Positions 1 through 64,000 of a DNA stretch of 64,000 bases are shown piece after piece. The position numbers and the translations under genes are program-made. A model generated the notes under the pieces. The model saw nothing but the letters and a program-made list of their open reading frames with translations. It did no database searches and was not told the DNA's origin. Origin of the DNA: an uncultured Eubacteriales bacterium. Its GTDB lineage: Bacteria; Bacillota; Clostridia; Christensenellales; Aristaeellaceae. Each line of letters starts with the position of its first letter. Position 1 is the first letter of the stretch. The DNA is taken from the NCBI GenBank assembly GCA_900315315.1, contig OMYT01000008.1:27585-91584 (forward strand). Direction: 5' to 3'.

Positions 1-1261
1 GGATATTCCTGTCTACATACCATATAATAGCTATTGATCGATATATCAGTGCAATAATCGTTCCTATAAGTACCCCATAGATACCCCAATGAATAACGGC
101 AATAAATGTCACAACTAGATTGATAACCATTTCTAGAATTGATTGTACTTGTGTTTCCCTGAATTTTTGTGCGTATTCTGTCACCAGTTGCATAGGGCCT
201 CTGGCTGCCTGTAATAAAAATACGAAGGTGAATAAAATGGGAAGGAACCGATCAACATATTGAATGTCAACTATACCAACAGTATAAAGCCGGAGAAATG
301 GAGTTATTAGAAGATATAATATGGTATATAATGCAAATGTCATTGTTATATATATTGCTTCGAAAGAATCCTGCATTCTCTTAAAACGTAAGAAATCAGA
401 ATGATATGTTTGAGCTAATTTGTACTGTATTCCATCCAGAAAACTGAATAGTACTGATTTCACCATGTTAAAAAATGATAGATAGATTGTGTATCGACTG
501 ACCTCCTTCAGTCCACACATTAATGTCAGAAAAATGATATCAGTATTGCTGAAAACAAGGTTGGATAATTTATGAATTAACACACTTTTTCGGTTTGACA
601 ATGCCTCATAATTTGGGGATACTGACAAATTAATCCAAGGATTTTTCTTCCTGACAAATGATAAAAGACAAAAGATTCGAAGAATTGATACAGTAAAAAG
701 AGATAGTTGAATTACAACTATATCATAGCCCAGATAGATCAGCAGAATTTTAGCGGCATTTGAAAGGATATACAGCAACATATTTAGATTATTTAAAACA
801 TAATTTCGTCCCTCTGCTCGTAACAAAATGCTGTATTTTCCATGAAAAAAATAACTTAGTAAACCTTCTAATCCACTGATTAGTACAATCATTGCAACTG
901 TAAATCGCGGAATTGATGTCTGAACCACTATAGGATATATACCAGTAAGGCAAAATATCGCTACAAGATAAATCGTCCCTATTCTTTTGTAATAATAATG
1001 TGTCGCTGCAAGTATAGAATTTATATCATTTTGGTCTCCGTGACCAATAGCCTTATAGAGTGCCTGCAATGATGCTGTCCCAATACCTGATTCTAAAAGA
1101 GCTAAATAAGCATAGATCTGTCCAACAGATGAAATCAAGCCATTTGTTTCTGAACCGTAGTTTAGAATGAACAGACGCGGCAAAATCAATCCAAATCCAA
1201 TTGTCAACAACTGGAAAAACAAGCCGGAAGCAACATTCCAGACACCTTTTTTATCTTTCAT
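1..1261 (-). CDS. Oligosaccharide flippase, Wzx/MATE-like (3' end cut by window edge)
   Basis: This is a polytopic membrane protein that should flip lipid-linked repeat units across the membrane for polysaccharide export. Reading the minus strand from ATG at 1261 gives an uninterrupted frame to the window edge (about 420 codons). It starts MKDKKGVWNVASG and shows repeated hydrophobic spans, with the GLILPRLFILNYGSE-type N-terminus typical of the polysaccharide biosynthesis export family. The start lies 6 bp after the stop of the pyruvyltransferase gene, so it is co-transcribed with it. The stretch is AT-rich like the rest of the 1-7.7 kb block. Substrate cannot be told from sequence. The family call is by recognition of the topology and context. 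Confidence 0.8.
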   Translation of the reverse strand, partial: MKDKKGVWNVASGLFFQLLTIGFGLILPRLFILNYGSETNGLISSVGQIYAYLALLESGIGTASLQALYKAIGHGDQNDINSILAATHYYYKRIGTIYLVAIFCLTGIYPIVVQTSIPRFTVAMIVLISGLEGLLSYFFHGKYSILLRAEGRNYVLNNLNMLLYILSNAAKILLIYLGYDIVVIQLSLFTVSILRIFCLLSFVRKKNPWINLSVSPNYEALSNRKSVLIHKLSNLVFSNTDIIFLTLMCGLKEVSRYTIYLSFFNMVKSVLFSFLDGIQYKLAQTYHSDFLRFKRMQDSFEAIYITMTFALYTILYLLITPFLRLYTVGIVDIQYVDRFLPILFTFVFLLQAARGPMQLVTEYAQKFRETQVQSILEMVINLVVTFIAVIHWGIYGVLIGTIIALIYRSIAIIWYVDRNI

Positions 1262-1267
1262 CTTTTA

Positions 1268-2344
1268 TTATGTGTTTGATATTCCGATTGCTTTTGATAG
1301 AAATTCCATTGAACTGCATCTCTCAAATTTGAGTTGTTTATTCACATCCGAAACATTCCAAAGTGGAATATCCTTATCGCGCAAACCGTCCAAAGTATCA
1401 ATACAGCAGCAATCCAGTTTGAAATGGCGAAGCAGATCAGCTACCTTGTTGTGATTATGTGGCATAATTAAAGAATAAAATGGTTTCTCATGAAGTATTG
1501 AAAAGCACGTCCCGTGAAACATGTTTGTGATTACCATTTCGCTGTGTTGGAACAGACGAAAGAAAGTGACCGGGGAAGCGGAAGCAAAATGATAATCACA
1601 CCAAGGACGATAATCGCCAACAGATACTGTCTTCATCTTGTGCTTTCGAGCAAATGCTTTAACTTGCTCAGCAAATTCAGCGGATACTGTAATTCCTCCC
1701 CAAGTATATATAATCAAATATTGTTCCTGGATAAGTTCTTTATTCCACTGATTCTTCTCCTTGTCGAATCCATATAGGAGAACAGGATCTAGAACGCGTA
1801 CTGGCCTGTTTCCTGTCAGATTCTCCAGGAGTTCGACCGTATTATCATCTCTGGCAGAATGTATCTCGAAGCGAGATAATGCCGTTTTTAATTCTTCAAT
1901 ATGATTAAATATAGACAGATCGGAATAACTGAATTCGCCAAAGCTCGGCGCATAAGAAATAATATGGTCACAGGATGCCCCAATGGCATACTGATAGTTA
2001 TTAAACTCATATTTGCAGTCAAATATCTGATCACTTCCTACAACAATGATGTCCAATCCTTGTGAAATATTGTAGTAGTCTCCAATTGTTAGATTTCTTT
2101 CCCTGAATTTACATATCAATCTCTCTTTCTTTTTTTCTTCTCTGTTTGCTAAAAGTGTATGAGGAGAATAATTCTTTAGTTTTCTTTTTAGATTGTTCGA
2201 GCGGATTGGTGTTTCTTTCTGTCGTTTATATCTCAGAAAAACAGGTACATGACCCATTTCCTCTAAGGTCTTTTGCATAGCATATGAAAGAAAAACCGAT
2301 CCATAGTTTGGCACATCGAAATATGTAATGATTCCGATTTTCAT
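1268..2344 (-). CDS. Polysaccharide pyruvyl transferase family protein
   Basis: A 358-residue protein of the polysaccharide pyruvyltransferase family (CsaB/WcaK-like), which transfers pyruvate from PEP to sugars, making ketals on surface polysaccharide. Supporting features are the N-terminus MKIGIITYFDVPNYGS, the central IIVGSDQIFD motif (usual form VGSDQVWN), and the C-terminal block around VITNMFHGTCFSI, matching the family's T-x-R-FHG-type signature. It overlaps the upstream glycosyltransferase by 4 bp (ATGA), so the two are translationally coupled. It is likely the decorating enzyme of this polymer. An alternative is a family member with another nucleotide-activated donor; the family call is firm, the exact reaction is not. 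Confidence 0.85.
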   Translation of the reverse strand: MKIGIITYFDVPNYGSVFLSYAMQKTLEEMGHVPVFLRYKRQKETPIRSNNLKRKLKNYSPHTLLANREEKKKERLICKFRERNLTIGDYYNISQGLDIIVVGSDQIFDCKYEFNNYQYAIGASCDHIISYAPSFGEFSYSDLSIFNHIEELKTALSRFEIHSARDDNTVELLENLTGNRPVRVLDPVLLYGFDKEKNQWNKELIQEQYLIIYTWGGITVSAEFAEQVKAFARKHKMKTVSVGDYRPWCDYHFASASPVTFFRLFQHSEMVITNMFHGTCFSILHEKPFYSLIMPHNHNKVADLLRHFKLDCCCIDTLDGLRDKDIPLWNVSDVNKQLKFERCSSMEFLSKAIGISNT

Positions 2345-3294
2345 GTTTCATTTCTCCTGTGCACTGGATCATCCCACCGAAATTGGGATCGTCTTCGAAA
2401 ACTCAATAGTATTCCGTATGGAAATGCAAGAAATGAAATCCAAGGTTTGCTGCTCTGCAAGATGTATTCCGGATGCCCTGCCACAATTGACAAAGCAATA
2501 TGCTGCGCTGCTGCTTTATATTTTCTCTTCATTCTCTCTTCCGTCTGTATTTTCAGATTGCTCAACATTGCATAACCCATCTTATTATTCCTTAACAGAT
2601 TCCAGTTCCCTTTTGTTTGCCCATCTTCAAGGTATTCACACTTATATATGGGTTTGTTGAACCACCTGATCAGATAACCATCTAGAGCCATCCGATCAAA
2701 GCAGAGTTGCTCCGGGGCATATATCTCATCATCCCATACAGGAAATGGATATCGCCTGATGATATCAGTCTTATAGGCTTCACACATATCTGCATCTAAT
2801 TGATACTTTTTTCGTTCAAGGTTTGTACAATCTACATAGCCTTCGCTGTTCGTCAATGGCCATACTCCTTTGATTGGCTGGCCGTTTGGAAGGATCCTAA
2901 CAAATCCTACACCCGCATAAAGATCCATTTGATCCACTTGTTGAATGCCCTTCAGAATCTCCTCCACAGCGTTGGGGAGAAGTTCATCATCCGAGTCCAA
3001 CATAAAAAAATATCGTCCCCGGATATGATTGATACCATAGTTTAACGCCCTTGGTATCCCTCTCTCCGGAATTTGATGATAATAAATCTGAAATGAATTC
3101 GGTTCTTTTGTCCATTCTGCAAAAAGCGTCGCAGTGTTATCTGTAGAACCATTATCCGTTACAAACCAGTCAAAATCAAAACAAGTTTGATTCTTCAGGG
3201 ATTGATAAACTTGGGGAAGTGTATGCGCTCTGTTATACGTTGCCGTATGGATAGTCAACAAATGCGGCGCTATCAGATCTGTTTGATTATTCAT
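2341..3294 (-). CDS. Glycosyltransferase family 2
   Basis: A GT-A fold inverting glycosyltransferase. The N-terminal nucleotide-binding block reads LTIHTATYNRAHTLPQVYQSL, followed by the WFVTDNGSTDNTATL segment and the metal-binding FMLDSDDELLPNA (DxD). I place the start at 3294, where ATG overlaps the TGA of the upstream gene by 4 bp, giving 317 residues. An ATG at 3300 is the alternative. A farther ATG at 3357 lies 67 bp inside the upstream gene and adds 21 residues without family character. It has the same 4-bp coupling to the next gene as its neighbours. Donor and acceptor sugars are unknown; it presumably adds one residue of the repeat unit. Confidence 0.85.
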   Translation of the reverse strand: MNNQTDLIAPHLLTIHTATYNRAHTLPQVYQSLKNQTCFDFDWFVTDNGSTDNTATLFAEWTKEPNSFQIYYHQIPERGIPRALNYGINHIRGRYFFMLDSDDELLPNAVEEILKGIQQVDQMDLYAGVGFVRILPNGQPIKGVWPLTNSEGYVDCTNLERKKYQLDADMCEAYKTDIIRRYPFPVWDDEIYAPEQLCFDRMALDGYLIRWFNKPIYKCEYLEDGQTKGNWNLLRNNKMGYAMLSNLKIQTEERMKRKYKAAAQHIALSIVAGHPEYILQSSKPWISFLAFPYGILLSFRRRSQFRWDDPVHRRNET

Positions 3295-4325
3295 AGCCAT
3301 GTTAACAATCTGGCACTCCTCTGTTTCATCAAAAGCAGGATTACTTTGAGTTTCCAATGTACATGTGGCATATCAAACCCCTCAAAAGTATTTCGAAGCT
3401 CACTGGAATTTAAAATACGCACTGTTTCTTTTGAGAGCCTGTGTTTATATTTTCTTTTCTCCTGTTGAATACAATTTAATGCGAAGTAAATCAAATGCAG
3501 CTTCATTTGCCTGGTAAAATCATAATCATACACAGAATCAAAGAATTCATGTAAGCGCTGATTCATTTTACAATAAACATCCCATGCTCCTTTACGGTAG
3601 GATGTCGTAATTGAGCCGGGGTTTTCCCAATAATGATACAGAAACACATTCTTCATGTAGTATAAACTGTTACATAAATATACCGCGATGGAACTGAACA
3701 GATTGTCTTCTGACCATTTGATTTCTTCATCAAAGAAAAGATTATTGCGATCTAGAAATCTTTTTCTGTATAAGCCATTCCACACTGAAATACATGGACC
3801 AAATTCAATCGTCTCCCGCATAATCAATTGTGGAAAAATTACTTGTCGGATTTGTTCTTTACAATAACACCCCGAAGGAATATTTTCACTATGTGTGATA
3901 TTTCTTCCATCCTTAGTTTTTCTGATATAGTCTGAGAAAACATAATCTACTCCAGTTTCAATTGCCTTCTGATACAGTAATTCAAACATTGTTGAATCAA
4001 CTTCATCATCTGAATCAACAAAACCGACATATTGTCCAGAGGCAACTCTTAATCCAGCGTTTCTGGCACTTGATAGGCCTCCATTTCTCTTGTGAACAAC
4101 TTCTACGTCAATATATTTGTTTGCATACATATTACATATCTCAGCAGTCCGATCTGTAGATCCATCGTCAACCAAGATGATTTCTATTTCCTGTAGTGTC
4201 TGCGCCAGCAAGCTTTCCATGCAGCGAGTCAGATATTTCTCCACATTATATGCTGGAACAATAATACTGACTTTATACAAATCAATCTCCTTAAATTGCA
4301 ATGAAAAAAATCTCTTTTTGCTCAT
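3291..4325 (-). CDS. Glycosyltransferase family 2 (EpsJ-like)
   Basis: A 344-residue GT2 enzyme. The GT-A core is near the N-terminus (VSIIVPAYNVEKYLTRCMES, then IILVDDGSTDRTAEIC), and the DxD motif follows at GFVDSDDEVD. The downstream half carries the usual acceptor-side helices. Its first 19 residues (MSKKRFFSLQFKEIDLYK) are a little longer than common, and no better internal ATG is evident. It lies 21 bp after the GT4 gene and overlaps the next GT2 by 4 bp. The role is addition of one sugar to a lipid-linked repeat unit at the cytoplasmic face, inferred from family and operon; donor not predictable. Confidence 0.85.
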   Translation of the reverse strand: MSKKRFFSLQFKEIDLYKVSIIVPAYNVEKYLTRCMESLLAQTLQEIEIILVDDGSTDRTAEICNMYANKYIDVEVVHKRNGGLSSARNAGLRVASGQYVGFVDSDDEVDSTMFELLYQKAIETGVDYVFSDYIRKTKDGRNITHSENIPSGCYCKEQIRQVIFPQLIMRETIEFGPCISVWNGLYRKRFLDRNNLFFDEEIKWSEDNLFSSIAVYLCNSLYYMKNVFLYHYWENPGSITTSYRKGAWDVYCKMNQRLHEFFDSVYDYDFTRQMKLHLIYFALNCIQQEKRKYKHRLSKETVRILNSSELRNTFEGFDMPHVHWKLKVILLLMKQRSARLLTWL

Positions 4326-4346
4326 TTCATGCCAGGCAAAAGCCTC

Positions 4347-5543
4347 TTAGCATATCATAAGCTTATATACTTTCTGTACTTCTTCAGAATTGGAATAATC
4401 ACGTATGGAACAATTTTTCTCCAGCTCTCTCATTTTCTCGGGATTTCGCAGAAGAGATGCTATTCCCTTTGCGCATCCTTCATTGTCCATGGGCACAATG
4501 ATACCATCTACATTATCCTCTAGCTGACTCCTGGATGTTTCGTAGTTTGTAATCACTACTGGTTTGCACAATACCTGAGCTTCTCTGACACATACACTCT
4601 TTCCTTCATATAAAGATGGCTGTACATAAACATCGCATTTTGCTATAAAGGGGTATGGGTTTTCCTTTTTGCCCAGAACAATCACATGATCATGCATTTC
4701 AAGCTCTTTTATTTTTTCCCTGATCTTTTCTTCCTCCGATCCAAATCCGATCAAGTACCACTTTACATTCAAGCCCTCTTCTCTAATTCTTTTGCATATG
4801 TCCGGTATGTTAATAATATTCTTTGGAGGTGAAAACCTACCTACCGTAAGGAGTCGTATGCTTCCATCGTCTGGCATTTCATCTGCTGCAATCAATTCCT
4901 TGGATTTTCGAACAATATATGGAACAGATAATATATTTTCAATCGTTACGATTCGATTCTGAAGACTTGGAAAAAGCGAAGCAAAGTTTTCGGCACAAGC
5001 TTCACTAACTGCAACAATCGCATTCAACCTTGAATAGTCCTTTTCGATCATGTCCAGGTTTTCTTTAGCATTTTTGTAATCAGTATGAATCCAACCTACT
5101 TTTTTCTTTGCATGAACTTTCTCGATAATCAAATCAAATGGGCGAAAAAAACCGATAGCCAAATCGTAGTTCTTTACGAAAGGTACGATTTTTCTTCTCG
5201 TAACTTGAGCCCAAGTAGCATAATAATCAACCTGCATAAAATGCCTGATTATTTCATCCCTAAGCCTAAGAGCTGCCGCATAAAAGCATCTATGTTTAAT
5301 TTTCGAAACAAATGATTCTTGTAAAAAAGCCAGTTCCTTCACCTCTGGGAGAAGGTTAACCTCCGGATTGATCTGTGAAAGCAAAGGCCCATGATGACCA
5401 TATAGGAACAAATCTACATCATATTCATTATAATTTATTGCATCCATCAACCCAAGAAGACTTCTCTCAATACCGCCTAATTCCATTGGGCCGGTAAACA
5501 CAATTAATATTGGTTTTTTCATTTTTATGCTTTCATCCATCAA
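4347..5543 (-). CDS. Glycosyltransferase family 4 (GT-B fold)
   Basis: A 398-residue retaining GT-B glycosyltransferase. The N-terminal domain opens with ILIVFTGPMELGGIERSLLGL, the glycine-rich loop of GT4 enzymes. The C-terminal domain shows LLTVGRFSPPKNI and the E-x7-E nucleotide-sugar block around QPSLYEGKSVCVREAQ. The first ATG is at 5543; the ATG at 5522 gives a start closer to the conserved strand and is a fair alternative. It sits between the EpsG-like polymerase and two GT2 genes in the AT-rich part of the locus. Family certain, donor sugar unknown. Confidence 0.85.
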   Translation of the reverse strand: MMDESIKMKKPILIVFTGPMELGGIERSLLGLMDAINYNEYDVDLFLYGHHGPLLSQINPEVNLLPEVKELAFLQESFVSKIKHRCFYAAALRLRDEIIRHFMQVDYYATWAQVTRRKIVPFVKNYDLAIGFFRPFDLIIEKVHAKKKVGWIHTDYKNAKENLDMIEKDYSRLNAIVAVSEACAENFASLFPSLQNRIVTIENILSVPYIVRKSKELIAADEMPDDGSIRLLTVGRFSPPKNIINIPDICKRIREEGLNVKWYLIGFGSEEEKIREKIKELEMHDHVIVLGKKENPYPFIAKCDVYVQPSLYEGKSVCVREAQVLCKPVVITNYETSRSQLEDNVDGIIVPMDNEGCAKGIASLLRNPEKMRELEKNCSIRDYSNSEEVQKVYKLMIC

Positions 5544-5580
5544 ATCATCATTGGATTTTGATTTATGCCTTCTTTTCTCT

Positions 5581-6663
5581 TTATCTGTTAAACACCCAGT
5601 AAAAATCCCTCAAACTATCTGACTGTAAGGAATAGATCCAATAAAGCAATAAGATTAACAGAACAACTCCGATTACAGCATTTCTGTGCTTGTTTTGGGG
5701 AATCATCTGAAACAGGTGTCCGTATCCGATACAGACCATGGCTCCGGTATGAATACCGATTCGCCCGAAATAAGCGCTTCCCATGCTGGCAAACATGGCA
5801 AACGCATTGAAAAAAATAGCATTGGTGTAGAACTCCTGTTCGCGGCTCATGTGAGCTCGGTCACAGGAGGTAAAATACAGAATAACCGGGGCAAAGCATA
5901 CCGCTATTCTCCATGGATTGATATTCCTCGTCATATATGGATCCGACCAATTAAAAATAGATCCTTTGTATAACTCGATCAGATCGGATACAATGTCATA
6001 TGAGAAGCGAACAATAATGGCCCCAACTGCCAGAATGACAAACTGAGTCGCATCTGGTTTCCTTATAAACAGGAAATATGGAATGATCATGACGATCGCG
6101 GTAGTATGAAACAGCATTGCGACCAGAACCGTCAGCAAATAGGGTATAAACTTTCGTTCAAGAATGTATCGGTGACCGGCAAAAAGGATCGCTGCGGCAA
6201 GATATTGCCGGATCCCGTTAAAACTACCCGTCCAGTCTCCAAGAAATAGAAAGGCCAGCATGCTGACCAGATACATGGGACTGTAACGGTAAATCATCAG
6301 GCAATATATCCCGACTATGATGACTGAACAAATGAATATGAGCACTGCCCCATCGTCTGCGATCATCGTAGATATTCTGCTAATCAGACGAATGCCGGGT
6401 TCATGAAAGCTGATCAGGTGCTCCCATACGGTTTCCCAGTCGGTGACGTTAATCCGGTAATACGCCATGTAGTCTGTGCCAACCTGATATCGAAAGCCGG
6501 CAACCGCGATCAGAATAGCTGCCAATAAGAAAGCCAGAACAGGATCAGGTCTGGTAATTATCTCTCCTGTACGGGACAATTTTGATTTAGGATTTACCTG
6601 AGCTGCATACCCTAAAGCAAGAGTCGCAAACATAACCAGCAAATAAACGATTGATATACTCAT
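5581..6663 (-). CDS. EpsG-family membrane protein, probable polysaccharide polymerase
   Basis: A 360-residue polytopic protein with about ten hydrophobic spans and the EpsG signature near residues 55-70 (AGFRYQVGTDYMAYYRI). It also has a conserved GxxRQYLAAAILF-type block (NGIRQYLAAAILFAG). EpsG-family proteins act as Wzy-like polymerases in Wzx/Wzy polysaccharide assembly. It overlaps the GT14 gene upstream by 4 bp and precedes the GT4 gene. With the Wzx at the end of the operon and the Wzz/BY-kinase at its head, it completes a Wzx/Wzy/Wzz set. Family call from motifs; polymerase activity is inference. Confidence 0.82.
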   Translation of the reverse strand: MSISIVYLLVMFATLALGYAAQVNPKSKLSRTGEIITRPDPVLAFLLAAILIAVAGFRYQVGTDYMAYYRINVTDWETVWEHLISFHEPGIRLISRISTMIADDGAVLIFICSVIIVGIYCLMIYRYSPMYLVSMLAFLFLGDWTGSFNGIRQYLAAAILFAGHRYILERKFIPYLLTVLVAMLFHTTAIVMIIPYFLFIRKPDATQFVILAVGAIIVRFSYDIVSDLIELYKGSIFNWSDPYMTRNINPWRIAVCFAPVILYFTSCDRAHMSREQEFYTNAIFFNAFAMFASMGSAYFGRIGIHTGAMVCIGYGHLFQMIPQNKHRNAVIGVVLLILLLYWIYSLQSDSLRDFYWVFNR

Positions 6664-7592
6664 TGCTCAATAAACCCATTCGGATTGTGTTTTTCATTCA
6701 TTTGCTGCTCCTGCATGATTCTGTTATAGATTCGTTCGACAAGTTCGCTGCTTTTATCCTCACTGAACTTTCTGGCAAACATGTACGGACTGTTCATTAA
6801 AAGCTGATAATCGTTTTCCGTCTCGCTCCCTCCAAAGATATACGGACGTCCTCGATGCCAGTCAATATATCGCGTAGATCCATTTTTCAAATCGGATTCA
6901 TCATAAAGTGTTTCTCTGAATTGTTGCTGATTATAGACAAAAGTATGAATAAACAACTCATCGCTGGCAATTGTGGATTGAAAGACTTGACGAATCTCGT
7001 CTTCCGCTTTGATCAAAGCTTGGCAAAGAGTTCTTCGAATTGAGAACCACGTCCATCCGTCAATAATCTTCCATGTAACGCCCTTCAAGCGATTGACACC
7101 AACTATGCGCTGGCCGTATTCCAAAAGCCGGTCCGTTCCTTTCATAAGCCTGCTGGTCCGATAGAATCGATTATGAAGGAAAGGATGATAATATTTTACA
7201 CGACGAACAGAGTACCATGATTCATGTGGAACGATGCCGATAAAATTCCTTTTGCTGTTTTCAAAGAATCGATAACGAACTTCATTTGTCTTCAATGGAA
7301 GATCTACTCCACTAAGTAAGTGATAGTAGGAATAACCGCTCGTAACAGCTGATTTTAACAAACGAAAGGTTGTATCTACTTGCGAATAATCTGCCCAGAA
7401 AACTGGTTTAGAGTCAATAATCGTTAGTTTCGACTCTTTCATCTTCGGGACTGATTGAATCTTTTTCGATCTTAAGTCTATATGCAAATAGATGTCATGT
7501 CTGTAATCATCCAAAAGATATAACAACTTCTCGAGAATTGAAGGATTGTCATGAGCCATGATCAAGTAGGCATGTTTTGAAACAAACGTCAT
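6660..7592 (-). CDS. Core-2/I-branching-type N-acetylglucosaminyltransferase (GT14)
   Basis: A 310-residue GT14-like enzyme (beta-1,6-GlcNAc transferase family). Diagnostic stretches are KHAYLIMAHDNPSILEKLL at the N-terminus, DIYLHIDLRSK, then YYHLLSGVDLPLK, the SG-D-P-L block shared by bacterial and animal members. It ends with the WTWFSI and SDELFIHT segments. It would add a branch sugar to the repeat unit. It starts a tightly spaced run of six to seven genes, after a ~370-bp gap that contains a gene remnant, and could have its own promoter, though I see no convincing one. Donor assignment is by family only. Confidence 0.83.
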   Translation of the reverse strand: MTFVSKHAYLIMAHDNPSILEKLLYLLDDYRHDIYLHIDLRSKKIQSVPKMKESKLTIIDSKPVFWADYSQVDTTFRLLKSAVTSGYSYYHLLSGVDLPLKTNEVRYRFFENSKRNFIGIVPHESWYSVRRVKYYHPFLHNRFYRTSRLMKGTDRLLEYGQRIVGVNRLKGVTWKIIDGWTWFSIRRTLCQALIKAEDEIRQVFQSTIASDELFIHTFVYNQQQFRETLYDESDLKNGSTRYIDWHRGRPYIFGGSETENDYQLLMNSPYMFARKFSEDKSSELVERIYNRIMQEQQMNEKHNPNGFIEQ

Positions 7593-7732
7593 AGTAGTAT
7601 CCCTGTTGTTATTGACATGTTCCTATTTTGCATTTGGGCACTGAATCATTGATAGCTTTTGAGGATAAAAATAAAACCTTCTTGCCATTCTGGATCGGAT
7701 GGTTGCTTTATCATATCATTATCTTGCTTTGC

Positions 7733-8060
7733 TTACTCGAGTCGGATATGTCTCGAGTCGGACGAGTTGGATGTTTTTACAATTTTGCATTTTCTCAATT
7801 CTTGTTCGCGTTCGAGTCGGATGCTTTTTTTGCCGTTCACCCTGATGTGTTCAATCACAGTTGTATAGTGAGTTAGAATGACCCCTGCGTCACTGTATGT
7901 CATGCCGGTGAGGTATTTCTGCCAGTTCTCTTCAACTTCTTCCGGTTCCTGAATCAGTTCTAGAAGGTCCTCGTAGCCGCTTTCCTGATATTTGTTTTTG
8001 ATTTCGACGAGGATGCCATTGACCTTTCGTGGTTTTCCTGCAATAGTTCTTGGATCAGAT
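7733..8060 (-). pseudogene. Remnant of an unidentified gene fused to the tail of a glycosyltransferase
   Basis: In a frame different from the GT4 gene it overlaps, the minus strand encodes about 100 residues with normal, charged, protein-like composition. They include KVNGILVEIKNKYQ, ELIQEPEEVEENWQKYLTG and TTVIEHIRVNGKKSIRLE, and end at 7733. There is no start codon with a ribosome site for this part alone. I do not recognise the family. It looks like the 3' end of another gene left at a recombination point, because it lies exactly where base composition changes from GC-rich (above) to AT-rich (below). Three short direct copies of cgagtcgga fall at 7738-7821 within and beside it. Confidence 0.4.
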
Positions 8061-9159
8061 ACAGGATTTCCTGTTTTGTCTTTCCGGTCGTAAATGCTTC
8101 CGCGGTTTTCCGGTTGTTTTCTCCCATTTGCTTTCTGAGTTCCGGATCGTTTTTCAGCCTTTGGATGCTTTCTGCATAGCACCGTTCGTCATCTGTTCCG
8201 CATATAAACCCGGATATGCCGTCTTTTGTAATGTCCACCAGTCCGCGAATTCCGGAGTTGATAAGCGGCAGACCGCAATACATGGCTTCCAGCGCAGATA
8301 GCGGCAAGCCTTCCCTCTTGGATGGCAAAGCAAACAAATCGCACTGTCTGCAGATATCGGCAATATCTCTACGATAGCCCAGAAAATGAACCTGATCAGA
8401 CATATTCAGTTCTTTTGCTAGGCACTCCAGTTTTTCTCTCTGATCCCCCTTGCCGCAAAGAATATAGTGGATCATCCGATCGTTCAATCGGGCAATTGCG
8501 CGGATAATGATCTGCTGGTTTTTGTTTTCGTTAAGTTCCCCGATGGAAAGGATCAGAAAGGAATCTTCCGAGATATTCAGTTCCTTGCGGATTTTGACCG
8601 GATTTTTGCCTGGTTGAAGCCGTTCTGTGTCAATGCCGACTCCGTGGATATAGGCTGCTTTGGGCGTATTCATCTTTTGTGCCCTGGCATAGTCTTCCCG
8701 GTTGATCGTACAGATGCAGTCCGCTTTGGATGCCATGATCCTTTCAATCGGATAGAAAAGCAACCAGTTCAGCAACGGCGCGCCTTTGTAAAAATGGAAG
8801 CCATGCACCATGTACAGAACTTTGGTGCCCTGTTTTCTGGCTTTCTTTGCGGCCAGCCGGGTCATCACGCCCATCACCGGCTCGTTCGTCCAGATGAGAT
8901 CGAATCTGTTCTCTTTCAGAAGTTCCTTGAGTTCCTTGTAGCCTTTTGGATTCTTTTTTGACAGCGGGCTGCGCTGAAGGCTCAGCTGATGGATCCTGAC
9001 ATATTGCCCCAGATCCTTCCTGACTTCCTCCATTCGGTTCAGCACTTCTGAACAGGCGATCTCAACCTCATATCCGTTTTCTGCCAGATGAAGCACATGC
9101 GGCTCCAGGAATTGCTTCATCATGGAGTCGGTACAGGTGATCAGAATTCTTTTTGCCAT
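7960..9159 (-). CDS. Glycosyltransferase family 4 with abnormal C-terminus
   Basis: A 399-residue GT-B glycosyltransferase. The N-terminus reads MAKRILITCTDSMMKQFLEPH, the donor domain has ILSIGELNENKNQ, and the conserved ALPSKREGLPLSALEAMYCG block (E-x7-E) lies near residue 280. The normal enzyme should stop soon after the KTKQEILYLIQELL segment. Instead about 20 low-complexity residues (SSSKSKTNIRKAATRTF) follow, read out of frame from the adjacent remnant, so the native stop seems to have been lost. The catalytic core is complete and the enzyme is probably active. It overlaps the upstream aldo/keto reductase by 19 bp. Confidence 0.8.
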   Translation of the reverse strand: MAKRILITCTDSMMKQFLEPHVLHLAENGYEVEIACSEVLNRMEEVRKDLGQYVRIHQLSLQRSPLSKKNPKGYKELKELLKENRFDLIWTNEPVMGVMTRLAAKKARKQGTKVLYMVHGFHFYKGAPLLNWLLFYPIERIMASKADCICTINREDYARAQKMNTPKAAYIHGVGIDTERLQPGKNPVKIRKELNISEDSFLILSIGELNENKNQQIIIRAIARLNDRMIHYILCGKGDQREKLECLAKELNMSDQVHFLGYRRDIADICRQCDLFALPSKREGLPLSALEAMYCGLPLINSGIRGLVDITKDGISGFICGTDDERCYAESIQRLKNDPELRKQMGENNRKTAEAFTTGKTKQEILYLIQELLQENHERSMASSSKSKTNIRKAATRTF

Positions 9160-10127
9160 GGTTTCTCTTTGACTTCATCGCCTTCGATAGAATGAGAAAT
9201 CCGATTCAGCCGTGCCATTTCGTCAGCATCCAGATGCCAGTCCTGAGACAGTACGTTTTCTTTCAGCTGATCTGAATTCTTAATCCCTACAATCGGTATG
9301 GAGTCCGGAAGATAATCAAGAATAAAACGAATCGCCGTCGCTGCACAGCTTTGTCCGTGTTTTTTACTGATCTCGCGAAGTGTGTTGACAATCTTCAGAT
9401 TCTGCTTCAGTTTCTCGCCATGGAAATTGATGTATTCTTTTCTTCTCCGGCGATCGTTTTCTCCGAATGTGGAATGTTCATCATACTTCCCGGTCAGCAT
9501 ACCCTGCCCGAGACTGCCCCATGTCATAGGCGTCACGTTCAGAATTATCTCGGTTTGATGAATCTCCGCTTCCCATTTTCTGCAGCAGAGGGAAAACTCA
9601 TGCTGGGATGTAATAAATTTTCCATTATAGGGTTTACATAAGGCAAGAGCGTCCGGTCGTGCGTTGGAAATACCAAAATAACGAATCTTCCCGGCTTGCT
9701 GTTGTTTCTCCAGTTCCTCCACGACCTCTGCGGGCGGCGTTATCTGATCCCAGTAATGGACAACATAGATGTCGATATAGTCAGTTTCCAGTCTCCGAAG
9801 TGACGCTTCCAGTGCCTGCCGGAGATAAGCCGGAGAATTATCGATAACGGTCGGCTTGCCCTTCTGCGCCTTTACGCCGAATTTTGTCTGGATAACAACC
9901 TCATGGCGGAGACCGTTCAGCCCTTTGGCAAGCGTCCTTTCGGATTGTCCAAGGCCGTATGTATCGGCGGTATCAAAGAAATTGACGCCAAGATCCAGTG
10001 CCGTATGGATAGCGTCAATGAAATCCGTTTCCCGGGTTTCACCCCAGCCATATCCGCCCATAGGGCAGCCGCCGATACAAAACCGGGAAACAGTCAGGTC
10101 TGAATTCTTGATCGTGATTTGTTCCAT
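9141..10127 (-). CDS. Aldo/keto reductase
   Basis: A 328-residue NADPH-dependent (alpha/beta)8-barrel oxidoreductase. The catalytic tetrad is visible: Asp and Tyr in NFFDTADTYGLGQSE, Lys in VVIQTKFG and His in IYVVHYWD. The C-terminal cofactor segment reads DSIPIVGIKNSDQL. Its substrate is not predictable. Its place between a PLC-like gene and a glycosyltransferase within the polysaccharide locus suggests a role in nucleotide-sugar or precursor modification, but it may simply be co-transcribed. The ATG at 10127 is preceded by AGGAAGAG at good spacing. Confidence 0.88.
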   Translation of the reverse strand: MEQITIKNSDLTVSRFCIGGCPMGGYGWGETRETDFIDAIHTALDLGVNFFDTADTYGLGQSERTLAKGLNGLRHEVVIQTKFGVKAQKGKPTVIDNSPAYLRQALEASLRRLETDYIDIYVVHYWDQITPPAEVVEELEKQQQAGKIRYFGISNARPDALALCKPYNGKFITSQHEFSLCCRKWEAEIHQTEIILNVTPMTWGSLGQGMLTGKYDEHSTFGENDRRRRKEYINFHGEKLKQNLKIVNTLREISKKHGQSCAATAIRFILDYLPDSIPIVGIKNSDQLKENVLSQDWHLDADEMARLNRISHSIEGDEVKEKPWQKEF

Positions 10128-10182
10128 AATTTGGCTCTTCCTTATGATGTGTATACTAAGATAATATAAAGCGATGATATTG

Positions 10183-11127
10183 TCATCTTCGTTTTAAAAC
10201 GGCACAGGTAAGCGTTGCCTGATTCTGAGGGGCTTCTGCATCCAGTCCGCTTTCAAATGAACGGTTGCCGATGGATTCCGGATATGAACCATCGCTGAAT
10301 ATGAAAGCTTCTGTGCCCTGAATCATTTCAATAGCGAGTTCCAGGGCCTGTTCTTCCAATTGTCTCATACTCAGTGAGGAGCGGATTGACGGATCATACG
10401 GATTTTTCCATTCTTCACATCGTTCGTTTTCAATGTCCGCATCCTGATATGCCAGCTCTGCGTAGCTCAGGGAAAGAAGATTGGTATTCTTCGTCAATCT
10501 GCTGAGCATTCTGTAGAAACTGCCAGTCGGGTCCTCGGCCAGATGAACAAACCGCCGTTCATCCTTCAGTGCCTGGTTCATAAGATCCCAGGCGTCATGC
10601 CAGCCGAAAGCTTCTGCATATGCGTCATTCAGCGCGCTGCGGATTCCGGCGGGTAAATCCGATTGCGGGAGAATGCTGCCGGTAATCGGTCGCTCTTTTC
10701 CATTGAGCCCGTGTTCATCCAGTCGCTTTCTGTCTATGGCATGCTCTATGGAGCGATGGTTTCCGGCGTTTTCTTTCCCCGATCCTGTCCGGTAAATGAT
10801 ATAAGGGTGGCAGATACTGTCCAGTGCGTAATGTGTCAGGAACCCGGCCAGATATGAGAAAAGGAGTTCCCTTTGGGCATCTTCGTTTCTTTTTGCTTTT
10901 TCGGCAATACTTCTGAACAGTTTCCCGCAGCCCTTTGTATGCATCTGGTTGCTCTTCCGATGCTCTGTCCGCCAGCGTGGAAGATTACGGTAATACACAA
11001 TACCGAGTGGATCCGGTCCGCGGACACCGATATTCCAGAGTTCAGGATTGATCTGTTCCCTTGTCCCCTCTGGCAGTTGTTCCAGTACGTTCTGCGCAAA
11101 ATAGTAATGTGTTACAATCTCGGGCAT
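10183..11127 (-). CDS. Zinc-dependent phospholipase C-like family protein
   Basis: A 314-residue protein opening MPEIVTHYYFAQNVLEQLP, then NIGVRGPDPLG and a central LAGFLTHYALDSICHPYI block. This His-Asp-rich pattern (H..., GPD, H-x3-D-x3-H) matches the zinc-dependent phospholipase C-like family found widely in Clostridia as cytoplasmic proteins of unclear substrate. No signal peptide is seen, which argues against a secreted toxin-type phospholipase. It lies 55 bp before the aldo/keto reductase and 140 bp after a hypothetical gene. The C-terminal ~60 residues are acidic and not informative. Family placement is probable; biochemical function is inference. Confidence 0.75.
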   Translation of the reverse strand: MPEIVTHYYFAQNVLEQLPEGTREQINPELWNIGVRGPDPLGIVYYRNLPRWRTEHRKSNQMHTKGCGKLFRSIAEKAKRNEDAQRELLFSYLAGFLTHYALDSICHPYIIYRTGSGKENAGNHRSIEHAIDRKRLDEHGLNGKERPITGSILPQSDLPAGIRSALNDAYAEAFGWHDAWDLMNQALKDERRFVHLAEDPTGSFYRMLSRLTKNTNLLSLSYAELAYQDADIENERCEEWKNPYDPSIRSSLSMRQLEEQALELAIEMIQGTEAFIFSDGSYPESIGNRSFESGLDAEAPQNQATLTCAVLKRR

Positions 11128-11267
11128 ATATCCATTCCTTCATTTTCTTCAGGGCTTTTCAAACTTGTTAACCTCAAAATAAATCATATAGAAAATCGTA
11201 TGGATTCCTGGGGTCTGTTTCTAAATTCAATCGGAATGCTTACTCTATGCAAACATAACCCGAATTC

Positions 11268-12359
11268 CTATTCATCCCTATACCTGAGTCGTTTCATATT
11301 GCAGGCATGGATCATGGAGTTATAAGCCTGAAGGATAAAGCTCATCTCGCCGTAAGTGGCGCCGGGGATTTCCTTTTTTTCGTCATCCGGATCCGTTCTT
11401 GGTTCTTCAGCCAGTTTCAAATACTCCTCGCCTTCCACGCCTGAAAAGATCCTTTTGAGTTCAGCAAGAATCTCGTTGATCATCCGGATCTGGATAAGGC
11501 TCATAGGAACATACGGATTCTTCCCCGCCTGACGGACTACGATATCCCTTTGTCCTTCCAGGATATCGGACAGGAAACTGATTCTGTCCATTTCCGCTGC
11601 CTGCAGCTGGACAATCCGGACCATCCGGATGCTGTCCAGTTCTTCTTTTGCCTTCTGGTTTTCTTCGCTGACCTTCCGAAGATCTTCGTTGAGCCGCTCC
11701 TGTTCTGAGATTTTCTGGTCCAGAATAGCTTTCTTTTGTTTCAGTTCCTCCAGCATCTGTTCCTCCGTGGGTTCTTCCGGTTCAGGCGTTTGTGGGGAGA
11801 ACTGTGCGGCCGTGTCGCGGGCTGCCCGGTCTGATCTGTTATCTTGTTCGGCCATATTTCCCGTGTCACTCTTTGACTCCGTTTCTCCTGAACTGTCGGA
11901 TCCTGGCTTATCCGTTTGTTCCTGTGTTTTCTTTTTCGGTTTCTTTTCCCTCATGATCATCGGATCATTGAAGAGTTTTCCTTCTTTATCGAAGTATTCG
12001 TGATACTTTTCATTGATCAGCATCATGCCGGGAAGATGCCATGAAATATCCGTCCCGATCGTGACTTTTTCATTGCGGCCCTGCTTCTTTTCCCTGTCGT
12101 AGGTCTGACCGGTGATCAGCTGAATGTAATATTCGCTGCTGTTCTCGTTTTTTCTGAATCTGGTGATCCGTCCGGGAATCTTCGGGATCTTTGCAACAAC
12201 TTGTCCGTTTCCCATGTCAAATTCGTTCACCTGGAGTTTTTCGACATCGAAAGTTTCCGGGTGTTCCAGATATTTGGTATATTGATTGACTGGTCTGCCA
12301 GAATCAACCCGAATCGAGTTATACCAATTGTTCCGGTCCCGCTTATCAATAATCGGCAT
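11268..12359 (-). CDS. Hypothetical coiled-coil protein
   Basis: A 363-residue soluble protein I do not recognise. The first ~130 residues look like a folded beta-rich domain (for example FDMGNGQVVAKIPKIPG and GTDISWHLPGMMLI). Residues ~135-185 are a low-complexity Lys/Glu/Ser/Thr linker. Residues ~190-245 are a strongly heptad-like coiled coil (MLEELKQKKAILDQKISEQ). The C-terminal ~100 residues are helical with VRIVQLQAAEMDRISFL. No signal peptide or membrane span. The start ATG has AGGAAAT just upstream. It lies 85 bp downstream of the AAA/PD-(D/E)XK gene and may belong with it. No function is claimed. Confidence 0.7.
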   Translation of the reverse strand: MPIIDKRDRNNWYNSIRVDSGRPVNQYTKYLEHPETFDVEKLQVNEFDMGNGQVVAKIPKIPGRITRFRKNENSSEYYIQLITGQTYDREKKQGRNEKVTIGTDISWHLPGMMLINEKYHEYFDKEGKLFNDPMIMREKKPKKKTQEQTDKPGSDSSGETESKSDTGNMAEQDNRSDRAARDTAAQFSPQTPEPEEPTEEQMLEELKQKKAILDQKISEQERLNEDLRKVSEENQKAKEELDSIRMVRIVQLQAAEMDRISFLSDILEGQRDIVVRQAGKNPYVPMSLIQIRMINEILAELKRIFSGVEGEEYLKLAEEPRTDPDDEKKEIPGATYGEMSFILQAYNSMIHACNMKRLRYRDE

Positions 12360-12444
12360 ATTTCCTGTCTCACAAGTTGTACGCTTTTGATAGAACTAGT
12401 CTAACCATTTTCTGGAAAAAAACGGATAACACCTTCGAAAGCAA

Positions 12445-14004
12445 TCAGGGATACTCCATAATCCTGCAGGTATGCTTTCTCTCCCCTGCCGGCGCGTCCT
12501 TGTCATAGTTGATCCCGACCAGCAGGATCCTGCTTCCGTAGTTCTTCAGTACGTCCGGATACTGTTTTTTCAGAATCTGATCAATTGCTCCGTCCTTGTT
12601 CTTGTTCCATTTCAATTCAATCACCAGCGCCGGCCAGTCTGAATCGCGTTTCGGAAGGTAAACAATATCCGCGTATCCGTCTCCCGAAGGAAGCTCTTCA
12701 AATAGCAGGTAATGGTCCCGGTATGTATAATAGGCCAGCTTGATTACACTGCGAAGGCTGTCTTCTTTGTTGTAGTGCAGCGGTGCTGATTCTTCTCTGT
12801 GGATTTTTTCAATTTGAGCCGCTACTGCTTCCTCTCTCATCTCCAGTGTGTCCTGAAACAGTTGATCGCTTTCATGAAGGCGCTTCATCGTTGCCTCATG
12901 ATCCACTTCCCGGACCGCTTTCTGGAATTCCTGCCTGATCTCCTCGTTTGGGATGTGAACTGTCCCGCTTTCTGAGTCATAGGCAAGATAGCCGAGGTGA
13001 ATCATAAGCGTCAGAACATCGTCTTTTCCTCTGAAAGTGACCAGATCATTGGCAAAGCCGGTTGTGGATACCTTAACGTCCACACCGCCGATCAGCTCCG
13101 CAATCGTTTTGGTCAGGCCGTTATAGGGTTTACTGATGTAATCCATCAGGCCCTCTGCCGCGGAAGTCTCTGTCCAGTAGGAGTCGAAATCCTTATAGCG
13201 GATAGCCTTCATCACGGAATTGGGGTTGTATACCGCGCCGACGTCTTTGAATTCATATCCGTCATACCACTGTTTCATAAGCTCGAAGCTGATGTCGTGC
13301 TTTGCGCAGAGATCTTTTACTTCCTGTTCTGTGAAGCCCACATACTTCCCGAACATTCTCGGTTTGACAACCGTAAACTCCTCAAAATCGGACAGTGCCG
13401 ACTGTGAACCGTCTTTCTTAATAGGCAGAATTCCCGTCATATAGACCGCCGCGATGGCCTCGGGGGTAAAATTATTATTCTTGAACCAGCCTCTCAGCAT
13501 GTTCAGAAAAATCTCCTGATTGGTCGGATCTTCTTTTGCCTCTCTGATCAGAGCATCCCATTCGTCGATCACAAAGATGATCTTTGTCTGGGTACTTCTG
13601 ACAAGATTCAGCATTTCTTCATTCAGCGTATTCCCTTGTTTCAGTTCAGGATAGATTGTTCTCAGTTCTTCGGAGATGGATCGGCTGATGGTGAGCGGCA
13701 GATCGGAAAAAGACTGCTTTCCCTGTTTGGCGGTTGAAACAAAGCCTGATATATCGAGGTTAATCACATGATATTTGTTCAGATGCTTCTCATAAGTTTC
13801 ATCCTGCGCAATCTGAAGATGGCTGAACAGTTCACGGGAATCGCATGTCCTGTCATAGTAGGCGCACAGCATCTGGGCGGCATAGGATTTTCCGAACCGG
13901 CGGGGTCTGCTGATGCAGGTCAGATTCTTTGTAGTGTCGATCGTATGATTCAGCAAAGCAATCATACCGGTCTTATCGACATAATCACTGTTAAGAATTC
14001 GCAT
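12445..14004 (-). CDS. AAA-ATPase-like / PD-(D/E)XK nuclease superfamily protein
   Basis: Member of the large gut-bacterial family with an N-terminal AAA-ATPase-like domain and a C-terminal PD-(D/E)XK nuclease-like domain. Walker A is in ISRPRRFGKSYAAQML (residues ~32-47), Walker B in KIIFVIDEWDALI. The nuclease-like end shows GYADIVYLPKRD followed by ALVIELKWNKNKDGAIDQ (D...E-x-K). The family usually begins with a GTY-x-NPGNSGF segment. Here that segment is encoded in frame but upstream of the first ATG, at 14005-14046, with no ATG, GTG or TTG, so the native start is unclear or lost. An AAAGGAGG site lies just beyond. Biological role of the family is unknown; it interrupts the polysaccharide locus. 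Confidence 0.85.
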   Translation of the reverse strand: MRILNSDYVDKTGMIALLNHTIDTTKNLTCISRPRRFGKSYAAQMLCAYYDRTCDSRELFSHLQIAQDETYEKHLNKYHVINLDISGFVSTAKQGKQSFSDLPLTISRSISEELRTIYPELKQGNTLNEEMLNLVRSTQTKIIFVIDEWDALIREAKEDPTNQEIFLNMLRGWFKNNNFTPEAIAAVYMTGILPIKKDGSQSALSDFEEFTVVKPRMFGKYVGFTEQEVKDLCAKHDISFELMKQWYDGYEFKDVGAVYNPNSVMKAIRYKDFDSYWTETSAAEGLMDYISKPYNGLTKTIAELIGGVDVKVSTTGFANDLVTFRGKDDVLTLMIHLGYLAYDSESGTVHIPNEEIRQEFQKAVREVDHEATMKRLHESDQLFQDTLEMREEAVAAQIEKIHREESAPLHYNKEDSLRSVIKLAYYTYRDHYLLFEELPSGDGYADIVYLPKRDSDWPALVIELKWNKNKDGAIDQILKKQYPDVLKNYGSRILLVGINYDKDAPAGERKHTCRIMEYP

Positions 14005-14087
14005 AAATCCGCTGTTGCCCGGATTGAAGTATGTGCCCGTGTCCAGCCCCTCCTTTCCGCTCAGTCATGCTTTCGGTGCATCCGTTT

Positions 14088-16580
14088 TTATTCCTTGCTG
14101 ACAGCAACCAGCGTAAATTGTTTTCCGGCCAGCTTGTCCAGCTGTTCTTTGCTCAGGATGACGCTGACGCTGCCGTTCTTCTGAACCTGCCCGGCCTGTA
14201 CGAACCACCTGGTATGGCGATTCTCGGTATTGCCGAAAATCAGGTAAACGGTGTCGCCCGGTTTGTATTTGGTCTGGAAAGCAAACTCAACCGTGGCGGA
14301 TTCGACATTCTGGTACTCGCTCAACGAGGCCGTAATAAATTCGTTGATGGTCCGGTACTCCGTAGGAATCTGATCCCGGATCTTCTTCGGGAATGAAGCC
14401 AGGGCGCCGGCGTCGGGATCCGCCTCTTCCTTCACCTTGTGCTTTTCCTTGATCTTCGTCAGATCAACGGAATCCTTTTCGTCGGATATGGTACCAAAAT
14501 CATCGTCTGAGTCCTCCGGATCCTCATCTTCATCCTCTTCATAATCGTACATTCGGACCGGGACGATAGCGTCTGCCCAGGTGGACTGATCGGCAATCCA
14601 GTACTCGTGAATGTCCTTGGTGTAGAAGTCAAAGTAGACGTTGATGTATACCGGAAGAATAGGCAGCGTCTCGCTCAGCCTTTCCTGGAAGCTGACCCAT
14701 TTCTGCATGTAGGTCAGTACGTCCTCAGGCTCTGTGCGGTCCATATCCTCCGCCATGCTGAAAAGCTCCGAATGAACGGCCGGCAAGCTGTCTTTCGCCA
14801 TGCTGTCGGTGAGTATCCTGGTACCGACGGCGAAAATGGCCGACGGATTGAAGGCGGTGGAGAAGTTGTTTCCGAGATAGAGAAGGTCGCAGTCGGCAGA
14901 AGCGGTACCGTCAAAAACGTGTTCCAGCTCGCCGATTGTCGACTGGATCAAAGCAACCTGGAAACCTGCCTGGGTCAGATTGTCAATGAAGTATTGGGTC
15001 AGCGGCTGCTCGATCTCCGTTGTTTTGGTATAGGAGATAGTCAGTTGCAGAGGTTGGAGCGTTCCGTCCGTCTCCTTGTACCGTATACTGTCTTTTCCGG
15101 AAGTGAATGTTTCGCCTTTCTCGTTTAGCGTCCAGCCGTCCTCTTCCAGCAGACGGACTGCCTCCTCCGGGTTGAACGGGTATCTGGTCAGGCCGTCAAG
15201 GTTGATGGCTTCCCAGGCTTCCTCCTCCTCCTTGCTGAGCGGTTCCCCGTTGGGCGGCGTATAGATCATAGCTCCGGTGGCAATCTGATACATCCACTGG
15301 CTCAGTCCGTACAGGCCATCAGCTTCTATACCGTATGCCCCTGTATAGTCCCTGATGAATGCTGCCTTGTCCAGGCAGTATGCCATCGCCTTGCGCACTT
15401 TCTCACTTTGCGCAATCGGACTTGTCGGCAGGAAGTAGAAATAGGTCAGCCCGGTCCGGGGATAGGTGGCCCGGGTATACTGAGGCTGTTCGGCGTTCAG
15501 TTTCAGTCCCTGCTGAATGGATTCAGCCAGCATGACCTTGTTCAGCAGCGCGAATTTGCCTGTGCCGAGCTCAGTGATCATGGTATCGTTCAGTGCGTGG
15601 GTATACGTAATACCGGCGATTCTCGGCTTTTCACCGGCTTCATTGCCCTTGTACCAGGGATTCACGGCAAATTCGGCGGTGGTTCCGTCAAAGGACTGAA
15701 TAGTGTACGGCCCGCTGCCGGGTACCGGATGGAAAAGATAACCGCTTTCAGGAGTCAGGATGGTTTCCCGCAGCAGTTCTTCCGTAAACAGCGGTTCCGT
15801 TTCCTTCTTTTTCTCGTTGCCGATATAGACTCCCGCGCCGTCATCATAGACTTTGCATCCGGGAGCGATTGTCCCGATGGGATACGGCGAAAAATTCAGG
15901 CGGGAAAGCTCGTAGAAATACGGCAGGCTCTCTTTCCTGACAACGAAGACCAGATGAAAGTCATCGATCACACTCAGTCCGGCCAGTGTTTCGGTCCTTC
16001 CGGCCGCATAATCCTCATAGCCCAGCAGGTAGTCGCAGTTGGCGGGTTTGCCCCCGAGACTGGCGATAACGGGACTGCACTGCAGCAGTACCGAGAAAGC
16101 GTAATCCCAGGACCGAATCGGTGTTCCGTCCGAATAGTGCAGATCATCGTAGAGGGAGATCAGATAGCGGCGGTTTCCGTCCTCGTCATCGCCGATCGAG
16201 CCGCCGCTGACAACGGAACGGTCGAAACGGAACATGCTGTTCCCGGTATCCCAGGTCACCAGGTTATACCCTGTGACCAGATGGCGGACGTCAATATCAC
16301 TGGTGTTGGTACCCCAGAGATCGGTAAAAAACAGTCCGTTCATCTGTGTGGGATTGCCGACGGTCAGATGATCGTAGTCATACTCGACGCGGATGGTCTG
16401 TTCCTGCTCGCTGGTACCCGGCGCTTCCGACTCAAAAACAGCTGTTTCGTCTTCAGGGAACTCATCGTCGAATGCCTCCGTCCCGACTTCTGATGCATCC
16501 GTCTCTTCCGCTTCGCCGAGCGCGGGCAACGCGTTCAGGGTCAATATACAGACCAGGATGATACTCAGCCACTTCTTCAT
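14088..16580 (-). CDS. Extracellular solute-binding protein, family 5 (oligopeptide type), orphan
   Basis: An 830-residue secreted protein with a Sec signal peptide (MKKWLSIILVCILTLNALPALG) and no lipobox Cys. Residues ~55-670 form the family 5 (OppA/DppA-like) binding fold, with recognisable blocks YDDLHYSDGTPIRSWDYAFS and KVRKAMAYCLDKAAFIRDYT. A Glu/Asp linker (~680-700) follows. The ~110-residue C-terminal domain contains EFITASLSEYQNVESATVEF and KPGDTVYLIFGN and looks beta-sandwich-like. No opp permease or ATPase genes are nearby. Its position inside the capsule locus suggests a cell-surface role other than classical peptide import. Its ribosome site AGAGGGAG is clear. Confidence 0.8.
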   Translation of the reverse strand: MKKWLSIILVCILTLNALPALGEAEETDASEVGTEAFDDEFPEDETAVFESEAPGTSEQEQTIRVEYDYDHLTVGNPTQMNGLFFTDLWGTNTSDIDVRHLVTGYNLVTWDTGNSMFRFDRSVVSGGSIGDDEDGNRRYLISLYDDLHYSDGTPIRSWDYAFSVLLQCSPVIASLGGKPANCDYLLGYEDYAAGRTETLAGLSVIDDFHLVFVVRKESLPYFYELSRLNFSPYPIGTIAPGCKVYDDGAGVYIGNEKKKETEPLFTEELLRETILTPESGYLFHPVPGSGPYTIQSFDGTTAEFAVNPWYKGNEAGEKPRIAGITYTHALNDTMITELGTGKFALLNKVMLAESIQQGLKLNAEQPQYTRATYPRTGLTYFYFLPTSPIAQSEKVRKAMAYCLDKAAFIRDYTGAYGIEADGLYGLSQWMYQIATGAMIYTPPNGEPLSKEEEEAWEAINLDGLTRYPFNPEEAVRLLEEDGWTLNEKGETFTSGKDSIRYKETDGTLQPLQLTISYTKTTEIEQPLTQYFIDNLTQAGFQVALIQSTIGELEHVFDGTASADCDLLYLGNNFSTAFNPSAIFAVGTRILTDSMAKDSLPAVHSELFSMAEDMDRTEPEDVLTYMQKWVSFQERLSETLPILPVYINVYFDFYTKDIHEYWIADQSTWADAIVPVRMYDYEEDEDEDPEDSDDDFGTISDEKDSVDLTKIKEKHKVKEEADPDAGALASFPKKIRDQIPTEYRTINEFITASLSEYQNVESATVEFAFQTKYKPGDTVYLIFGNTENRHTRWFVQAGQVQKNGSVSVILSKEQLDKLAGKQFTLVAVSKE

Positions 16581-16636
16581 CTTGGAATCTCCCTCTGTCA
16601 GTTTTTCTCAAAAATACCGTTTCCAGTCAGGATGCT

Positions 16637-17164
16637 TTATTCAAAACTGATGCCGACGTTGACAATGGAAGAACCCAGACCCAGAGGCGTCTCGAAATCT
16701 TCGATGGTAAACAGCTGTAACATCCGGCTGATTGCGAACGCCGGATTCTCCGTTTCTTTGGAAAAATAGATAACGACAAACTGCAGGTTACGGGTAGGCA
16801 TCGTGCCGCTGACCAGGCCGGTTGACACGGTATAGCCGTCAATCACGGGAGAAGGAACGCTGTAAGCTGTCCCTGCCTGCAGGGCCGCGCTGTACGTTCC
16901 TGCGGCGGTGGATCCGTCCTCGAATACGTAGCGGATGGTCAGATTGAATATCGTCTGCATCTCTTCCTGAAGCTGGATGGTTTCTTCGCTTTCCTTGACG
17001 ATTTCTACCTTGGGAGGGATAACTTCCTGATCTTTGTCCTCTGGCACGGTTTCGATGACCTTCGTCTTGGGGATGTTCTTGTTCTCCTTGGAATCTGCCG
17101 CAAGAGCCAGCATCGGCATAACGGCAATCAAGAGGGCCAGGAGTACGGTAAACAGCTTTTTCAT
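16637..17164 (-). CDS. Small secreted protein with a MucBP-like beta domain
   Basis: A 175-residue exported protein. The signal peptide MKKLFTVLLALLIAVMPMLALA is followed by a charged stretch to about residue 55. The domain IRYVFEDGSTAAGTYSAALQ then VPSPVIDGYTVSTGLVSGTM resembles MucBP/bacterial Ig-like repeats that begin with VxYxxxDG. The tail is hydrophobic but lacks a sorting signal. I choose ATG 17164 rather than 17170 because AAAGGACG sits 9-10 nt from it. It follows the small ORF by ~18 bp and precedes the orphan binding protein by 56 bp, so all three probably share one transcript. Confidence 0.75.
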   Translation of the reverse strand: MKKLFTVLLALLIAVMPMLALAADSKENKNIPKTKVIETVPEDKDQEVIPPKVEIVKESEETIQLQEEMQTIFNLTIRYVFEDGSTAAGTYSAALQAGTAYSVPSPVIDGYTVSTGLVSGTMPTRNLQFVVIYFSKETENPAFAISRMLQLFTIEDFETPLGLGSSIVNVGISFE

Positions 17165-17182
17165 GGTCATACGTCCTTTCTT

Positions 17183-17347
17183 TTATGATTTTGTAGTGGG
17201 TTCTCTTTGGGGCTGGTTGATGATTTTCTGTGTGTTGGTCAGTACGGTTTCGTGCAGCAGGGGTCCGTAGTCGTTTTTCAGGCGTTCCATCGCCTGGGTC
17301 ATATGGGTTTCTCCTCTGGGAAACGCATGAATTTCCTGTGTAATCAT
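17183..17347 (-). CDS. Small 54-residue ORF in the capsule operon
   Basis: A short ORF starting 8 bp after the LCP stop codon and ending 18 bp before the secreted MucBP-like gene, filling the gap exactly. It starts MITQEIHAFPRGETHMTQAM and ends PQREPTTKS. Two starts are possible: 17347 with GAGAGAGG in front, or 17302 (39 residues) with AGAGGAG at a 7-nt spacing, which is the better ribosome site. The core ERLKNDYGPLLHE looks helical and soluble. I do not recognise it. Tight spacing and ribosome sites make translation likely. Confidence 0.55.
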   Translation of the reverse strand: MITQEIHAFPRGETHMTQAMERLKNDYGPLLHETVLTNTQKIINQPQREPTTKS

Positions 17348-17355
17348 CCTCTCTC

Positions 17356-18366
17356 TCAGCGTTCATTGTACAGGTGTGTCATAACCCAGTTCGTGGTGCT
17401 GCCCTCCTCCGGATAGAATTCCACAAAGCCGTCGTCAGACAGGGTGTATTCGCCGGGAAGATAGTCGATGGGCTGCACTTCATAGTTGTGTGCTTCGTCG
17501 ATTTCCTGCAGCAGAGTCTGTTCGCTCAGGTTGGTCGTGGCGATCTGCCGCATCGTTGACAGGAATTCCGAGGCGAACCCCGTATCCCGGGAGAGGCGCT
17601 GATTCATCTTTGATATAGCACCGCGCATGTAGGTGGCCTGACGGTTCATGCGTTCCGCGTTGGTACCGGCTCCGACGGTTTTCCGGGTGCGGACAAAGGT
17701 TTCGGCATCCTTTCCGCGCAGAGTGATCGTATGGCCCTTATACCATTCCGGATTGACGCTCGTCATATCTTCCGGGATCGTGACAGGCACGCCGTCCAGC
17801 GCGTCCGTCAGTGTGGAAACGGCACTGTAGTCCACCATGTAGTAACCGTCAATTTCCACCCCGTCCAGCAGGCCTTCCACGGCGCGCTGGGTATACTTCG
17901 CGTTGTCCTCCGGCCGGGAACCGTAACTGTGTGCCAGGCAGATCTGAAGCTCCCGCGTGCCCGTCTCATTCCCGTATACGCCCAGTACCGTGACCTCGGT
18001 CATCGTATCGCGGTCAATCTGAAGCTGATGGATCTTCTTTTCCCCGTGATCGATGGCCAGCAGCAGCAGGAAGTCCGCCTGTCCGCCGTTCCGGTAGTTG
18101 TTCGTCCGGGCGGCGGTTTCTTCACCGGCTTCCTTGTCGATGCCTCCCAGGAGAATCAGGGTCAGGGCGGTTTTTTTCCGGTAGCGCTTCCCCTGCCAGG
18201 AAATAACACCTTCATCAACGAATGCCTGGGTTCCGGTTTCCCGTTTTTCATGGTATTGGGAATCCCACCCCTGTCCGGACAGGTAAAAGACCAGAAACAG
18301 ACCCAGGAGCAGGATGCCGGCGATGATCCATTTCAGGACCGGAGAATGATGCCGGTGTCCGCTCAC
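17356..18366 (-). CDS. LytR-CpsA-Psr (LCP) family protein
   Basis: A 336-residue membrane-anchored LCP protein, a family that transfers lipid-linked polymers to peptidoglycan. After one N-terminal membrane span (WIIAGILLLGLFLVFYLSG) the LCP fold has QADFLLLLAIDH, the arginine-bearing IHQLQIDRDTMTEV motif, and LDGVEIDGYYMVDYSAV. The conserved FVRTRKTVGAGTNAERMNRQ (usual form YVRxRxxxGxGDxxRxxRQ) follows. It overlaps the BY-kinase by 4 bp, the typical arrangement for capsule attachment. The likely job is attaching the exported polymer of this locus to the wall. Confidence 0.92.
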   Translation of the reverse strand: MSGHRHHSPVLKWIIAGILLLGLFLVFYLSGQGWDSQYHEKRETGTQAFVDEGVISWQGKRYRKKTALTLILLGGIDKEAGEETAARTNNYRNGGQADFLLLLAIDHGEKKIHQLQIDRDTMTEVTVLGVYGNETGTRELQICLAHSYGSRPEDNAKYTQRAVEGLLDGVEIDGYYMVDYSAVSTLTDALDGVPVTIPEDMTSVNPEWYKGHTITLRGKDAETFVRTRKTVGAGTNAERMNRQATYMRGAISKMNQRLSRDTGFASEFLSTMRQIATTNLSEQTLLQEIDEAHNYEVQPIDYLPGEYTLSDDGFVEFYPEEGSTTNWVMTHLYNER

Positions 18367-19967
18367 GAATCCCGTCCCCTTTTGCGGACTTTGGAGACGA
18401 TTGCCTGAATGCCGTTTTTCGGTTCCTCATGCGGCCGGTACCCGTATCCGTAACCGTAGCCGTATTTTCCGCCGTAGTAGCGGTAGGCGTAGCGTCCCTT
18501 CCGGATGGAGTTCATCGTCACTTTGTTGATGATACAGCCGAGAATCGGGGTGCCGGCCTGCCGCAGCAGGGATACCGCTTCCTTCAGGGACTTGCTGTGG
18601 GTCTGGTTGTATTCCAGCACCAGCATGCTGCCGTCGCACCGGCGGGCGATCTCCGCCGCGTCCACCACCGCGCCCAGCGGCGGGGTGTCCACCACAACCA
18701 GGTCGAACTCCCCGGTCACGGATTCCATCAACTGATCGAATTCCGGAGAGGTCAGCAGGGACAGCGGTGTTTTGATGTTGACACCTTCCGGTAGCAGGTA
18801 AAGGTTCGGGATGTTGGTTGTGTAGACGGCGTTCGCCAGTGTGCACTGTCCGCTCAGCAGATGGGCCAGGCCCATCGCCTGCTCCCCCATCTGGATGTTG
18901 TACTGGGTTTTCATCACGGACATGCGCAGGTCCGCGTCAATCAGTAGCACTTTCTTTCCCCGGCGGGTCATGCCGATGGCGGTCTGCAACGCGATGAAGG
19001 ATTTACCTTCGTTGGCGCCGCAGCTGGTGATGAGCACCCGGCGGATGCTTTTGCCGACAAAAGTCATGCTGGAGCAGATGGTGTTGATGGCTTCCTCGCC
19101 GGCGTAGTCAAGCGCCAGGTTCCCGAGGAAGACCGCCCGCTGTTGCCCGTTTCCGGCCTCCGGCACGTCAATTTGGTTCGGCGCGTCCTCTTCGGCGGCA
19201 TTCTTTTCCATATCCTGCCGTGTCACCATGCCGAAGGTGGGAAGGCCCACAGCCTTTGTAATATCCTCGCTGTCCCGGATCCGGTCATCCAGCAGGAAAA
19301 TGAAGATCAGGATCAGCGCCATGCCCAGGCCGCCGACCAGCACGCCGGTGACCACCGTTCCCCGGACATCGGGATAGACGGGAGAATAGGGTGTCCGGGC
19401 CTTTTCCAGGATCTGCGGCTTGCGCAGTTCCATCTTGTTGACGATGTAGTCCTGCACAACCTCGGCGTAGGTGTCTGCCAGCAGCTTCGCTTCCTCCGGA
19501 TCGGGAGATTTAATTTTGATATACAGGAGATGGGAGTTCTTCGGGTTTTCCACGGAAACCATGTTGGCCAGTTGGCTGTAACTGTAGTCCAGGTTCAGCC
19601 GCTCGTCCACCATTTCGTGCACATGCCAGATCCGGAATACTTCCTGATAGTCCGTGGCCAGGGTCGATCCCAGCTGCAGGTCAGACAGGGAGATCGTCGT
19701 GTCCGATCCGGCGATATAGATCTTTGAGGTTGCCTGATAAATCGGTGTCACCATTTTGGTTACATAAAACCAGGCAATCAGGCCGCCGATCAGCGCCGCC
19801 AGCAGGATCCAGTGGATCTTTTCCAGCAGTCGGGTCATCAGGGCAATCCAGTCAATGCCGCTGTAATATCTGATCGTGTTATCCTGCTGGATCTCCGCTT
19901 CAGGCACGGTATGCGGCTGGACACCCATTTCCGCTTCGGTTCCGTGAAGTTCGTTACTCTTTGACAT
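18363..19967 (-). CDS. Wzz-like chain-length determinant fused to BY-family tyrosine kinase
   Basis: A single 534-residue protein joining the CpsC/Wzz transmembrane regulator and the CpsD/CapB tyrosine kinase. Membrane spans lie at residues ~52-69 and ~205-226, bracketing the extracytoplasmic Wzz domain. The kinase has Walker A 315-323 (CGANEGKSF), Walker A' 341-346 (LLIDAD) and Walker B 424-430 (VVVDTPP). A C-terminal cluster of nine tyrosines lies at 493-510, the usual autophosphorylation tail. I take ATG 19967, which overlaps the TAA of the upstream gene (TAATG) with AGAGGATC before it; an earlier in-frame ATG at 20096 lies inside that gene. Fusion of the two parts in a Gram-positive is less usual than separate genes. 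Confidence 0.93.
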   Translation of the reverse strand: MSKSNELHGTEAEMGVQPHTVPEAEIQQDNTIRYYSGIDWIALMTRLLEKIHWILLAALIGGLIAWFYVTKMVTPIYQATSKIYIAGSDTTISLSDLQLGSTLATDYQEVFRIWHVHEMVDERLNLDYSYSQLANMVSVENPKNSHLLYIKIKSPDPEEAKLLADTYAEVVQDYIVNKMELRKPQILEKARTPYSPVYPDVRGTVVTGVLVGGLGMALILIFIFLLDDRIRDSEDITKAVGLPTFGMVTRQDMEKNAAEEDAPNQIDVPEAGNGQQRAVFLGNLALDYAGEEAINTICSSMTFVGKSIRRVLITSCGANEGKSFIALQTAIGMTRRGKKVLLIDADLRMSVMKTQYNIQMGEQAMGLAHLLSGQCTLANAVYTTNIPNLYLLPEGVNIKTPLSLLTSPEFDQLMESVTGEFDLVVVDTPPLGAVVDAAEIARRCDGSMLVLEYNQTHSKSLKEAVSLLRQAGTPILGCIINKVTMNSIRKGRYAYRYYGGKYGYGYGYGYRPHEEPKNGIQAIVSKVRKRGRDS

Positions 19968-22900
19968 TACTGATCCTCTTCCGGTTCGTCGTAAACCCAG
20001 TGCACTTCCCTGTATCCGTCCTTGCAGGCCGTCGGCTTTCCGTCCGCGCCATAGTATTTTTCCGAGATCCGGTTCAGCGCATCGTCGTATTCCCATACCA
20101 CCTTGACATAAACATCCTTCAGCGGCATGGGTTTGTCCGCCTCGTCAAACCAGGCTTCGCTGGTCTTGTGCTTATCGTCCATCCAGGTCCGTTCGACTTT
20201 GTGGTAGCCGTCCGTGCTCAGAATCGGTTCTTCCCGGGTGCCCAGGTACCATTCCTTTGCGACCAGGCCCTTTTCGTCATATTCCCGCATCCGCACAGCG
20301 TAACCGCTTTTGCAGAGGATCGGTACATCATCCGGGCCGAAATAGCGTTCGCAGATGTTTTGTTTCCTGTCATCGAACTCCCGGGTAACTTTCACGTAGG
20401 TATTGTCCTTCGCTTCAGTCGGAAGTCCCTCCTCGTTGAACCACGCTTCGCTCGTCGCGTGCTTGTCGTCCAGCCAGGTCCGTTCGATCCGGTGGTATCC
20501 GTCCGCGTTCCGGACAGGTTCTTCGTTGATGCCCAGATACCATTCCTTCGCAACCAGGTCCTGCCCGTCATATTCCCGCATTCGCACGGCATAGCCGTCT
20601 TTGCTGAGAACAGGAGCGCCGTCGGGCCCGTAATAGCGTTCGCAGATGTTCTGCTTCCTGTCGTTGAACTCCCGGGTGATCTTCGCGTAAGGATTGTCCT
20701 TGATCGTTGTCAGTCGGTCCTGTTCATCATACCACGCTTCGCTCGTCGCGTGCTTGTCGTCCAGCCAGGTGCGCTCAATGCGATGATATCCGTCTGCATT
20801 CCGGACAGGTTCTTCTGCGGTACCGAGATACCATTCCGCGGCAACATACCCGCCTTCGTCGTAGCTGCGCCGCAGCACCGCGTATCCGGTGTCTCTCAGG
20901 ATCAGATTTCCGTTGCCGTCAAGATAGCGTTCCTCGGTCATTCGTCCGTCATCGTCATAGGCGCGCGTCAGGGCGGCGTAACCGTTCTTGCACAGGATCG
21001 GCTGATGATCCCCGTCAAAGTACCGCTCCGCTATGGTTTTACCATTCTCGTCATAATCCCGCTCGATGCGGGCGTAGCTGTCTTTTACAGCCAGCGGGGC
21101 TCCGGTTTCGTCGAACCAGGCTTCGCAGGTCGCGTGCTTGTCGTCCAGCCAGGTCCGGTCGATTTTGTGGTATCCGTCCTTGCAGCGGACGGGTTCCTCT
21201 TTAGTACCGAGATACCATTCCGAGGCGGTCCGTCCGTTTTCATCATAGGTGCGCCGCAGGATCGCGTACTGCGAGCTGTTCAGCTTTAGCTGGCCGCTGC
21301 CGTCCAGATAGCGCTCCTCGGTCATCCGTCCGTCCTCGTCATAATCCCGTGTCAGGCCGGCATAGCCGTTTTTGCAGTCCGTCGGCTTCCCTTCCGCATC
21401 GAAATAGCGCTCCGCCACAGTCTTGCCGTTCCCGGCAAAATCCCGCTCAATCCGGACGTAGATGTCTTTCGTCGCGATCGGAAGGTTCTGCTCGTCAAAC
21501 CAGGCTTCGCTGGTTGCGTGCTTGTCGTCCAGCCAGGTACGGTCAATCCGGTGATACCCGTCTTTGCAGCGGACGGGTTCGTCTTCGGTTCCCCAGTAAG
21601 CGATCTGAAGGGGATAACCCTTTTCGCTGTTTTCCCGGGTGAACTTGTGGTATCCGCCCTTGCATACGGCGTTGCCGCCGTCCGGCAGATAGTAGGCTTC
21701 CTCCGTCAGGAATCCCTGTTCATCCTTCTTCTGGATCCGGAAAGCGTAACCGTCGGAAATGGTCATCAGCTTCCCGTCCGTCCCGTAGTATTCCGTCAGG
21801 ACACCCTTCGTTTCCTGTTCCGGTTCAACCCCGGGAGCGGTATACTCCGTAAAAGTCAGATCCTGCAGCGGAATGTTCCGTACATAGGTATATTCCTTTT
21901 CAGGGATCTTCATCAGGTTGCCGTCCGCGTCGTAATAGCGGGTGGAGATGGTTCCACCCTCGCTATCGTACTCGGTCACGGTTTCGGCGTACCCGGCCTT
22001 GGTCATAACCCGGTGGCCCGTCTGATCCAGATAGGTTTTCTTCGTCACCTTGCCGTTGCCGTTGTATTCCATCCGGACTTCGTGGTAGCCGTTCTCCCCG
22101 TCAATCGGGTCCCCGTTGGCCCAGTAGCTTTCGCTGATCTTTTTGTCCCCGTCCCACTCGCTCCGGATCTCGGTCGCGTTTTCCTTTGCGGCCACTGCCC
22201 GGCCCTCGCTGTCGAACCAGGCTTCGGATGTGACCCTGCCCTCTTTGTTGTATCCGTAAACGGTTTTCGCGTAGCCGTCCTTTCCGTTCACCGGGGTCTT
22301 CTGATCCGTCCCGAGAAACAGTTTTTCAGTCAGGCGCTTCCTGTCATAGGTGTTTTTTTCGGTTGCGTATCCCGCGCTGGCGATAATCGGGTTGTTTTCC
22401 GTGTCATAATAGTCGATCTGCGCCACCTTGCCCGTCTTGTAAGTGTTCCTGTACCAGGCATAACCGTAATCCGGAACGATCATCGGCTGGTCGTTCACAT
22501 CGTAATAACGTTCAGAGGCAATCCAGTTTCTGTTTCCCGCAAAGGTCCGGACAACCTTGCTGTAGCCTTCCTGGCAGTTTCCCCGGACCCCCTCGTCCAC
22601 GTAGTAGGTCTCCTCAAGCACGCGGTTCTTGGTAGTGGGAAGCTTGGTGACGCCGCAGTACCCGCGTTTGGTATAGAACAGGCTGCCGTCCGCGTTGTAG
22701 TACATCTCGGTCCGGACTGTACTGCTGGGGACATAGGTATACAGTGCGTAGGCCCATCCCTCCGGGCCTGCTGTCAGCTGTTCATGTTCGTCATAGTAGC
22801 GGGTCGCGTGGTTGCGTCCTTTCACGATGTCGTTTTTGACCCTGGCATACCCCTTCTTTTTGTTCATGAAGAGGGATCCGTCCGCGTTGTAGTAGGCAAT

Positions 22901-23500
22901 CTCGAGCTCATCCCGCCCGTTGAATACGTGTACTTCCTGGGCATAACCGTCCGGTCCCTGGGCAGGCTTGCCTTCCCCGTCAACCCACGACGCCTTGCAA
23001 AGCTTCCAATACCTCGTGTACTCGAATTCCTGATGCGGCTCGATAACGTTTCCCTGATCGTCGTAATAGTACGTGTCCAGGATCATCGCGCTCTTATACT
23101 TGCGGGTGATCATGGCATAACCATCCGGGCCGTCGACCAGGTTGCCGTCCTTGTCGTACCATTCCCGTTTGACCAGGACTTTTTTGTTGAATTTGCTCTT
23201 GATATAGGCATAACCGTCCCGGTTGTTGACCAGGTTGCCCGCCTTGTCCAGGTACTCTTCCTTCACCACCACGTTATTCGTGCCGTAGGTATACCGTACC
23301 GTGGCATAGCCTTTGTCGTCCGGTACCGTGAGAGCGCCGTTCCGGTCCACATAGGATGTGGAGAGAACAATCTTCCCCCACCGGTCCTTCTCGCTCACCT
23401 GTTTCAGGTTGGTGGACAGTTCCGCGTGCGCGGCGAAACTTGTCGCCAAAGCCGTTGCCAGCAGCAACAGAATAAAGACACTTACAATTATCTTTTTCAT
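19967..23500 (-). CDS. Giant secreted repeat protein, first gene after LoaP
   Basis: A 1177-residue exported protein with signal peptide MKKIIVSVFILLLLATALATSF. The rest consists of about 36 tandem units of ~31-33 residues with consensus E-x-[YW]-[YFL]-D-x(2)-G-x-P, then K-[DN]-GY-[AH], then R-x-[YW]-[DL]-[ED]-[DE]. Pattern examples are ERYFDAEGKP, CKNGYA, TRDYDEDG. In the C-terminal half the units form longer blocks of 4-5 units marked by RTWLDDKHATSEAW, recurring with near-identical DNA, which indicates recent duplication. No sorting motif, lipobox or enzymatic motif is seen. It resembles other Tyr/Asp/Gly repeat (YwqK or YD-like) surface proteins but matches none exactly. A role as structural or carbohydrate-binding partner of the polymer is inference from position. 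Confidence 0.85.
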   Translation of the reverse strand: MKKIIVSVFILLLLATALATSFAAHAELSTNLKQVSEKDRWGKIVLSTSYVDRNGALTVPDDKGYATVRYTYGTNNVVVKEEYLDKAGNLVNNRDGYAYIKSKFNKKVLVKREWYDKDGNLVDGPDGYAMITRKYKSAMILDTYYYDDQGNVIEPHQEFEYTRYWKLCKASWVDGEGKPAQGPDGYAQEVHVFNGRDELEIAYYNADGSLFMNKKKGYARVKNDIVKGRNHATRYYDEHEQLTAGPEGWAYALYTYVPSSTVRTEMYYNADGSLFYTKRGYCGVTKLPTTKNRVLEETYYVDEGVRGNCQEGYSKVVRTFAGNRNWIASERYYDVNDQPMIVPDYGYAWYRNTYKTGKVAQIDYYDTENNPIIASAGYATEKNTYDRKRLTEKLFLGTDQKTPVNGKDGYAKTVYGYNKEGRVTSEAWFDSEGRAVAAKENATEIRSEWDGDKKISESYWANGDPIDGENGYHEVRMEYNGNGKVTKKTYLDQTGHRVMTKAGYAETVTEYDSEGGTISTRYYDADGNLMKIPEKEYTYVRNIPLQDLTFTEYTAPGVEPEQETKGVLTEYYGTDGKLMTISDGYAFRIQKKDEQGFLTEEAYYLPDGGNAVCKGGYHKFTRENSEKGYPLQIAYWGTEDEPVRCKDGYHRIDRTWLDDKHATSEAWFDEQNLPIATKDIYVRIERDFAGNGKTVAERYFDAEGKPTDCKNGYAGLTRDYDEDGRMTEERYLDGSGQLKLNSSQYAILRRTYDENGRTASEWYLGTKEEPVRCKDGYHKIDRTWLDDKHATCEAWFDETGAPLAVKDSYARIERDYDENGKTIAERYFDGDHQPILCKNGYAALTRAYDDDGRMTEERYLDGNGNLILRDTGYAVLRRSYDEGGYVAAEWYLGTAEEPVRNADGYHRIERTWLDDKHATSEAWYDEQDRLTTIKDNPYAKITREFNDRKQNICERYYGPDGAPVLSKDGYAVRMREYDGQDLVAKEWYLGINEEPVRNADGYHRIERTWLDDKHATSEAWFNEEGLPTEAKDNTYVKVTREFDDRKQNICERYFGPDDVPILCKSGYAVRMREYDEKGLVAKEWYLGTREEPILSTDGYHKVERTWMDDKHKTSEAWFDEADKPMPLKDVYVKVVWEYDDALNRISEKYYGADGKPTACKDGYREVHWVYDEPEEDQ

Positions 23501-23549
23501 ATTTCTCCTGTACTCAGATTATTCTGGTTTGCTCGATCCTGTCAAAGCC

Positions 23550-23569
23550 GTTACAGTCAGAGCTGTAAC
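23550..23569 (-). promoter_or_regulatory. Stem-loop after loaP, candidate LoaP recruitment hairpin
   Basis: Immediately after the loaP stop codon the RNA-sense strand carries a perfect 7-bp stem GTTACAG / CTGTAAC around the hexaloop CTCTGA. It is extendable by two further pairs across one mismatch. There is no U-tract, so it is not an ordinary terminator. LoaP proteins are known to act through an RNA hairpin in the leader of the operon they antiterminate. The placement here, between loaP and the first structural gene 50 bp farther on, fits such a site. The assignment is inference. Confidence 0.5.
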
Positions 23570-23576
23570 TGCCTCC

Positions 23577-24083
23577 TCATTCCTTCAGTTCGACAATCTC
23601 ATACTCCACCCAGGTTCTCACAAGCTGTTTTGCGAAAGGAATCTCAATCATCATCCGGGATCCCCGGTGATCGACCTTGACAATCCGTGTTTCCAGGCCC
23701 TCGAATGCGCCGTCGCAGATCCGGATGCGGTCGCCTTCCCGATAAACCTGTGTTTTGCCGATGACACCGTCGCTTTTGAGAAGCGTCAGTGCAAAAGCTT
23801 CGTCGTTCCCTTTCAGTTCATAGTTCCTGTCCGAATCCGACAGACAGCGGATCACTTCGTGCATTCTCCAGAGTTCCGTTATCGTCGGCTTGTCGTCTTC
23901 GTCCTCAAAATAGAGAAACAGATATCCCGGCAGAAGGTCGTGTATGATATCTACGCTTTTTCCTTTGCTCCAGGTATGCTGTACCTGCTTCGGACTGATG
24001 GCGCGGCAGCCGAAACGTTCCGCCGCGATCTTCGCCAGCGTATTGCATTTCGCTGTCTCACAGAACAGGCAATAGATCACCAT
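23577..24083 (-). CDS. loaP: NusG-paralog processive antiterminator, LoaP type
   Basis: A 168-residue specialised NusG homologue. The NGN domain starts MVIYCLFCETAKCNTLAKIA and includes LLPGYLFLYFEDEDD (the GYLF/GYVF strand of NusG). The KOW domain is at the C-terminus (REGDRIRICDGAFEGLETRI). LoaP proteins modify RNA polymerase on long polysaccharide or antibiotic operons and suppress termination. I start at ATG 24083 because it begins the NGN domain and has GGAG upstream; the first in-frame ATG (24131) adds 16 unconserved residues. It has its own sigma-A promoter and heads the capsule locus, so it likely lets RNA polymerase read through a very long transcript. Confidence 0.85.
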   Translation of the reverse strand: MVIYCLFCETAKCNTLAKIAAERFGCRAISPKQVQHTWSKGKSVDIIHDLLPGYLFLYFEDEDDKPTITELWRMHEVIRCLSDSDRNYELKGNDEAFALTLLKSDGVIGKTQVYREGDRIRICDGAFEGLETRIVKVDHRGSRMMIEIPFAKQLVRTWVEYEIVELKE

Positions 24084-24237
24084 GCCGCACCACTCCAGAA
24101 CATAGCTTCGCCGTGACAGTATGCTCCGCATCCTGCCCCGGTCTCCGGATACATCTTCGGATGTCTTTCAGCCCGGCAAGTGACATCGGTGCTGCAGTTG
24201 CATCCATCCGGAAAAAGTTACATAGTTATGCAAAGCT

Positions 24238-24266
24238 ATTATAGCACAAAACTTCGTGTAATTCAA
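24238..24266 (-). promoter_or_regulatory. Sigma-A promoter of loaP and the capsule locus
   Basis: On the minus strand TTGAAT and TATAAT are separated by exactly 17 bp, with TG one base before the -10 (extended -10). Start of transcription would be near 24231, leaving a ~150-nt leader before the loaP ATG. That leader contains a small ACATC/GATGT hairpin. This is the best promoter seen for the polysaccharide locus. Confidence 0.82.
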
Positions 24267-24305
24267 TTCTTTTGCGATTTGCGGCAGATTTTTTTGCGGT
24301 CATAT

Positions 24306-25203
24306 TTAACAGTTTTCCAGAAAAGCCTCGATATACCCGGCAGCCTCGTTCACGGGGTCGCCCTGCATATCCAGCCAGATGATGCGGGGGTCCCGCCGGA
24401 ACCAGGTCATCTGCCGCTTGGCAAACTTCTTGATGGCGTTGCCGAGTTCCTCCACCATCTGCCCGTACCCGATCTTCCCGGTCAGGTACCAGGTCAGGTA
24501 TTTGTATTCCAGGCCCAGCTTGACGAGGAATTCTTCGCTGACGCCGTCCTCCAGCATCGCGCGGACTTCGTCCGCCATGCCTTCCTGCAGCCGGCGCTCC
24601 AGCCGCTCGTCTATGCGCTGCTTCAGGATCTCCCGGGGCCAGGTGACGCCGAACTTCAGCAGTTCATACCGCGGGTTCTTTCTCCCCGGATGGTAGTCGT
24701 CCGCTTCCAGCCGTTCCAGCGCCCGCATGACCCGGTGACGGTTTTTCGGATCGATCTCCGTGTCCGGCAGCTTTTCCTTCAGCATCTCATACAGGGCAGG
24801 CGTGTCAAAAGTCTCCAGATGCGCCCGGAGATCATGGTCCGGGGATTTGTCGCTCAGTTCATACCCGTCGGCCACGGCGTCCACATACAGGCCCGTACCG
24901 CCGACCAGGAAAGGAACCGCGCCGCGGGAAAGGATCCCGTCGATCGCCGTATAGGCAAGGCGCTGGAAGTCGGCCATGGAAAAAAACTCCCCCGGCTCGC
25001 ATATGTCCAGCAGATGATGGGGTACGCCCTTCATCTCCTCCGCCGTCACCTTGCCTGAACCCAGGTCCATCCGACGGTATACCTGCCGCGAATCCGCGGA
25101 TACGATCTCCCCGCCGAAGCGCCCCGCAAGTTCAATCCCCAGGGAAGATTTCCCCGAGGCATTGGTCCCCTCAATGACAATCAGTTTCGGTAAAATATTT
25201 CAT
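24306..25203 (-). pseudogene. miaA: tRNA dimethylallyltransferase with apparent frameshift at the start codon
   Basis: MiaA adds a dimethylallyl group to A37 of tRNAs reading UNN codons. The P-loop (GTNASGKSS), the VSADSRQVYRRMDLGSGK block, GVPHHLLDICEP, FLVGGTGLYVDAV and the C-terminal KRQMTWFRRDPRI are all present in one frame from about 25196 to 24306. That frame has no ATG, GTG or TTG before the P-loop. The expected start ATG at 25203, with AAGGA in front, is in another frame. Removing one T from the run at about 25194 would join them and give ~298 residues, the normal size. So either the T-run holds a 1-nt insertion (real or sequencing error), or translation starts at AUU 25196. The rest of the gene is intact and probably functional. 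Confidence 0.85.
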
Positions 25204-25267
25204 CATTCCTTACCCATCAAAATAAAACCCCATACAGGCCGAAGGGATTAGGGGTTCGTCGCGCCCG

Positions 25268-25292
25268 GAAAACTGTCCAGTGGACAGTTTTC
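25268..25292. repeat. 25-bp perfect intergenic palindrome
   Basis: Perfect inverted repeat with 12-bp arms (gaaaactgtcca / tggacagttttc) around a single g. It lies between the zinc-ribbon gene and miaA, beside a partial copy of the GATCGGAAAGCCC-type interspersed element at 25311-25335. It may act as a bidirectional transcript end, although U-tracts are short, or be part of a dispersed repeat family. Confidence 0.7.
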
Positions 25293-25334
25293 AGCAGAGA
25301 ACGGGCGGTAGCCCAGGAAGATCGGAAAGCCCCC

Positions 25335-26039
25335 TTAAGATCCCAGTATCCCGTCCAGATACTCCGTCTTTCCTCCTGTTTTCCCCGCGTAAGCCTGAAC
25401 CAGGGACTGCACCAGCAGTTCCTGCTGTTCCGGGAGCAGCTTCCCGTCCTTTTTGATCTCCTTGATCATCTTGGCGATCGGCACCGCCAGCTTCTTGTCC
25501 TTGTTCCGCTCCAGCCGGATCCCGAACCAGTTGCCCATGATCTCGTTGTTCCCTTCCAGGAATATTTCGAGATATTCCCGGCACAGCCGCTGGAGATACT
25601 CCCGCTGCTTCTGCTGCGGATCGTCAAACAGCGCGCAGGTTTCCTGCAGCTGCGGATCGTCAAACAGCTGGGCGCGCATCCTGTCGCGCCGCTCCCCGGA
25701 GAAATTGCCCGGCGTCCGGTATATTTCGAGGATATAGCACTTGATAATGGAGAAATCCAGGGCGATAACGCGCTTCTTTTTCTGCTCCTCCGTACCGACG
25801 AACAGCAGCTCCCATTTGATCTCCCGGCTGTCCGGGCAGGCGTTCAGGCCCTGGTTTAAAATCTTCTTCCGGTCCGGGAAGCTGGTCACGGCCAATGCCT
25901 TCCGGATCCACTTTTCCGCTTCCTCGTCCCGGGGCTCGTCCGGATTCACCGCTTCCGGCAGCTTTGCGCCGCAGTAAGGGCAGAAGGCCATGCCTTCGCC
26001 GTCGATCTTCTTTCCGCACTGAATGCAGGTCATGCTCAT
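25335..26039 (-). CDS. Zinc-ribbon domain protein of unknown function
   Basis: A 234-residue cytoplasmic protein. The N-terminal zinc ribbon CIQCGKKIDGEGMAFCPYCG has two CxxC pairs. A helical region of ~190 residues follows, containing WIRKALAVTSFPDRKKILNQ (TPR-like in look) and ending YLDGILGS. No catalytic motif is apparent. The ATG at 26039 has AAGGAGA at good distance. It lies 18 bp after an aldo/keto reductase gene and is probably co-transcribed with it. Zinc binding is well supported by the cysteines; any role is unknown. Confidence 0.75.
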   Translation of the reverse strand: MSMTCIQCGKKIDGEGMAFCPYCGAKLPEAVNPDEPRDEEAEKWIRKALAVTSFPDRKKILNQGLNACPDSREIKWELLFVGTEEQKKKRVIALDFSIIKCYILEIYRTPGNFSGERRDRMRAQLFDDPQLQETCALFDDPQQKQREYLQRLCREYLEIFLEGNNEIMGNWFGIRLERNKDKKLAVPIAKMIKEIKKDGKLLPEQQELLVQSLVQAYAGKTGGKTEYLDGILGS

Positions 26040-26057
26040 TCCGTTTGTCTCCTTCCG

Positions 26058-27053
26058 TCACGCCTGGTCCAGAATCGTGTCGATCTTTTCCAGTTCTTCT
26101 TCCGTCAGCTCCGGCGCGTTCAGCGCCTGCACGTTCTCCCGGATCTGCTCCGGCCGGCTGGCGCCGATCAGGGCGCTGGTCACCACCGGATCCCGCAGCA
26201 CCCACTGCAGGGCCAGCTGCGTCAGCGTCTCTCCTCTCGCGTCCGCGATCGTCTTCAGGCTCCGGATCGTCTGCAGCGTCTTTTCGTCCAGCCGGTCCGC
26301 CTTCAGGTAGCGGCCGTCCCGGGCCATCCGGGAATCCTCCGGGATTCCGTTCAGGTATTTCCCGGTCAGCAGGCCGTTGGCCAGCGGTGCGAAAGCGATC
26401 GCACCGACGCCTTCCTCCCGCAGCACCTCCGTCAGGCCCTGCTCGATCCTCCGGTTCAGCATCGAATAGTTCGGCTGGTGAATCAGGCAGGGCGTGCCCA
26501 GCCTGCGCAGCTCCCGGATTGCCCGCCGCGCCTGGTCTGGATCGTAGTAATTGCTGATGCCGGCATACAGGGCTTTCCCGCTCCGGACAATCTGGTCCAG
26601 CGCGCCCATGGTCTCCTCCACGGGCGTCTCCGGGTCCGGCCGGTGATGATAGAACACGTCCACATAGTCAACGTGCATCCGCTTCAGGCTCTGATCGATG
26701 CTGGCGATCAGGTACTTCCTGCTGCCGCGGTCTCCGTAAGGCCCGGCCCACATGTCATACCCGGCCTTGGTGGAAAGGAACAGCTCGTCCCGGTGCGTGT
26801 GCCAGTCCGCGTCCATGTGGAGGCCGAAGTTCCGCTCCGCTTCCCCGTAGGGCGGGCCGTAGTTGTTGGCCAGGTCAAAGTGGGTAATGCCCAGGTCAAA
26901 GGCGGTGCGCAGCAGCGCCCGCTGGTCCGTGAAGGGCGTAATGTTCCCGAAATTGTGCCACAGGCCCAGGGAAATCCCCGGCAGCAGCACGCCGCTCCTG
27001 CCGCAGCGGCGGTAGGTCATCTTCTCATATCGGTCAGCCGCAGGTTTATACAT
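26058..27053 (-). CDS. Aldo/keto reductase, YghZ/glyceraldehyde-3-phosphate reductase-like
   Basis: A 331-residue member of the AKR14/KvAP-beta-like group. Hallmarks are MTYRRCGRSGVLLPGISLGLW, then HFDLANNYGPPYGEAE, KAGYDMWAGPYGD, YVDVFYHHRPDPETP and LQWVLRDPVVTSALIG. These match E. coli YghZ, which reduces L-glyceraldehyde 3-phosphate and methylglyoxal. The catalytic Asp, Tyr, Lys and His are all present. It overlaps the upstream aldo/keto reductase by 8 bp. Substrate assignment is by family similarity; a detoxifying role for reactive aldehydes is plausible. Confidence 0.88.
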   Translation of the reverse strand: MYKPAADRYEKMTYRRCGRSGVLLPGISLGLWHNFGNITPFTDQRALLRTAFDLGITHFDLANNYGPPYGEAERNFGLHMDADWHTHRDELFLSTKAGYDMWAGPYGDRGSRKYLIASIDQSLKRMHVDYVDVFYHHRPDPETPVEETMGALDQIVRSGKALYAGISNYYDPDQARRAIRELRRLGTPCLIHQPNYSMLNRRIEQGLTEVLREEGVGAIAFAPLANGLLTGKYLNGIPEDSRMARDGRYLKADRLDEKTLQTIRSLKTIADARGETLTQLALQWVLRDPVVTSALIGASRPEQIRENVQALNAPELTEEELEKIDTILDQA

Positions 27054-28023
27054 GGTCCGTATCTCCCTCTTCCAGCCATTTTGCTTCTTCCGCCGTCAGC
27101 GGGTTGGCAGCGGCCCGGATGCTGCTGTCCAGCCGCTCCGCCTTCGTGGTGCTGACTACGGCAAACAGGTTCATGGGACTGGCAAACGCATAGCGCATCG
27201 CAATCTCCGGCACCGTGATTCCCTTCCGCTGCGCCATCTCTTCCGCCCGCTTCAGCCGCCCCAGGTTCTCCGGATAAAGATATCCCTTCTGCGCGTAGAT
27301 GTCCAGTACACGTTTTGCACCTTCCGGATCGTCTGCGCGGAATTTGCCGCTGAAAAAGCCCCGGCCCAGGCTGGAATAGGCAATCACCGGCATCTGTGTC
27401 CCCGTATACCAGTCCCGGTCCGCCTGATGTTCCGGCCCGGAAACGGAAACGCAGCCCCCGCCCCACAGATCGTCCATCTGCAGGGCCAGACCGTAGTTCG
27501 GGCTGGAAACGCTGAAGTCCTCGATCCGGTTCCGCAGCGCGTACAGGTTCGCTTCCCGGATCCGGTCTACCGTCCAGTTGGAAACGCCGAACAGCCGGAT
27601 TTTTCCTTCACGTTTCACGTCGTGCAGCGTTTCCATGATCTCGCTGAGCGGGGTTTCCGGATCGTCCCGGTGCAGCAGGAAAACGTCGATATAATCTGTT
27701 TGCAGCGTCTTCAGGCTGGTTTCCAGCTGTTCCAGGATCACCTGCCGGTTCACCTTCACGATCCCGTTCCGGATATCCCCGCACTTTGTCAGCACGATCA
27801 CCTTTTCCCGGTTTCCTCTCCGCCGGATCCAGCCGCCGAGCACTTCCTCCGCCCGGCCGTAGCTGCGGGCGCAGTCGAAGAAATTGATCCCCCGCTCCGC
27901 GGCGCCGTCGAGCAGCGCGTCTGCGTTCTCTCCGGCCGTCATCGGGTCAACCGCCGTCCCGAACACAATCCGCGACGCCGGCTGCGGCAGCATCTCAAGA
28001 CTTCCGTAGGTCATCTTTTCCAT
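27046..28023 (-). CDS. Aldo/keto reductase
   Basis: A 325-residue aldo/keto reductase. The catalytic residues appear in NFFDCARSYGRAEE (Asp, Tyr), VIVLTKCGD (Lys) and DVFLLHRDDPE (His). The C-terminus has the NLFAVVSTTKAERLDSSI cofactor segment and ends in a sequence overlapping the next AKR by 8 bp. It differs clearly from the YghZ-like neighbour, so this is a coupled pair of distinct enzymes rather than a recent duplication. Substrate unknown. Confidence 0.87.
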   Translation of the reverse strand: MEKMTYGSLEMLPQPASRIVFGTAVDPMTAGENADALLDGAAERGINFFDCARSYGRAEEVLGGWIRRRGNREKVIVLTKCGDIRNGIVKVNRQVILEQLETSLKTLQTDYIDVFLLHRDDPETPLSEIMETLHDVKREGKIRLFGVSNWTVDRIREANLYALRNRIEDFSVSSPNYGLALQMDDLWGGGCVSVSGPEHQADRDWYTGTQMPVIAYSSLGRGFFSGKFRADDPEGAKRVLDIYAQKGYLYPENLGRLKRAEEMAQRKGITVPEIAMRYAFASPMNLFAVVSTTKAERLDSSIRAAANPLTAEEAKWLEEGDTDHV

Positions 28024-28053
28024 CTTTTTCCCTCCCTGTCGGGCCGTTTCCGG

Positions 28054-29352
28054 TTATTTGGTCACCTTGACCTTGATTCCCTTGCTTTCCGCCCACTGCT
28101 GTGCATAGCTGCCTTCCGGAGCGGTGATGATCAGCTTCGGCGAGCATCCGTCAAATGCGTTATCGGCAATCTGCTGTACGGATGCGGGCAGCTTCACCTG
28201 CGACAGTTTCTGGCAGTCGCCGAAGGCCTTCTCCCCGATCTCGGCAACGCCTTCCGGAATGGTTACCCGCGAAAGCCGGATGCAGTTCAGAAAAGCGTTT
28301 TTTCTGATCTCCGTGACCGACGGCGGAATCACGATGTCGGACAACATTTTTGCGTCCCTGCACATACCGGCCGGGATCACTGTCAGCTTTGCAGGCAGTT
28401 CGATCTTTCCGTATTTACTGTTGCAGAATGCCTGTTCCGGAAGTTTGGTGATAGTCTCCGGCAGTTTCAGATTCCTGATTCCGGTCTCAAAAGCGTTCAC
28501 GCCAATCCTGGCCACAGTAGACGGAATTCGGATCTGACTGATTTTTGTTGCATTGACCGCATAGGAACCGATTTCTTCTACCCCTTCCGGAATCTTCAGG
28601 GTCGTAAGGCTCTTGACAAAAATTGCCCGGTTTCCCAATACCTTCAGCGTCCGCGGCAAATCGATTTGCTTCACCTTGGCGGACCAGATGACCCGGTCGT
28701 TGTCCAGTGAATTGACTGCAACCACCGTCATCCCGTCGATCTGCTCCGGAATCGCGATCTTCTTGGTTCCTCCGCCCAGATAGGCGCACACACCGATCTC
28801 GCTGTCGGAAAGTTTGTAATACTTGCACCCTTCGCCGATATAGAGTTTGAAATAATCTTTATTCATCAGGCAGTTATGGATTCTGCTGCCGTTGATTGCC
28901 ACGGGGTACTCATAATACTCCTGTTTCAGCAGTTCGGATTCTCCCCCTTTGAGAACGCGCTGCGCGTCTGTTATTGCGTATTCTCCCGGCTCCACGTCAG
29001 TATAGAAATACATAATGCTGTCCTGGGTATGGATCATGTCATAGTCCCGGTAACTGTATAAAATGACTTCATGATCCAATTTCTCGGCGTTGTACAGCGT
29101 AACACCCGCCGGCAGGAAAACCTCCGTCACCTTTTCCGGAACGGAAGCCGCGTCAAGGAATTTCACCTCATACTCCCCGATTTTCGGCGGCACCAGCATC
29201 GCGTTTTCCCGTTCCGTCGCCGGAACCGTCAGCACAACCACGCCATCCTCCGTCTGCGTATAAGTACAGCCGTCCTGTTCCGCCGGTTCAGCGAAAACCA
29301 TTCCCGGCAGAATGAACAGAACCGCCAGCAGAATCAGAAGCGTCCGTCTCAT
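28054..29352 (-). CDS. Secreted leucine-rich repeat protein (BspA/LRR_5 type)
   Basis: A 432-residue exported protein. The signal peptide MRRTLLILLAVLFILPGMVFA is followed by a beta-like domain to ~residue 200. Then come about ten LRR_5 units of ~23 residues with the pattern L-x(2)-V-x-I-P-x-G-V-x-x-I-G-x-x-A-F (for example LKIPEGVEEIGSYAV and VTIPEGVAEIGEKAF). The C-terminus ends GIKVKVTK without an anchor. Such proteins are common on gut Clostridia and are usually taken as adhesion or surface proteins. Its promoter at 29469-29497 and an interspersed element in the 5' leader are visible. Confidence 0.87.
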   Translation of the reverse strand: MRRTLLILLAVLFILPGMVFAEPAEQDGCTYTQTEDGVVVLTVPATERENAMLVPPKIGEYEVKFLDAASVPEKVTEVFLPAGVTLYNAEKLDHEVILYSYRDYDMIHTQDSIMYFYTDVEPGEYAITDAQRVLKGGESELLKQEYYEYPVAINGSRIHNCLMNKDYFKLYIGEGCKYYKLSDSEIGVCAYLGGGTKKIAIPEQIDGMTVVAVNSLDNDRVIWSAKVKQIDLPRTLKVLGNRAIFVKSLTTLKIPEGVEEIGSYAVNATKISQIRIPSTVARIGVNAFETGIRNLKLPETITKLPEQAFCNSKYGKIELPAKLTVIPAGMCRDAKMLSDIVIPPSVTEIRKNAFLNCIRLSRVTIPEGVAEIGEKAFGDCQKLSQVKLPASVQQIADNAFDGCSPKLIITAPEGSYAQQWAESKGIKVKVTK

Positions 29353-29387
29353 TTTCGCTTATCCTCCTGAATCAATTCAATATTCCC

Positions 29388-29444
29388 GCCCGAAGGTCGC
29401 GGGTACTTGGAAAGCCCCTGGACGCGTCCGCAGACGCGAAATCC
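29388..29444. repeat. Interspersed two-hairpin repeat, divergent copy
   Basis: Copy of the intergenic element described at 54717, with CCGAAGGT at its start, GGAAAGCCCC in the middle and a second stem CGCGTC/GACGCG around tgcg on the RNA-sense strand. The stem sequence differs from other copies but pairing is kept. It lies in the 5' leader of the LRR gene, just downstream of its promoter. Confidence 0.6.
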
Positions 29445-29468
29445 TTTTTTCATGCATTATCTGAAAAC

Positions 29469-29497
29469 AGTATATCATGATATGACGAAGGAAACAA
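29469..29497 (-). promoter_or_regulatory. Sigma-A promoter of the LRR gene
   Basis: Minus-strand TTGTTT and TATACT spaced by 17 bp, about 120 bp upstream of the LRR start codon. The predicted transcript begins near 29462 and runs through the interspersed repeat before the AGGAGGA ribosome site. Confidence 0.65.
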
Positions 29498-29503
29498 TTA
29501 AAT

Positions 29504-29541
29504 ACAAAAATCCGGAAGAGCAATTTCTGCTCTTCCGGATT
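29504..29541 (-). terminator. Rho-independent terminator of the ggu-like operon
   Basis: Perfect 14-bp stem (aatccggaagagca / tgctcttccggatt) around a 5-nt loop, followed on the minus strand by TTTTTG. It lies 12 bp after the stop of the last permease gene. Confidence 0.9.
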
Positions 29542-29552
29542 CTCGTCATTCT

Positions 29553-30752
29553 TTACTTTTGCTTTTTCTTGCTCAGGATGTCGAACACCACGGCGGCCAG
29601 AAGCACGAAGCCCTTGACCACACGCTGATAGTTCGCGTCCAGGTTGACCTGGAACATGCCCAGGTTGATGACGCCGATCAGCGTCGCACCGATAACCATG
29701 CCCAGCACGGTGCCGGCGCCGCCGCTGGCGGAAACACCGCCCACGACACAGGCCGAAATGGCGTCCATTTCGAAGTTCTTGCCGGCGTCGGCGTTGGCCG
29801 CTGTGTAGCGGGCCAGCGTTGTCATCGCGGCAATGCTGGTCAGGAAGGCCATGTTCAGATAAGCGATGAACATGATCCGCTTGGTGTTCACGCCGGAGAG
29901 GCGCGCGGCTTCAATGTTGCCGCCAACCACATAGAAGTGACGGCCGACCGTGGTCTTGCTCGTGATGAACGCGTAGACCAGCACGACGCCTGCCACCCAC
30001 AGCAGCACCGTGGGGATGCCGCCGGCCAGGGACAGCTTGTACATCACCAGGATGATGACCGCAGCGCCCAGGACGCTCTTGATTACGTCCATCTTCAGCT
30101 CGTCCACTTCGTAGCCCTTCTTCAGCCGCGTTGCACGGTTCTTGAAGATCACCAGGACGACCAGTGCCGCGGCAACGATGCCGACGACTATGCAGGGGAT
30201 GTTCATTTCGCCTTCAGGCGTCTTGAACAGTGTACCGGAGAAGATGTCCAGGAAAGCCTGATTGTCCTTGACGGAAATCGAGTTGGTCACGGACACGCTC
30301 AGAATGGATGTGCCCAGGCCGCGGAAGGCCAGATAGCCGGCCAGTGTTGCGATCCACGGGGGAACGCGCACATACGCGATGATCGCGCCCAGGCCGCAGC
30401 CGTAGATCAGGCCAACCACCAGCATCAGCAGGATGGAGACGCCGGCGCCCCAGCCCCACATCACCATCATCGTGGCGCCCAGCGCACCCAGCAGACACAC
30501 GACGGAGCCGCAGCTCAGGTCGATGTTGCCGCCCGTCAGCATGCACATCAGCATACCGCAGCCGAGGATGAAAACGTAAGCATTCTGGTTAATCAGGGAG
30601 TTGAAGCTGTTCGGCCGGAACATCCGACCGCCGGTCATGATCGTGAAAAAGATATATACCAGCACCAGGACAATGAGCATGGCATTCTGTTTCAGCATGG
30701 AAACCGGGTCCGCTTTCCGGATCGCGGATTGATTAACGACATTCTTTTCCAT
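29553..30752 (-). CDS. Sugar ABC transporter permease (GguB/MmsB-like), second paralogue
   Basis: A 399-residue CUT2-type permease with about ten membrane spans. It has the family block GCGMLMCMLTGGNIDLSCGSVVCLLGA and the coupling-loop GGVSASGGAGTVLG segment. Length and internal hydrophilic insert (residues ~200-235) match GguB/MmsB permeases rather than shorter RbsC. It is paralogous to the preceding permease along its length and 20 bp apart, so the pair is an old tandem duplication likely forming a heterodimer. The ribosome site AAAGGAGGA is strong. Last gene of the operon, followed by a clear terminator. Confidence 0.9.
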   Translation of the reverse strand: MEKNVVNQSAIRKADPVSMLKQNAMLIVLVLVYIFFTIMTGGRMFRPNSFNSLINQNAYVFILGCGMLMCMLTGGNIDLSCGSVVCLLGALGATMMVMWGWGAGVSILLMLVVGLIYGCGLGAIIAYVRVPPWIATLAGYLAFRGLGTSILSVSVTNSISVKDNQAFLDIFSGTLFKTPEGEMNIPCIVVGIVAAALVVLVIFKNRATRLKKGYEVDELKMDVIKSVLGAAVIILVMYKLSLAGGIPTVLLWVAGVVLVYAFITSKTTVGRHFYVVGGNIEAARLSGVNTKRIMFIAYLNMAFLTSIAAMTTLARYTAANADAGKNFEMDAISACVVGGVSASGGAGTVLGMVIGATLIGVINLGMFQVNLDANYQRVVKGFVLLAAVVFDILSKKKQK

Positions 30753-30772
30753 TATTCGCCATCCTCCTTTCC

Positions 30773-31960
30773 TTACCGCTTCTGCCGCTTGGACAGCACG
30801 TCGAAGACGACCGCCAGCAGCAGGACGAGACCCTTAACCACCTTCTGGAAGTTGGAGTCAACGCCGACGATATTCATGCCCTGGTTGATGACGCCCATCA
30901 GCACGGCACCGATGATCATGCCGCTCACCTTGCCGACGCCGCCGTAGGCGGAAGCGCCGCCGATGAAGCAGGATGCGATGGCGTCCATTTCGTAGCCTTC
31001 GCCGTAGGTGGGGTCAATACCCTTTGCCCGGGCTGCCGTCAGGATACCGGCCAGACCGGCCATCAGGCCCATGCTTGCGTAGGCGAACCAGTAGACGTTC
31101 CGGGTCTTGACACCGGAGAGCGCCGTAGCCTTTTCATTGCCGCCGACGGCGTACAGATGACGGCCCATGGCGGTCTTGGTGGTGATGTACTGATAGATCC
31201 CGAGCACCAGGCCGATCCAGATCAACACGGTCGGGAAGCCCTTATGATTTGCCAGTTTGAATGTCAGCCAGATCACCACGGCGGAAATGATCGCGGTAGT
31301 CGCGAGCTGCGCCGGGATGGACTGGTGGATGTTCAGTTTTTTCTGGATCAGGATCTTCCGGAGCTTCAGCCCGATAAAGATGAGGACCGCAACGAGCCCG
31401 ATTGCCAGGCAGGTCAGGTTCGGCTTGCCTTCCGTTCCCATCGCCTGCCGGATGAAGTCCGGGATGTAGCAGTTGGCGCCGCCGCCGAACAGGTTCAGGA
31501 AGGTTTCGTTGCTGATGGAAACCTGATAGCCGCCCAGCACCACGTTGGAGAATCCGCGGAAGGCGTACATGCCGGACAGCGTCGCGATAAAAGCGGGCAC
31601 GTGCAGCTTCGCGATCCAGAAGCCCTGGAAGGCGCCGATCAGCAGGCCGATGGCCAGCATGGCCAGCACGGCAACCCACATGTTCACGTCGTTGTCCATC
31701 AGCACGCAGCCGATGGCTGCAGTAAAGCAGACCACGGAGCCGACGGACAGGTCGATGTTGCCGCCCGTCAGGATACACAGCAGCATGCCGGCCGCCAGCA
31801 CGAACACGTAAGCGTTCTGGGCGATCAGGTTGTTGATGTTGCCGGGCAGGAGGTTTTTCCCTCCGGTAATGATCGCGAAGAAGATCACGACCACGACCAG
31901 CGCGATGATCATCGTATACTTCTGGAAAAAAGCGCTAACGCTCATTTTGTTTTCATTCAT
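30773..31960 (-). CDS. Sugar ABC transporter permease (GguB/MmsB-like), first paralogue
   Basis: A 395-residue permease with the CUT2 pattern AAGMLLCILTGGNIDLSVGSVVCF and the C-terminal coupling loop GGASAYGGVGKVSGM. A hydrophilic stretch (LKLRKILIQKKLNIHQ, ~200-215) separates two hydrophobic halves. It follows the ATPase gene by 2 bp. With its neighbour it should form the transmembrane channel of the importer. Specificity is set by the ChvE-like binding protein upstream, so multiple monosaccharides are likely substrates by analogy with ChvE-GguAB. Confidence 0.9.
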   Translation of the reverse strand: MNENKMSVSAFFQKYTMIIALVVVVIFFAIITGGKNLLPGNINNLIAQNAYVFVLAAGMLLCILTGGNIDLSVGSVVCFTAAIGCVLMDNDVNMWVAVLAMLAIGLLIGAFQGFWIAKLHVPAFIATLSGMYAFRGFSNVVLGGYQVSISNETFLNLFGGGANCYIPDFIRQAMGTEGKPNLTCLAIGLVAVLIFIGLKLRKILIQKKLNIHQSIPAQLATTAIISAVVIWLTFKLANHKGFPTVLIWIGLVLGIYQYITTKTAMGRHLYAVGGNEKATALSGVKTRNVYWFAYASMGLMAGLAGILTAARAKGIDPTYGEGYEMDAIASCFIGGASAYGGVGKVSGMIIGAVLMGVINQGMNIVGVDSNFQKVVKGLVLLLAVVFDVLSKRQKR

Positions 31961-31962
31961 CG

Positions 31963-33507
31963 TCAGTCACCCCTTCCCGACTGAAGGATCAGCGCCATGA
32001 TGTTTTCCTGTGTGGCTTCCGATGCCTTCATTTCACCTACGAACTTGCCTTCGTTCATGATGTAGATCCGGTCGCTCATGCCCAGTACCTCCGGCAGTTC
32101 GGAGGAGATCATGACCACGCACTTGCCGGCTGCCGCCAGGTCGTTGATGATGCAGTAGATCTCGTACTTGGCGCCGACGTCGATACCGCGTGTCGGCTCG
32201 TCCAGCAGCATGATATCCGGTTCCGCGAACATCCATTTCGCCAGCAGTACCTTCTGCTGGTTACCGCCGGACAGGTTGCCCACCAGCTGTTCCACGCTCG
32301 GTGTCTTTGTCTTCAGCTTGGCGCGGTACTCTTCCGCAACGGCATATTCCTTATCGCCGTCAATGACCATGTGATTGGAAATCGCGTCCAGGTGCGCCAG
32401 GGAGGTATTCACCTTGATGGACTGGCTCAGCACCAGGCCGTTGCCCTTCCGGTCTTCGGTCACGTAGGCGATCTTGTGCTTGATCGCGTCGTCCGCGCCC
32501 TTTTTGATCTTCACCTCTTTACCGTCGATCTTCATCGTGCCGGTGATGTTCACGCCGTAGGTTTGGCCGAAGATGCTCATGGCCAGTTCCGTCCGGCCGG
32601 CGCCCATCAGACCGTAGATACCGACGACCTCGCCCTTGCGGACGTACATGGACACATTGTCGACCACCTTGCGCTCCGGATAAAGGGGATGATGCACCGT
32701 CCAGTTGTCCACTTCCAGCTGGATATCGCCCACGGTGACGCCTTCACGCTTCGGAAAGCGGTTGGTCATCTCGCGGCCGACCATGCCCTTGATGATGCGC
32801 TCTTCACTGACAGGCTCGGTGCCGTGGTTGTCAATGGTCTCGATCGTGGCGCCGTCACGGACAACGGTTATTTTATCCGCGACGTAGGCGACCTCGTTGA
32901 GCTTATGGGAAATGATGATCATCGTCATTCCCTGCTTCTTAAACCCAAGCATCAGATCCAGCAGCGCGCGGGAATCTTCTTCGTTCAGGGAGGATGTGGG
33001 CTCATCCAGAATCAGCAGCCTCGCCTGCTTGGCCAGTGCCTTGGCGATTTCGACCAGCTGCTGTTTACCTGTACCGATGTCCTTGACCTGCGTCTTCGAG
33101 CTTTCGGAAAGTCCGACCATCTTCAGATACTTATCGGCCTCGGAATAGGTGGTGTTCCAGTCGATCGCGAGCTTATGGCCGCGCTCGTTGCCCAAATACA
33201 TGTTTTCGCCGATCGTCATCTCCGGTACCAGCGCCAGTTCCTGATGGATGATGACGATACCCAGTTTTTCGGAATCCTTGATATTATGGAATTGGCAGAC
33301 TTTTCCGTCGTAGATGATATCCCCGGTGTAAGTTCCATAGGGATAGATGCCGCTCAGCACGTTCATCAGGGTGGATTTGCCGGCGCCGTTTTCGCCGACC
33401 AGGGCGTGGATCTCGCCCTCCTCCACCTGGAAATTCACGTTGTCAAGCGCTTTGACACCCGGGAAAGTCTTGGTGATGTTTTTCATTTCCAGCAGAATCT
33501 TTGCCAT
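31963..33507 (-). CDS. Sugar ABC transporter ATPase (GguA/MmsA-like)
   Basis: A 514-residue double ABC ATPase of the CUT2 class. The first domain has Walker [10 protein letters not shown], signature [13 protein letters not shown] and Walker [10 protein letters not shown]. The second half has [10 protein letters not shown] in place of a canonical Walker A, as is normal for this class, with signature [14 protein letters not shown] and Walker [12 protein letters not shown]. The sequence [15 protein letters not shown] near residue 55 resembles GguA/MmsA. It is the second gene of the operon, 117 bp after the binding protein across two hairpins, and powers import by two permeases. Confidence 0.92.
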
Positions 33508-33520
33508 GGTCTTCCTCCGG

Positions 33521-33600
33521 TTTTCCCCGGGCGGGGAAAATTTTCAGACAGGAAATAGTGACTTTCCTTAAACGATGCAGGCGGGCTGGGGCCCGCCTGC
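33521..33600 (-). promoter_or_regulatory. Two intercistronic hairpins between binding-protein and ATPase genes
   Basis: On the minus strand a GC-rich stem (GCAGGCGGGC / GCCCGCCTGC, 33577-33600) follows the binding-protein stop, and a second stem (TTTTCCCC / GGGGAAAA, 33521-33540) precedes the ATPase ribosome site. Neither has a proper U-tract. They probably stabilise the upstream message or attenuate the downstream one, so that the binding protein is made in excess. Confidence 0.6.
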
Positions 33601-33624
33601 ATCTGAAATACCTTGGATTAAGAA

Positions 33625-34668
33625 TTACTTGAGGTCGTCTTCGGTGTAGTAGCCGGAGTCGATCAGCAGTTCTTTGTAGTTGTTGACATCGCCGAATACG
33701 GGCTCGCACAGGAAGGACGGAACGACCTTCTTGTTGTTGTCGTAGGTGGTGGTGTCGTTGACTTCGACTTCTTCACCCTTCAGGATCTGGTCGATCATCT
33801 TCACAACCTGGGCAGCCAGGGTCCGGGTGTCTTTGAACACGGACATGCTCTGCTTGCCGGCGATCATGAGCTTGACGTTGGGCTTGTCGCAGTCCTGACC
33901 GGTGACGATGGGCCACTTGCCGGTGTAGTTGGCTTCCAGAGCGTTAATTACGCCGTAAGCGGTGGAGTCGTTGGAGCAAACCCACGCATCCAGGTCGCTG
34001 CCATCAGCGTAGTAGGAGCTCAGGATGTCTTCAGCGCGCTTCTGGGCGGTCTCAGACTTCCAGCCGGGGGTCGCAACATCAGCGAACTCGGTCTTGCCGG
34101 ACTTCACGACGATCTTGCCAGCGTCGATGTAGGGCTTCAGGACGTCGAAAGCGCCGTTGAAGAAGAAGCCCGCGTTGTTGTCACCGGGGTCACCGGCGGT
34201 GAACTCGATAACGAAGGGGCCTTCAGCGTTGTCCAGGTCCAGAGCGTCCTTCACATAGGTGCCCTGCACGGTGCCGACCTTGTAGTTGTCGAAGGTGGCA
34301 TAGTAGTCAACATTCTCGTTGTCCATCAGCAGACGGTCATAAGCGATGACTTTGCAGCCCTTTTCAGCGGCCTTGTCCAGAGCCTGACCAAGGGAGGAAC
34401 CTTCGATCGCGGCGATAACCACGACTTTGGCGCCGTTGTCGATCATGGTCTCAACCTGAGCCAGCTGGGTGGGCACGTCGTTGGAAGCGAACTGCAGTTC
34501 AACATCGTAGCCGGCTTCTTTCAGCAGCTTCTCCATGTTGTCGCCGTCCTGATTCCATCTCTGCAGGTCTTTGGTGGGCATGGAAACACCAACCAGGTCA
34601 GCAGCCAGAGCGGAGGCACAGGAGATAACCAGTGCCAGAGCGAGTACCAGAGCAAGGATCTTCTTCAT
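33625..34668 (-). CDS. Sugar ABC transporter substrate-binding protein (ChvE/MmsE-like)
   Basis: A 347-residue exported type I periplasmic-binding-fold protein. The signal peptide is MKKILALVLALALVISCASALA. The N-lobe begins VGVSMPTKDLQRWNQDGDNM, then NGAKVVVIAAIEGSSLGQAL, DYYATFDNYKVGTVQG and LDAWVCSNDSTAYGVINALE, all in the usual order. It matches ChvE/multiple-sugar-binding proteins. Start ATG 34668 is set by the signal peptide and AAAAAGGAGTG; a longer in-frame ORF would cover the promoter. First gene of a four-gene importer operon, with its own promoter and a hairpin leader. Confidence 0.9.
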   Translation of the reverse strand: MKKILALVLALALVISCASALAADLVGVSMPTKDLQRWNQDGDNMEKLLKEAGYDVELQFASNDVPTQLAQVETMIDNGAKVVVIAAIEGSSLGQALDKAAEKGCKVIAYDRLLMDNENVDYYATFDNYKVGTVQGTYVKDALDLDNAEGPFVIEFTAGDPGDNNAGFFFNGAFDVLKPYIDAGKIVVKSGKTEFADVATPGWKSETAQKRAEDILSSYYADGSDLDAWVCSNDSTAYGVINALEANYTGKWPIVTGQDCDKPNVKLMIAGKQSMSVFKDTRTLAAQVVKMIDQILKGEEVEVNDTTTYDNNKKVVPSFLCEPVFGDVNNYKELLIDSGYYTEDDLK

Positions 34669-34732
34669 ATTGGGGTACACTCCTTTTTCTTTTTTTTTCC
34701 CGGAATTGGTATTCCGGAAATGAACTGACCAT

Positions 34733-34761
34733 ATTTTACACTTGAGCTTCTCATTTGTAAA
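34733..34761 (-). promoter_or_regulatory. Sigma-A promoter of the chvE/ggu-like operon
   Basis: Minus-strand TTTACA and TAAAAT spaced by 17 bp. It shares TATTTACAAA, AAGTGTA and AATATGGTCAG with the rbs-like promoter at 38677-38705, so the two importers are probably expressed together. Confidence 0.75.
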
Positions 34762-34809
34762 TACTTTTCTCTCATTTTTCACGAAAAAACGCAAAGTGAA
34801 TACAATCAA

Positions 34810-34834
34810 AAAAGTGAGGAAATTCCTCACTTTT
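34810..34834. promoter_or_regulatory. 25-bp palindrome upstream of the chvE-like promoter
   Basis: Perfect 12-bp arms (aaaagtgaggaa / ttcctcactttt) around one a. On the minus strand it is followed by TTTTTTG, so it can serve as a backup terminator for the rbs-like operon. Its place 50 bp above the -35 box also suits an operator. The sequence alone does not decide. Confidence 0.6.
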
Positions 34835-34837
34835 CAG

Positions 34838-34851
34838 AGCAAACGTTTACA
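34838..34851 (-). promoter_or_regulatory. cre-like / LacI-family operator candidate
   Basis: Minus-strand TGTAAACGTTTGCT agrees with the catabolite-responsive element consensus at 12 of 14 positions and is centred on the palindrome AAACGTTT. It lies ~78 bp upstream of the chvE-like -35 box. CcpA or another LacI-family protein is the likely binder by motif; not proven. Confidence 0.4.
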
Positions 34852-34946
34852 CTTTGGGAGGCCTTTCTGCTCACTTTTTGCCCTGCGCTTTATACTTCAA
34901 CGCGTTCAGGGTTTTACAGCATTTCCCCGCAGATTCCCTCCATATC

Positions 34947-34974
34947 AAAAAGGAGCCTGGACAGGCCAGACCCC
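34947..34974 (-). terminator. Terminator of the rbs-like operon
   Basis: Minus-strand stem GGGGTCTGG / CCAGGCTCC (two G-U pairs), loop CCTGT, followed directly by TTTTTG, 20 bp after the permease stop. Confidence 0.82.
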
Positions 34975-34994
34975 TGATTTTGATCATATAGTAA

Positions 34995-35951
34995 TTACGA
35001 TCCCTTTTTCCGGTTCCGCAGGAAGTCCGTATAGACAGCCAGCAGAATAACCGCGCCCTTGATGATGTACTGCCAGTCGGAGTTGACGCCCATCAGGTTC
35101 AGGCCGTTGTTCAGAATACCGATAATCAGCACGCCGATCAGGGTGCCGCCCAGCTTGCCGGAACCGCCGGACATGGAGGTGCCGCCGACGACCACCGCCG
35201 CGATGGCGTCCATCTCCGCGCCGTCACCGGAAGTACAGGTACCGGAGTACAGCCGGGAAGCGATCGTGATACCGGCCAGGCCGGCCATCAGGCCGCTGAT
35301 GCTGAATACAACGAACTTGACCTTCGCCGTATTGATACCGGAGAACTTGGCCGCGGTATCATTGCCGCCCACCGCGTAAATATGCCGGCCGATCTTTGTC
35401 CGGTTCAGGAACAGGACCGCGGCAATGAAAACAACAAACATTGTGATCACCGGAGTCGGAATGCCGGCCACGTTTCCTGCGCCGAGGAACTTCCACGCGT
35501 CCGTCATGCACCGGATCGGTTTGCCCTCTGAATATACGTAAGCAATACCTTTCGCGATGTTCATCGACGCCAGCGTCACAATGAAGGGCGGGATCTTCGT
35601 CTTTGCAATCACCAGGCCGTTCAGCAGGCCGAAGATAACGCCGCTCAGAATCGCGATCAGGATGCCGACAATCTCCGGCAGCCCGTGCCAGACCACCGCG
35701 GCCGCGCCAAGTACGCCGGACATGGCGATAATGGAACCGACGGACAGGTCAATGCCGCCCAGGATGATAACCATCGTCATGCCGCAGGCCAGCATCAGGT
35801 TGGTGGAACTCTGACGCAGCACATTGAAGATGTTGTTCTGAGTCAGGAATGTGTTGTGCGTCTTCGGGTAGACGTACAGGAACAGGATCATCGCCAGCAG
35901 GGCGATAATGATGCCCAGATTGTCCTTGAAATAACGCTTTACCTTAATCAT
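34995..35951 (-). CDS. Ribose-type ABC transporter permease (RbsC-like)
   Basis: A 318-residue CUT2 permease with about ten membrane spans. The signature LACGMTMVIILGGIDLSVGSIIAMSGV and the C-terminal GGTSMSGGSGKLGGTLIG coupling loop identify it. Length matches RbsC. It overlaps the RbsA-like gene by 4 bp. Together with the ATPase and the RbsB-like protein it makes a standard three-gene importer, followed by a terminator. Ribose or a similar pentose or related sugar is the likely substrate by family, but CUT2 members vary. Confidence 0.9.
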   Translation of the reverse strand: MIKVKRYFKDNLGIIIALLAMILFLYVYPKTHNTFLTQNNIFNVLRQSSTNLMLACGMTMVIILGGIDLSVGSIIAMSGVLGAAAVVWHGLPEIVGILIAILSGVIFGLLNGLVIAKTKIPPFIVTLASMNIAKGIAYVYSEGKPIRCMTDAWKFLGAGNVAGIPTPVITMFVVFIAAVLFLNRTKIGRHIYAVGGNDTAAKFSGINTAKVKFVVFSISGLMAGLAGITIASRLYSGTCTSGDGAEMDAIAAVVVGGTSMSGGSGKLGGTLIGVLIIGILNNGLNLMGVNSDWQYIIKGAVILLAVYTDFLRNRKKGS

Positions 35952-37504
35952 GCTTCTATTGCCTCCTGACTGTTGGAATTCCCGGCGTCGCCGCTCTTGT
36001 GCTGATCAGATTCCAGCGTCGCGAGTTTCATAATAGCTTCCTGGCTGACATCTTCATAGTCGATGCAGCCCGTGATGCGGCCGTCGTACATAACGTATAC
36101 CCGGTCCGCCATATTGATGATCTCGGGCAGTTCCGAGGAGATCATGATGATGGATACGCCCTGTTTGGTCAGTTCGTTCATGATCTCATAGATCTCCGCT
36201 TTGGCGCCGACGTCAACGCCGCGGGTCGGTTCATCCAGGATCAGGATCTTCGGCTCTGTGGCCAGCCACCGGCCGATCATAACCTTCTGCTGGTTGCCGC
36301 CGGAGAGGTTGGTAACCGCCTGATCGAGTGAAGGGGTCTTGGTGTGCATCTTATCCACGAATTCCTGGGTGATCTCCCGCTCTTTCTTCGTGTTGACCAT
36401 CAGGTTCTTGATAAACAGATGCAGCACTTCGATCGTGGAGTTAAAACTGACAGATTGTATGTGATACAGGCCCTCCACCTTCCGGTTCTCGGGCACCAGG
36501 GATATTCCGTATTTCATGGCGTCCACCGGAGTTTTGATGGCAACCTCTTTCCCTTCAAGGGTAACGGTACCAGTGGAACCGGGAGTCAGGCCGAAGACGC
36601 ACTGCATGGTTTCGCTGCGTCCCGCACCGACCAGCCCCGCGAAGCCGACGATCTCCCCTTTCCGAACCTCGAAGGAAACATCGTTGACACGCTTGTGCTT
36701 CTTCTTGCCGTCATCGATATGTTCGCACTTCAGAATCACTTCCGTGCCCTTCACGTGGTCCCGGGTATAGTACTGATCCAGTTCACGGCCGACCATCAGG
36801 GCAATCAGTTCGTCCTTGGTGGTCTCAGCCACCACGCGCGTACCCACATAGGTTCCGTCGCGCAGCACCGTCACTCGGTCACAGACCTCGTTCAGCTCGC
36901 TCATTTTGTGGCTGATATAGATGATGCCGACGCCCTGGGAAGCCAGGTTGCGCATGATCTCAAACAGCTGCTCCACTTCGCGGTCGGAAATGGAAGAGGT
37001 GGGCTCATCCATGACCAGGATCCGGCAGTTGAAGGAAATGGCTTTCACGATTTCCACCATCTGCTGCTGGGCAATGGAAAGATCATAGATCTCCGACGCT
37101 GCGTTGATGCCCAGGTCGAAGCGGTCCAGCATCTGCTGGGATTCTTTGATCATCTTCCTGGCGTCCACGCCGAACTTACCCATCGGCTCACGGCCGAGGA
37201 AGATGTTCTCTGCCACGGTCATACGCGGCACCTGCACCAGTTCCTGGTGGATGATCGAGATGCCGGCTTCCCGGGCGGCGTTGACGTTGTTGATCTCGAC
37301 CTTATTTCCGTCGATAAAGATTTCGCCTTCTTCAGCAATATAAATGCCGCCCAGCACCTTGATCAGCGTTGATTTGCCGGCGCCGTTCTCGCCCAGCAGG
37401 GCATGGATCTCACCCGGCAGCAGCTGAAAATCCACGTTTTGCAGCGCCTTAACGCCGGGGAACTCCTTTGAAACGTGCTTCATTTCGAGCAGGTAATTGC
37501 TCAA
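35948..37504 (-). CDS. Ribose-type ABC transporter ATPase (RbsA-like)
   Basis: A 518-residue double ATPase. First domain: Walker [10 protein letters not shown], signature-like LSIAQQQMVEIVKAI and Walker B ILVMDEPTSS. Second: GAGRSETMQCVFG, signature [14 protein letters not shown] and Walker B LILDEPTRG. It ends with a 15-20-residue Ser/Asn/Gly tail. It overlaps the permease by 4 bp and lies ~200 bp after the binding protein gene across a hairpin-rich gap. Role: energises sugar import. Confidence 0.92.
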   Translation of the reverse strand: MSNYLLEMKHVSKEFPGVKALQNVDFQLLPGEIHALLGENGAGKSTLIKVLGGIYIAEEGEIFIDGNKVEINNVNAAREAGISIIHQELVQVPRMTVAENIFLGREPMGKFGVDARKMIKESQQMLDRFDLGINAASEIYDLSIAQQQMVEIVKAISFNCRILVMDEPTSSISDREVEQLFEIMRNLASQGVGIIYISHKMSELNEVCDRVTVLRDGTYVGTRVVAETTKDELIALMVGRELDQYYTRDHVKGTEVILKCEHIDDGKKKHKRVNDVSFEVRKGEIVGFAGLVGAGRSETMQCVFGLTPGSTGTVTLEGKEVAIKTPVDAMKYGISLVPENRKVEGLYHIQSVSFNSTIEVLHLFIKNLMVNTKKEREITQEFVDKMHTKTPSLDQAVTNLSGGNQQKVMIGRWLATEPKILILDEPTRGVDVGAKAEIYEIMNELTKQGVSIIMISSELPEIINMADRVYVMYDGRITGCIDYEDVSQEAIMKLATLESDQHKSGDAGNSNSQEAIEA

Positions 37505-37567
37505 TGGGTCTCACCACCGTTTCTTGCTTTGGGTTTCACTTCATAGAGGCCTTTTTTCTCCCTTCGG

Positions 37568-37661
37568 GCCGAAGGGGGCTTGGGGGGCGATCGGAAAGCC
37601 CCCCAATTAAACTTCAGAAAGGGGCTTTGCCCTCCGAGAGAACAAAGCCCCGTGCTTCGGG
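37568..37661. repeat. Interspersed GATCGGAAAGCCC element plus hairpins between rbsB-like and rbsA-like genes
   Basis: Contains a stem ggggggc / gcccccc around gatcggaaa (37582-37604), a copy of the interspersed element, and a second stem GGGGCTTTG / CAAAGCCCC (RNA sense) followed by TTTCTG at about 37610-37655. Between a binding-protein gene and its ATPase this should work as a partial terminator or mRNA stabiliser. Confidence 0.65.
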
Positions 37662-37707
37662 CGGAGCCGGTATCCCAGACCCGTCCTGTACCCTTAAGGC
37701 TTATGGC

Positions 37708-38616
37708 TTACTGCCATCCGCCGTTGTTGTACTCGGCGATATTGTCGCTGTTGATCATGAAGGTCGGGATGGGATAACGGGCATCCACAGTCTCGCCGTC
37801 CTTCCACTTGTAGTACAGTTCAGCAATGGTCTTGCCGATGCTGATGGGGGACTGAGCGCCGGTGCCGGTCACTTTGCCTTCAGCGATCAGAGCCTTGATG
37901 TCGGGAGAACCGTCAACGCCGTAGATCAGGCACTTGGACTGAGCAGCTTCCGCGGCAGCGGCAGCACCCAGAGCGGTCGGATCGTTGCCGCCGAAGATGG
38001 CAACAGCGTCGGGATGAGCGGTCAGAGCATCGGTGCCGTTCAGGTTGCCCTGCTCCTGGTTGCCCATGCAGTCGATCTGAGCGACCACTTCAAAGCCGTG
38101 ATCCTTGATGGCATCCAGGAAGCCGTTGGTGCGGTCCACAACGGACTGCATCGTGGGAGAATCCAGAACGATGATGGGGCCGCCGTCCGGGCACTTCGCA
38201 ACCAGGTCCACGCCGCAGACATAGCCGGCGTTGTAGTTATCGGAACCGGCGTAGGTCACCAGCTTGTCCATGTCGGTCACTTCGGTGTCGAAGCCGAACA
38301 TCGGGATACCTGCAGCTTTCAGAGCATCCAGGCCGGGGGTGATGCCATCTTTGTCAACGGGGTTGACAAACATGGCAACGATGCCCGTGTTGATCATGTC
38401 TTCGATCAGGTTCAGCTGTTTCTCGTTGCTGTTCTGGGGATCCAGAGCGATCAGCTCGTCGCCGTGTTCTTTCACGACTTCTTCAATGGCACCCTGCAGC
38501 GCGACGAAGAAGGGGTTGGTTCCGTCCATACAGGTGTAGCCGATCTTATCGGCAAAGGCGGATGCGCAGCCGAGGCACAGTGCCAGGGCGAGGACCAGAG
38601 CAAGGATCTTCTTCAT
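37708..38616 (-). CDS. Ribose-type ABC transporter substrate-binding protein (RbsB-like)
   Basis: A 302-residue exported protein. Signal peptide MKKILALVLALALCLGCASAFA, then the RbsB fold in normal order: IGYTCMDGTNPFFVALQGAI, NTGIVAMFVNPVDKDGI, VTYAGSDNYNAGYVCG, VAIFGGNDPTALGAAAAAEA and IYGVDGSPDIKALIAEG. A Cys at position 16-17 lies in the signal peptide, but LGCAS could also be read as a lipobox, so it may be a lipoprotein. Start ATG 38616 has AAAAAGGAGTG; the longer ORF start would be inside the leader hairpin. Confidence 0.9.
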   Translation of the reverse strand: MKKILALVLALALCLGCASAFADKIGYTCMDGTNPFFVALQGAIEEVVKEHGDELIALDPQNSNEKQLNLIEDMINTGIVAMFVNPVDKDGITPGLDALKAAGIPMFGFDTEVTDMDKLVTYAGSDNYNAGYVCGVDLVAKCPDGGPIIVLDSPTMQSVVDRTNGFLDAIKDHGFEVVAQIDCMGNQEQGNLNGTDALTAHPDAVAIFGGNDPTALGAAAAAEAAQSKCLIYGVDGSPDIKALIAEGKVTGTGAQSPISIGKTIAELYYKWKDGETVDARYPIPTFMINSDNIAEYNNGGWQ

Positions 38617-38676
38617 GGGGATACACTCCTTTTTTGTTTTTTGTCCGGATAGTCTGTCCGGAGCTTTTCTGACCAT

Positions 38677-38705
38677 ATTCTACACTTTGGTACGGACTTT
38701 GTAAA
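38677..38705 (-). promoter_or_regulatory. Sigma-A promoter of the rbs-like operon
   Basis: Minus-strand TTTACA and TAGAAT, 17-bp spacer. A leader hairpin TCCGGA...TCCGGA (~38645-38665) and an A-rich AAGGAGTG site follow. An inverted repeat tcgg-N8-ccga lies just upstream at ~38719-38736 and may be an operator. Confidence 0.75.
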
Positions 38706-38780
38706 TAGTTTTGTGAAATTTTCGGTAACGATTCCGATGAATTGCAGCCAACCCTTTGTACCGATTGGAGTAGGACAATT

Positions 38781-39113
38781 TCACTCTTCGGGCGTCTTCG
38801 GTTCGGGCTCTGTCCCGTCTTCCGGTCCGGCCTTCGTTTCCTCTTCCGGCTGGGCCGCCGTTCCCGCCTCCGTCTCTGTCAGGTCGACCGGATTCTGGTC
38901 CTGGTCTACCCTGCCCTGCTTCCAGATTTTCCACGCGTAAACCAGCAGCGTGATCCCGATTCCCGTAAAGAGGATGATGAACACAATTGCCAGCCACGGT
39001 GCCATTGTCGAAGGCACATTCTTGATCCGGTTCTGAAGCAGTTCATAGGCCAGATAGAGCAGATATCCACCCACCAGTCCGTAAAGCAGGGAACGGTTCG
39101 TACTTTGTTTCAT
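38781..39113 (-). CDS. Small two-span membrane protein
   Basis: A 110-residue protein starting MKQSTNRSLLYGLVGGYLLY, with two membrane spans (about residues 9-25 and 38-60). A cytoplasmic acidic, Pro/Glu-rich tail ends EPEPKTPEE. ATG 39113 has GGAG ten bases upstream; a longer in-frame start overlaps the aldolase. It is the last gene of the kinase-aldolase group, 19 bp after the aldolase. I do not recognise the family; it could be an accessory of the nearby importers. Confidence 0.65.
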   Translation of the reverse strand: MKQSTNRSLLYGLVGGYLLYLAYELLQNRIKNVPSTMAPWLAIVFIILFTGIGITLLVYAWKIWKQGRVDQDQNPVDLTETEAGTAAQPEEETKAGPEDGTEPEPKTPEE

Positions 39114-39132
39114 GATTGTTTCACTCCGTCTA

Positions 39133-39969
39133 TTAAATTCCCGCAAAAACACGCATAGCCTTTTCGGCGTCAGCCTCCATCGCCTTCTGCGCCGCCAGGG
39201 CCAGGTCGTGGTAGAAGGTGACTTCCTCTTCTGCCAGCATCTTCTTCACCGCGTTGGTCCCCTCCCGGGACATGTAGGTATAGTAGTTGATCTTCCGCAG
39301 GCCGTTGGCGATGCCCCGGCGGTATTCATCCGGAGCCACGCCGCTGCCGCCGTGCATCACCAGTGGCAGGCCCGTTCTTTCCGAGATCACCTTCACCCGG
39401 TCCAGGTCCAGCACGGGTTTTGCCTTATAGATGCCATGGGCCGTGCCGAAGCTCGGCGCCAGCGCGTCGATCCCCGTCTCCCGGCAGAAGGCCTCCGCCT
39501 CGCCCGGATCCGTGTATACGGGACCGGCCGCTGTTCCCTCGCCGTTTTCCCGGGAAGGCATCGCGCCCAGTTCCGCTTCCACCCCGCAGTTATACTGTTT
39601 GGCCAGGGCTACGGCTTTCTTTGTGTTGGCCAGGTTTTCCTCATAGGGCAGCGTGCTCCCGTCATACATGGCCCCCGTGAAACCGATCTCCAGCGCCTGC
39701 TTCATGTAATCCAGGTCTTCGCAGTGATCCAGATGCACGCAGACCGGCACCTTCGATGCCCTTGCCGCCTGCACCATCACCGGCCCGATCACAGACAGCG
39801 GCGATATGTCTTCATGCAGTTGCGCATGCGCCAGAATCACCGGCACATTCAGCCGTTCCGCCGCGGCAAGCACCGCGTTGATGCACTCCAGGTTCGGCGT
39901 GTTGAACGCCCCGATCGCCGTCTTCGTCTCCTCAGCCTTTTTCAGGATTTCCACCAGATTCAGCAGCAT
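39133..39969 (-). CDS. Class II (zinc) ketose-bisphosphate aldolase
   Basis: A 278-residue class II aldolase of the fructose/tagatose-bisphosphate group. Zinc ligands appear in VPVCVHLDHCEDLDYM (HxDH), GTAHGIYK and VMHGGSGV. The EAELGAMPSREN segment carries the conserved Glu, and KINYYTYMSREG the Asn/Lys active-site end. It is 14 bp after an FGGY kinase. A sugar kinase followed by an aldolase suggests a pathway ketose to ketose phosphate to C3 fragments; which ketose is open, and no isomerase is in the window. Confidence 0.88.
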   Translation of the reverse strand: MLLNLVEILKKAEETKTAIGAFNTPNLECINAVLAAAERLNVPVILAHAQLHEDISPLSVIGPVMVQAARASKVPVCVHLDHCEDLDYMKQALEIGFTGAMYDGSTLPYEENLANTKKAVALAKQYNCGVEAELGAMPSRENGEGTAAGPVYTDPGEAEAFCRETGIDALAPSFGTAHGIYKAKPVLDLDRVKVISERTGLPLVMHGGSGVAPDEYRRGIANGLRKINYYTYMSREGTNAVKKMLAEEEVTFYHDLALAAQKAMEADAEKAMRVFAGI

Positions 39970-39983
39970 TTCTTTTTCCTCCT

Positions 39984-41444
39984 TTACATCAGCGGCCTCA
40001 CGGCCTCATACAGTTTTTGATACCGTTCATAGATTTTCATATATTTCGCGTGCATCTCCGGCCTCGGTTCATAGGTTTCCGCCTCCCGGACCATGTGCTT
40101 TGCCGCCTCTTCCAGGCCGGTGTACAGTCCGGCTGCGATGCCGGTCAGCATCGCGGAGCCCACCGTTCCCGCGTCCGACGTCTTCAGCGCGGTTATCGGC
40201 AGGTTCAGCACATCCGCCTTGATCTGCATCCAGGCCCGGCTTTTCGCGCCTCCGCCCGTGGCGTGCAGTTTTTCAAAGTGAATCCCCGATCCCGCCAGCG
40301 CCTCATAATTCAGCCGCATCTCATATGCCACGCCTTCCATGCAGGCCCGATAGATCGTCGGTCCGTCTGTGGCTGTTGTCAGGCCAAGGATCGCTCCTTT
40401 CGATCCCATGTCCAGGCTCGGCGTTCCCGATCCGGCAAAATGCGGCAGCACCAGCAGCCCGGTCGGCTCGTCCGCGGTGTATCCGGCTTCCATGGTCTCG
40501 TATGTTTCGCCTTTCCCGAAAGTTTCCAGGCACCAGCGGATCAGCGCGCCTCCTGTGCTGGAAAAAGCGTATGTCACATACTTTCCGGCTGCGGCATAAG
40601 GCACCGCGCAGAAGGATCCCCGGCTCATGACCGAAAGATCCGGCAGGCTGTCATATACGGGCGTCAGGCACTCGGAGGTTCCGGCGCCGTCCACTGCCGT
40701 GCGGCCGTCAAACGCGCCGGCGCCCACTGCCGCAGCCACCTGGTCGTGACTTACAGAAACAATCCGGCAGTCCGGATTCAGCCCGGTCCGCTTCGCAATC
40801 TCCGGTAAAATGCATCCTGCCTCGGTGCCTGTCGGAACCGGTTTGCTCATCAGGCGGATGTCGATCTCCGCAGCGTCAAACATCTCCCGGCTCCAGGTCA
40901 GGGTATTGATGTCAAAGGCCATCGTCCGTGCCGCCAGCGAGAAGTCGATCTGCGCCCTGCCGGTCAGCCGCCGAACCGCAAAGTCCTCTATCAGGAAAAT
41001 ATGTTTTGCCGCGGCACAGACTTCCGGCCGGTGTCGTTTGATCCACATGATCTTCGGAATGGAATACATTTCGCTTGGTTTCACACCGGTGATCCGCGTG
41101 ATGCGTTCTTCTCCCAGTTTGCGGCTCAGTTCCGCACACTCTTCCGCCCCTCTCGGATCCGTGTAGAGCATCGCCGGATGCAGCGGATGATCCGCGTTGT
41201 CTGTCATCACAAAGGTTTCGCCGAAACTCGTAACGCCGATTCCCGCGATATCCTTATATTGCTCCGCCATCTCCCGGATCACCGCGTAAACGCTGTCCAT
41301 CAGGGCAGCCGCGTCGATCTCATGCCCGCTCATATCCCGGCGCACGGCGTATTCCCGGTACGCTTTCCCGAGGCGCTCCCCGTTTTCATTGAACACCGTC
41401 AGTTTACATCCGGTCGTTCCGATATCCAGCCCTGCAATCTTCAT
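39984..41444 (-). CDS. FGGY-family carbohydrate kinase (xylulokinase-like)
   Basis: A 486-residue sugar kinase with the ATPase fold: MKIAGLDIGTTGCKLTVF at the N-terminus, GIGVTSFGETFVMTD, and the second-domain FAGSGTPSLDMGSKGAILGL and LHATGGGAKSRAWMQI adenosine motif. FGGY kinases phosphorylate ketoses, polyols or pentuloses. The adjacent class II aldolase implies that its product is split by aldol cleavage. ATG 41444 is preceded by GAGGATAAGGA. The two adjacent sugar importers are the probable suppliers. Confidence 0.9.
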   Translation of the reverse strand: MKIAGLDIGTTGCKLTVFNENGERLGKAYREYAVRRDMSGHEIDAAALMDSVYAVIREMAEQYKDIAGIGVTSFGETFVMTDNADHPLHPAMLYTDPRGAEECAELSRKLGEERITRITGVKPSEMYSIPKIMWIKRHRPEVCAAAKHIFLIEDFAVRRLTGRAQIDFSLAARTMAFDINTLTWSREMFDAAEIDIRLMSKPVPTGTEAGCILPEIAKRTGLNPDCRIVSVSHDQVAAAVGAGAFDGRTAVDGAGTSECLTPVYDSLPDLSVMSRGSFCAVPYAAAGKYVTYAFSSTGGALIRWCLETFGKGETYETMEAGYTADEPTGLLVLPHFAGSGTPSLDMGSKGAILGLTTATDGPTIYRACMEGVAYEMRLNYEALAGSGIHFEKLHATGGGAKSRAWMQIKADVLNLPITALKTSDAGTVGSAMLTGIAAGLYTGLEEAAKHMVREAETYEPRPEMHAKYMKIYERYQKLYEAVRPLM

Positions 41445-41476
41445 TCCTTATCCTCAATCCGAATATGACCACACAC

Positions 41477-41524
41477 TTTTTCGATGGATTAAATGTATCA
41501 TATCACATTTTTCCGGCCGAATAA
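41477..41524. repeat. Two degenerate copies of the CGACC-type 32-bp-phased element
   Basis: cgatgg at 41482 and cggcc at 41514 are embedded in similar context (tttttcga.gg.ttaaatg and tttttccggccgaataaatg) and lie 32 bp apart, like the three copies upstream of the DUF4143 gene. On the minus strand they surround a possible -10 TATGAT for the FGGY kinase gene. Confidence 0.5.
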
Positions 41525-41533
41525 ATGTGGAAT

Positions 41534-42856
41534 TTAGACCAGATACCTTCTTATATTGAACAGGTTATACAGGGGGATACTCCAGATCTGCGTATCGTTT
41601 TCCTGATTCATGCCGATATTCTTTAATGAAGTCTTGAATGCTTTCCGGGGCTGATACCGCTCACAGAACAGTTTAAGGCTTTTAGCCTTGGTATTGTCAG
41701 CTGATTTAACCTCAATCGGGCAAATCGTCTCCCCCTCATCCGTCAGGAAATCGATTTCAGCTTTAGAGTTTGAAGTCCAGTACCATGCGCTGATATTCAG
41801 GCTCTTCAGCTGAGACAGTACATAGTTTTCTGTCAATGCACCTTTATAATGGACAAATTGCTCATCCCCTTCCAGTATTGTTCTGTAGTGTACTTTCGAT
41901 CTCCTGCACAAAAGCCCTGTATCAGCCATGTATACTTTATAGGAAGTATAATCCGCCATATCCGACAGTGGAATTTCCGGTTTTTCTGTCAGATGCAGTT
42001 GATAAATCAGGCCGGCATCAACAAGCCATCTCATTGCGTCTTCCAGATCCCTGGCTCTGCAGCCGGATTTGATGTGTGAGAAAACAAACTTGTGATTGTC
42101 TTTCGCCAACTGTGAGGGAATCGAGTCCCAGATCATTCTGATCTTCGGGATTTCGGAAACCGGTGCATGCTTTCCGAAGTCGTCCGCGTAATCCTGCAAA
42201 ATCTCGTCCTGTATCTCGATAACCTTTTCCATCTGATGGGTCTCAACCCATTTCTTCACAGCTTCCGGCATTCCCCCGATCAGATAATACAATTTCAGAT
42301 ATCTGATCAGCGGCACTGAGTATAGGGCGGGGATTTCCCGGTCTGCTTCCATCTTCTTCAGCCCTGTAATCAGGTTTTCTCCGCCGTCCGCGCTGACAAA
42401 TTCATCAAATGACATCGGATACATTCTCATGCGGTTTACTTTTCCGACAGGAAAAGAGACGATTTCCTTTCCGATAGCCACCCCCGGCAAAGACCCGGCC
42501 GCAATCACATGCAGGTCCCGCTGATTTTCACAGAAGTACTTCAGACTGGTCAGCGCCCGGGGACATGCCTGAATTTCGTCAAGAATCAGCAGTGTTTTCC
42601 CGGGAACAATCGATTTTCCGCGCCCGATATTGCCAAGATCATCCAGAATCCGCGCGATTTTGTAATCATGGTCAAAAGCGGATCCAAGTGTCTCGTCCTC
42701 TTCAAAATTGAAGTATGCGACATCCTCAAATTCCGCTTCCCCGAATTTCCTGATGATATGGGTCTTCCCGCATTGACGGACGCCTGTGAGCAAAAGAGGC
42801 TTTCGATCATCACGATTCTTCCACTCTTTCAGATCGGTCATAATATTTCTTTTCAT
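41534..42856 (-). CDS. AAA ATPase with DUF4143 domain
   Basis: A 440-residue protein with N-terminal AAA domain: Walker A LLTGVRQCGKTHII (residues ~20-33), Walker B KTLLILDEIQACPRAL, and the arginine-bearing FPVGKVNRMRMYPMSFDEF. The C-terminal DUF4143 domain ends in a PD-(D/E)XK-like KAEIDFLTDEGETICPIEVKS. Families like this are abundant in gut anaerobes; function unknown, possibly defence or nucleic-acid linked. I start at ATG 42856 with AGAGGAAG upstream. The gene is bracketed by related repeats and separates the kinase group from the mgl-like importer, so it looks like an independent cassette. Confidence 0.85.
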   Translation of the reverse strand: MKRNIMTDLKEWKNRDDRKPLLLTGVRQCGKTHIIRKFGEAEFEDVAYFNFEEDETLGSAFDHDYKIARILDDLGNIGRGKSIVPGKTLLILDEIQACPRALTSLKYFCENQRDLHVIAAGSLPGVAIGKEIVSFPVGKVNRMRMYPMSFDEFVSADGGENLITGLKKMEADREIPALYSVPLIRYLKLYYLIGGMPEAVKKWVETHQMEKVIEIQDEILQDYADDFGKHAPVSEIPKIRMIWDSIPSQLAKDNHKFVFSHIKSGCRARDLEDAMRWLVDAGLIYQLHLTEKPEIPLSDMADYTSYKVYMADTGLLCRRSKVHYRTILEGDEQFVHYKGALTENYVLSQLKSLNISAWYWTSNSKAEIDFLTDEGETICPIEVKSADNTKAKSLKLFCERYQPRKAFKTSLKNIGMNQENDTQIWSIPLYNLFNIRRYLV

Positions 42857-42883
42857 GAATGGATCACTTCCTCTCCCGGCAAT

Positions 42884-42976
42884 GATTTTACATTTTTTCG
42901 ACCCAAAAAACAAGAGATTTTACATTTTTTCGACCGAATAAATGCTCTAATTTCTATTTTTCGACCGAATAAATGG
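42884..42976 (-). repeat. Three phased repeats in the DUF4143 promoter region
   Basis: cgacc occurs at 42899, 42931 and 42962, spacings 32 and 31 bp (about three helical turns). The first two copies are preceded by an identical 15-base stretch, and the last two are followed by gaataaatg. On the minus strand each reads GGTCGAAAAA(A)TGTAAAAT or close to it. The phasing suggests cooperative binding of one regulator, perhaps the downstream protein itself. Confidence 0.6.
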
Positions 42977-42985
42977 AATATCATT

Positions 42986-43027
42986 AAAAAACAAAACTGC
43001 GTTCCCGGGTATTTCCCGGAAACGCAG
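42986..43027 (-). terminator. Terminator of the mgl-like operon
   Basis: Stem CTGCGTTTCCGGG / CCCGGGAACGCAG (one mismatch) followed on the minus strand by TTTTGTTTTTTAA, about 90 bp after the permease stop. Confidence 0.87.
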
Positions 43028-43118
43028 CTGAATGCTCTTTGATCGATCACAGCTTGAAGACTCCCGTAGCCTCCAGGATGATCAGAAGAAAATTCTACCA
43101 CGCGTAAGAAAAAGCAAC

Positions 43119-44777
43119 TTATTTCTTTTGCACATACTTTAAACAGTCGATCGTCACAGCAGCCAGAATGATGATGCCGGAGAAGACAAACTGCAGGTTC
43201 GTATCCACGCCGAGGATCGTCAGGGAGTAAGTCAAAGCGGTGAACACCAGTACGCCGACCACAATGCCCTGGATCTTACCGATACCACCCTTAAAGGAAA
43301 TACCGCCGACCACGCACGCCGCAATAGCATCGGTCTCCCATCCCTGACCATATGCTGCAGAGCCCGAGCCAACCATGCGGATGCATTCCAGCCAGGAGCC
43401 AAACCCGTAAAGAACACCGGCAATAACGAAGGCTGTGATCGTGACTTTGAATACAGAGATACCGGATGCAGCGGCTGCTTCAGGATTACCGCCTACGGCA
43501 TACATGTTCTTGCCCAGCTTGGTTTTGTTCCAGACAAAGTACATGATCAGGACTGCCGCAACCGCCCACAGGATAATTGTCGGGAACTGTCCGCCGAAAA
43601 TCTTCGGCATGATGGTCTTGTTGATCGACATCTCAATCGCGCCAAAGGAAACGCCCTTCGTCGCGAAGGTAATCAGGCCGAACATAATCAGCATGTTCGC
43701 CATGGTTGAGATAAACGGGTGGATCTTGAACCGGGCAGTGAAGAAACCGGCAATTGTACTGAACAATGTCGTAACAACGCAGCAGACCACCAGCGCCAGT
43801 ATGATCCTGCCCCCGATGGAAATGGAGGTAAAGTCATAAACCGTGTCAAACAACGCGCCGGTATTGATCCCCTTATGCATGATCATGGTACAGAGCACCA
43901 TGCTTGTACCAACCATACGGCCCACGGACAGATCCGTACCACCCAGGAGGATCAGGCCGCCAACCCCCAGTGCCAGGAACATCCGTGGCGAAGCCGCCTG
44001 CAGGATATTCAGAATATTGTTCATTGTCAGCAGCTGGGTATGTTTGATAATCGGAGTCAGGATACACAGCAGAATGAAAACAAACAGGATTGCAATGTAT
44101 AATCCGTTCTTCAGCAGGAATTGCTTGATGTTGAATGTATACTTATAATTCTCCCACTTCTGCTTCTGTTTCTCACTGAAGGTAAACTTTGACAGCCGAA
44201 GCAGATCGATCAGATGATATCGGTAGGCGAATGCATCGTGCTGCCTGTCTTTGATCAATTGCTGCGTAGCTTCGTATTTCAGTTTCGCATCAAAAAGTTT
44301 GTTTTTGAATACGTACTTTTCTTCCTTTATGTCTGCAGGATTGGACAGTTTGGCCAATTCAGCCTGATGGTCTTTTTTCAGCTTATCAATTTCAACCTTA
44401 TAGCTCTCCGCTTCAATGGCCATCTGCGCCTTGCAGGACTCGGCGATTTTGTTATAGTACTCCTGATCGTAGTGTTCATCCAGATACTGTACGGCTTCAT
44501 TGATCAGTTTTTTGACTTCCGGATTGTTTTTCTGCTCAATTGCCTTTGCTTCCGCCAGTTTTTTTCTGTCCTCGGCAATAATCGCGGCCTTTTCTTCCTT
44601 GGTGTAATTTGCGTTTTCACGCGTAACCGCAATATGGTTGTTCAGGGCAATAATCTGATCGGTTCCGTCAGCACGCAATGCGTTTATCTTTTCCTGTATT
44701 TTTCCGATATGATCATCAATTGGCTGAAGTAGTGCCTTTTCCTCCTCAGCAGTAAGCATTACATCCTTATTTTCCAT
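43119..44777 (-). CDS. Galactose-type ABC permease (MglC-like) with long charged N-terminal helical extension
   Basis: A 552-residue protein. Residues ~225-552 are a standard CUT2 permease: first span LYIAILFVFILLCILTP, then LALGVGGLILLGGTDLSVGRMVG and GGISFKGGIGKIQG. E. coli MglC has 336 residues; here ~220 extra residues precede the first span. They are very Lys/Glu-rich with heptad-like stretches (for example EEKAAIIAEDRKKLAEAKAI and KVEIDKLKKDHQAELAKL), predicted cytoplasmic coiled coil. ATG 44777 has AGGAGGAG seven bases upstream, and the ORF is continuous, so the extension is genuine. It overlaps the ATPase gene by 19 bp. Confidence 0.88.
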   Translation of the reverse strand: MENKDVMLTAEEEKALLQPIDDHIGKIQEKINALRADGTDQIIALNNHIAVTRENANYTKEEKAAIIAEDRKKLAEAKAIEQKNNPEVKKLINEAVQYLDEHYDQEYYNKIAESCKAQMAIEAESYKVEIDKLKKDHQAELAKLSNPADIKEEKYVFKNKLFDAKLKYEATQQLIKDRQHDAFAYRYHLIDLLRLSKFTFSEKQKQKWENYKYTFNIKQFLLKNGLYIAILFVFILLCILTPIIKHTQLLTMNNILNILQAASPRMFLALGVGGLILLGGTDLSVGRMVGTSMVLCTMIMHKGINTGALFDTVYDFTSISIGGRIILALVVCCVVTTLFSTIAGFFTARFKIHPFISTMANMLIMFGLITFATKGVSFGAIEMSINKTIMPKIFGGQFPTIILWAVAAVLIMYFVWNKTKLGKNMYAVGGNPEAAAASGISVFKVTITAFVIAGVLYGFGSWLECIRMVGSGSAAYGQGWETDAIAACVVGGISFKGGIGKIQGIVVGVLVFTALTYSLTILGVDTNLQFVFSGIIILAAVTIDCLKYVQKK

Positions 44778-46300
44778 GTCATTTCTCCTCCTATCCACAG
44801 ATATTTCGCGCTAAGTCTCAGGAGTTCTTCCTGGTCGGTCTCTTTGGTGTTGACGATACCGGCCAGGCGTCCGTTCGACATGACGCCGATCCGATTCGTG
44901 ATACCTAATATTTCAGGCATCTCGGAGGAAACGACAATGATCGTCTTCCCCATCTTCGCCATCTTGATAATCAGTTCATATATTTCATATTTTGCACCAA
45001 CATCGATACCGCGTGTCGGTTCATCCATCAGAAAAACTTCAGGCGCACGTTCAAGCCACTTGCCGAAGATCACTTTCTGCTGATTGCCGCCGGACAGGGC
45101 TGTAATGGCATCAGTCGGCCCCATGCACTTTGTATGCATGACATTGATCTCGTTGGCAGTTGCCTTGACCATCTTTTCTTTGGAAAGTGCAATCCCTGTC
45201 ATATAATGCGACAGGTTGGTAATCGTTGTATTGAAAGTCAGATCACCTTCCAGAAAAAGACCTGTGGCTTTACGCTCTTCCGTAATCATGGCAAAGCCGT
45301 GATCCATTGCTTCCCTTGAATTGTTGAAGTTAATCAGCCGGCCGTTGAAATAAACCCGTCCGGCGGCTCTGGTTCGTACACCGAACATGGTTTCAAGCAA
45401 TTCTGTCCGTCCTGCGCCGACCAATCCATACAGACCGAAGATTTCGCCTTTTCGCACGTCGAACGAAATATCCAGCAGTTTCGGTTCAAACTTTGTGGAA
45501 AGGTTCTGTACTGAAAGGACTGTTTCGCCCGGATGATTGTCCACCGGCGGAAAGCGGTTGTCCAGGGTCCGGCCCACCATGGCGGCGATCAGCTCATTCA
45601 TGTTGGTTTTCTTCGTTTCCCTGGTCAGAACCATTTTGCCGTCCCGAAGCACGGAAACCTCATCGCAAATCTCAAAAATCTCATCCATTTTATGAGAGAT
45701 ATAGACCAGAGATATTCCCTGCTCCTTAAGGTTTCTCATCATCTCAAACAGTTTGGCAACCTCTTTCACTGTCAGAGAGGATGTCGGCTCGTCGAGCACA
45801 ATCAGCTTTGCATTGTAGGATACCGCCTTGGCGATTTCCACCATCTGCCGTGCGGAAACTGACATGGTCTTCATCGGGGCTGTCAGATTGACAGTCATAT
45901 CCAGCCTTCTGAAAAGTTCGGAAGCCTCTGTCTTCATCCGGGCCTCATCCACAACGCCCCGTTTCATCGGATAGCGTCCGAGGAACAGATTGTCCAGCAC
46001 ATTCCGTTCCAGGCACTGGTTCAGTTCCTGGTGTACCATGGCTATGCCGTTCTCAAGCGCCATCTTCGGGCCGGAAAAGTTGATTTCCTTCCCGTCCAGA
46101 ATAATGGTACCCTCATCTTTCTGGTATGTTCCGAAAAGGCATTTCATCATGGTGGATTTGCCCGCGCCGTTCTCCCCCATCAACCCCATGATGCTGCCCC
46201 GCTTGACATCGAGGTCAATGTGGTCGAGAACACGGTTACGGCCAAATGATTTACACATGTCCCGGATTGACAGGACAATATTTGCTTCCTGTTCAGCCAT
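44759..46300 (-). CDS. Galactose-type ABC transporter ATPase (MglA-like)
   Basis: A 513-residue double ATPase. N-domain: Walker [12 protein letters not shown], signature MSVSARQMVEIAKAV, Walker B LIVLDEPTSS. C-domain: GAGRTELLETMFG, signature [14 protein letters not shown], Walker B VFLMDEPTRG. The tail continues into the start of the permease gene. It lies ~120 bp after the binding-protein gene across a strong hairpin with a U-tract, which should reduce its expression relative to the binding protein. Best matched to MglA by overall sequence and by neighbours. Confidence 0.9.
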   Translation of the reverse strand: MAEQEANIVLSIRDMCKSFGRNRVLDHIDLDVKRGSIMGLMGENGAGKSTMMKCLFGTYQKDEGTIILDGKEINFSGPKMALENGIAMVHQELNQCLERNVLDNLFLGRYPMKRGVVDEARMKTEASELFRRLDMTVNLTAPMKTMSVSARQMVEIAKAVSYNAKLIVLDEPTSSLTVKEVAKLFEMMRNLKEQGISLVYISHKMDEIFEICDEVSVLRDGKMVLTRETKKTNMNELIAAMVGRTLDNRFPPVDNHPGETVLSVQNLSTKFEPKLLDISFDVRKGEIFGLYGLVGAGRTELLETMFGVRTRAAGRVYFNGRLINFNNSREAMDHGFAMITEERKATGLFLEGDLTFNTTITNLSHYMTGIALSKEKMVKATANEINVMHTKCMGPTDAITALSGGNQQKVIFGKWLERAPEVFLMDEPTRGIDVGAKYEIYELIIKMAKMGKTIIVVSSEMPEILGITNRIGVMSNGRLAGIVNTKETDQEELLRLSAKYLWIGGEMTWKIRM

Positions 46301-46344
46301 ACTTCTTTCCGCCTTTACAGCTTTTCTTTCCTCTTTTAAAACTG

Positions 46345-46383
46345 AAAAAGAGGGTCATCAGGAAGAGGAGCTCCTGATGACCC
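46345..46383 (-). terminator. Attenuating hairpin between mglB-like and mglA-like genes
   Basis: Perfect 12-bp stem (gggtcatcagga / tcctgatgaccc) around an 8-nt loop, followed on the minus strand by TCTTTTTC. Because the operon continues, it is probably a partial terminator. Confidence 0.75.
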
Positions 46384-46418
46384 GTTGTCCTCTTAATCAG
46401 GATCGGGGTTAAGACTGA

Positions 46419-47678
46419 TTACTGAAGCTTCACCATGTAGGAAGCAGCGTTGTCCGTCTTCACCATGTTGATCGCAAAGCCGTCATATTCGCCGGGGTTG
46501 CCCAGACGGTCAGTCAGGTTGCTCTCGGTCTGTCCGTCGCCCTTCACGTACTCAACGTTCAGGTTCAGGATCTTGTCATAGTTCTGCAGCTGGGGCACAT
46601 AGGTCGCATTCAGGAAGTTATCGGAGGCGTTGTAAACGCTCAGCCATACCTTCTTGGTGGGAGCCTGCTCTTCAGTCAGCTGGAAGTTGAACTTCGCGTT
46701 GGGAGCAGTGGCATCCAGGAACGCTTCATAGTTGTCAGCGGTCACCGCGCCGTTCAGAGCGTAGAAGCAGCGGGTCGCTTCATCATAGTAGTACAGGTCA
46801 TCGCTCAGCACGTTGCCGGCAGCGTCGGGAGTGCTGATACCGGTCATGATATCGGCATCGTCCAGGGCGTTGCGCATGGTCCGCAGGGTCAGATAAGCCT
46901 GAACGTCCGCATTCTGGGAAATGGTGCCGCAGTAGCCGTCAGCGATGGCAGCCACAGCGTCGCTGTTGGCGTCATAGCCGAAGGTGGGAACTTTGTTTTC
47001 CTTGGCCCAGCCGTTGAACACAGCCATGCCCATGCCGTCGTTGTTGGAAACGACCACGTCGATCTGATCGCCGAAGGAACCGCTCCAGGTGCCGATCGCG
47101 TTGCCGGCGGTGGGAGCATCCCAGGTCGCGCCAACGGAGCTCTTCATTTCCTGGGAAGCCAGTTCACGGACGATGTAGGTTTTCCCGTCGATTTCGATCT
47201 CGCCGTCCTTGACATCGGTCGCGGAACCGTCGAGGTTGGTGCCGATCGGAGCGGAGTCGACATCGTCGATCGTCGCGATCTCGGTCTTGCCCTGAGAGGC
47301 ATCCGGAACAGCCGTGCCGAGGGCCTTGCGGGCGCCGCGGGTACGGGCAATGGAGTCATTGTGGCCGATGTCGCCGATGCACAGCACGTAACCGATGATG
47401 CCGTCGCCATTGCGGTCGAGGCCTTCGCCATGGGCCTTCAGATAGTCAACAACCATCTGGCCCTGCAGCTCAGCACCCTGCTTTGCGTCGAAACCGACGT
47501 AGTAGGTCTTGCCGTTAAAGTTCAGAGCATCCATGTCCAGTTCACCGGTCGTGCTGTTTGAGGGCTGACGGTTGTACCAGATCACGGGTTTCTCAGCATT
47601 GGGGACATCAGCAGCAGCAATGCTCACGATACCGAGCAGCATCACAGCGGCCACTACCAGAGACAGGATCTTCTTCAT
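46419..47678 (-). CDS. Galactose/glucose-binding protein, apparently circularly permuted (MglB-like)
   Basis: A 419-residue exported protein with signal peptide MKKILSLVVAAVMLLGIVSIAAA. Its mature N-terminus (PVIWYNRQPS, residues 31-40) matches not the start of MglB but its residues ~86-94 (VPVVFFNKEPS). The match continues through YYVGFDAKQG, LDRNGDGIIG, IGHNDSIARTR, TWDAP, VVVSNNDGMGM, TFGYDAN and LNGAVTADNYEAF (MglB's C-terminal end). Only then, after a ~20-residue linker, residues 342-419 match MglB's N-terminal lobe (VWLSVYNASDNF, EYDGFAINMVKTDNAAS). The known sugar ligands have counterparts N36, H106, D108, R112, W186, N212/213, D236, N256, D353 and F355. The calcium loop keeps D88, N90 and D92 but has Ile and Gly at the last two positions. 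Gene is continuous with clear signal peptide and AAGGAGTG. Confidence 0.85.
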   Translation of the reverse strand: MKKILSLVVAAVMLLGIVSIAAADVPNAEKPVIWYNRQPSNSTTGELDMDALNFNGKTYYVGFDAKQGAELQGQMVVDYLKAHGEGLDRNGDGIIGYVLCIGDIGHNDSIARTRGARKALGTAVPDASQGKTEIATIDDVDSAPIGTNLDGSATDVKDGEIEIDGKTYIVRELASQEMKSSVGATWDAPTAGNAIGTWSGSFGDQIDVVVSNNDGMGMAVFNGWAKENKVPTFGYDANSDAVAAIADGYCGTISQNADVQAYLTLRTMRNALDDADIMTGISTPDAAGNVLSDDLYYYDEATRCFYALNGAVTADNYEAFLDATAPNAKFNFQLTEEQAPTKKVWLSVYNASDNFLNATYVPQLQNYDKILNLNVEYVKGDGQTESNLTDRLGNPGEYDGFAINMVKTDNAASYMVKLQ

Positions 47679-47746
47679 AGGAACACACTCCTTTTTAATT
47701 TTTTCATGCGGTTTCCCGCATTGAAACCAAATCTGAATCGGTATGG

Positions 47747-47775
47747 ATTGTAGCATACATATGGTTGAATGTCTA
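47747..47775 (-). promoter_or_regulatory. Sigma-A promoter of the mgl-like operon
   Basis: Minus-strand TAGACA and TACAAT with a 17-bp spacer and TG before the -10. A leader hairpin ATGCGG-GAAA-CCGCAT (47706-47721, GAAA tetraloop) comes just before the A-rich ribosome site. An AACGTT core (47826-47831), a possible LacI-family site, lies ~50 bp upstream. Confidence 0.72.
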
Positions 47776-47846
47776 CCATTTTTCACAAGAGCGAATGAAA
47801 ACGAACAATCAAAAAACAAAAACGTAACGTTTCACCTTTCTGGCAG

Positions 47847-47882
47847 AAAAAAGGGACTCCTCTTTGCTGAAAGAGAAGCCCC
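47847..47882 (-). terminator. Terminator of the two-permease importer operon
   Basis: 13-bp stem GGGGCTTCTCTTT / AAAGAGGAGTCCC with two G-U pairs, loop CAGC, followed by TTTTTTC on the minus strand. It lies ~70 bp past the last permease stop. Confidence 0.88.
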
Positions 47883-47949
47883 TGATTGCCGTTGTACCCT
47901 GTATAAACAACAGGGAAACGATTCTTAATTCCGGATTCTGAATTCTGAA

Positions 47950-48918
47950 TTACTTGATTACCTTCAGCGCTTTCCGGTCAATGGTCAGCGCGACGAAGAT
48001 CAGGAACACGACGCCCTTGATCAGCTGCTGTACCTGCGGCTCATAGCCCAGGATCGACAGTCCGCTGTTCAGCACCGCGTACATCAGCGTACCGACAATG
48101 ATGTTGGTGAACCTCACCTTCGCACCGCCGGTAATGGGCAGGCCGCCCAGCACCAGGGAGATCAGGATCTGTGTTTCCAGCTGGTTGCCGGCCGTGGAGG
48201 TAATGGAACCGACCTTGATTACGTTGACGAAGGCCGCCAGGCCCGTCAGTGCGCCGGCGCACACGAAGGTCAGGAATTTGACCCGGGCCGTGCGGACACC
48301 GGAGAACCGGGCCGCCGTTTCGCCGGAGCCGACCGCTTTTACGTCATTACCGATCCGGGTAAACTTGAACAGGAAGAATGCCACTGTCAGCACAGCCAGC
48401 GTGATTGTAATCTTCAGCCAATCCTGATCCAGCGCCTTGATGGCGTTGCTGGCCGGCACGGCGCTCTCTGTCGTGAAGTAAGCACACACGCCGCGGAACA
48501 GGTACATCGTACAGATCGTAACAATGAAGCTCGGCAGCCGGAACTTCACATGGAAGAAACCGTTCAGAGCGCCGATGGCTGCGCCGGTCAGAATACCGCC
48601 GATGATGGCCAGCGGAATGCTGTGGAAGCTCAGCACGCTGATCACGATGGAAGCCACGCCCAGCGTCGAGCCTTCCGTAAAGTCGATGGAACCCAGCGTC
48701 ATGATAAAGAACACACCGGTGGCTACGATGGTCGGATAATAGATCTGGGAGAACAGCAGCCGCAGTTTCTTCGGCGTCAGGATTTTGCCGTTCGTCATGA
48801 TGTGCATGACGACAATAATGATTACAAAGCCGATCAGCGGCAGAACCGCCTTGAATTTGTCTCCGGTCAGGAATGCGCGGAGTTTGGATTGTTCATTGCT
48901 CTTGTTTTTCTTTTCCAT
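47950..48918 (-). CDS. Sugar ABC transporter permease (CUT2), second permease
   Basis: A 322-residue CUT2 permease with about nine membrane spans. Instead of the usual GGIDLS it has FIMTLGSIDFTEGSTLGVAS, still recognisable as the conserved second-span block. The coupling segment reads LVLGGLPITGGAKVRFTN. It follows the ATPase by ~13 bp and is the last gene of the operon. With the other permease at 50443 it probably forms a heterodimeric channel. Substrate unknown. Confidence 0.87.
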   Translation of the reverse strand: MEKKNKSNEQSKLRAFLTGDKFKAVLPLIGFVIIIVVMHIMTNGKILTPKKLRLLFSQIYYPTIVATGVFFIMTLGSIDFTEGSTLGVASIVISVLSFHSIPLAIIGGILTGAAIGALNGFFHVKFRLPSFIVTICTMYLFRGVCAYFTTESAVPASNAIKALDQDWLKITITLAVLTVAFFLFKFTRIGNDVKAVGSGETAARFSGVRTARVKFLTFVCAGALTGLAAFVNVIKVGSITSTAGNQLETQILISLVLGGLPITGGAKVRFTNIIVGTLMYAVLNSGLSILGYEPQVQQLIKGVVFLIFVALTIDRKALKVIK

Positions 48919-48931
48919 TCTCTCGCCTCCC

Positions 48932-50431
48932 TTATACCATCTTCGCGATCAGGTCTTCTTCACTCAGGTCCGGATTACGGAGGAATTCCCCGTTCACCTT
49001 TCCGTCCTTCATGATGAGGATCCGGTCGGCCATACCAAGCAGTTCCTGGATTTCTTCCGAGATCATGATGATTGCCTTCCCCTGTTTTCTCAGATCGGCC
49101 ATCAGAGCGTAAATCGCCTGCTTGACCTTCACGTCGATACCGCGGGTCGGGGAATCCAGCACCAGAATGTCACTCCCCTTGCCCAGCCAGCGGGCCAGCA
49201 CAACTTTCTGCTTGTTGCCGCCGGAAAGATCGGATACGAACTGATGTACGTTCTGCATCTTGGTCTGCATGTTCTTCGCCTGCTCGTCCGCGAAGCTGGT
49301 CAGCTTCCGGCCGTTCAGCAGGCCATGATTGGCCAGATCCTCCAGGGAAGGCAGAACGATATTGTTCCGGATGGATTCGTTCAGAATTATGGATTCGTTG
49401 TCGCGGTTCTTCGAAGTATAGGCGATGGAATGGCTGATTGCCGTCGGGATATCGTTGATCTTCGTCCCGTCCGCCAGCACGACCGTTCCCTCCCGGTCCC
49501 AGGAAGCGCCGAAAATGGCTTTGCCGATCTCGTGCATACCGCTTTCCGACAAGCCGCCGAAACCGAGGATTTCTCCCTTATGCAGGTCAAAGCTGATATT
49601 GTCCAGTTCGCCCGGCACCGTCACCGACTGAACCGACAGCACCGTATCGCCGGTCACCGGATCATCGTAATCCGTCCGGTAGTAGGCTGATCCGATCTCA
49701 CGGCCGACCATCAGGCGCTTCAGATCATCCTCTGTCACCTGCGGGGATTCGATCGTGTCAATATACTCGCCGTCCCGCAGCACGGATACCGTGTCCGTGT
49801 GGGCCAACACTTCGCTCAGGTCGTGGCTGATGAAAATCACCGAGCGTCCGTCCTCCCGGACCGCGTCCATAATTTTGTACAATTCCAGGCGGCCGTTCTG
49901 GCTCAGGGCTGTGGTCGTTTCATCGATCACCAGGATCTTCGGCTTCATATAGGTCGCCTTGACGATCTCAACCAGTTTCCGGTCCTCGAAATTGTACTGG
50001 TCAATCATGGCCCCTGCCTTGATCTGACCGAAGCCGTAGGAATCCAGCAGTTTCTGGGCTTCCCGGTTCATGGCGCGGGTATCCTTGACGCCCATGCGCA
50101 TGAAGGGTTCCTCATGGCCCAGGTAAATGTTCTCTGCCACGGTCAGGCCGGACAGCGTACCCATTTCCTGCACGATGATGGAAATGCCCTCGTTGTTCGC
50201 CTCTACCTGGTTACGGATATGGAGTTGTTTTCCGTCGAGGGTAAATGTTCCGCCGCCGATCGTGTAGATCCCGCACAGCATCTGGCAGAAAGTGCTCTTT
50301 CCGGAGCCGTTCTCGCCGATCAGGCCGCGGATCTCGCCGGCTGCGATGGTCAGGGATACGTCGTTGACCGCGTGGGTGATGCCGAAACGTTTGTCAATAT
50401 GTTCGGCAACAAGCAATGTCTTCTTATCCAT
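48932..50431 (-). CDS. Sugar ABC transporter ATPase (CUT2)
   Basis: A 499-residue double ATPase. First domain: Walker A GENGSGKSTFCQ, then Walker B ILVIDETTTALS (Glu-Thr-Thr in place of the common Glu-Pro-Thr). Second: signature DLSGGNKQKVVLARW and Walker B ILVLDSPTRG, where Ser replaces the catalytic Glu. The second nucleotide site is therefore degenerate, a known CUT2 tendency. I start at ATG 50431, six bases after GAGGGGG, rather than the GTG at 50446. It lies between the two permease genes, unusual compared with the other three operons here. Confidence 0.88.
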   Translation of the reverse strand: MDKKTLLVAEHIDKRFGITHAVNDVSLTIAAGEIRGLIGENGSGKSTFCQMLCGIYTIGGGTFTLDGKQLHIRNQVEANNEGISIIVQEMGTLSGLTVAENIYLGHEEPFMRMGVKDTRAMNREAQKLLDSYGFGQIKAGAMIDQYNFEDRKLVEIVKATYMKPKILVIDETTTALSQNGRLELYKIMDAVREDGRSVIFISHDLSEVLAHTDTVSVLRDGEYIDTIESPQVTEDDLKRLMVGREIGSAYYRTDYDDPVTGDTVLSVQSVTVPGELDNISFDLHKGEILGFGGLSESGMHEIGKAIFGASWDREGTVVLADGTKINDIPTAISHSIAYTSKNRDNESIILNESIRNNIVLPSLEDLANHGLLNGRKLTSFADEQAKNMQTKMQNVHQFVSDLSGGNKQKVVLARWLGKGSDILVLDSPTRGIDVKVKQAIYALMADLRKQGKAIIMISEEIQELLGMADRILIMKDGKVNGEFLRNPDLSEEDLIAKMV

Positions 50432-50442
50432 ACGCATCCCCC

Positions 50443-51393
50443 TCACTTCACCACGCTGCCCCTGGCGCCGCGTGCGGTCAGGGCAACGATGGCCAGCAGT
50501 GCCGCGCCGGTAACCACGTTCTGGATCGTGGTCGGGGCGCCGAGCGCTACAAACCCGTTAAAGATAATGGAGATGATGAACTCGCCGATCACGATGGCAC
50601 TGATCGGGATTCCGTATTTCCGGAATGCCACGCCGAAGAAGGTGCCCATCAGCGGCTGGAAGTTCCGGCTCATGGTGGTCATTCCGGTCAGGGCGGTCAT
50701 TGTCGTGCCGTAGGACACGGTCAGGATCGCCATGATGCCTACGAAGAAGTGAAGCAGTATGAAGCCGATCAGTTTATACTTCTTCACGTTAATGCCCATG
50801 TTTTTGGCGGTGAACTCGTTCGATCCGATGGCGTTGCAGTATGTGCCGACCTTCGTATAATTCAGGATGAAATACATAAGCACAAACGCCAGGACTGCCA
50901 GGATAATGTTCCCGGGAGCACCGCTGAAGAACCGCAGCTCGGGAGCCAGCGTCTGCTTGACGCCGCCCGCGACGAAAACCGCTACGCATTCAAAAATCAG
51001 CATCAGGCCCACCGTAACGATCATGGAGGGCACGTTCAGCTGATTGTACAGCGTGCCGATCAGCAGGCCGATCAGCGTGCCGCAGCCCAGGCAGCCGACC
51101 ACAAAGCCGACATAGCCGAAATGCTCCGACAGAATGACGCCGACGATAGATGATAAAACAACGTTCGCGCCGACGGCAAAGTCAAACAGGCCCATCACAA
51201 CGATGAAATACAGGCCGCAGCCGCCGACGGAATAAATGATGGAAGACTGCAGATAGGAATACAGATTCGCCGGCGAACCGAAGTTATCCGGCGTCAGAAT
51301 CTTGAATACCGCGTAAAAGAACAGGACCATGGCGAGCAGAATCAGATAGCCGTACGCCCTGGTGCCTTTCAGTTTCTGTAATTTAGCGGGCAT
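50443..51393 (-). CDS. Sugar ABC transporter permease (CUT2), first permease
   Basis: A 316-residue permease. Conserved second-span region reads YFIVVMGLFDFAVGANVVLS, and the cytoplasmic coupling loop corresponds to ALTGMTTMSRNFQPLMGTFFG, divergent from the usual GGTS motif. This makes it a distant CUT2 member. It comes directly after the binding protein, separated by a perfect 11-bp hairpin, and abuts the ATPase. It ends VK-stop overlapping the ATPase ribosome site. Sugar specificity cannot be inferred. Confidence 0.85.
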   Translation of the reverse strand: MPAKLQKLKGTRAYGYLILLAMVLFFYAVFKILTPDNFGSPANLYSYLQSSIIYSVGGCGLYFIVVMGLFDFAVGANVVLSSIVGVILSEHFGYVGFVVGCLGCGTLIGLLIGTLYNQLNVPSMIVTVGLMLIFECVAVFVAGGVKQTLAPELRFFSGAPGNIILAVLAFVLMYFILNYTKVGTYCNAIGSNEFTAKNMGINVKKYKLIGFILLHFFVGIMAILTVSYGTTMTALTGMTTMSRNFQPLMGTFFGVAFRKYGIPISAIVIGEFIISIIFNGFVALGAPTTIQNVVTGAALLAIVALTARGARGSVVK

Positions 51394-51431
51394 AATTCTC
51401 CGTTTTCTCCTTACTCACGTTTTTAAAACCC

Positions 51432-51459
51432 GGGCGGTCGCCGCGCCTGGCGACCGCCC
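51432..51459 (-). promoter_or_regulatory. Intercistronic hairpin after the binding-protein gene
   Basis: Perfect 11-bp GC-rich stem (gggcggtcgcc / ggcgaccgccc) with 6-nt loop, 17 bp after the stop codon, followed by only a weak U run. Equivalent in position to the hairpins after the other three binding-protein genes. Confidence 0.7.
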
Positions 51460-51475
51460 GAATATTCAGGTTAGA

Positions 51476-52597
51476 TTATTTCGCGTGACGGGCCACGACG
51501 TCGTCAACAGACAGCGCGGCGCAGGCAGCGGCCAGATCGTCATAGGACAGTTCAGCCAGAGCCTTGATTTCTTCCTCTGTATAGGGCAGTTCGCTGCCGG
51601 TGAAGTACTGCGCATAAGCGGCATAGCTTTCCGGAGAGTCAACGAACATGTAGGGGAAGATCATCTCATAGTAGCCGTCTTCGCTGGTGGGATAGTTGCC
51701 CTTGATGGCATTGTAAACCATCAGGAAGGCGAAGAAGGGATCCGCGTAGTGTCCGCCGGACTCGGCAGCCATGGCGCCGGTATCCAGTTTGACATCCAGG
51801 TCAGGCAGGAAGTCGGTGGAAACCACAGCGATCTTGCCGGTCAGGCCCTTGGCTTCGATGCCGGCGATAGCGCCCAGCAGGGTATCTCCGCCGCCGCCCG
51901 CAACGATCAGAGCGTCGATGTCGGGATTCGCGTCGATGATGGCTTCAGCAGTCGCGCGGCCGGTATCGGTCGTGGTGCGGCCGTACTGGGGCTCCAGCAG
52001 CTCAACTTTGTCGTCCGGATGAGCGGCGTTCCACTCTTCAACGCCGGCCTTGTAGCCTTCCCAGCGTCCGAGGAAGGTCGCATCGCCGGGTTCCCAGCCT
52101 TCCAGGCCGATCTTGCGGCAGCCCTTGTTGGCCAGGATGGTCACCAGCTGCTTGCCGTTGTCGAACTCGGATTCATGCACAGCACCTACATAGTACTTGG
52201 AGGCCTTCGCCGCAGCATCTTCGTCCGGATAAGCTTCAGGATCGATTACACGGAAGAACTGCGCGACATACATTTCGTTGTCGTTGCAGGTCTTGATAAC
52301 AGAACCCATTTCCGAAGAAGAGGAGTTGCAGATGATCATACCGTCGCAGTCGGCCATTGCCAGCGTCTCGGCGGAAGCCGTAACCTGCTCGGAGATGTGG
52401 GCCTGGTCAACCCACTGAACTTCAACGTCCAGCGCTTCAGCAGCCGCGTCGATCAGGCGCTTGACTTCGCTGCCCAGGGTGTCGGTGGAACTCCAGATGG
52501 AGACGCCGATCTTGATTTTGTCGTCATCCGCATGCGCCGCAACAATCACGCCGCAGAGCATCGTCAGAGCCAGCACGAGAGCAAGGATCTTTTTCAT
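51476..52597 (-). CDS. Sugar ABC transporter substrate-binding protein (periplasmic binding fold type I)
   Basis: A 373-residue exported protein. Signal peptide MKKILALVLALTMLCGVIVAAHA. The fold runs in the normal order: IKIGVSIWSSTDTLGSEVKR, DCDGMIICNSSSSEMGSVIK, YYVGAVHESEFDNGKQ, GLEGWEPGDATFLGRWEGYK, and DALIVAGGGGDTLLGAIAGI. About 60 residues longer than RbsB, mostly at the C-terminus (TEEEIKALAELSYDDLAAAC). I cannot name the sugar; the neighbouring DUF4432 aldose-epimerase-like protein suggests a free aldose. ATG 52597 is set by the signal peptide and AAGGAGGAAA. Confidence 0.87.
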   Translation of the reverse strand: MKKILALVLALTMLCGVIVAAHADDDKIKIGVSIWSSTDTLGSEVKRLIDAAAEALDVEVQWVDQAHISEQVTASAETLAMADCDGMIICNSSSSEMGSVIKTCNDNEMYVAQFFRVIDPEAYPDEDAAAKASKYYVGAVHESEFDNGKQLVTILANKGCRKIGLEGWEPGDATFLGRWEGYKAGVEEWNAAHPDDKVELLEPQYGRTTTDTGRATAEAIIDANPDIDALIVAGGGGDTLLGAIAGIEAKGLTGKIAVVSTDFLPDLDVKLDTGAMAAESGGHYADPFFAFLMVYNAIKGNYPTSEDGYYEMIFPYMFVDSPESYAAYAQYFTGSELPYTEEEIKALAELSYDDLAAACAALSVDDVVARHAK

Positions 52598-52689
52598 GAA
52601 TGATTTCCTCCTTATTTTTTGAAGCTGAACAGACATTTCCCCGGCGGCAGGCGCACCCCGGGCAAACGAACAGCTTTAACGATGATGTG

Positions 52690-52719
52690 ATTATAGCAAA
52701 CCCGAAAATCAGAAGTCAA
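52690..52719 (-). promoter_or_regulatory. Sigma-A promoter of the two-permease importer operon
   Basis: Minus-strand TTGACT and TATAAT with an 18-bp spacer and TG before the -10 box, about 95 bp above the start codon. Confidence 0.85.
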
Positions 52720-52726
52720 CGCTTTT

Positions 52727-52740
52727 CGGTATCGTTTTCA
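52727..52740 (-). promoter_or_regulatory. cre-like site next to the -35 box
   Basis: Minus-strand TGAAAACGATACCG matches the catabolite-responsive element consensus at 12 of 14 positions and ends 7 bp from the -35 box. A CcpA-type regulator could act here. Motif match only. Confidence 0.35.
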
Positions 52741-52921
52741 TACTGACATTTTTACAATTTTATCCGCTACAGCTGCATAGGGAGGGAACAACCGTCACAA
52801 GTGCACATGATTTCCTATATACGCGTATACGTACGCGCCTGCTGACGATTAACCACTTTTGTAACTGAAAATAATAACAATTGAAAAAAGTTGTCCTGTC
52901 CGTCCCATATGTAGGCATACC

Positions 52922-53899
52922 TTATTCAAATTGAATTGTAACCCTGTTCCGGACTGACTCAAAAGCCCCCAACACAGGCAGCGTCCCGTTTTCCCGTTCC
53001 TGTGCCCGTCCCATGATATAGCAGTTGGTCGGCTCCAGTCCCAGCGCATAGTCCCCGCTGGCCATGCTGCGCCACTCAACCATAAGCGGCAGCGTATCCC
53101 CGGACCAGGAAATCGTCATGGAAACACCGATCTCCGGATTGTCCAGCTGGGCTTTGAATTCGCTGCGCATCTTCTGGAACCAGCACCGTTCCTCTTCCCC
53201 GGAAATCGGTTCATCAAACACGCACTGCTTGTCCATCGCGGCTTTGGCAAACTCCGTCCGCGGGATTGTCTCCCGGTCCTCCGGCAGCGTCAGCTTTGTC
53301 TTCTCGCTCAGCAGCGGATAGCCGAAGTTGCAGTGATAGATCTGCATATACTCCTCATCCCGCGGGGTCAGGTTCGTCACCGTATCCTCCACCGTGACCG
53401 AACTGCCGTAGACCGGGATGCGGATCTGCCGCCGGAGTTCCATCGCCTGCCCGAACAGCGCCGTCTCCCGGATTACGCCCCGGATCAGGATCTCCTCCCC
53501 CGCCATTTCCGTGCAGACCTGTTCAGCTGCCAGGCTGTGGTACCGCCCGTGAAGGGGATGCCATTCCTCCCCGTCCCGGTTGGCCGGACCCGCGTTTCTC
53601 AGGCCGCAGGTGTACAGCAGCCCGCCCGGGAATGTGTTCAGGAATTCATTCTCGTAAGGAAGATCCGTCACCGGGCTGTCGTATCCGTTCTTGGACATCC
53701 AGCTCATGGTCATTCCACGGAACCGGCACTGGCCGATATCCAGCCCGGAGTCCGGAAGGATGTCCAGCTCCAGCCCGCCCGCTGTGCGGACCTCAATAAT
53801 CCCGGTCCCTTTTGCTTTTCCTTCCGCCACAGTCACCCTGCGGACCAGCGCAAGCTGAGCCGGATTGCCGATATATCCTTTTCTTTCCTCGTTCAGCAT
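52922..53899 (-). CDS. DUF4432 family, aldose 1-epimerase-like protein
   Basis: A 325-residue cytoplasmic protein of the galactose-mutarotase-like superfamily. Supporting blocks are LELDILPDSGLDIGQCRFRG, FPGGLLYTCGLRNAGP, WHPLHGRYHSLAAEQV, YMQIYHCNFGYPLLSE and ALGLEPTNCYIMGR. These carry the His residues and the Glu expected for mutarotase-type chemistry. It probably interconverts anomers of a sugar brought in by the importer just downstream, which has its own promoter. Start ATG 53899 follows GACAGGAGAA. Confidence 0.85.
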   Translation of the reverse strand: MLNEERKGYIGNPAQLALVRRVTVAEGKAKGTGIIEVRTAGGLELDILPDSGLDIGQCRFRGMTMSWMSKNGYDSPVTDLPYENEFLNTFPGGLLYTCGLRNAGPANRDGEEWHPLHGRYHSLAAEQVCTEMAGEEILIRGVIRETALFGQAMELRRQIRIPVYGSSVTVEDTVTNLTPRDEEYMQIYHCNFGYPLLSEKTKLTLPEDRETIPRTEFAKAAMDKQCVFDEPISGEEERCWFQKMRSEFKAQLDNPEIGVSMTISWSGDTLPLMVEWRSMASGDYALGLEPTNCYIMGRAQERENGTLPVLGAFESVRNRVTIQFE

Positions 53900-53928
53900 G
53901 TGTATTCTCCTGTCGTCAAGTTTATTTA

Positions 53929-53958
53929 ATTATATCAGTGCTCCTTCCGGCAAGTCAA
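53929..53958 (-). promoter_or_regulatory. Sigma-A promoter of the DUF4432 gene
   Basis: Minus-strand TTGACT and TATAAT separated by 18 bp, 30 bp upstream of the start codon, giving a short leader. Confidence 0.82.
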
Positions 53959-53976
53959 GCAATTCGGAAATATAAA

Positions 53977-54006
53977 GAGGACATCCACTGCACAGCGGAT
54001 ATCCTC
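53977..54006 (-). terminator. Terminator between HAD phosphatase and DUF4432 genes
   Basis: 13-bp stem gaggacatccact / agcggatatcctc (two G-U pairs) with loop gcac. On the minus strand it is followed by TTTATATTT, on the plus strand by ATTTTTTG. It ends the LtaS-CotH-HAD stretch. Confidence 0.75.
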
Positions 54007-54037
54007 ATTTTTTGTTCTTTCTTGCTCATTTTTTGCC

Positions 54038-54700
54038 TTATGGCTGGTCGAAAAGATAGGCCTTCAGTTCCTGTACCGTCTTGAAGTACAGTCCGCAGTT
54101 CTCCCGCATGAAGTTTTCGATCTGCGGGATATCATTGGCCCAGCCGGCCGCTGCAAAGGGAACCCCCGCCGCCTTCGCCATGTCGTAGCCCGGTTTCAGG
54201 TCGTCCACCGTCAGCAGTTCCTCCGGGGTCATCCCGAAGGTTTTCATGGTTTGTTCCAGGGGATACACAGCCGGCTTGCGCTGCTCCGGCGGGCTTTCCC
54301 AGCCGAAGATCAGGTCCGGCTCCGGCAGGTCATTCTCCCGGTAGTCCCGCAGAATGTTCTCCGTGAAGGAATGACTGACCACGCAGATCTTCCCGCCCCG
54401 TTTTTTCTGCTCCAGCATGATCTCCCGGATCCCGGGATACGCTTTCGGCACATGATGCTTCACGTATTCCTTCCAGTATGCTTCTTCCTCCAGCATCTGC
54501 TCCCAGGTCATCCCGCAGATTTTCGTAAACATCTCCACCACGCCGGGATCGAAATTGTACCGGAAATACTCCTCCAGCGTCAGATGCACGTCCGGAAAGT
54601 ATTTCTCCATATACTCCACAAAGCAGGGATAATGCACCGTCGCCGTCGAGTTCACCGTTGTATCGTCATGATCCAGCACCAGACACGGATATTTCAGCAT
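54038..54700 (-). CDS. HAD-superfamily hydrolase (phosphoglycolate-phosphatase-like)
   Basis: A 220-residue HAD phosphatase. The nucleophile motif is LVLDHDDTTVNST (DxDxT), motif II lies in ICVVSHSF, and motif III/IV in ELLTVDDLKPGYDMAKAAG. The cap domain has ERYF-like helical segments (YMEKYFPDVHLTLEEYFRY). ATG 54700 has GGAG at nine bases and begins directly before the catalytic strand; ATG 54715 is the alternative. Substrate unknown. An interspersed repeat lies immediately upstream. Confidence 0.85.
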   Translation of the reverse strand: MLKYPCLVLDHDDTTVNSTATVHYPCFVEYMEKYFPDVHLTLEEYFRYNFDPGVVEMFTKICGMTWEQMLEEEAYWKEYVKHHVPKAYPGIREIMLEQKKRGGKICVVSHSFTENILRDYRENDLPEPDLIFGWESPPEQRKPAVYPLEQTMKTFGMTPEELLTVDDLKPGYDMAKAAGVPFAAAGWANDIPQIENFMRENCGLYFKTVQELKAYLFDQP

Positions 54701-54716
54701 ATCATTAATCTCCATC

Positions 54717-54770
54717 CCGAAGGTCCAGGGCGATCGGAAAGCCCTGGTCGCACCCGCAGGTGCGAAATCC
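54717..54770. repeat. Interspersed two-hairpin repeat (copy A)
   Basis: Starts CCGAAGGT, then stem ccagggc / gccctgg around gatcggaaa (54725-54747), then stem tcgcacc / ggtgcga around cgca (54748-54765), then aatcc. It lies 2 bp after the CotH gene stop codon (RNA sense reads GGATTTCGCACC...). Compared with copy B the second stem changes C-G to A-T-type pairing on both sides, keeping the helix. Confidence 0.75.
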
Positions 54771-54772
54771 TT

Positions 54773-56758
54773 CTACTGTCTTTTGTTAGTTTCTTCAAGA
54801 AGCTTCAGCGTTTCCCCGAAATACTCATCCACTTCCGCCTGCGTCAGCTTCATCGCCTTCTTCAGCATCTCCGGAATCTTCTTCGGCCTCACCCGCGCGT
54901 AATACTTGATCGCATGGATATTCTTTTTCCAGTTCTCCATTTTCATGTTTTTCCACCGCTCAATATGCCGCGGCAGAATCGGTTTCAGCACATCGATCAC
55001 CTTGTCAAAATGCGCTTCCACGTTGTCCCAGCGGAACACCGTGCTCAGCAGCTCGCTGACCCGCGTCAGGAACTTTGCCTTCATTTCCGGCACCTTGAAC
55101 ATTGCGTTCAGCGGTTCATGCCGGAATCCCTGGATTTTCGCATTCAGCGGTTTGATGTAATACTCGATCGGCGTCGGATCCAGATTGCGCCAGCAGGCCT
55201 CCACGTCAAACAGCAGGTACCGCCATTTCCCGCCCGGAATCCGGTAAATCCGGACGTTTGTGAAGTCCACATTGCCCAGGATGATCTCAAAGGCGGCATG
55301 GGTGAACATGCTGTCGATATCCAGCCGTTCCTCCACCCATGCAAAGTTTTCCGGATCATTCAGATCCTTCTTCTTGCAGAAGTCGCACAGCTCCAGCCAG
55401 TCCTTGTTGTCCCCGTTCTGCAGGAACTCATCCGTTCCCGTCCGGGCCAGGATATCGATGCTGTCGATTTCCTTCTCATCCGTCACACCTTCATACTGGG
55501 CCACAAAGTACTTGTTAATCTTCTCCCGCAGGTTGTAATGGCCCCAGTATCTCCCGTTGATATAGACCTGGATGACCTCATAGTCCTGATACAGGATGTC
55601 CTGTCCCTCCGCCAGGGAGCTTGCCACCACGTCCCGGAGCCGGGTTGCGTAGGTATCGCTGTTGGTGGACCGCAGGAGAATGCTTTTATAGCTGTCATAG
55701 TCCCGCGTCGGGAACGGATTGAATGCAAACCGTTCCGGTCCCCAAGCCTTGCGGGCATACAGGGCGATGCTCTTCTGGCTGTTGATCCGCGCGCTGTGGC
55801 CGGAGCAGGTCATCGTCCCGGTCTGGCTCAGTTCCTGTTTTCCGTCCTTTGTGAAATATTCGATATGCACCGGGTATTCATAGCCTCTGGCGTAGTTGGG
55901 AATTGATCCGGTTCCCTTCACCAGCATGCCTGTCTTCTTGCTGAACAGATACTTGTCGTCTGAGATCAGCGATACGATGGACGTCTGCGGCGCGTCGTCA
56001 ATGAAGTAGGTGGCGCCTGCCGCTGTCGAGGAGACCGCATCCTCCCGGAAGGCTTTCACCCGCAGCGGCGTTGTTTTTTTGATCAGCAGTCCCTCTGCCG
56101 GAAACTCCTTGCTTTTCTTTGTCGGGGTTTCTCCGTCCATGGTGTAGCGCAGCACAGCGCCTTCCTCGCCCCTGGCTTCCACCGTCACGCTGCCTTCATA
56201 GAAGCCGGCCGCCGTCAGAATCTCCGGTTCGGCTGCCCTCCCGGCAAATGCCTCCTTCTCGTTCTTTTTCCCGCGCGTCGCGTTCTCGAAGAAACCGTAT
56301 TCGCTTCCCCCGGCCGGCAGCCCGTAGCTCACACATCCGTACTGCTCCGGCATTTTCAGTTTCGCGATCTCCTGCCCGTCTGCATCCGTCAGCCGCAGGG
56401 TTTCCCCTTTGGAGGAAATCGCAAAATCAGCGTAAAATGTATCCCCCTTGCCGGGCTTGTCGTTTTCTTCGCCCGTGCACCAGATCGTCAGGTATTCTCC
56501 GGACTTCAGCTTTGCACCGTCCGGAAATGTAAACTTGTACAGATCCTTCTTGCTGTCCGTGAATCCCCATCCGGATAGGCTGACTGTCTGGTCCCCGTTG
56601 TTGTACAGCTCCGCCCAGTCCCAGGCATGCCCGTCCGTATAATACCCGTTGGAAGCCATCACCTCATTAATGATGACTTCCGCCTGAGCACCCGCACATG
56701 CCAAAATGAACAGGAAAAAGCAGATGCATACCGCAATCCTGTTCAAACGTATCTTCAT
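54773..56758 (-). CDS. Secreted CotH-kinase family protein with lamin-tail and chitobiase-like domains
   Basis: A 661-residue exported protein. Signal peptide (KIRLNRIAVCICFFLFILAC), a lamin-tail domain (IINEVMASNGYYTD to about residue 150; hallmark WAELYNNGDQTVSLSGWGF), and a chitobiase/Fn3-like domain (RYTMDGETPTKKSKEF, ~190-260). The CotH kinase-like fold follows (VIQVYINGRYWGHYNLREKINK). CotH of Bacillus spore coats is an atypical protein kinase; secreted versions in gut Clostridia are of unknown target. LAC in the signal region could be a lipobox. Start 56758 has AGAGGTG at eight bases. Confidence 0.85.
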   Translation of the reverse strand: MKIRLNRIAVCICFFLFILACAGAQAEVIINEVMASNGYYTDGHAWDWAELYNNGDQTVSLSGWGFTDSKKDLYKFTFPDGAKLKSGEYLTIWCTGEENDKPGKGDTFYADFAISSKGETLRLTDADGQEIAKLKMPEQYGCVSYGLPAGGSEYGFFENATRGKKNEKEAFAGRAAEPEILTAAGFYEGSVTVEARGEEGAVLRYTMDGETPTKKSKEFPAEGLLIKKTTPLRVKAFREDAVSSTAAGATYFIDDAPQTSIVSLISDDKYLFSKKTGMLVKGTGSIPNYARGYEYPVHIEYFTKDGKQELSQTGTMTCSGHSARINSQKSIALYARKAWGPERFAFNPFPTRDYDSYKSILLRSTNSDTYATRLRDVVASSLAEGQDILYQDYEVIQVYINGRYWGHYNLREKINKYFVAQYEGVTDEKEIDSIDILARTGTDEFLQNGDNKDWLELCDFCKKKDLNDPENFAWVEERLDIDSMFTHAAFEIILGNVDFTNVRIYRIPGGKWRYLLFDVEACWRNLDPTPIEYYIKPLNAKIQGFRHEPLNAMFKVPEMKAKFLTRVSELLSTVFRWDNVEAHFDKVIDVLKPILPRHIERWKNMKMENWKKNIHAIKYYARVRPKKIPEMLKKAMKLTQAEVDEYFGETLKLLEETNKRQ

Positions 56759-56796
56759 TTTCCACACCTCTCGATAATATATCTACTTACCCGGAG

Positions 56797-56850
56797 CCGA
56801 AGGTCCAGGGCGATCGGAAAGCCCTGGTCGCGCCCGCAGGCGCGAAATCC
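56797..56850. repeat. Interspersed two-hairpin repeat (copy B)
   Basis: Same layout as copy A: ccagggc / gccctgg stem, then tcgcgcc / ggcgcga stem, then aatcc. Nearly identical in the first stem. It lies just upstream of the CotH gene. Confidence 0.78.
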
Positions 56851-56893
56851 CCTCGTTTTTTAAACAGTCTTCAATCAAACCAAACTTGACTGG

Positions 56894-56947
56894 CCGAAGG
56901 TCCAGGGCGATCGGAAAGCCCTGGTCGCACCCGCAGGCGCGAAATCC
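56894..56947. repeat. Interspersed two-hairpin repeat (copy C)
   Basis: Third close copy, 97 bp from copy B in the same orientation. The second stem is tcgcacc / ggcgcga, with one A-C mismatch, so this copy looks like a hybrid of A and B. It abuts the stop codon of the LtaS-like gene. Confidence 0.78.
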
Positions 56948-56949
56948 CC

Positions 56950-58452
56950 TCATCTTGCAAAATGATCAATAAAATACTGCGAGTACTTCTGCACTTCCTC
57001 ATTCAATCTCTCATACCCCATCTCCTCCGCCAGGGTTTCCCTGGCGGAAAACAAATCCGTCCCCAGCCCCAGCCGGTCACCTTCAATCTCGTAACCCATC
57101 GCGGACAGCATTGTCGGATAAAGGTCCATCATCACAGCCGTCCGGAAGGTTGTCTTCCCCACCGGTGTCTTCCGGGCATTCAGGAAACTGTTGTAGATCC
57201 TGCGCTCCTGAAATTCCATCCCTCCGGTCAGGCAGGTGTCCATCCGCGGATGATCGCCGGTGATAATCAGCACAGTATTCTCCCAGAAGGGTTGCTCCCG
57301 GCACCAGTCAACAAACTCCCCGACCTGCCGGTCCGTGCACGCAATCACGTTGGCCGTCCGGTCGGTATACTCTGTTCCGCATTCCTCGCAGGTATAGCCG
57401 CCCAGATGGTGGGCGTCCACCGTCAGCATCGTCAGGTTGAACGGTTCGTTTCCGGCCGCCAGCCTGGTCAGTTCCTCCCTAGCCAGCCGGAAGAGCACCC
57501 GGTCCTCAAAGCCCCACCAGACGTAGTAATCCTCCGGAATTTCTCCCCGCCGCCTGGCCTCGAAAAGGTCATGAATCTCATAATCCCCGTGTTCCCGGAA
57601 ATACAGGGCCCTCCCGCCGTACTCCCCGTCGCTCCCGCACAGGAACACCTGCCGGTATCCGTCGCGCTTCAGGATATCCCCCATCGAGATGATTTCCGGC
57701 GCGAATTTGGTATATTTGTTCATGCTGTTCTGATCCACCGGGAAGGCGAAAGGCAGCCCGCTGGTACCGGCGAACAGCGCCGCCATGGTCCAGTTGGTAT
57801 TATTGGTGGAGTAGATCCCGCCCAGCTTGTCCGTATCGGAAAAGGAGATGTTTTCCTTTGCCAGCGCCGTCAGCCGCGGCATATAGTTCTGCGCCTGGAT
57901 CCCGCCGTCCTCCCGGGAGGCATAGGTGGTTTCCATGCTTTCCAGCACCAGCCAGATTACATTCGGTTTCTGTTCCGGTGCTTTCACCGCCACAGCATCC
58001 GGCGCCGTATAATGATCCTCATACAGCGTCGTCTGCGCATGCACGTTCCGGAGATATTCCCCCACGTGAAGCCGGTTGTAAACATTCACGCATACCACGA
58101 TCAAAAACACCAGGGAAACCGCCGGCAGCACCTTCCCGGCTGTCTGCCGGATTTTCTCCGCCTTTTCGGACAGATGCAGATGCTTTTGCATCCATTGTCC
58201 GATCCGTTCGCTCCGCAGCAGAATATGCAGCAGCAGATAAACGGCAGCCGCAATCAGCACCGGGGGAAGGATCCCGTTCAGGAAATCGGACCAGAAACCG
58301 CCGCCCACGCCCTTCATCGGGGTCATCAGGGTGAACAGCAGCCCTGCAAAGCTGGTATCGAACCGCTCCGTATACCATCCGGTCAGCACAAAAAGAAGCA
58401 CGGCCAGGATAAAGCAGAGACCTGAGCAAAACCCGATCACCCGCTTCTTCAT
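56950..58452 (-). CDS. LTA synthase / phosphoglycerol transferase-like sulfatase-fold membrane protein
   Basis: A 500-residue protein with three or so N-terminal spans (GFCSGLCFILAVLLFVLTGW, ILPPVLIAAAVYLLLHILL, VSLVFLIVVCVNVY) and an extracellular sulfatase-fold domain. That domain has NVIWLVLESMETTY (metal-binding Glu), YSTNNTNWTMAALFAGTSG (catalytic Thr region), DGYRQVFLCGSDGEYGG and VLIITGDHPRMD. The family transfers glycerol phosphate to lipoteichoic acid or decorates polysaccharides. Only three spans rather than LtaS's five, so a phosphoglycerol-transferase-like role is as likely. A promoter is visible upstream. Confidence 0.85.
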   Translation of the reverse strand: MKKRVIGFCSGLCFILAVLLFVLTGWYTERFDTSFAGLLFTLMTPMKGVGGGFWSDFLNGILPPVLIAAAVYLLLHILLRSERIGQWMQKHLHLSEKAEKIRQTAGKVLPAVSLVFLIVVCVNVYNRLHVGEYLRNVHAQTTLYEDHYTAPDAVAVKAPEQKPNVIWLVLESMETTYASREDGGIQAQNYMPRLTALAKENISFSDTDKLGGIYSTNNTNWTMAALFAGTSGLPFAFPVDQNSMNKYTKFAPEIISMGDILKRDGYRQVFLCGSDGEYGGRALYFREHGDYEIHDLFEARRRGEIPEDYYVWWGFEDRVLFRLAREELTRLAAGNEPFNLTMLTVDAHHLGGYTCEECGTEYTDRTANVIACTDRQVGEFVDWCREQPFWENTVLIITGDHPRMDTCLTGGMEFQERRIYNSFLNARKTPVGKTTFRTAVMMDLYPTMLSAMGYEIEGDRLGLGTDLFSARETLAEEMGYERLNEEVQKYSQYFIDHFAR

Positions 58453-58504
58453 GCCGCGCTTCTCCTTCCGCCGGATCAGGCTTTTGCCTGTTCACACGGA
58501 AGCT

Positions 58505-58534
58505 ATTTTACCATAAATCAGGCCCTATCATCAA
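58505..58534 (-). promoter_or_regulatory. Sigma-A promoter of the LtaS-like gene
   Basis: Minus-strand TTGATG and TAAAAT with an 18-bp spacer; a small AGGC-AAAA-GCCT hairpin lies in the ~45-nt leader before GGAAGGAG. Confidence 0.65.
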
Positions 58535-58544
58535 ATCAGCCTTT

Positions 58545-60389
58545 TCAGTCATCCTCATCTTCTTCTCCGGACGGCTCATAGAGGCCCAGATGCGGCGGCT
58601 GCCATTCCTTTGCGTGGATATCGAGCAGCCGTCCGTCGCTCAGCGTTACATAAGCGGTGATTTCACCCCCGAGATAATCCGGTTCCTGAAACACTTCGCC
58701 GAGGGCACCGGTGCTCAGCCAATAATAAAGTCCCCCGTATGTGGGATTGTAGTCTTCGTCCTCTTCCTCTCCGTTCGCTTTGGCGGCTTCTCTCGCCTTT
58801 TCCCACCAGACCGTATCCGGATCCTCCGGATTTTCCGGATCCATCGTACCGTCAAAGCCTGAATATTCAGGCACAGTATGCGGATTTAGAGAAGGCTTGA
58901 TACCGCGTACAGGCTCATCCAGGCTGTCGCCTGCGGTATAGACAGTAAACTCCTTTGTTCCGTCCGCGTTTTCCATCCGGCAGTAACCGTAATTTGTCTG
59001 TTTGCACTTCCATCCGTCGCGGATGATCTCCCGCGGCGTGGTTTTTCCCAGCTGGTACTCAAACCCTTCAATCCGCATAGTCAGGAGTTTCTGCTCTTCT
59101 TCCGGCAGGTTTTCCGTACTCCGCGTCGGAAGGCTCATCTGATACATGCCGTCGTGTTTCACCGCCAGCCCTTCATACAGTTCGATACTGCCCAGGTATT
59201 CCCCCTCCGCGCTGTGAAACAGATAGCTCGCCGTTCCGCCCGTCACGCTCAGGTCATTTACCTTTCGGGTGATGATGCCGCGCTCCAGCATCGCCAGCGC
59301 CCATTCCCGGTCCTTCTCTGTCACCGGGACTTCCTTCGGGCCCTCCTCACAGTCATTCTCCACGGCGGTGATCACCACGGTGGCCGCGTCTGCCTTCTCC
59401 AGGCCGAAAAACTCCCGTACGCTGACTGTCCTGAAACCGTAGGGCGCAATGCCTTCCGCCGCAAAGCCGTAGGAAGGCTTGAAGGTTTCGACTTCCCGGA
59501 AAAGCTGCATCCACATGAACTGATACAGCGCCTGTGCATCCGGATCCGTGTTCTCAAATAGCCGCCTTCCGCTCATTCCGAGCAGAACTGACTCTGTGCT
59601 CCCGTCCTTATTGTTCTTCAGCGCGTAAACGGCTGTTTCGTCCGTATTGACGCCGGTTTCTTCCGGTGTTCCTTCCGCCGCCGGGATGGAAGCTGCCCTC
59701 TGTGCCTGTTCTTTGATCCATTCCTTGGAATGCATGCCGTATCCGGGGGACTCGAGTGTCTCTGTCCGTCTCGTCATACCCCTGCGTTCCTGCAGCAGCT
59801 GTATCAGGTCTTCTTCGCTGTAGTCCGGTTTCAGGTCCGCCTCCCCCGTCCTCCAGATCATACCCGCTTCGTCGATGCAGTATACGCCGATTTTTCCGTC
59901 CGTTTCGAGCTTGTCCTGAACGCAGTACAGGAAGACAGGAGCGTACTCCGCAGCCGCCTTTTGTCCGGCGGCATTGATCTTCATGTTCAGGTTCTTTGCC
60001 GCCCGCGCCTTTTCACCGTTTTCATCGAAATAGGAGAACTGAAGCCTGTAGGTAAATTTTCCGGCCTTGACCATTTCTTCCGTAATCGTCAGGTCGCCGG
60101 TCCACTCGGTGCTCTCTCCGTCTTTCAGCAGCGGAAATTCTCCCACTCTTTCCTTTGCGGGGTTAAAAAGATACATTTTGCTGGCCAAATCTGCGCCGGA
60201 CGTATTCCTGACCAGGATTTCCACCTGAACGGTATCTCCGGCTTCCACGGTCGCGCTGTTATTCGTGAGTCCGCTTATTTTCATGCCGATTTCCAGCTGA
60301 TCTCTTTTTGCTTCGCCTTCCGCGCAGGCCGCGGCCGCGCAGCAAAGAATCACCAGCGCCAGCAGCAAACCAATCAACGTTTTTTTCAT
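58545..60389 (-). CDS. Large secreted protein of unknown function
   Basis: A 614-residue exported protein. Signal peptide MKKTLIGLLLALVILCCAAAACA with several Cys near the cleavage site, so it could be a lipoprotein. Residues ~30-110 resemble an immunoglobulin-like domain (SATVEAGDTVQVEILVRNTS). The middle (~130-330) alternates helices and strands, with YVQDKLET-type segments and SVREFFGLEKADAATVVI. The C-terminal part has YLFHSAEGEYLGSIELY and ends in an acidic tail EEDEDD. No enzymatic motif is recognised. ATG 60389 follows AGAAGGAGG. A terminator separates it from the hydrogenase genes above. Confidence 0.75.
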   Translation of the reverse strand: MKKTLIGLLLALVILCCAAAACAEGEAKRDQLEIGMKISGLTNNSATVEAGDTVQVEILVRNTSGADLASKMYLFNPAKERVGEFPLLKDGESTEWTGDLTITEEMVKAGKFTYRLQFSYFDENGEKARAAKNLNMKINAAGQKAAAEYAPVFLYCVQDKLETDGKIGVYCIDEAGMIWRTGEADLKPDYSEEDLIQLLQERRGMTRRTETLESPGYGMHSKEWIKEQAQRAASIPAAEGTPEETGVNTDETAVYALKNNKDGSTESVLLGMSGRRLFENTDPDAQALYQFMWMQLFREVETFKPSYGFAAEGIAPYGFRTVSVREFFGLEKADAATVVITAVENDCEEGPKEVPVTEKDREWALAMLERGIITRKVNDLSVTGGTASYLFHSAEGEYLGSIELYEGLAVKHDGMYQMSLPTRSTENLPEEEQKLLTMRIEGFEYQLGKTTPREIIRDGWKCKQTNYGYCRMENADGTKEFTVYTAGDSLDEPVRGIKPSLNPHTVPEYSGFDGTMDPENPEDPDTVWWEKAREAAKANGEEEDEDYNPTYGGLYYWLSTGALGEVFQEPDYLGGEITAYVTLSDGRLLDIHAKEWQPPHLGLYEPSGEEDEDD

Positions 60390-60437
60390 TTCCAGCCCCT
60401 CCTTCTGTCCCGTAAGACGAAGAATCCGCAAATAAAG

Positions 60438-60453
60438 TTCCGGAAAGCCCCCT
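60438..60453. repeat. Fragment of the interspersed element
   Basis: Only the ttccggaaagccccct part is kept, in the leader of the secreted-protein gene. Similar fragmentary copy at 25311-25335. Confidence 0.45.
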
Positions 60454-60473
60454 AAAACCTTCTATGTTGTATT

Positions 60474-60506
60474 AAAAATCGCCGGGAAAGTATCCCGGCG
60501 ATTTTT
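60474..60506. terminator. Terminator of the hydrogenase operon
   Basis: Perfect 14-bp stem (aaaaatcgccggga / tcccggcgattttt), 5-nt loop, A-run on the left and T-run on the right, so it works in both directions. It is 12 bp after the hydrogenase stop codon. Confidence 0.92.
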
Positions 60507-60517
60507 GAAACCATGGT

Positions 60518-62362
60518 TTATTTGTTGTACTTCGGCCGCTCCGTATAGTGGGTATGCAGCAGCTCGTGAGCCAGATGGCTGTTGGGCTCGCCCAGATAAT
60601 CCTTGTACAGTTTCATGACGGAAGCGTTCTCGTGGCTCTTCCGCTCGGGCTTCATCGCATCCTCCCAGTACAGGGCGGAAGCGCGCAGCGCCTTGGGATC
60701 GCATTCCATCCGCTTCTGGGCGGAAACGATGGGCTGTCCGCCGCCGGTCACGCAGCCGCCGGGGCAGGCCATGACCTCGATGAAGTGGTAGGTCTTCTCG
60801 CCGCTGCGGATGCTGTCCAGCAGCTTCGCCGCGTTCGCAGTGCCATGGGCAACCGCCACGTTCACTTCCATACCGCCGATCTTGAGGGACGCTTCCTTTA
60901 CGCCTTCCAGGCCGCGGATATTGTGGAATGCGATGAACTGACGGGTCTTGTCAATGACTCTCTGTACAACCTGCATGGCAGCGCCGGCCAGGCTCTGATC
61001 CTCGTCGACCTCTTCGGGATCCATCTTTTCATTGGTCATGACTTCATACACGGTCCGCAGGGCCGCTTCCATCACGCCGCCGGTCACGCCGAAGATGACG
61101 GCGGCGCCGGTGCTCTCGCCCAGCATGGGATCAAAGTCTTCATCCGGCAGGTTCACAAAGTCGATGCCGGCTTCCTTGATCATCTTGGCCAGTTCACGGG
61201 TGGTGATGACTTCGTCCACGTCCTGCATGCCGTTGTGGCTCAGTTCAGGCCGCTTCGCTTCGAACTTCTTTGCGGTACAGGGCATTACGGACACCACGCG
61301 GATATCCTTGGGATCGATGCCGGCTTTCTCTGCCCAGTAGCTCTTGATCATTGCGCCTTCCATCTCGTGGGGAGACTTGCAGGAGCTCAGGTTCGGGATG
61401 AAGTCCGGATAGTAGGTTTCGCAGAACTTGATCCAGCCGGGAGAGCAGCTGGTGATCATGGGCAGCACGCCGCCGTTCTTCACGCGGTTGATGAACTCGG
61501 TACCTTCTTCCATGATGGTCAGGTCAGCACCCCAGTCGGTGTCGAACACCTTTTCGAAGCCGAGACGGCGCAGGGCCGCAGCCAGTTTGCCGGTCACCGG
61601 CGTGCCGATCGGCATGCCGAATTCCTCGCCCAGGGCTGCGCGCACCGCGGGAGCGGGCTGCACGACTACGTGCTTGGTCTCGTCGTTCAGCAGATCCCAG
61701 ACCGCCTTCGTGGAGTCCTTCTCATACAGGGCGCCGGTCGGGCAGGCCGCGATACACTGGCCGCAGTTGATGCAGGCCACACTTCGCCCAGCGGATGCTC
61801 CCAGGCGCTGCCGATCTTGGTCTTAAAGCCGCGTCCCATGGGGCCGATCACGCCGACGGCCTGTGTGTTGATACAGGCAGCCACGCAGCGGCGGCACAGG
61901 ATACACTTGTTGTTGTTCCGGACGATGGAGGGGCTCAGGTCGTCGATGTCGTATTCGTTCATCTTGCCCTTGTACTTGTCCACATCGTCCACGCCCAGAT
62001 CCTGGCACATCTGCTGCAGTTCGCACTTCTGGTTGCGGGCGCAGTCCAGGCACTTCTTGTCGTGGTTGCTCAGCAGCAGTTCCAGGTTCACCCGGCGGGT
62101 TCACCCGGCGGGCTTCCCGGATCTTGGGAGTATTGGTCTTGACGTTCATGCCTTCGCTCACGGGCAGCACGCAGGCCGCGCCGAACGCGCGGGCGCCGGT
62201 GTCCACGATACACATACGGCAGGCGCCGATCTGGTTGATATCTTTCAGGTAGCACAGCGTGGGGATGTTGATCCCGGCCTTTTTCGCCGCTTCCAGAACC
62301 GTCGTGCCGGCCGGAACTTCAACACTGACGCCGTCAATCGTAAGCTTAACGAGATTCTCCAT
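60518..62362 (-). pseudogene. [FeFe]-hydrogenase catalytic subunit (HydA/HndD type), frame disrupted
   Basis: The pieces, read in order, form a ~610-residue catalytic subunit. They include a plant-type [2Fe-2S] domain (GACRMCIVDTGARAFGAAC), a His-Cys cluster (HDKKCLDCARNQKCELQQMC), two [4Fe-4S] motifs (CILCRRCVAAC, CINCGQCIAACP), and the H-cluster motifs TSCSPGW, MPCTAKKFE and EVMACPGGCVTGGGQP. In the first H-cluster motif the second Cys of TSCCP is Ser. Two lesions break the frame: a 13-bp tandem duplication at 62085-62110 and an extra AC at 61779-61782. Their sum (+15) restores the original frame, but the shifted middle contains a stop at 61823. As read, the enzyme would be truncated; sequencing or assembly error is possible. 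Confidence 0.88.
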
Positions 62363-62385
62363 TTGTGTTGTTCCTCCTCGCGCGA

Positions 62386-64000
62386 TTATTCCTTGATGAT
62401 AGCGCCGAACTTACAGGTTGCCATGCAGGTTCCGCACTTGATGCACTTGGTCTGATCGATCACGTGCTGTTCCTTCACTTTGCCGCTGATGCAGTTCACC
62501 GGGCACTTGCGGGCGCAGGCAGTACAGCCGCGGCAGGCGTCGGTGATCTTGTAGTTCAGCAGGGCCTGGCAGTGATGGGCCGGGCAGCGCTTTTCCTTGA
62601 TATGCGCTTCGTACTCGTCACGGAAGTACTTGATCGTGGAGAGCACGGGGTTCGGAGCCGTCTGTCCCAGACCGCACAGCGCGCTGGATTTGATGTTCTC
62701 CGCCAGCGTTTCCAGCTTCTCGATGTCGCCTTCCTCGCCCTTGCCCTGGGTAATCCGCTCAAGGATCTCCAGCATGCGGCGTGTACCGACGCGGCAGGGG
62801 GTGCACTTGCCGCAGCTCTCATCGACCGTGAAGTCGAGGAAGAAGCGGGCAATATCCACCATACAGTTGTCTTCGTCCATGACGATCATACCGCCGGAAC
62901 CCATCATGGCGCCGATCTTCGTCAGGGAGTCATAGTCCACGGAGATATCCAGCAGGCTCGCGGGGATGCAGCCGCCGGAGGGACCGCCGGTCTGCACGGC
63001 CTTGAACTTCTTGCCGTTCGGGCAGCCGCCGCCGATGTCCTCGATGATCGTGCGCAGCGGAATACCCATGGGAACTTCCACCAGACCGGTGTTGTTGATC
63101 TTGCCGCCCAGGGCGAAAACCTTCGTACCTGTGGAGGTGGGAATACCGATGGACTTGAACCAGTCCGCGCCCTTCAGAATGATCTGGGCGATGTTGCCCA
63201 GGGTTTCCACGTTGTTGATGTTGGTGGGGCTCTCAAACAGGCCCTTCACCGCCGGGAACGGGGGCTTCGGCCGGGGCTCGCCGCGCTTGCCCTCGATAGA
63301 GGACATCAGAGCGGTTTCCTCGCCGCACACGAATGCGCCGGCGCCCAGACGGATGTGAATGTCGAAGTTGAATCCGGTGCCGAAGATGTTCTCGCCCAGC
63401 AGGCCGTATTCATGAGCCTGTTCAATGGCCTTCTCCAGGCGTTTCACGGCGATGGGATACTCGGCACGGACGTAAATCCAGCCTTCATCAGCGCCGATGG
63501 CATAGCCGCCGATCGCCATGGCTTCCAGGATCGCGTGGGGATCGCCTTCCAGCAGGGAGCGGTCCATGAACGCGCCGGGGTCGCCTTCGTCAGCGTTGCA
63601 GACGAAGTACTTGTGCTCCGCCTTGCTGGCGCGGGCAAACTGCCATTTCTTGCCGGTGGGGAAACCTGCGCCGCCGCGGCCGCGCAGGCCGGAATCCAGC
63701 ACTTCCTGGATAACCTGTTCGGGGGTCATCTCGGTCAGGGCCTTGGCCAGGGCCTGATAGCCGTCAAAAGCGATATATTCGTCGATATTCTCGGGATCGA
63801 TCACACCGCAGTTCCGCAGCGCGACGCGCTCCTGCTGCTTGTAGAAGCCGATCTCGTTGAGGCTCTTCTGAACGCTGCTCTCGTGGGTCTTGTGATCCAC
63901 ATAGACCAGGTGCTGAACCTTGCGGCCCTTCAGCAGATGCTCGGACACGATCTCGTCCACGTCTTCCTCTTTGACGCGGCTGTAGAAGGTTCCTTCGGGA
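62386..64000 (-). CDS. NADH-binding subunit of multimeric [FeFe]-hydrogenase (NuoF/HydB/HndC type), 5' end cut
   Basis: The reading frame runs open to the window edge; the apparent start at 63960 is an internal GTG, so the true N-terminus lies outside. Seen in order: NADH/FMN-binding [50 protein letters not shown], the NuoF-type [4Fe-4S] site [16 protein letters not shown], and two C-terminal ferredoxin-like clusters ([15 protein letters not shown] and [11 protein letters not shown]). It transfers electrons between NAD(P)H and the catalytic subunit encoded 23 bp downstream, possibly bifurcating with ferredoxin. The small NuoE-like subunit is expected just beyond 64000. Confidence 0.93.

Follow-up and report, generated by a model that had tools for sequence, protein, structure and literature searches.

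The window analyzed here, a stretch of 64,000 nucleotides from an uncultured Eubacteriales bacterium, holds a gene for a galactose/glucose-binding protein whose parts stand in permuted order, followed on the same strand by genes for an ATPase and a permease. The features are these:

47688..47692, minus strand: ribosome-binding site AGGAG, nine bases before the ATG, read from the sequence
46419..47678, minus strand: permuted galactose/glucose-binding protein (TpMglB-2-like, 419 aa), from Pfam, phmmer and Foldseek
47607..47678, minus strand: Sec signal peptide, residues 1-24, ending ...SIAAA/DV, from the sequence, with the cleavage site placed by eye
46710..47606, minus strand: residues 25-323, corresponding to the part of E. 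coli MglB (EcMglB) that starts near residue 84 and ends at the C-terminus, from alignments, borders approximate
46662..46709, minus strand: linker from the old C-terminus to the old N-terminus, about residues 324-339, aligned by eye, borders approximate
46422..46661, minus strand: residues 340-419, corresponding to residues 1-82 of EcMglB, the opening part of its N-lobe (PF18610), from Pfam and profile alignments
44759..46300, minus strand: MglA-type ATPase of the same operon, 513 aa, from the best NCBIfam model (MglA) and a tree
43119..44777, minus strand: MglC-type permease with an N-terminal extension, 552 aa from the ATG at 44777 (listed start GTG 44798), start chosen by eye
44139..44777, minus strand: the permease extension, about residues 8-220 of the listed reading frame, conserved, predicted helical and probably coiled-coil, from alignments and a model

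The first-pass annotation took the binding-protein gene to be intact, with a signal peptide and a ribosome site, and so it is: the reading frame is complete from the ATG at 47678 to the stop at 46419, AGGAG lies upstream and residues 1-24 look Sec-like by eye. No lipobox cysteine was found in the signal peptide, either in the sequence or by script pattern. The later part of the Pfam family Peripla_BP_4 comes first in the protein (profile positions 92-255 at residues 54-273), and Peripla_BP_7 (PF18610) comes last (residues 341-411; 130.4 bits against a cut-off of 36.8). The NCBIfam model of canonical MglB, NF011924, matches in two stretches, with a score below its curated cut-off. The linker, earlier put at about 20 residues, comes to about 16 when aligned by eye.

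By BLAST, the main linear match to EcMglB places residues 7-249 of the mature protein on EcMglB residues 86-274, and a match over the whole length of EcMglB was obtained only after rotation. The Smith-Waterman score is 227 for the linear comparison and 252 after rotation with a cut placed around residues 285-343, and the profile-level score rises from 218.8 over 197 columns to 241.5 over 266 columns; no linear alignment bettered the rotated one. A phmmer search of PDB sequences found MglB-2 of Treponema pallidum (TpMglB-2; 5jx2, 6bgd and 6bgc) at 2e-93 to 1.8e-91, collinear over residues 28-418 in two stretches (28-130 and 155-418) that are interrupted by about 24 residues extra to the window protein after residue 130. 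The next among the 17 PDB sequences listed, glucose/galactose-binding and other CUT2 binding proteins, matched at 7e-24 or weaker, with their displayed stretches confined to residues 26-276 and none reaching the last part of the protein. An AlphaFold2 model built from 31 aligned homologues (pLDDT 84, pTM 0.85) gave the same picture in Foldseek: E-values of 6.6e-39 to 1.6e-36 and query TM-scores of 0.76-0.79 over 396-402 columns with the three TpMglB-2 structures (for 5jx2, E=6.6e-39 and TM 0.76/0.81), against 1.3e-12 to 2.4e-11 and 0.45-0.47 over 294-299 columns with canonical glucose/galactose-binding proteins.

The first-pass annotation had proposed a natural circular permutation of the galactose/glucose-binding protein, and the rotated alignments, the end-to-end agreement in order with TpMglB-2 and the match of the predicted model to a solved permuted structure all uphold it. 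Its further claim, that no natural permutation had been described in this family, falls because one was described in 2016. According to the available portion of Brautigam et al. (2016; PMC4990184), TpMglB-2 (Tp0684) was solved, its topology was termed circularly permuted, and after permutation it was superposed on MglB at 2.2 Å over 276 atoms. The same source reports that TpMglB-2 binds glucose and changes conformation, places the permuted form in treponemes and many Gram-positive bacteria, gut commensals among many of them, and puts forward the names 'Type Ic' or 'Cluster Bc' for the class (PMC4990184). That paper alone turned up in our literature search on the permutation of TpMglB-2-like proteins. 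The permutation is already known, a correct observation made from raw sequence and already in print. We are confident that the window protein is a circular permutation of MglB, belonging to the published 'Type Ic / Cluster Bc' class and serving as the binding protein of an mgl-type (CUT2) importer. A second paper on TpMglB-2 reportedly appeared in 2018.

The sugar-contact residues were compared in a joint alignment of the rotated window protein and every fourth of the remaining permuted proteins with 17 canonical ones (9 of the 83 permuted proteins were dropped, the script pattern having missed their cut point). EcMglB residues D14, F16, N91, H152, D154, R158, W183, N211 and D236 correspond to D353, F355, N36, H106, D108, R112, W186, N213 and D236 of the window protein. 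Nine of the ten glucose contacts are therefore identical, and the tenth, N256, is Q255. The earlier statement that all the main contacts have counterparts holds, except that it had left out N213 and had named N256 where the counterpart is Q255. Ligands of the calcium site differ in part from those of EcMglB (Q142 is G96 and E205 is D207). In TpMglB-2, the contact equivalents carry the same letters as in the window protein, Q at the N256 position included, except for N311 in place of D14, and the calcium site is altered relative to EcMglB there too (PMC4990184, available portion).

Perhaps the fold is permuted as described and the protein recognizes another sugar or acts as a sensor, rather than serving in glucose uptake. 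Sugar specificity is changeable within CUT2, and a second CUT2-like cassette and a gene that looks by eye like a sugar kinase lie alongside. The nine identical contacts and the intact transporter gene cluster make this reading unlikely.

A different doubt concerns the moved segment, whose origin from another gene was left open in 2016 (PMC4990184, available portion). The rival raised there is that no true permutation took place: an MglB ancestor lost its N-terminal part and gained at its C-terminus an unrelated segment, which came to the same fold by convergence. The reported identity for the T. pallidum segment is only 13% (PMC4990184), and tests with single sequences leave room for the idea. 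When the last 85 residues of the window protein were compared with the first 110 of EcMglB, 45 of 1000 shuffles scored as well. An HMM of the moved segment run against PDB sequences matched no canonical MglB at E<=10, only the three TpMglB-2 sequences. When each of 17 single canonical sequences took the place of the profile, scores ran from 10.2 to 22.6, several of them out of register, and E. coli AlsB alone, out of register, stood above EcMglB alone (19.9 against 17.4).

Comparison of profile with profile argues against convergence. With HHalign, a profile of the last 85 residues from 83 permuted proteins aligned to the 17 canonical proteins with a score of 28.8, in register over 67 columns, at a probability of 28%. 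As a control the columns were shuffled, a lenient test, since shuffling also breaks up the local order typical of the fold. That score was reached in one set by 1 of 300 shuffles (one of the first 300, with the smaller profile, exceeding the real score) and in another by 0 of 1500 (1/1800 together), and not one of the 1500 gave a match in that register as long as 50 columns. The score was 15.8 with the columns reversed and 11.3 with canonical MglB stripped of its first 110 residues. With the proteins of Treponema saccharophilum and Agathobacter rectalis added, the alignment extends over 83 columns, window residues 335-419 on EcMglB 1-82, end to end, with a score of 29.8 and a probability of 33%; none of 1000 shuffles scored as high, the highest reaching 25.9. 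D14 and F16 are matched inside a 'DNF' common to the moved segment and EcMglB. The alignment of sequence profiles in register thus favours true permutation over convergence, even with HHalign's own probability at just 33% and the single-sequence tests weak, and we regard convergence as quite unlikely. That the moved segment is homologous to the N-lobe of MglB, making the permutation a true one, is likely, though not proven.

A misassembly or chimera of two MglB fragments, conceivable in an assembly of 197 contigs with 89% completeness, is scarcely credible in the face of the same order in two plasmid records, in solved structures and in all 80 loci fetched (the best 80 of 172 relatives found by a pattern scan of genome contigs). 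Along with that order in related genomes, the presence of a 96% identical protein in another assembly (L001) sustains the earlier judgment that this is no misassembled fragment.

Identity to the window protein runs from 68 to 96% over 82 other proteins (those from the best 80 of 172, plus two more). The distribution of proteins with PF18610 looks patchy. Counting the window's own genome each time, the domain occurs in 3 of 291 genomes of the class, in 2 of 299 of the phylum and in 5 of 61 relatives' genomes, all five among the 37 of its own genus; many of those 61 are incomplete, so absence is soft. Among plasmid records, 23 have a match, and in 2 of these, from T. saccharophilum and A. rectalis, the match takes in most of the protein. 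In A. rectalis (L147), the permuted operon is borne by a plasmid of 252 kb, with genes for integrase and IS91 transposase nearby, a setting that fits the horizontal spread suggested in PMC4990184 (available portion). Behind the operon there come genes for a two-component system and a further substrate-binding protein.

A lipid tether is common in the permuted class, yet it is no defining feature, and the window protein lacks the lipobox cysteine for one. The script pattern was run on 82 permuted proteins, L013 having been omitted as cut short, and found a lipobox in 52; with L028, also cut, set aside, 29 of 81 are without it, the window protein among them. The sample leans toward the window, as 24 of the 30 counted as lacking sit in its clade of 31. 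On the tree, the starred branches force at least 4 changes, and parsimony gives 8, with L028 entered as being without a lipobox. A lipoprotein signal peptidase gene is present in the host genome. Since 29 of 81 relatives persist in the permuted topology with no recognizable lipobox, the topology would seem, from these sequences, to require no lipid tether. It may nonetheless have arisen first in a tethered ancestor, or anchoring may be achieved by other means.

Binding protein, MglA and MglC follow one another on one strand in all 74 loci that hold the three genes (80 loci examined, the best of 172). The best NCBIfam models for the ATPase and permease are MglA (673.8 bits) and MglC (262.2 bits), both under the equivalog cut-offs (828 and 386). 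A quick tree built from 37 ATPases puts the 17 MglAs of permuted operons in one clade (100), on a long stem inside the Mgl clade (98). The placement is safe only in this coarse form, since the remaining CUT2 ATPases sit on very long branches and the program gave a warning about how these join. In L023, the distance from the permuted binding protein to the point where MglA begins to align is about 1.17 kb (7197 to about 8365), against 81-363 bases in each of the remaining 73 three-gene loci. The MglA of the window runs 12 codons beyond the stop of L001 and L002, overlapping the ribosome site of mglC (44759-44798, minus strand), and ATG 44777 is more likely the start of mglC than GTG 44798. Directly upstream of the operon (47950-52636, minus strand) is the second CUT2-like cassette, consisting of two permeases, an ATPase and a binding protein, and this last (51476-52636) by eye has no obvious lipobox either. 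Judged by eye from translations, a sugar-kinase-like gene (39984-41444, minus strand) and an aldose-epimerase-like gene (52922-53899, minus strand) flank both transporters.

The first-pass annotation had called the neighboring permease unusual, and it is. Its N-terminal extension, about 210 residues, conserved and helical by prediction, is present in every one of the 69 loci (best 80 of 172 fetched) where the permease is complete, with 539-568 aligned residues. In 5 of the 80, a contig end cuts the permease to a piece that includes the extension, and 6 have no permease; in these the contig stops ahead of MglA, inside it or just past the binding protein. For comparison, 16 high-scoring canonical-MglB stretches were chosen from matches in the class; 13 hold MglA and MglC, and the other 3 have no such permease. 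The permeases of all 13 canonical operons are without the extension, their reading frames (334-372 codons) aligning only from residue 206-253 of the window permease onward. E. coli MglC is annotated at 336 aa. A profile of the extension matches exactly those 3 of 291 class genomes that have PF18610.

Helices are predicted in the extension at 17-42, 46-61, 67-150 and 154-201, where residues 21-200 reach a pLDDT of about 90; the pTM of the model as a whole is poor (0.57). No family in Pfam or NCBIfam matched the extension. Against PDB sequences, the permease alignment found nothing at E<=0.01 and the extension nothing at E<=1, and Foldseek with the permease model found nothing at E<=0.001. F-BAR domains and similar weak Foldseek look-alikes of that model were not taken as evidence, a match to NF045709 (E 0.49) was put down to noise, and two unannotated faecal records in a phage collection that match the extension were taken as bacterial DNA. 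The extension is probably cytoplasmic, to judge from its charge, the absence of a signal peptide and the usual topology of the family.

The available portion of PMC4990184 reports that homologues of Tp0686, the cognate permease of TpMglB-2, are distributed similarly, in the same organisms. A literature search for Tp0686 returned only that 2016 paper, and one for the permease extension, mostly outside subscription journals, returned none, so an earlier mention is possible. The pairing of permuted binding protein with extended permease looks less well documented than the permutation itself.

In the reading favoured here, the gene supplies an mgl-type (CUT2) ABC importer, of the 'Type Ic / Cluster Bc' class, with its binding protein. 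The chain starts near MglB residue 84, runs to the old C-terminus and continues through a new linker to the old N-terminal 82 residues, an arrangement that may have come from a tandem duplication whose copies fused and lost their outer parts. The exported protein would bind D-glucose (perhaps D-galactose) in the cleft between its two lobes, close on it and hand it to the MglC-type permease, import being driven by the MglA-type ATPase encoded downstream. Glucose binding and closure are taken from the available portion of the TpMglB-2 paper (PMC4990184), and by analogy the window protein would act likewise in its host. We suggest tentatively, as somewhat short of an even prospect, that the permuted protein marks a distinct mgl importer subtype, common to Clostridia and treponemes, where permutation and extended permease are inseparable, the extension being a conserved cytoplasmic helical (coiled-coil) domain of about 210 residues and of no known family. 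The two changes would be functionally linked, the domain perhaps clustering the transporter or linking it with some partner in the cytoplasm. Why the permuted form persists is a question that its pairing with a long permease makes testable. Also, two questions raised in PMC4990184 (available portion) are addressed here: whether the moved segment is homologous (by profiles, probably yes) and whether tethering is the reason for the topology (29 of 81 are without a lipobox).

Canonical E. coli MglB (GGBP; NF011924) has fold elements in common with the window protein, as well as nine of ten glucose contacts, but the segments of the window protein come in permuted order, and its NCBIfam score is 89.6 against a cut-off of 420. 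The operon on plasmid pTS2 of T. saccharophilum (L146) keeps the gene order of the window: permuted protein, ATPase, then a permease of 562 aa. The latter is 42% identical to the window permease over 574 columns, and its extension alone is detectable by pairwise BLAST (34% over 85 residues, 2e-10). This organism, however, is a spirochaete, and its binding protein is 41-42% identical to that of the window and by eye carries a lipobox. TpMglB-2 (Tp0684; 5jx2, 6bgc, 6bgd) shares with the window protein the permuted order, the fold, the binding residues, including Gln at the N256 position, and the altered calcium site; its cognate permease gene is tp0686, homologues of which occur in the same organisms (PMC4990184, available portion). 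The window protein differs from it in having D at the D14 position (N311 in TpMglB-2), some 24 residues more after residue 130 and no lipobox.
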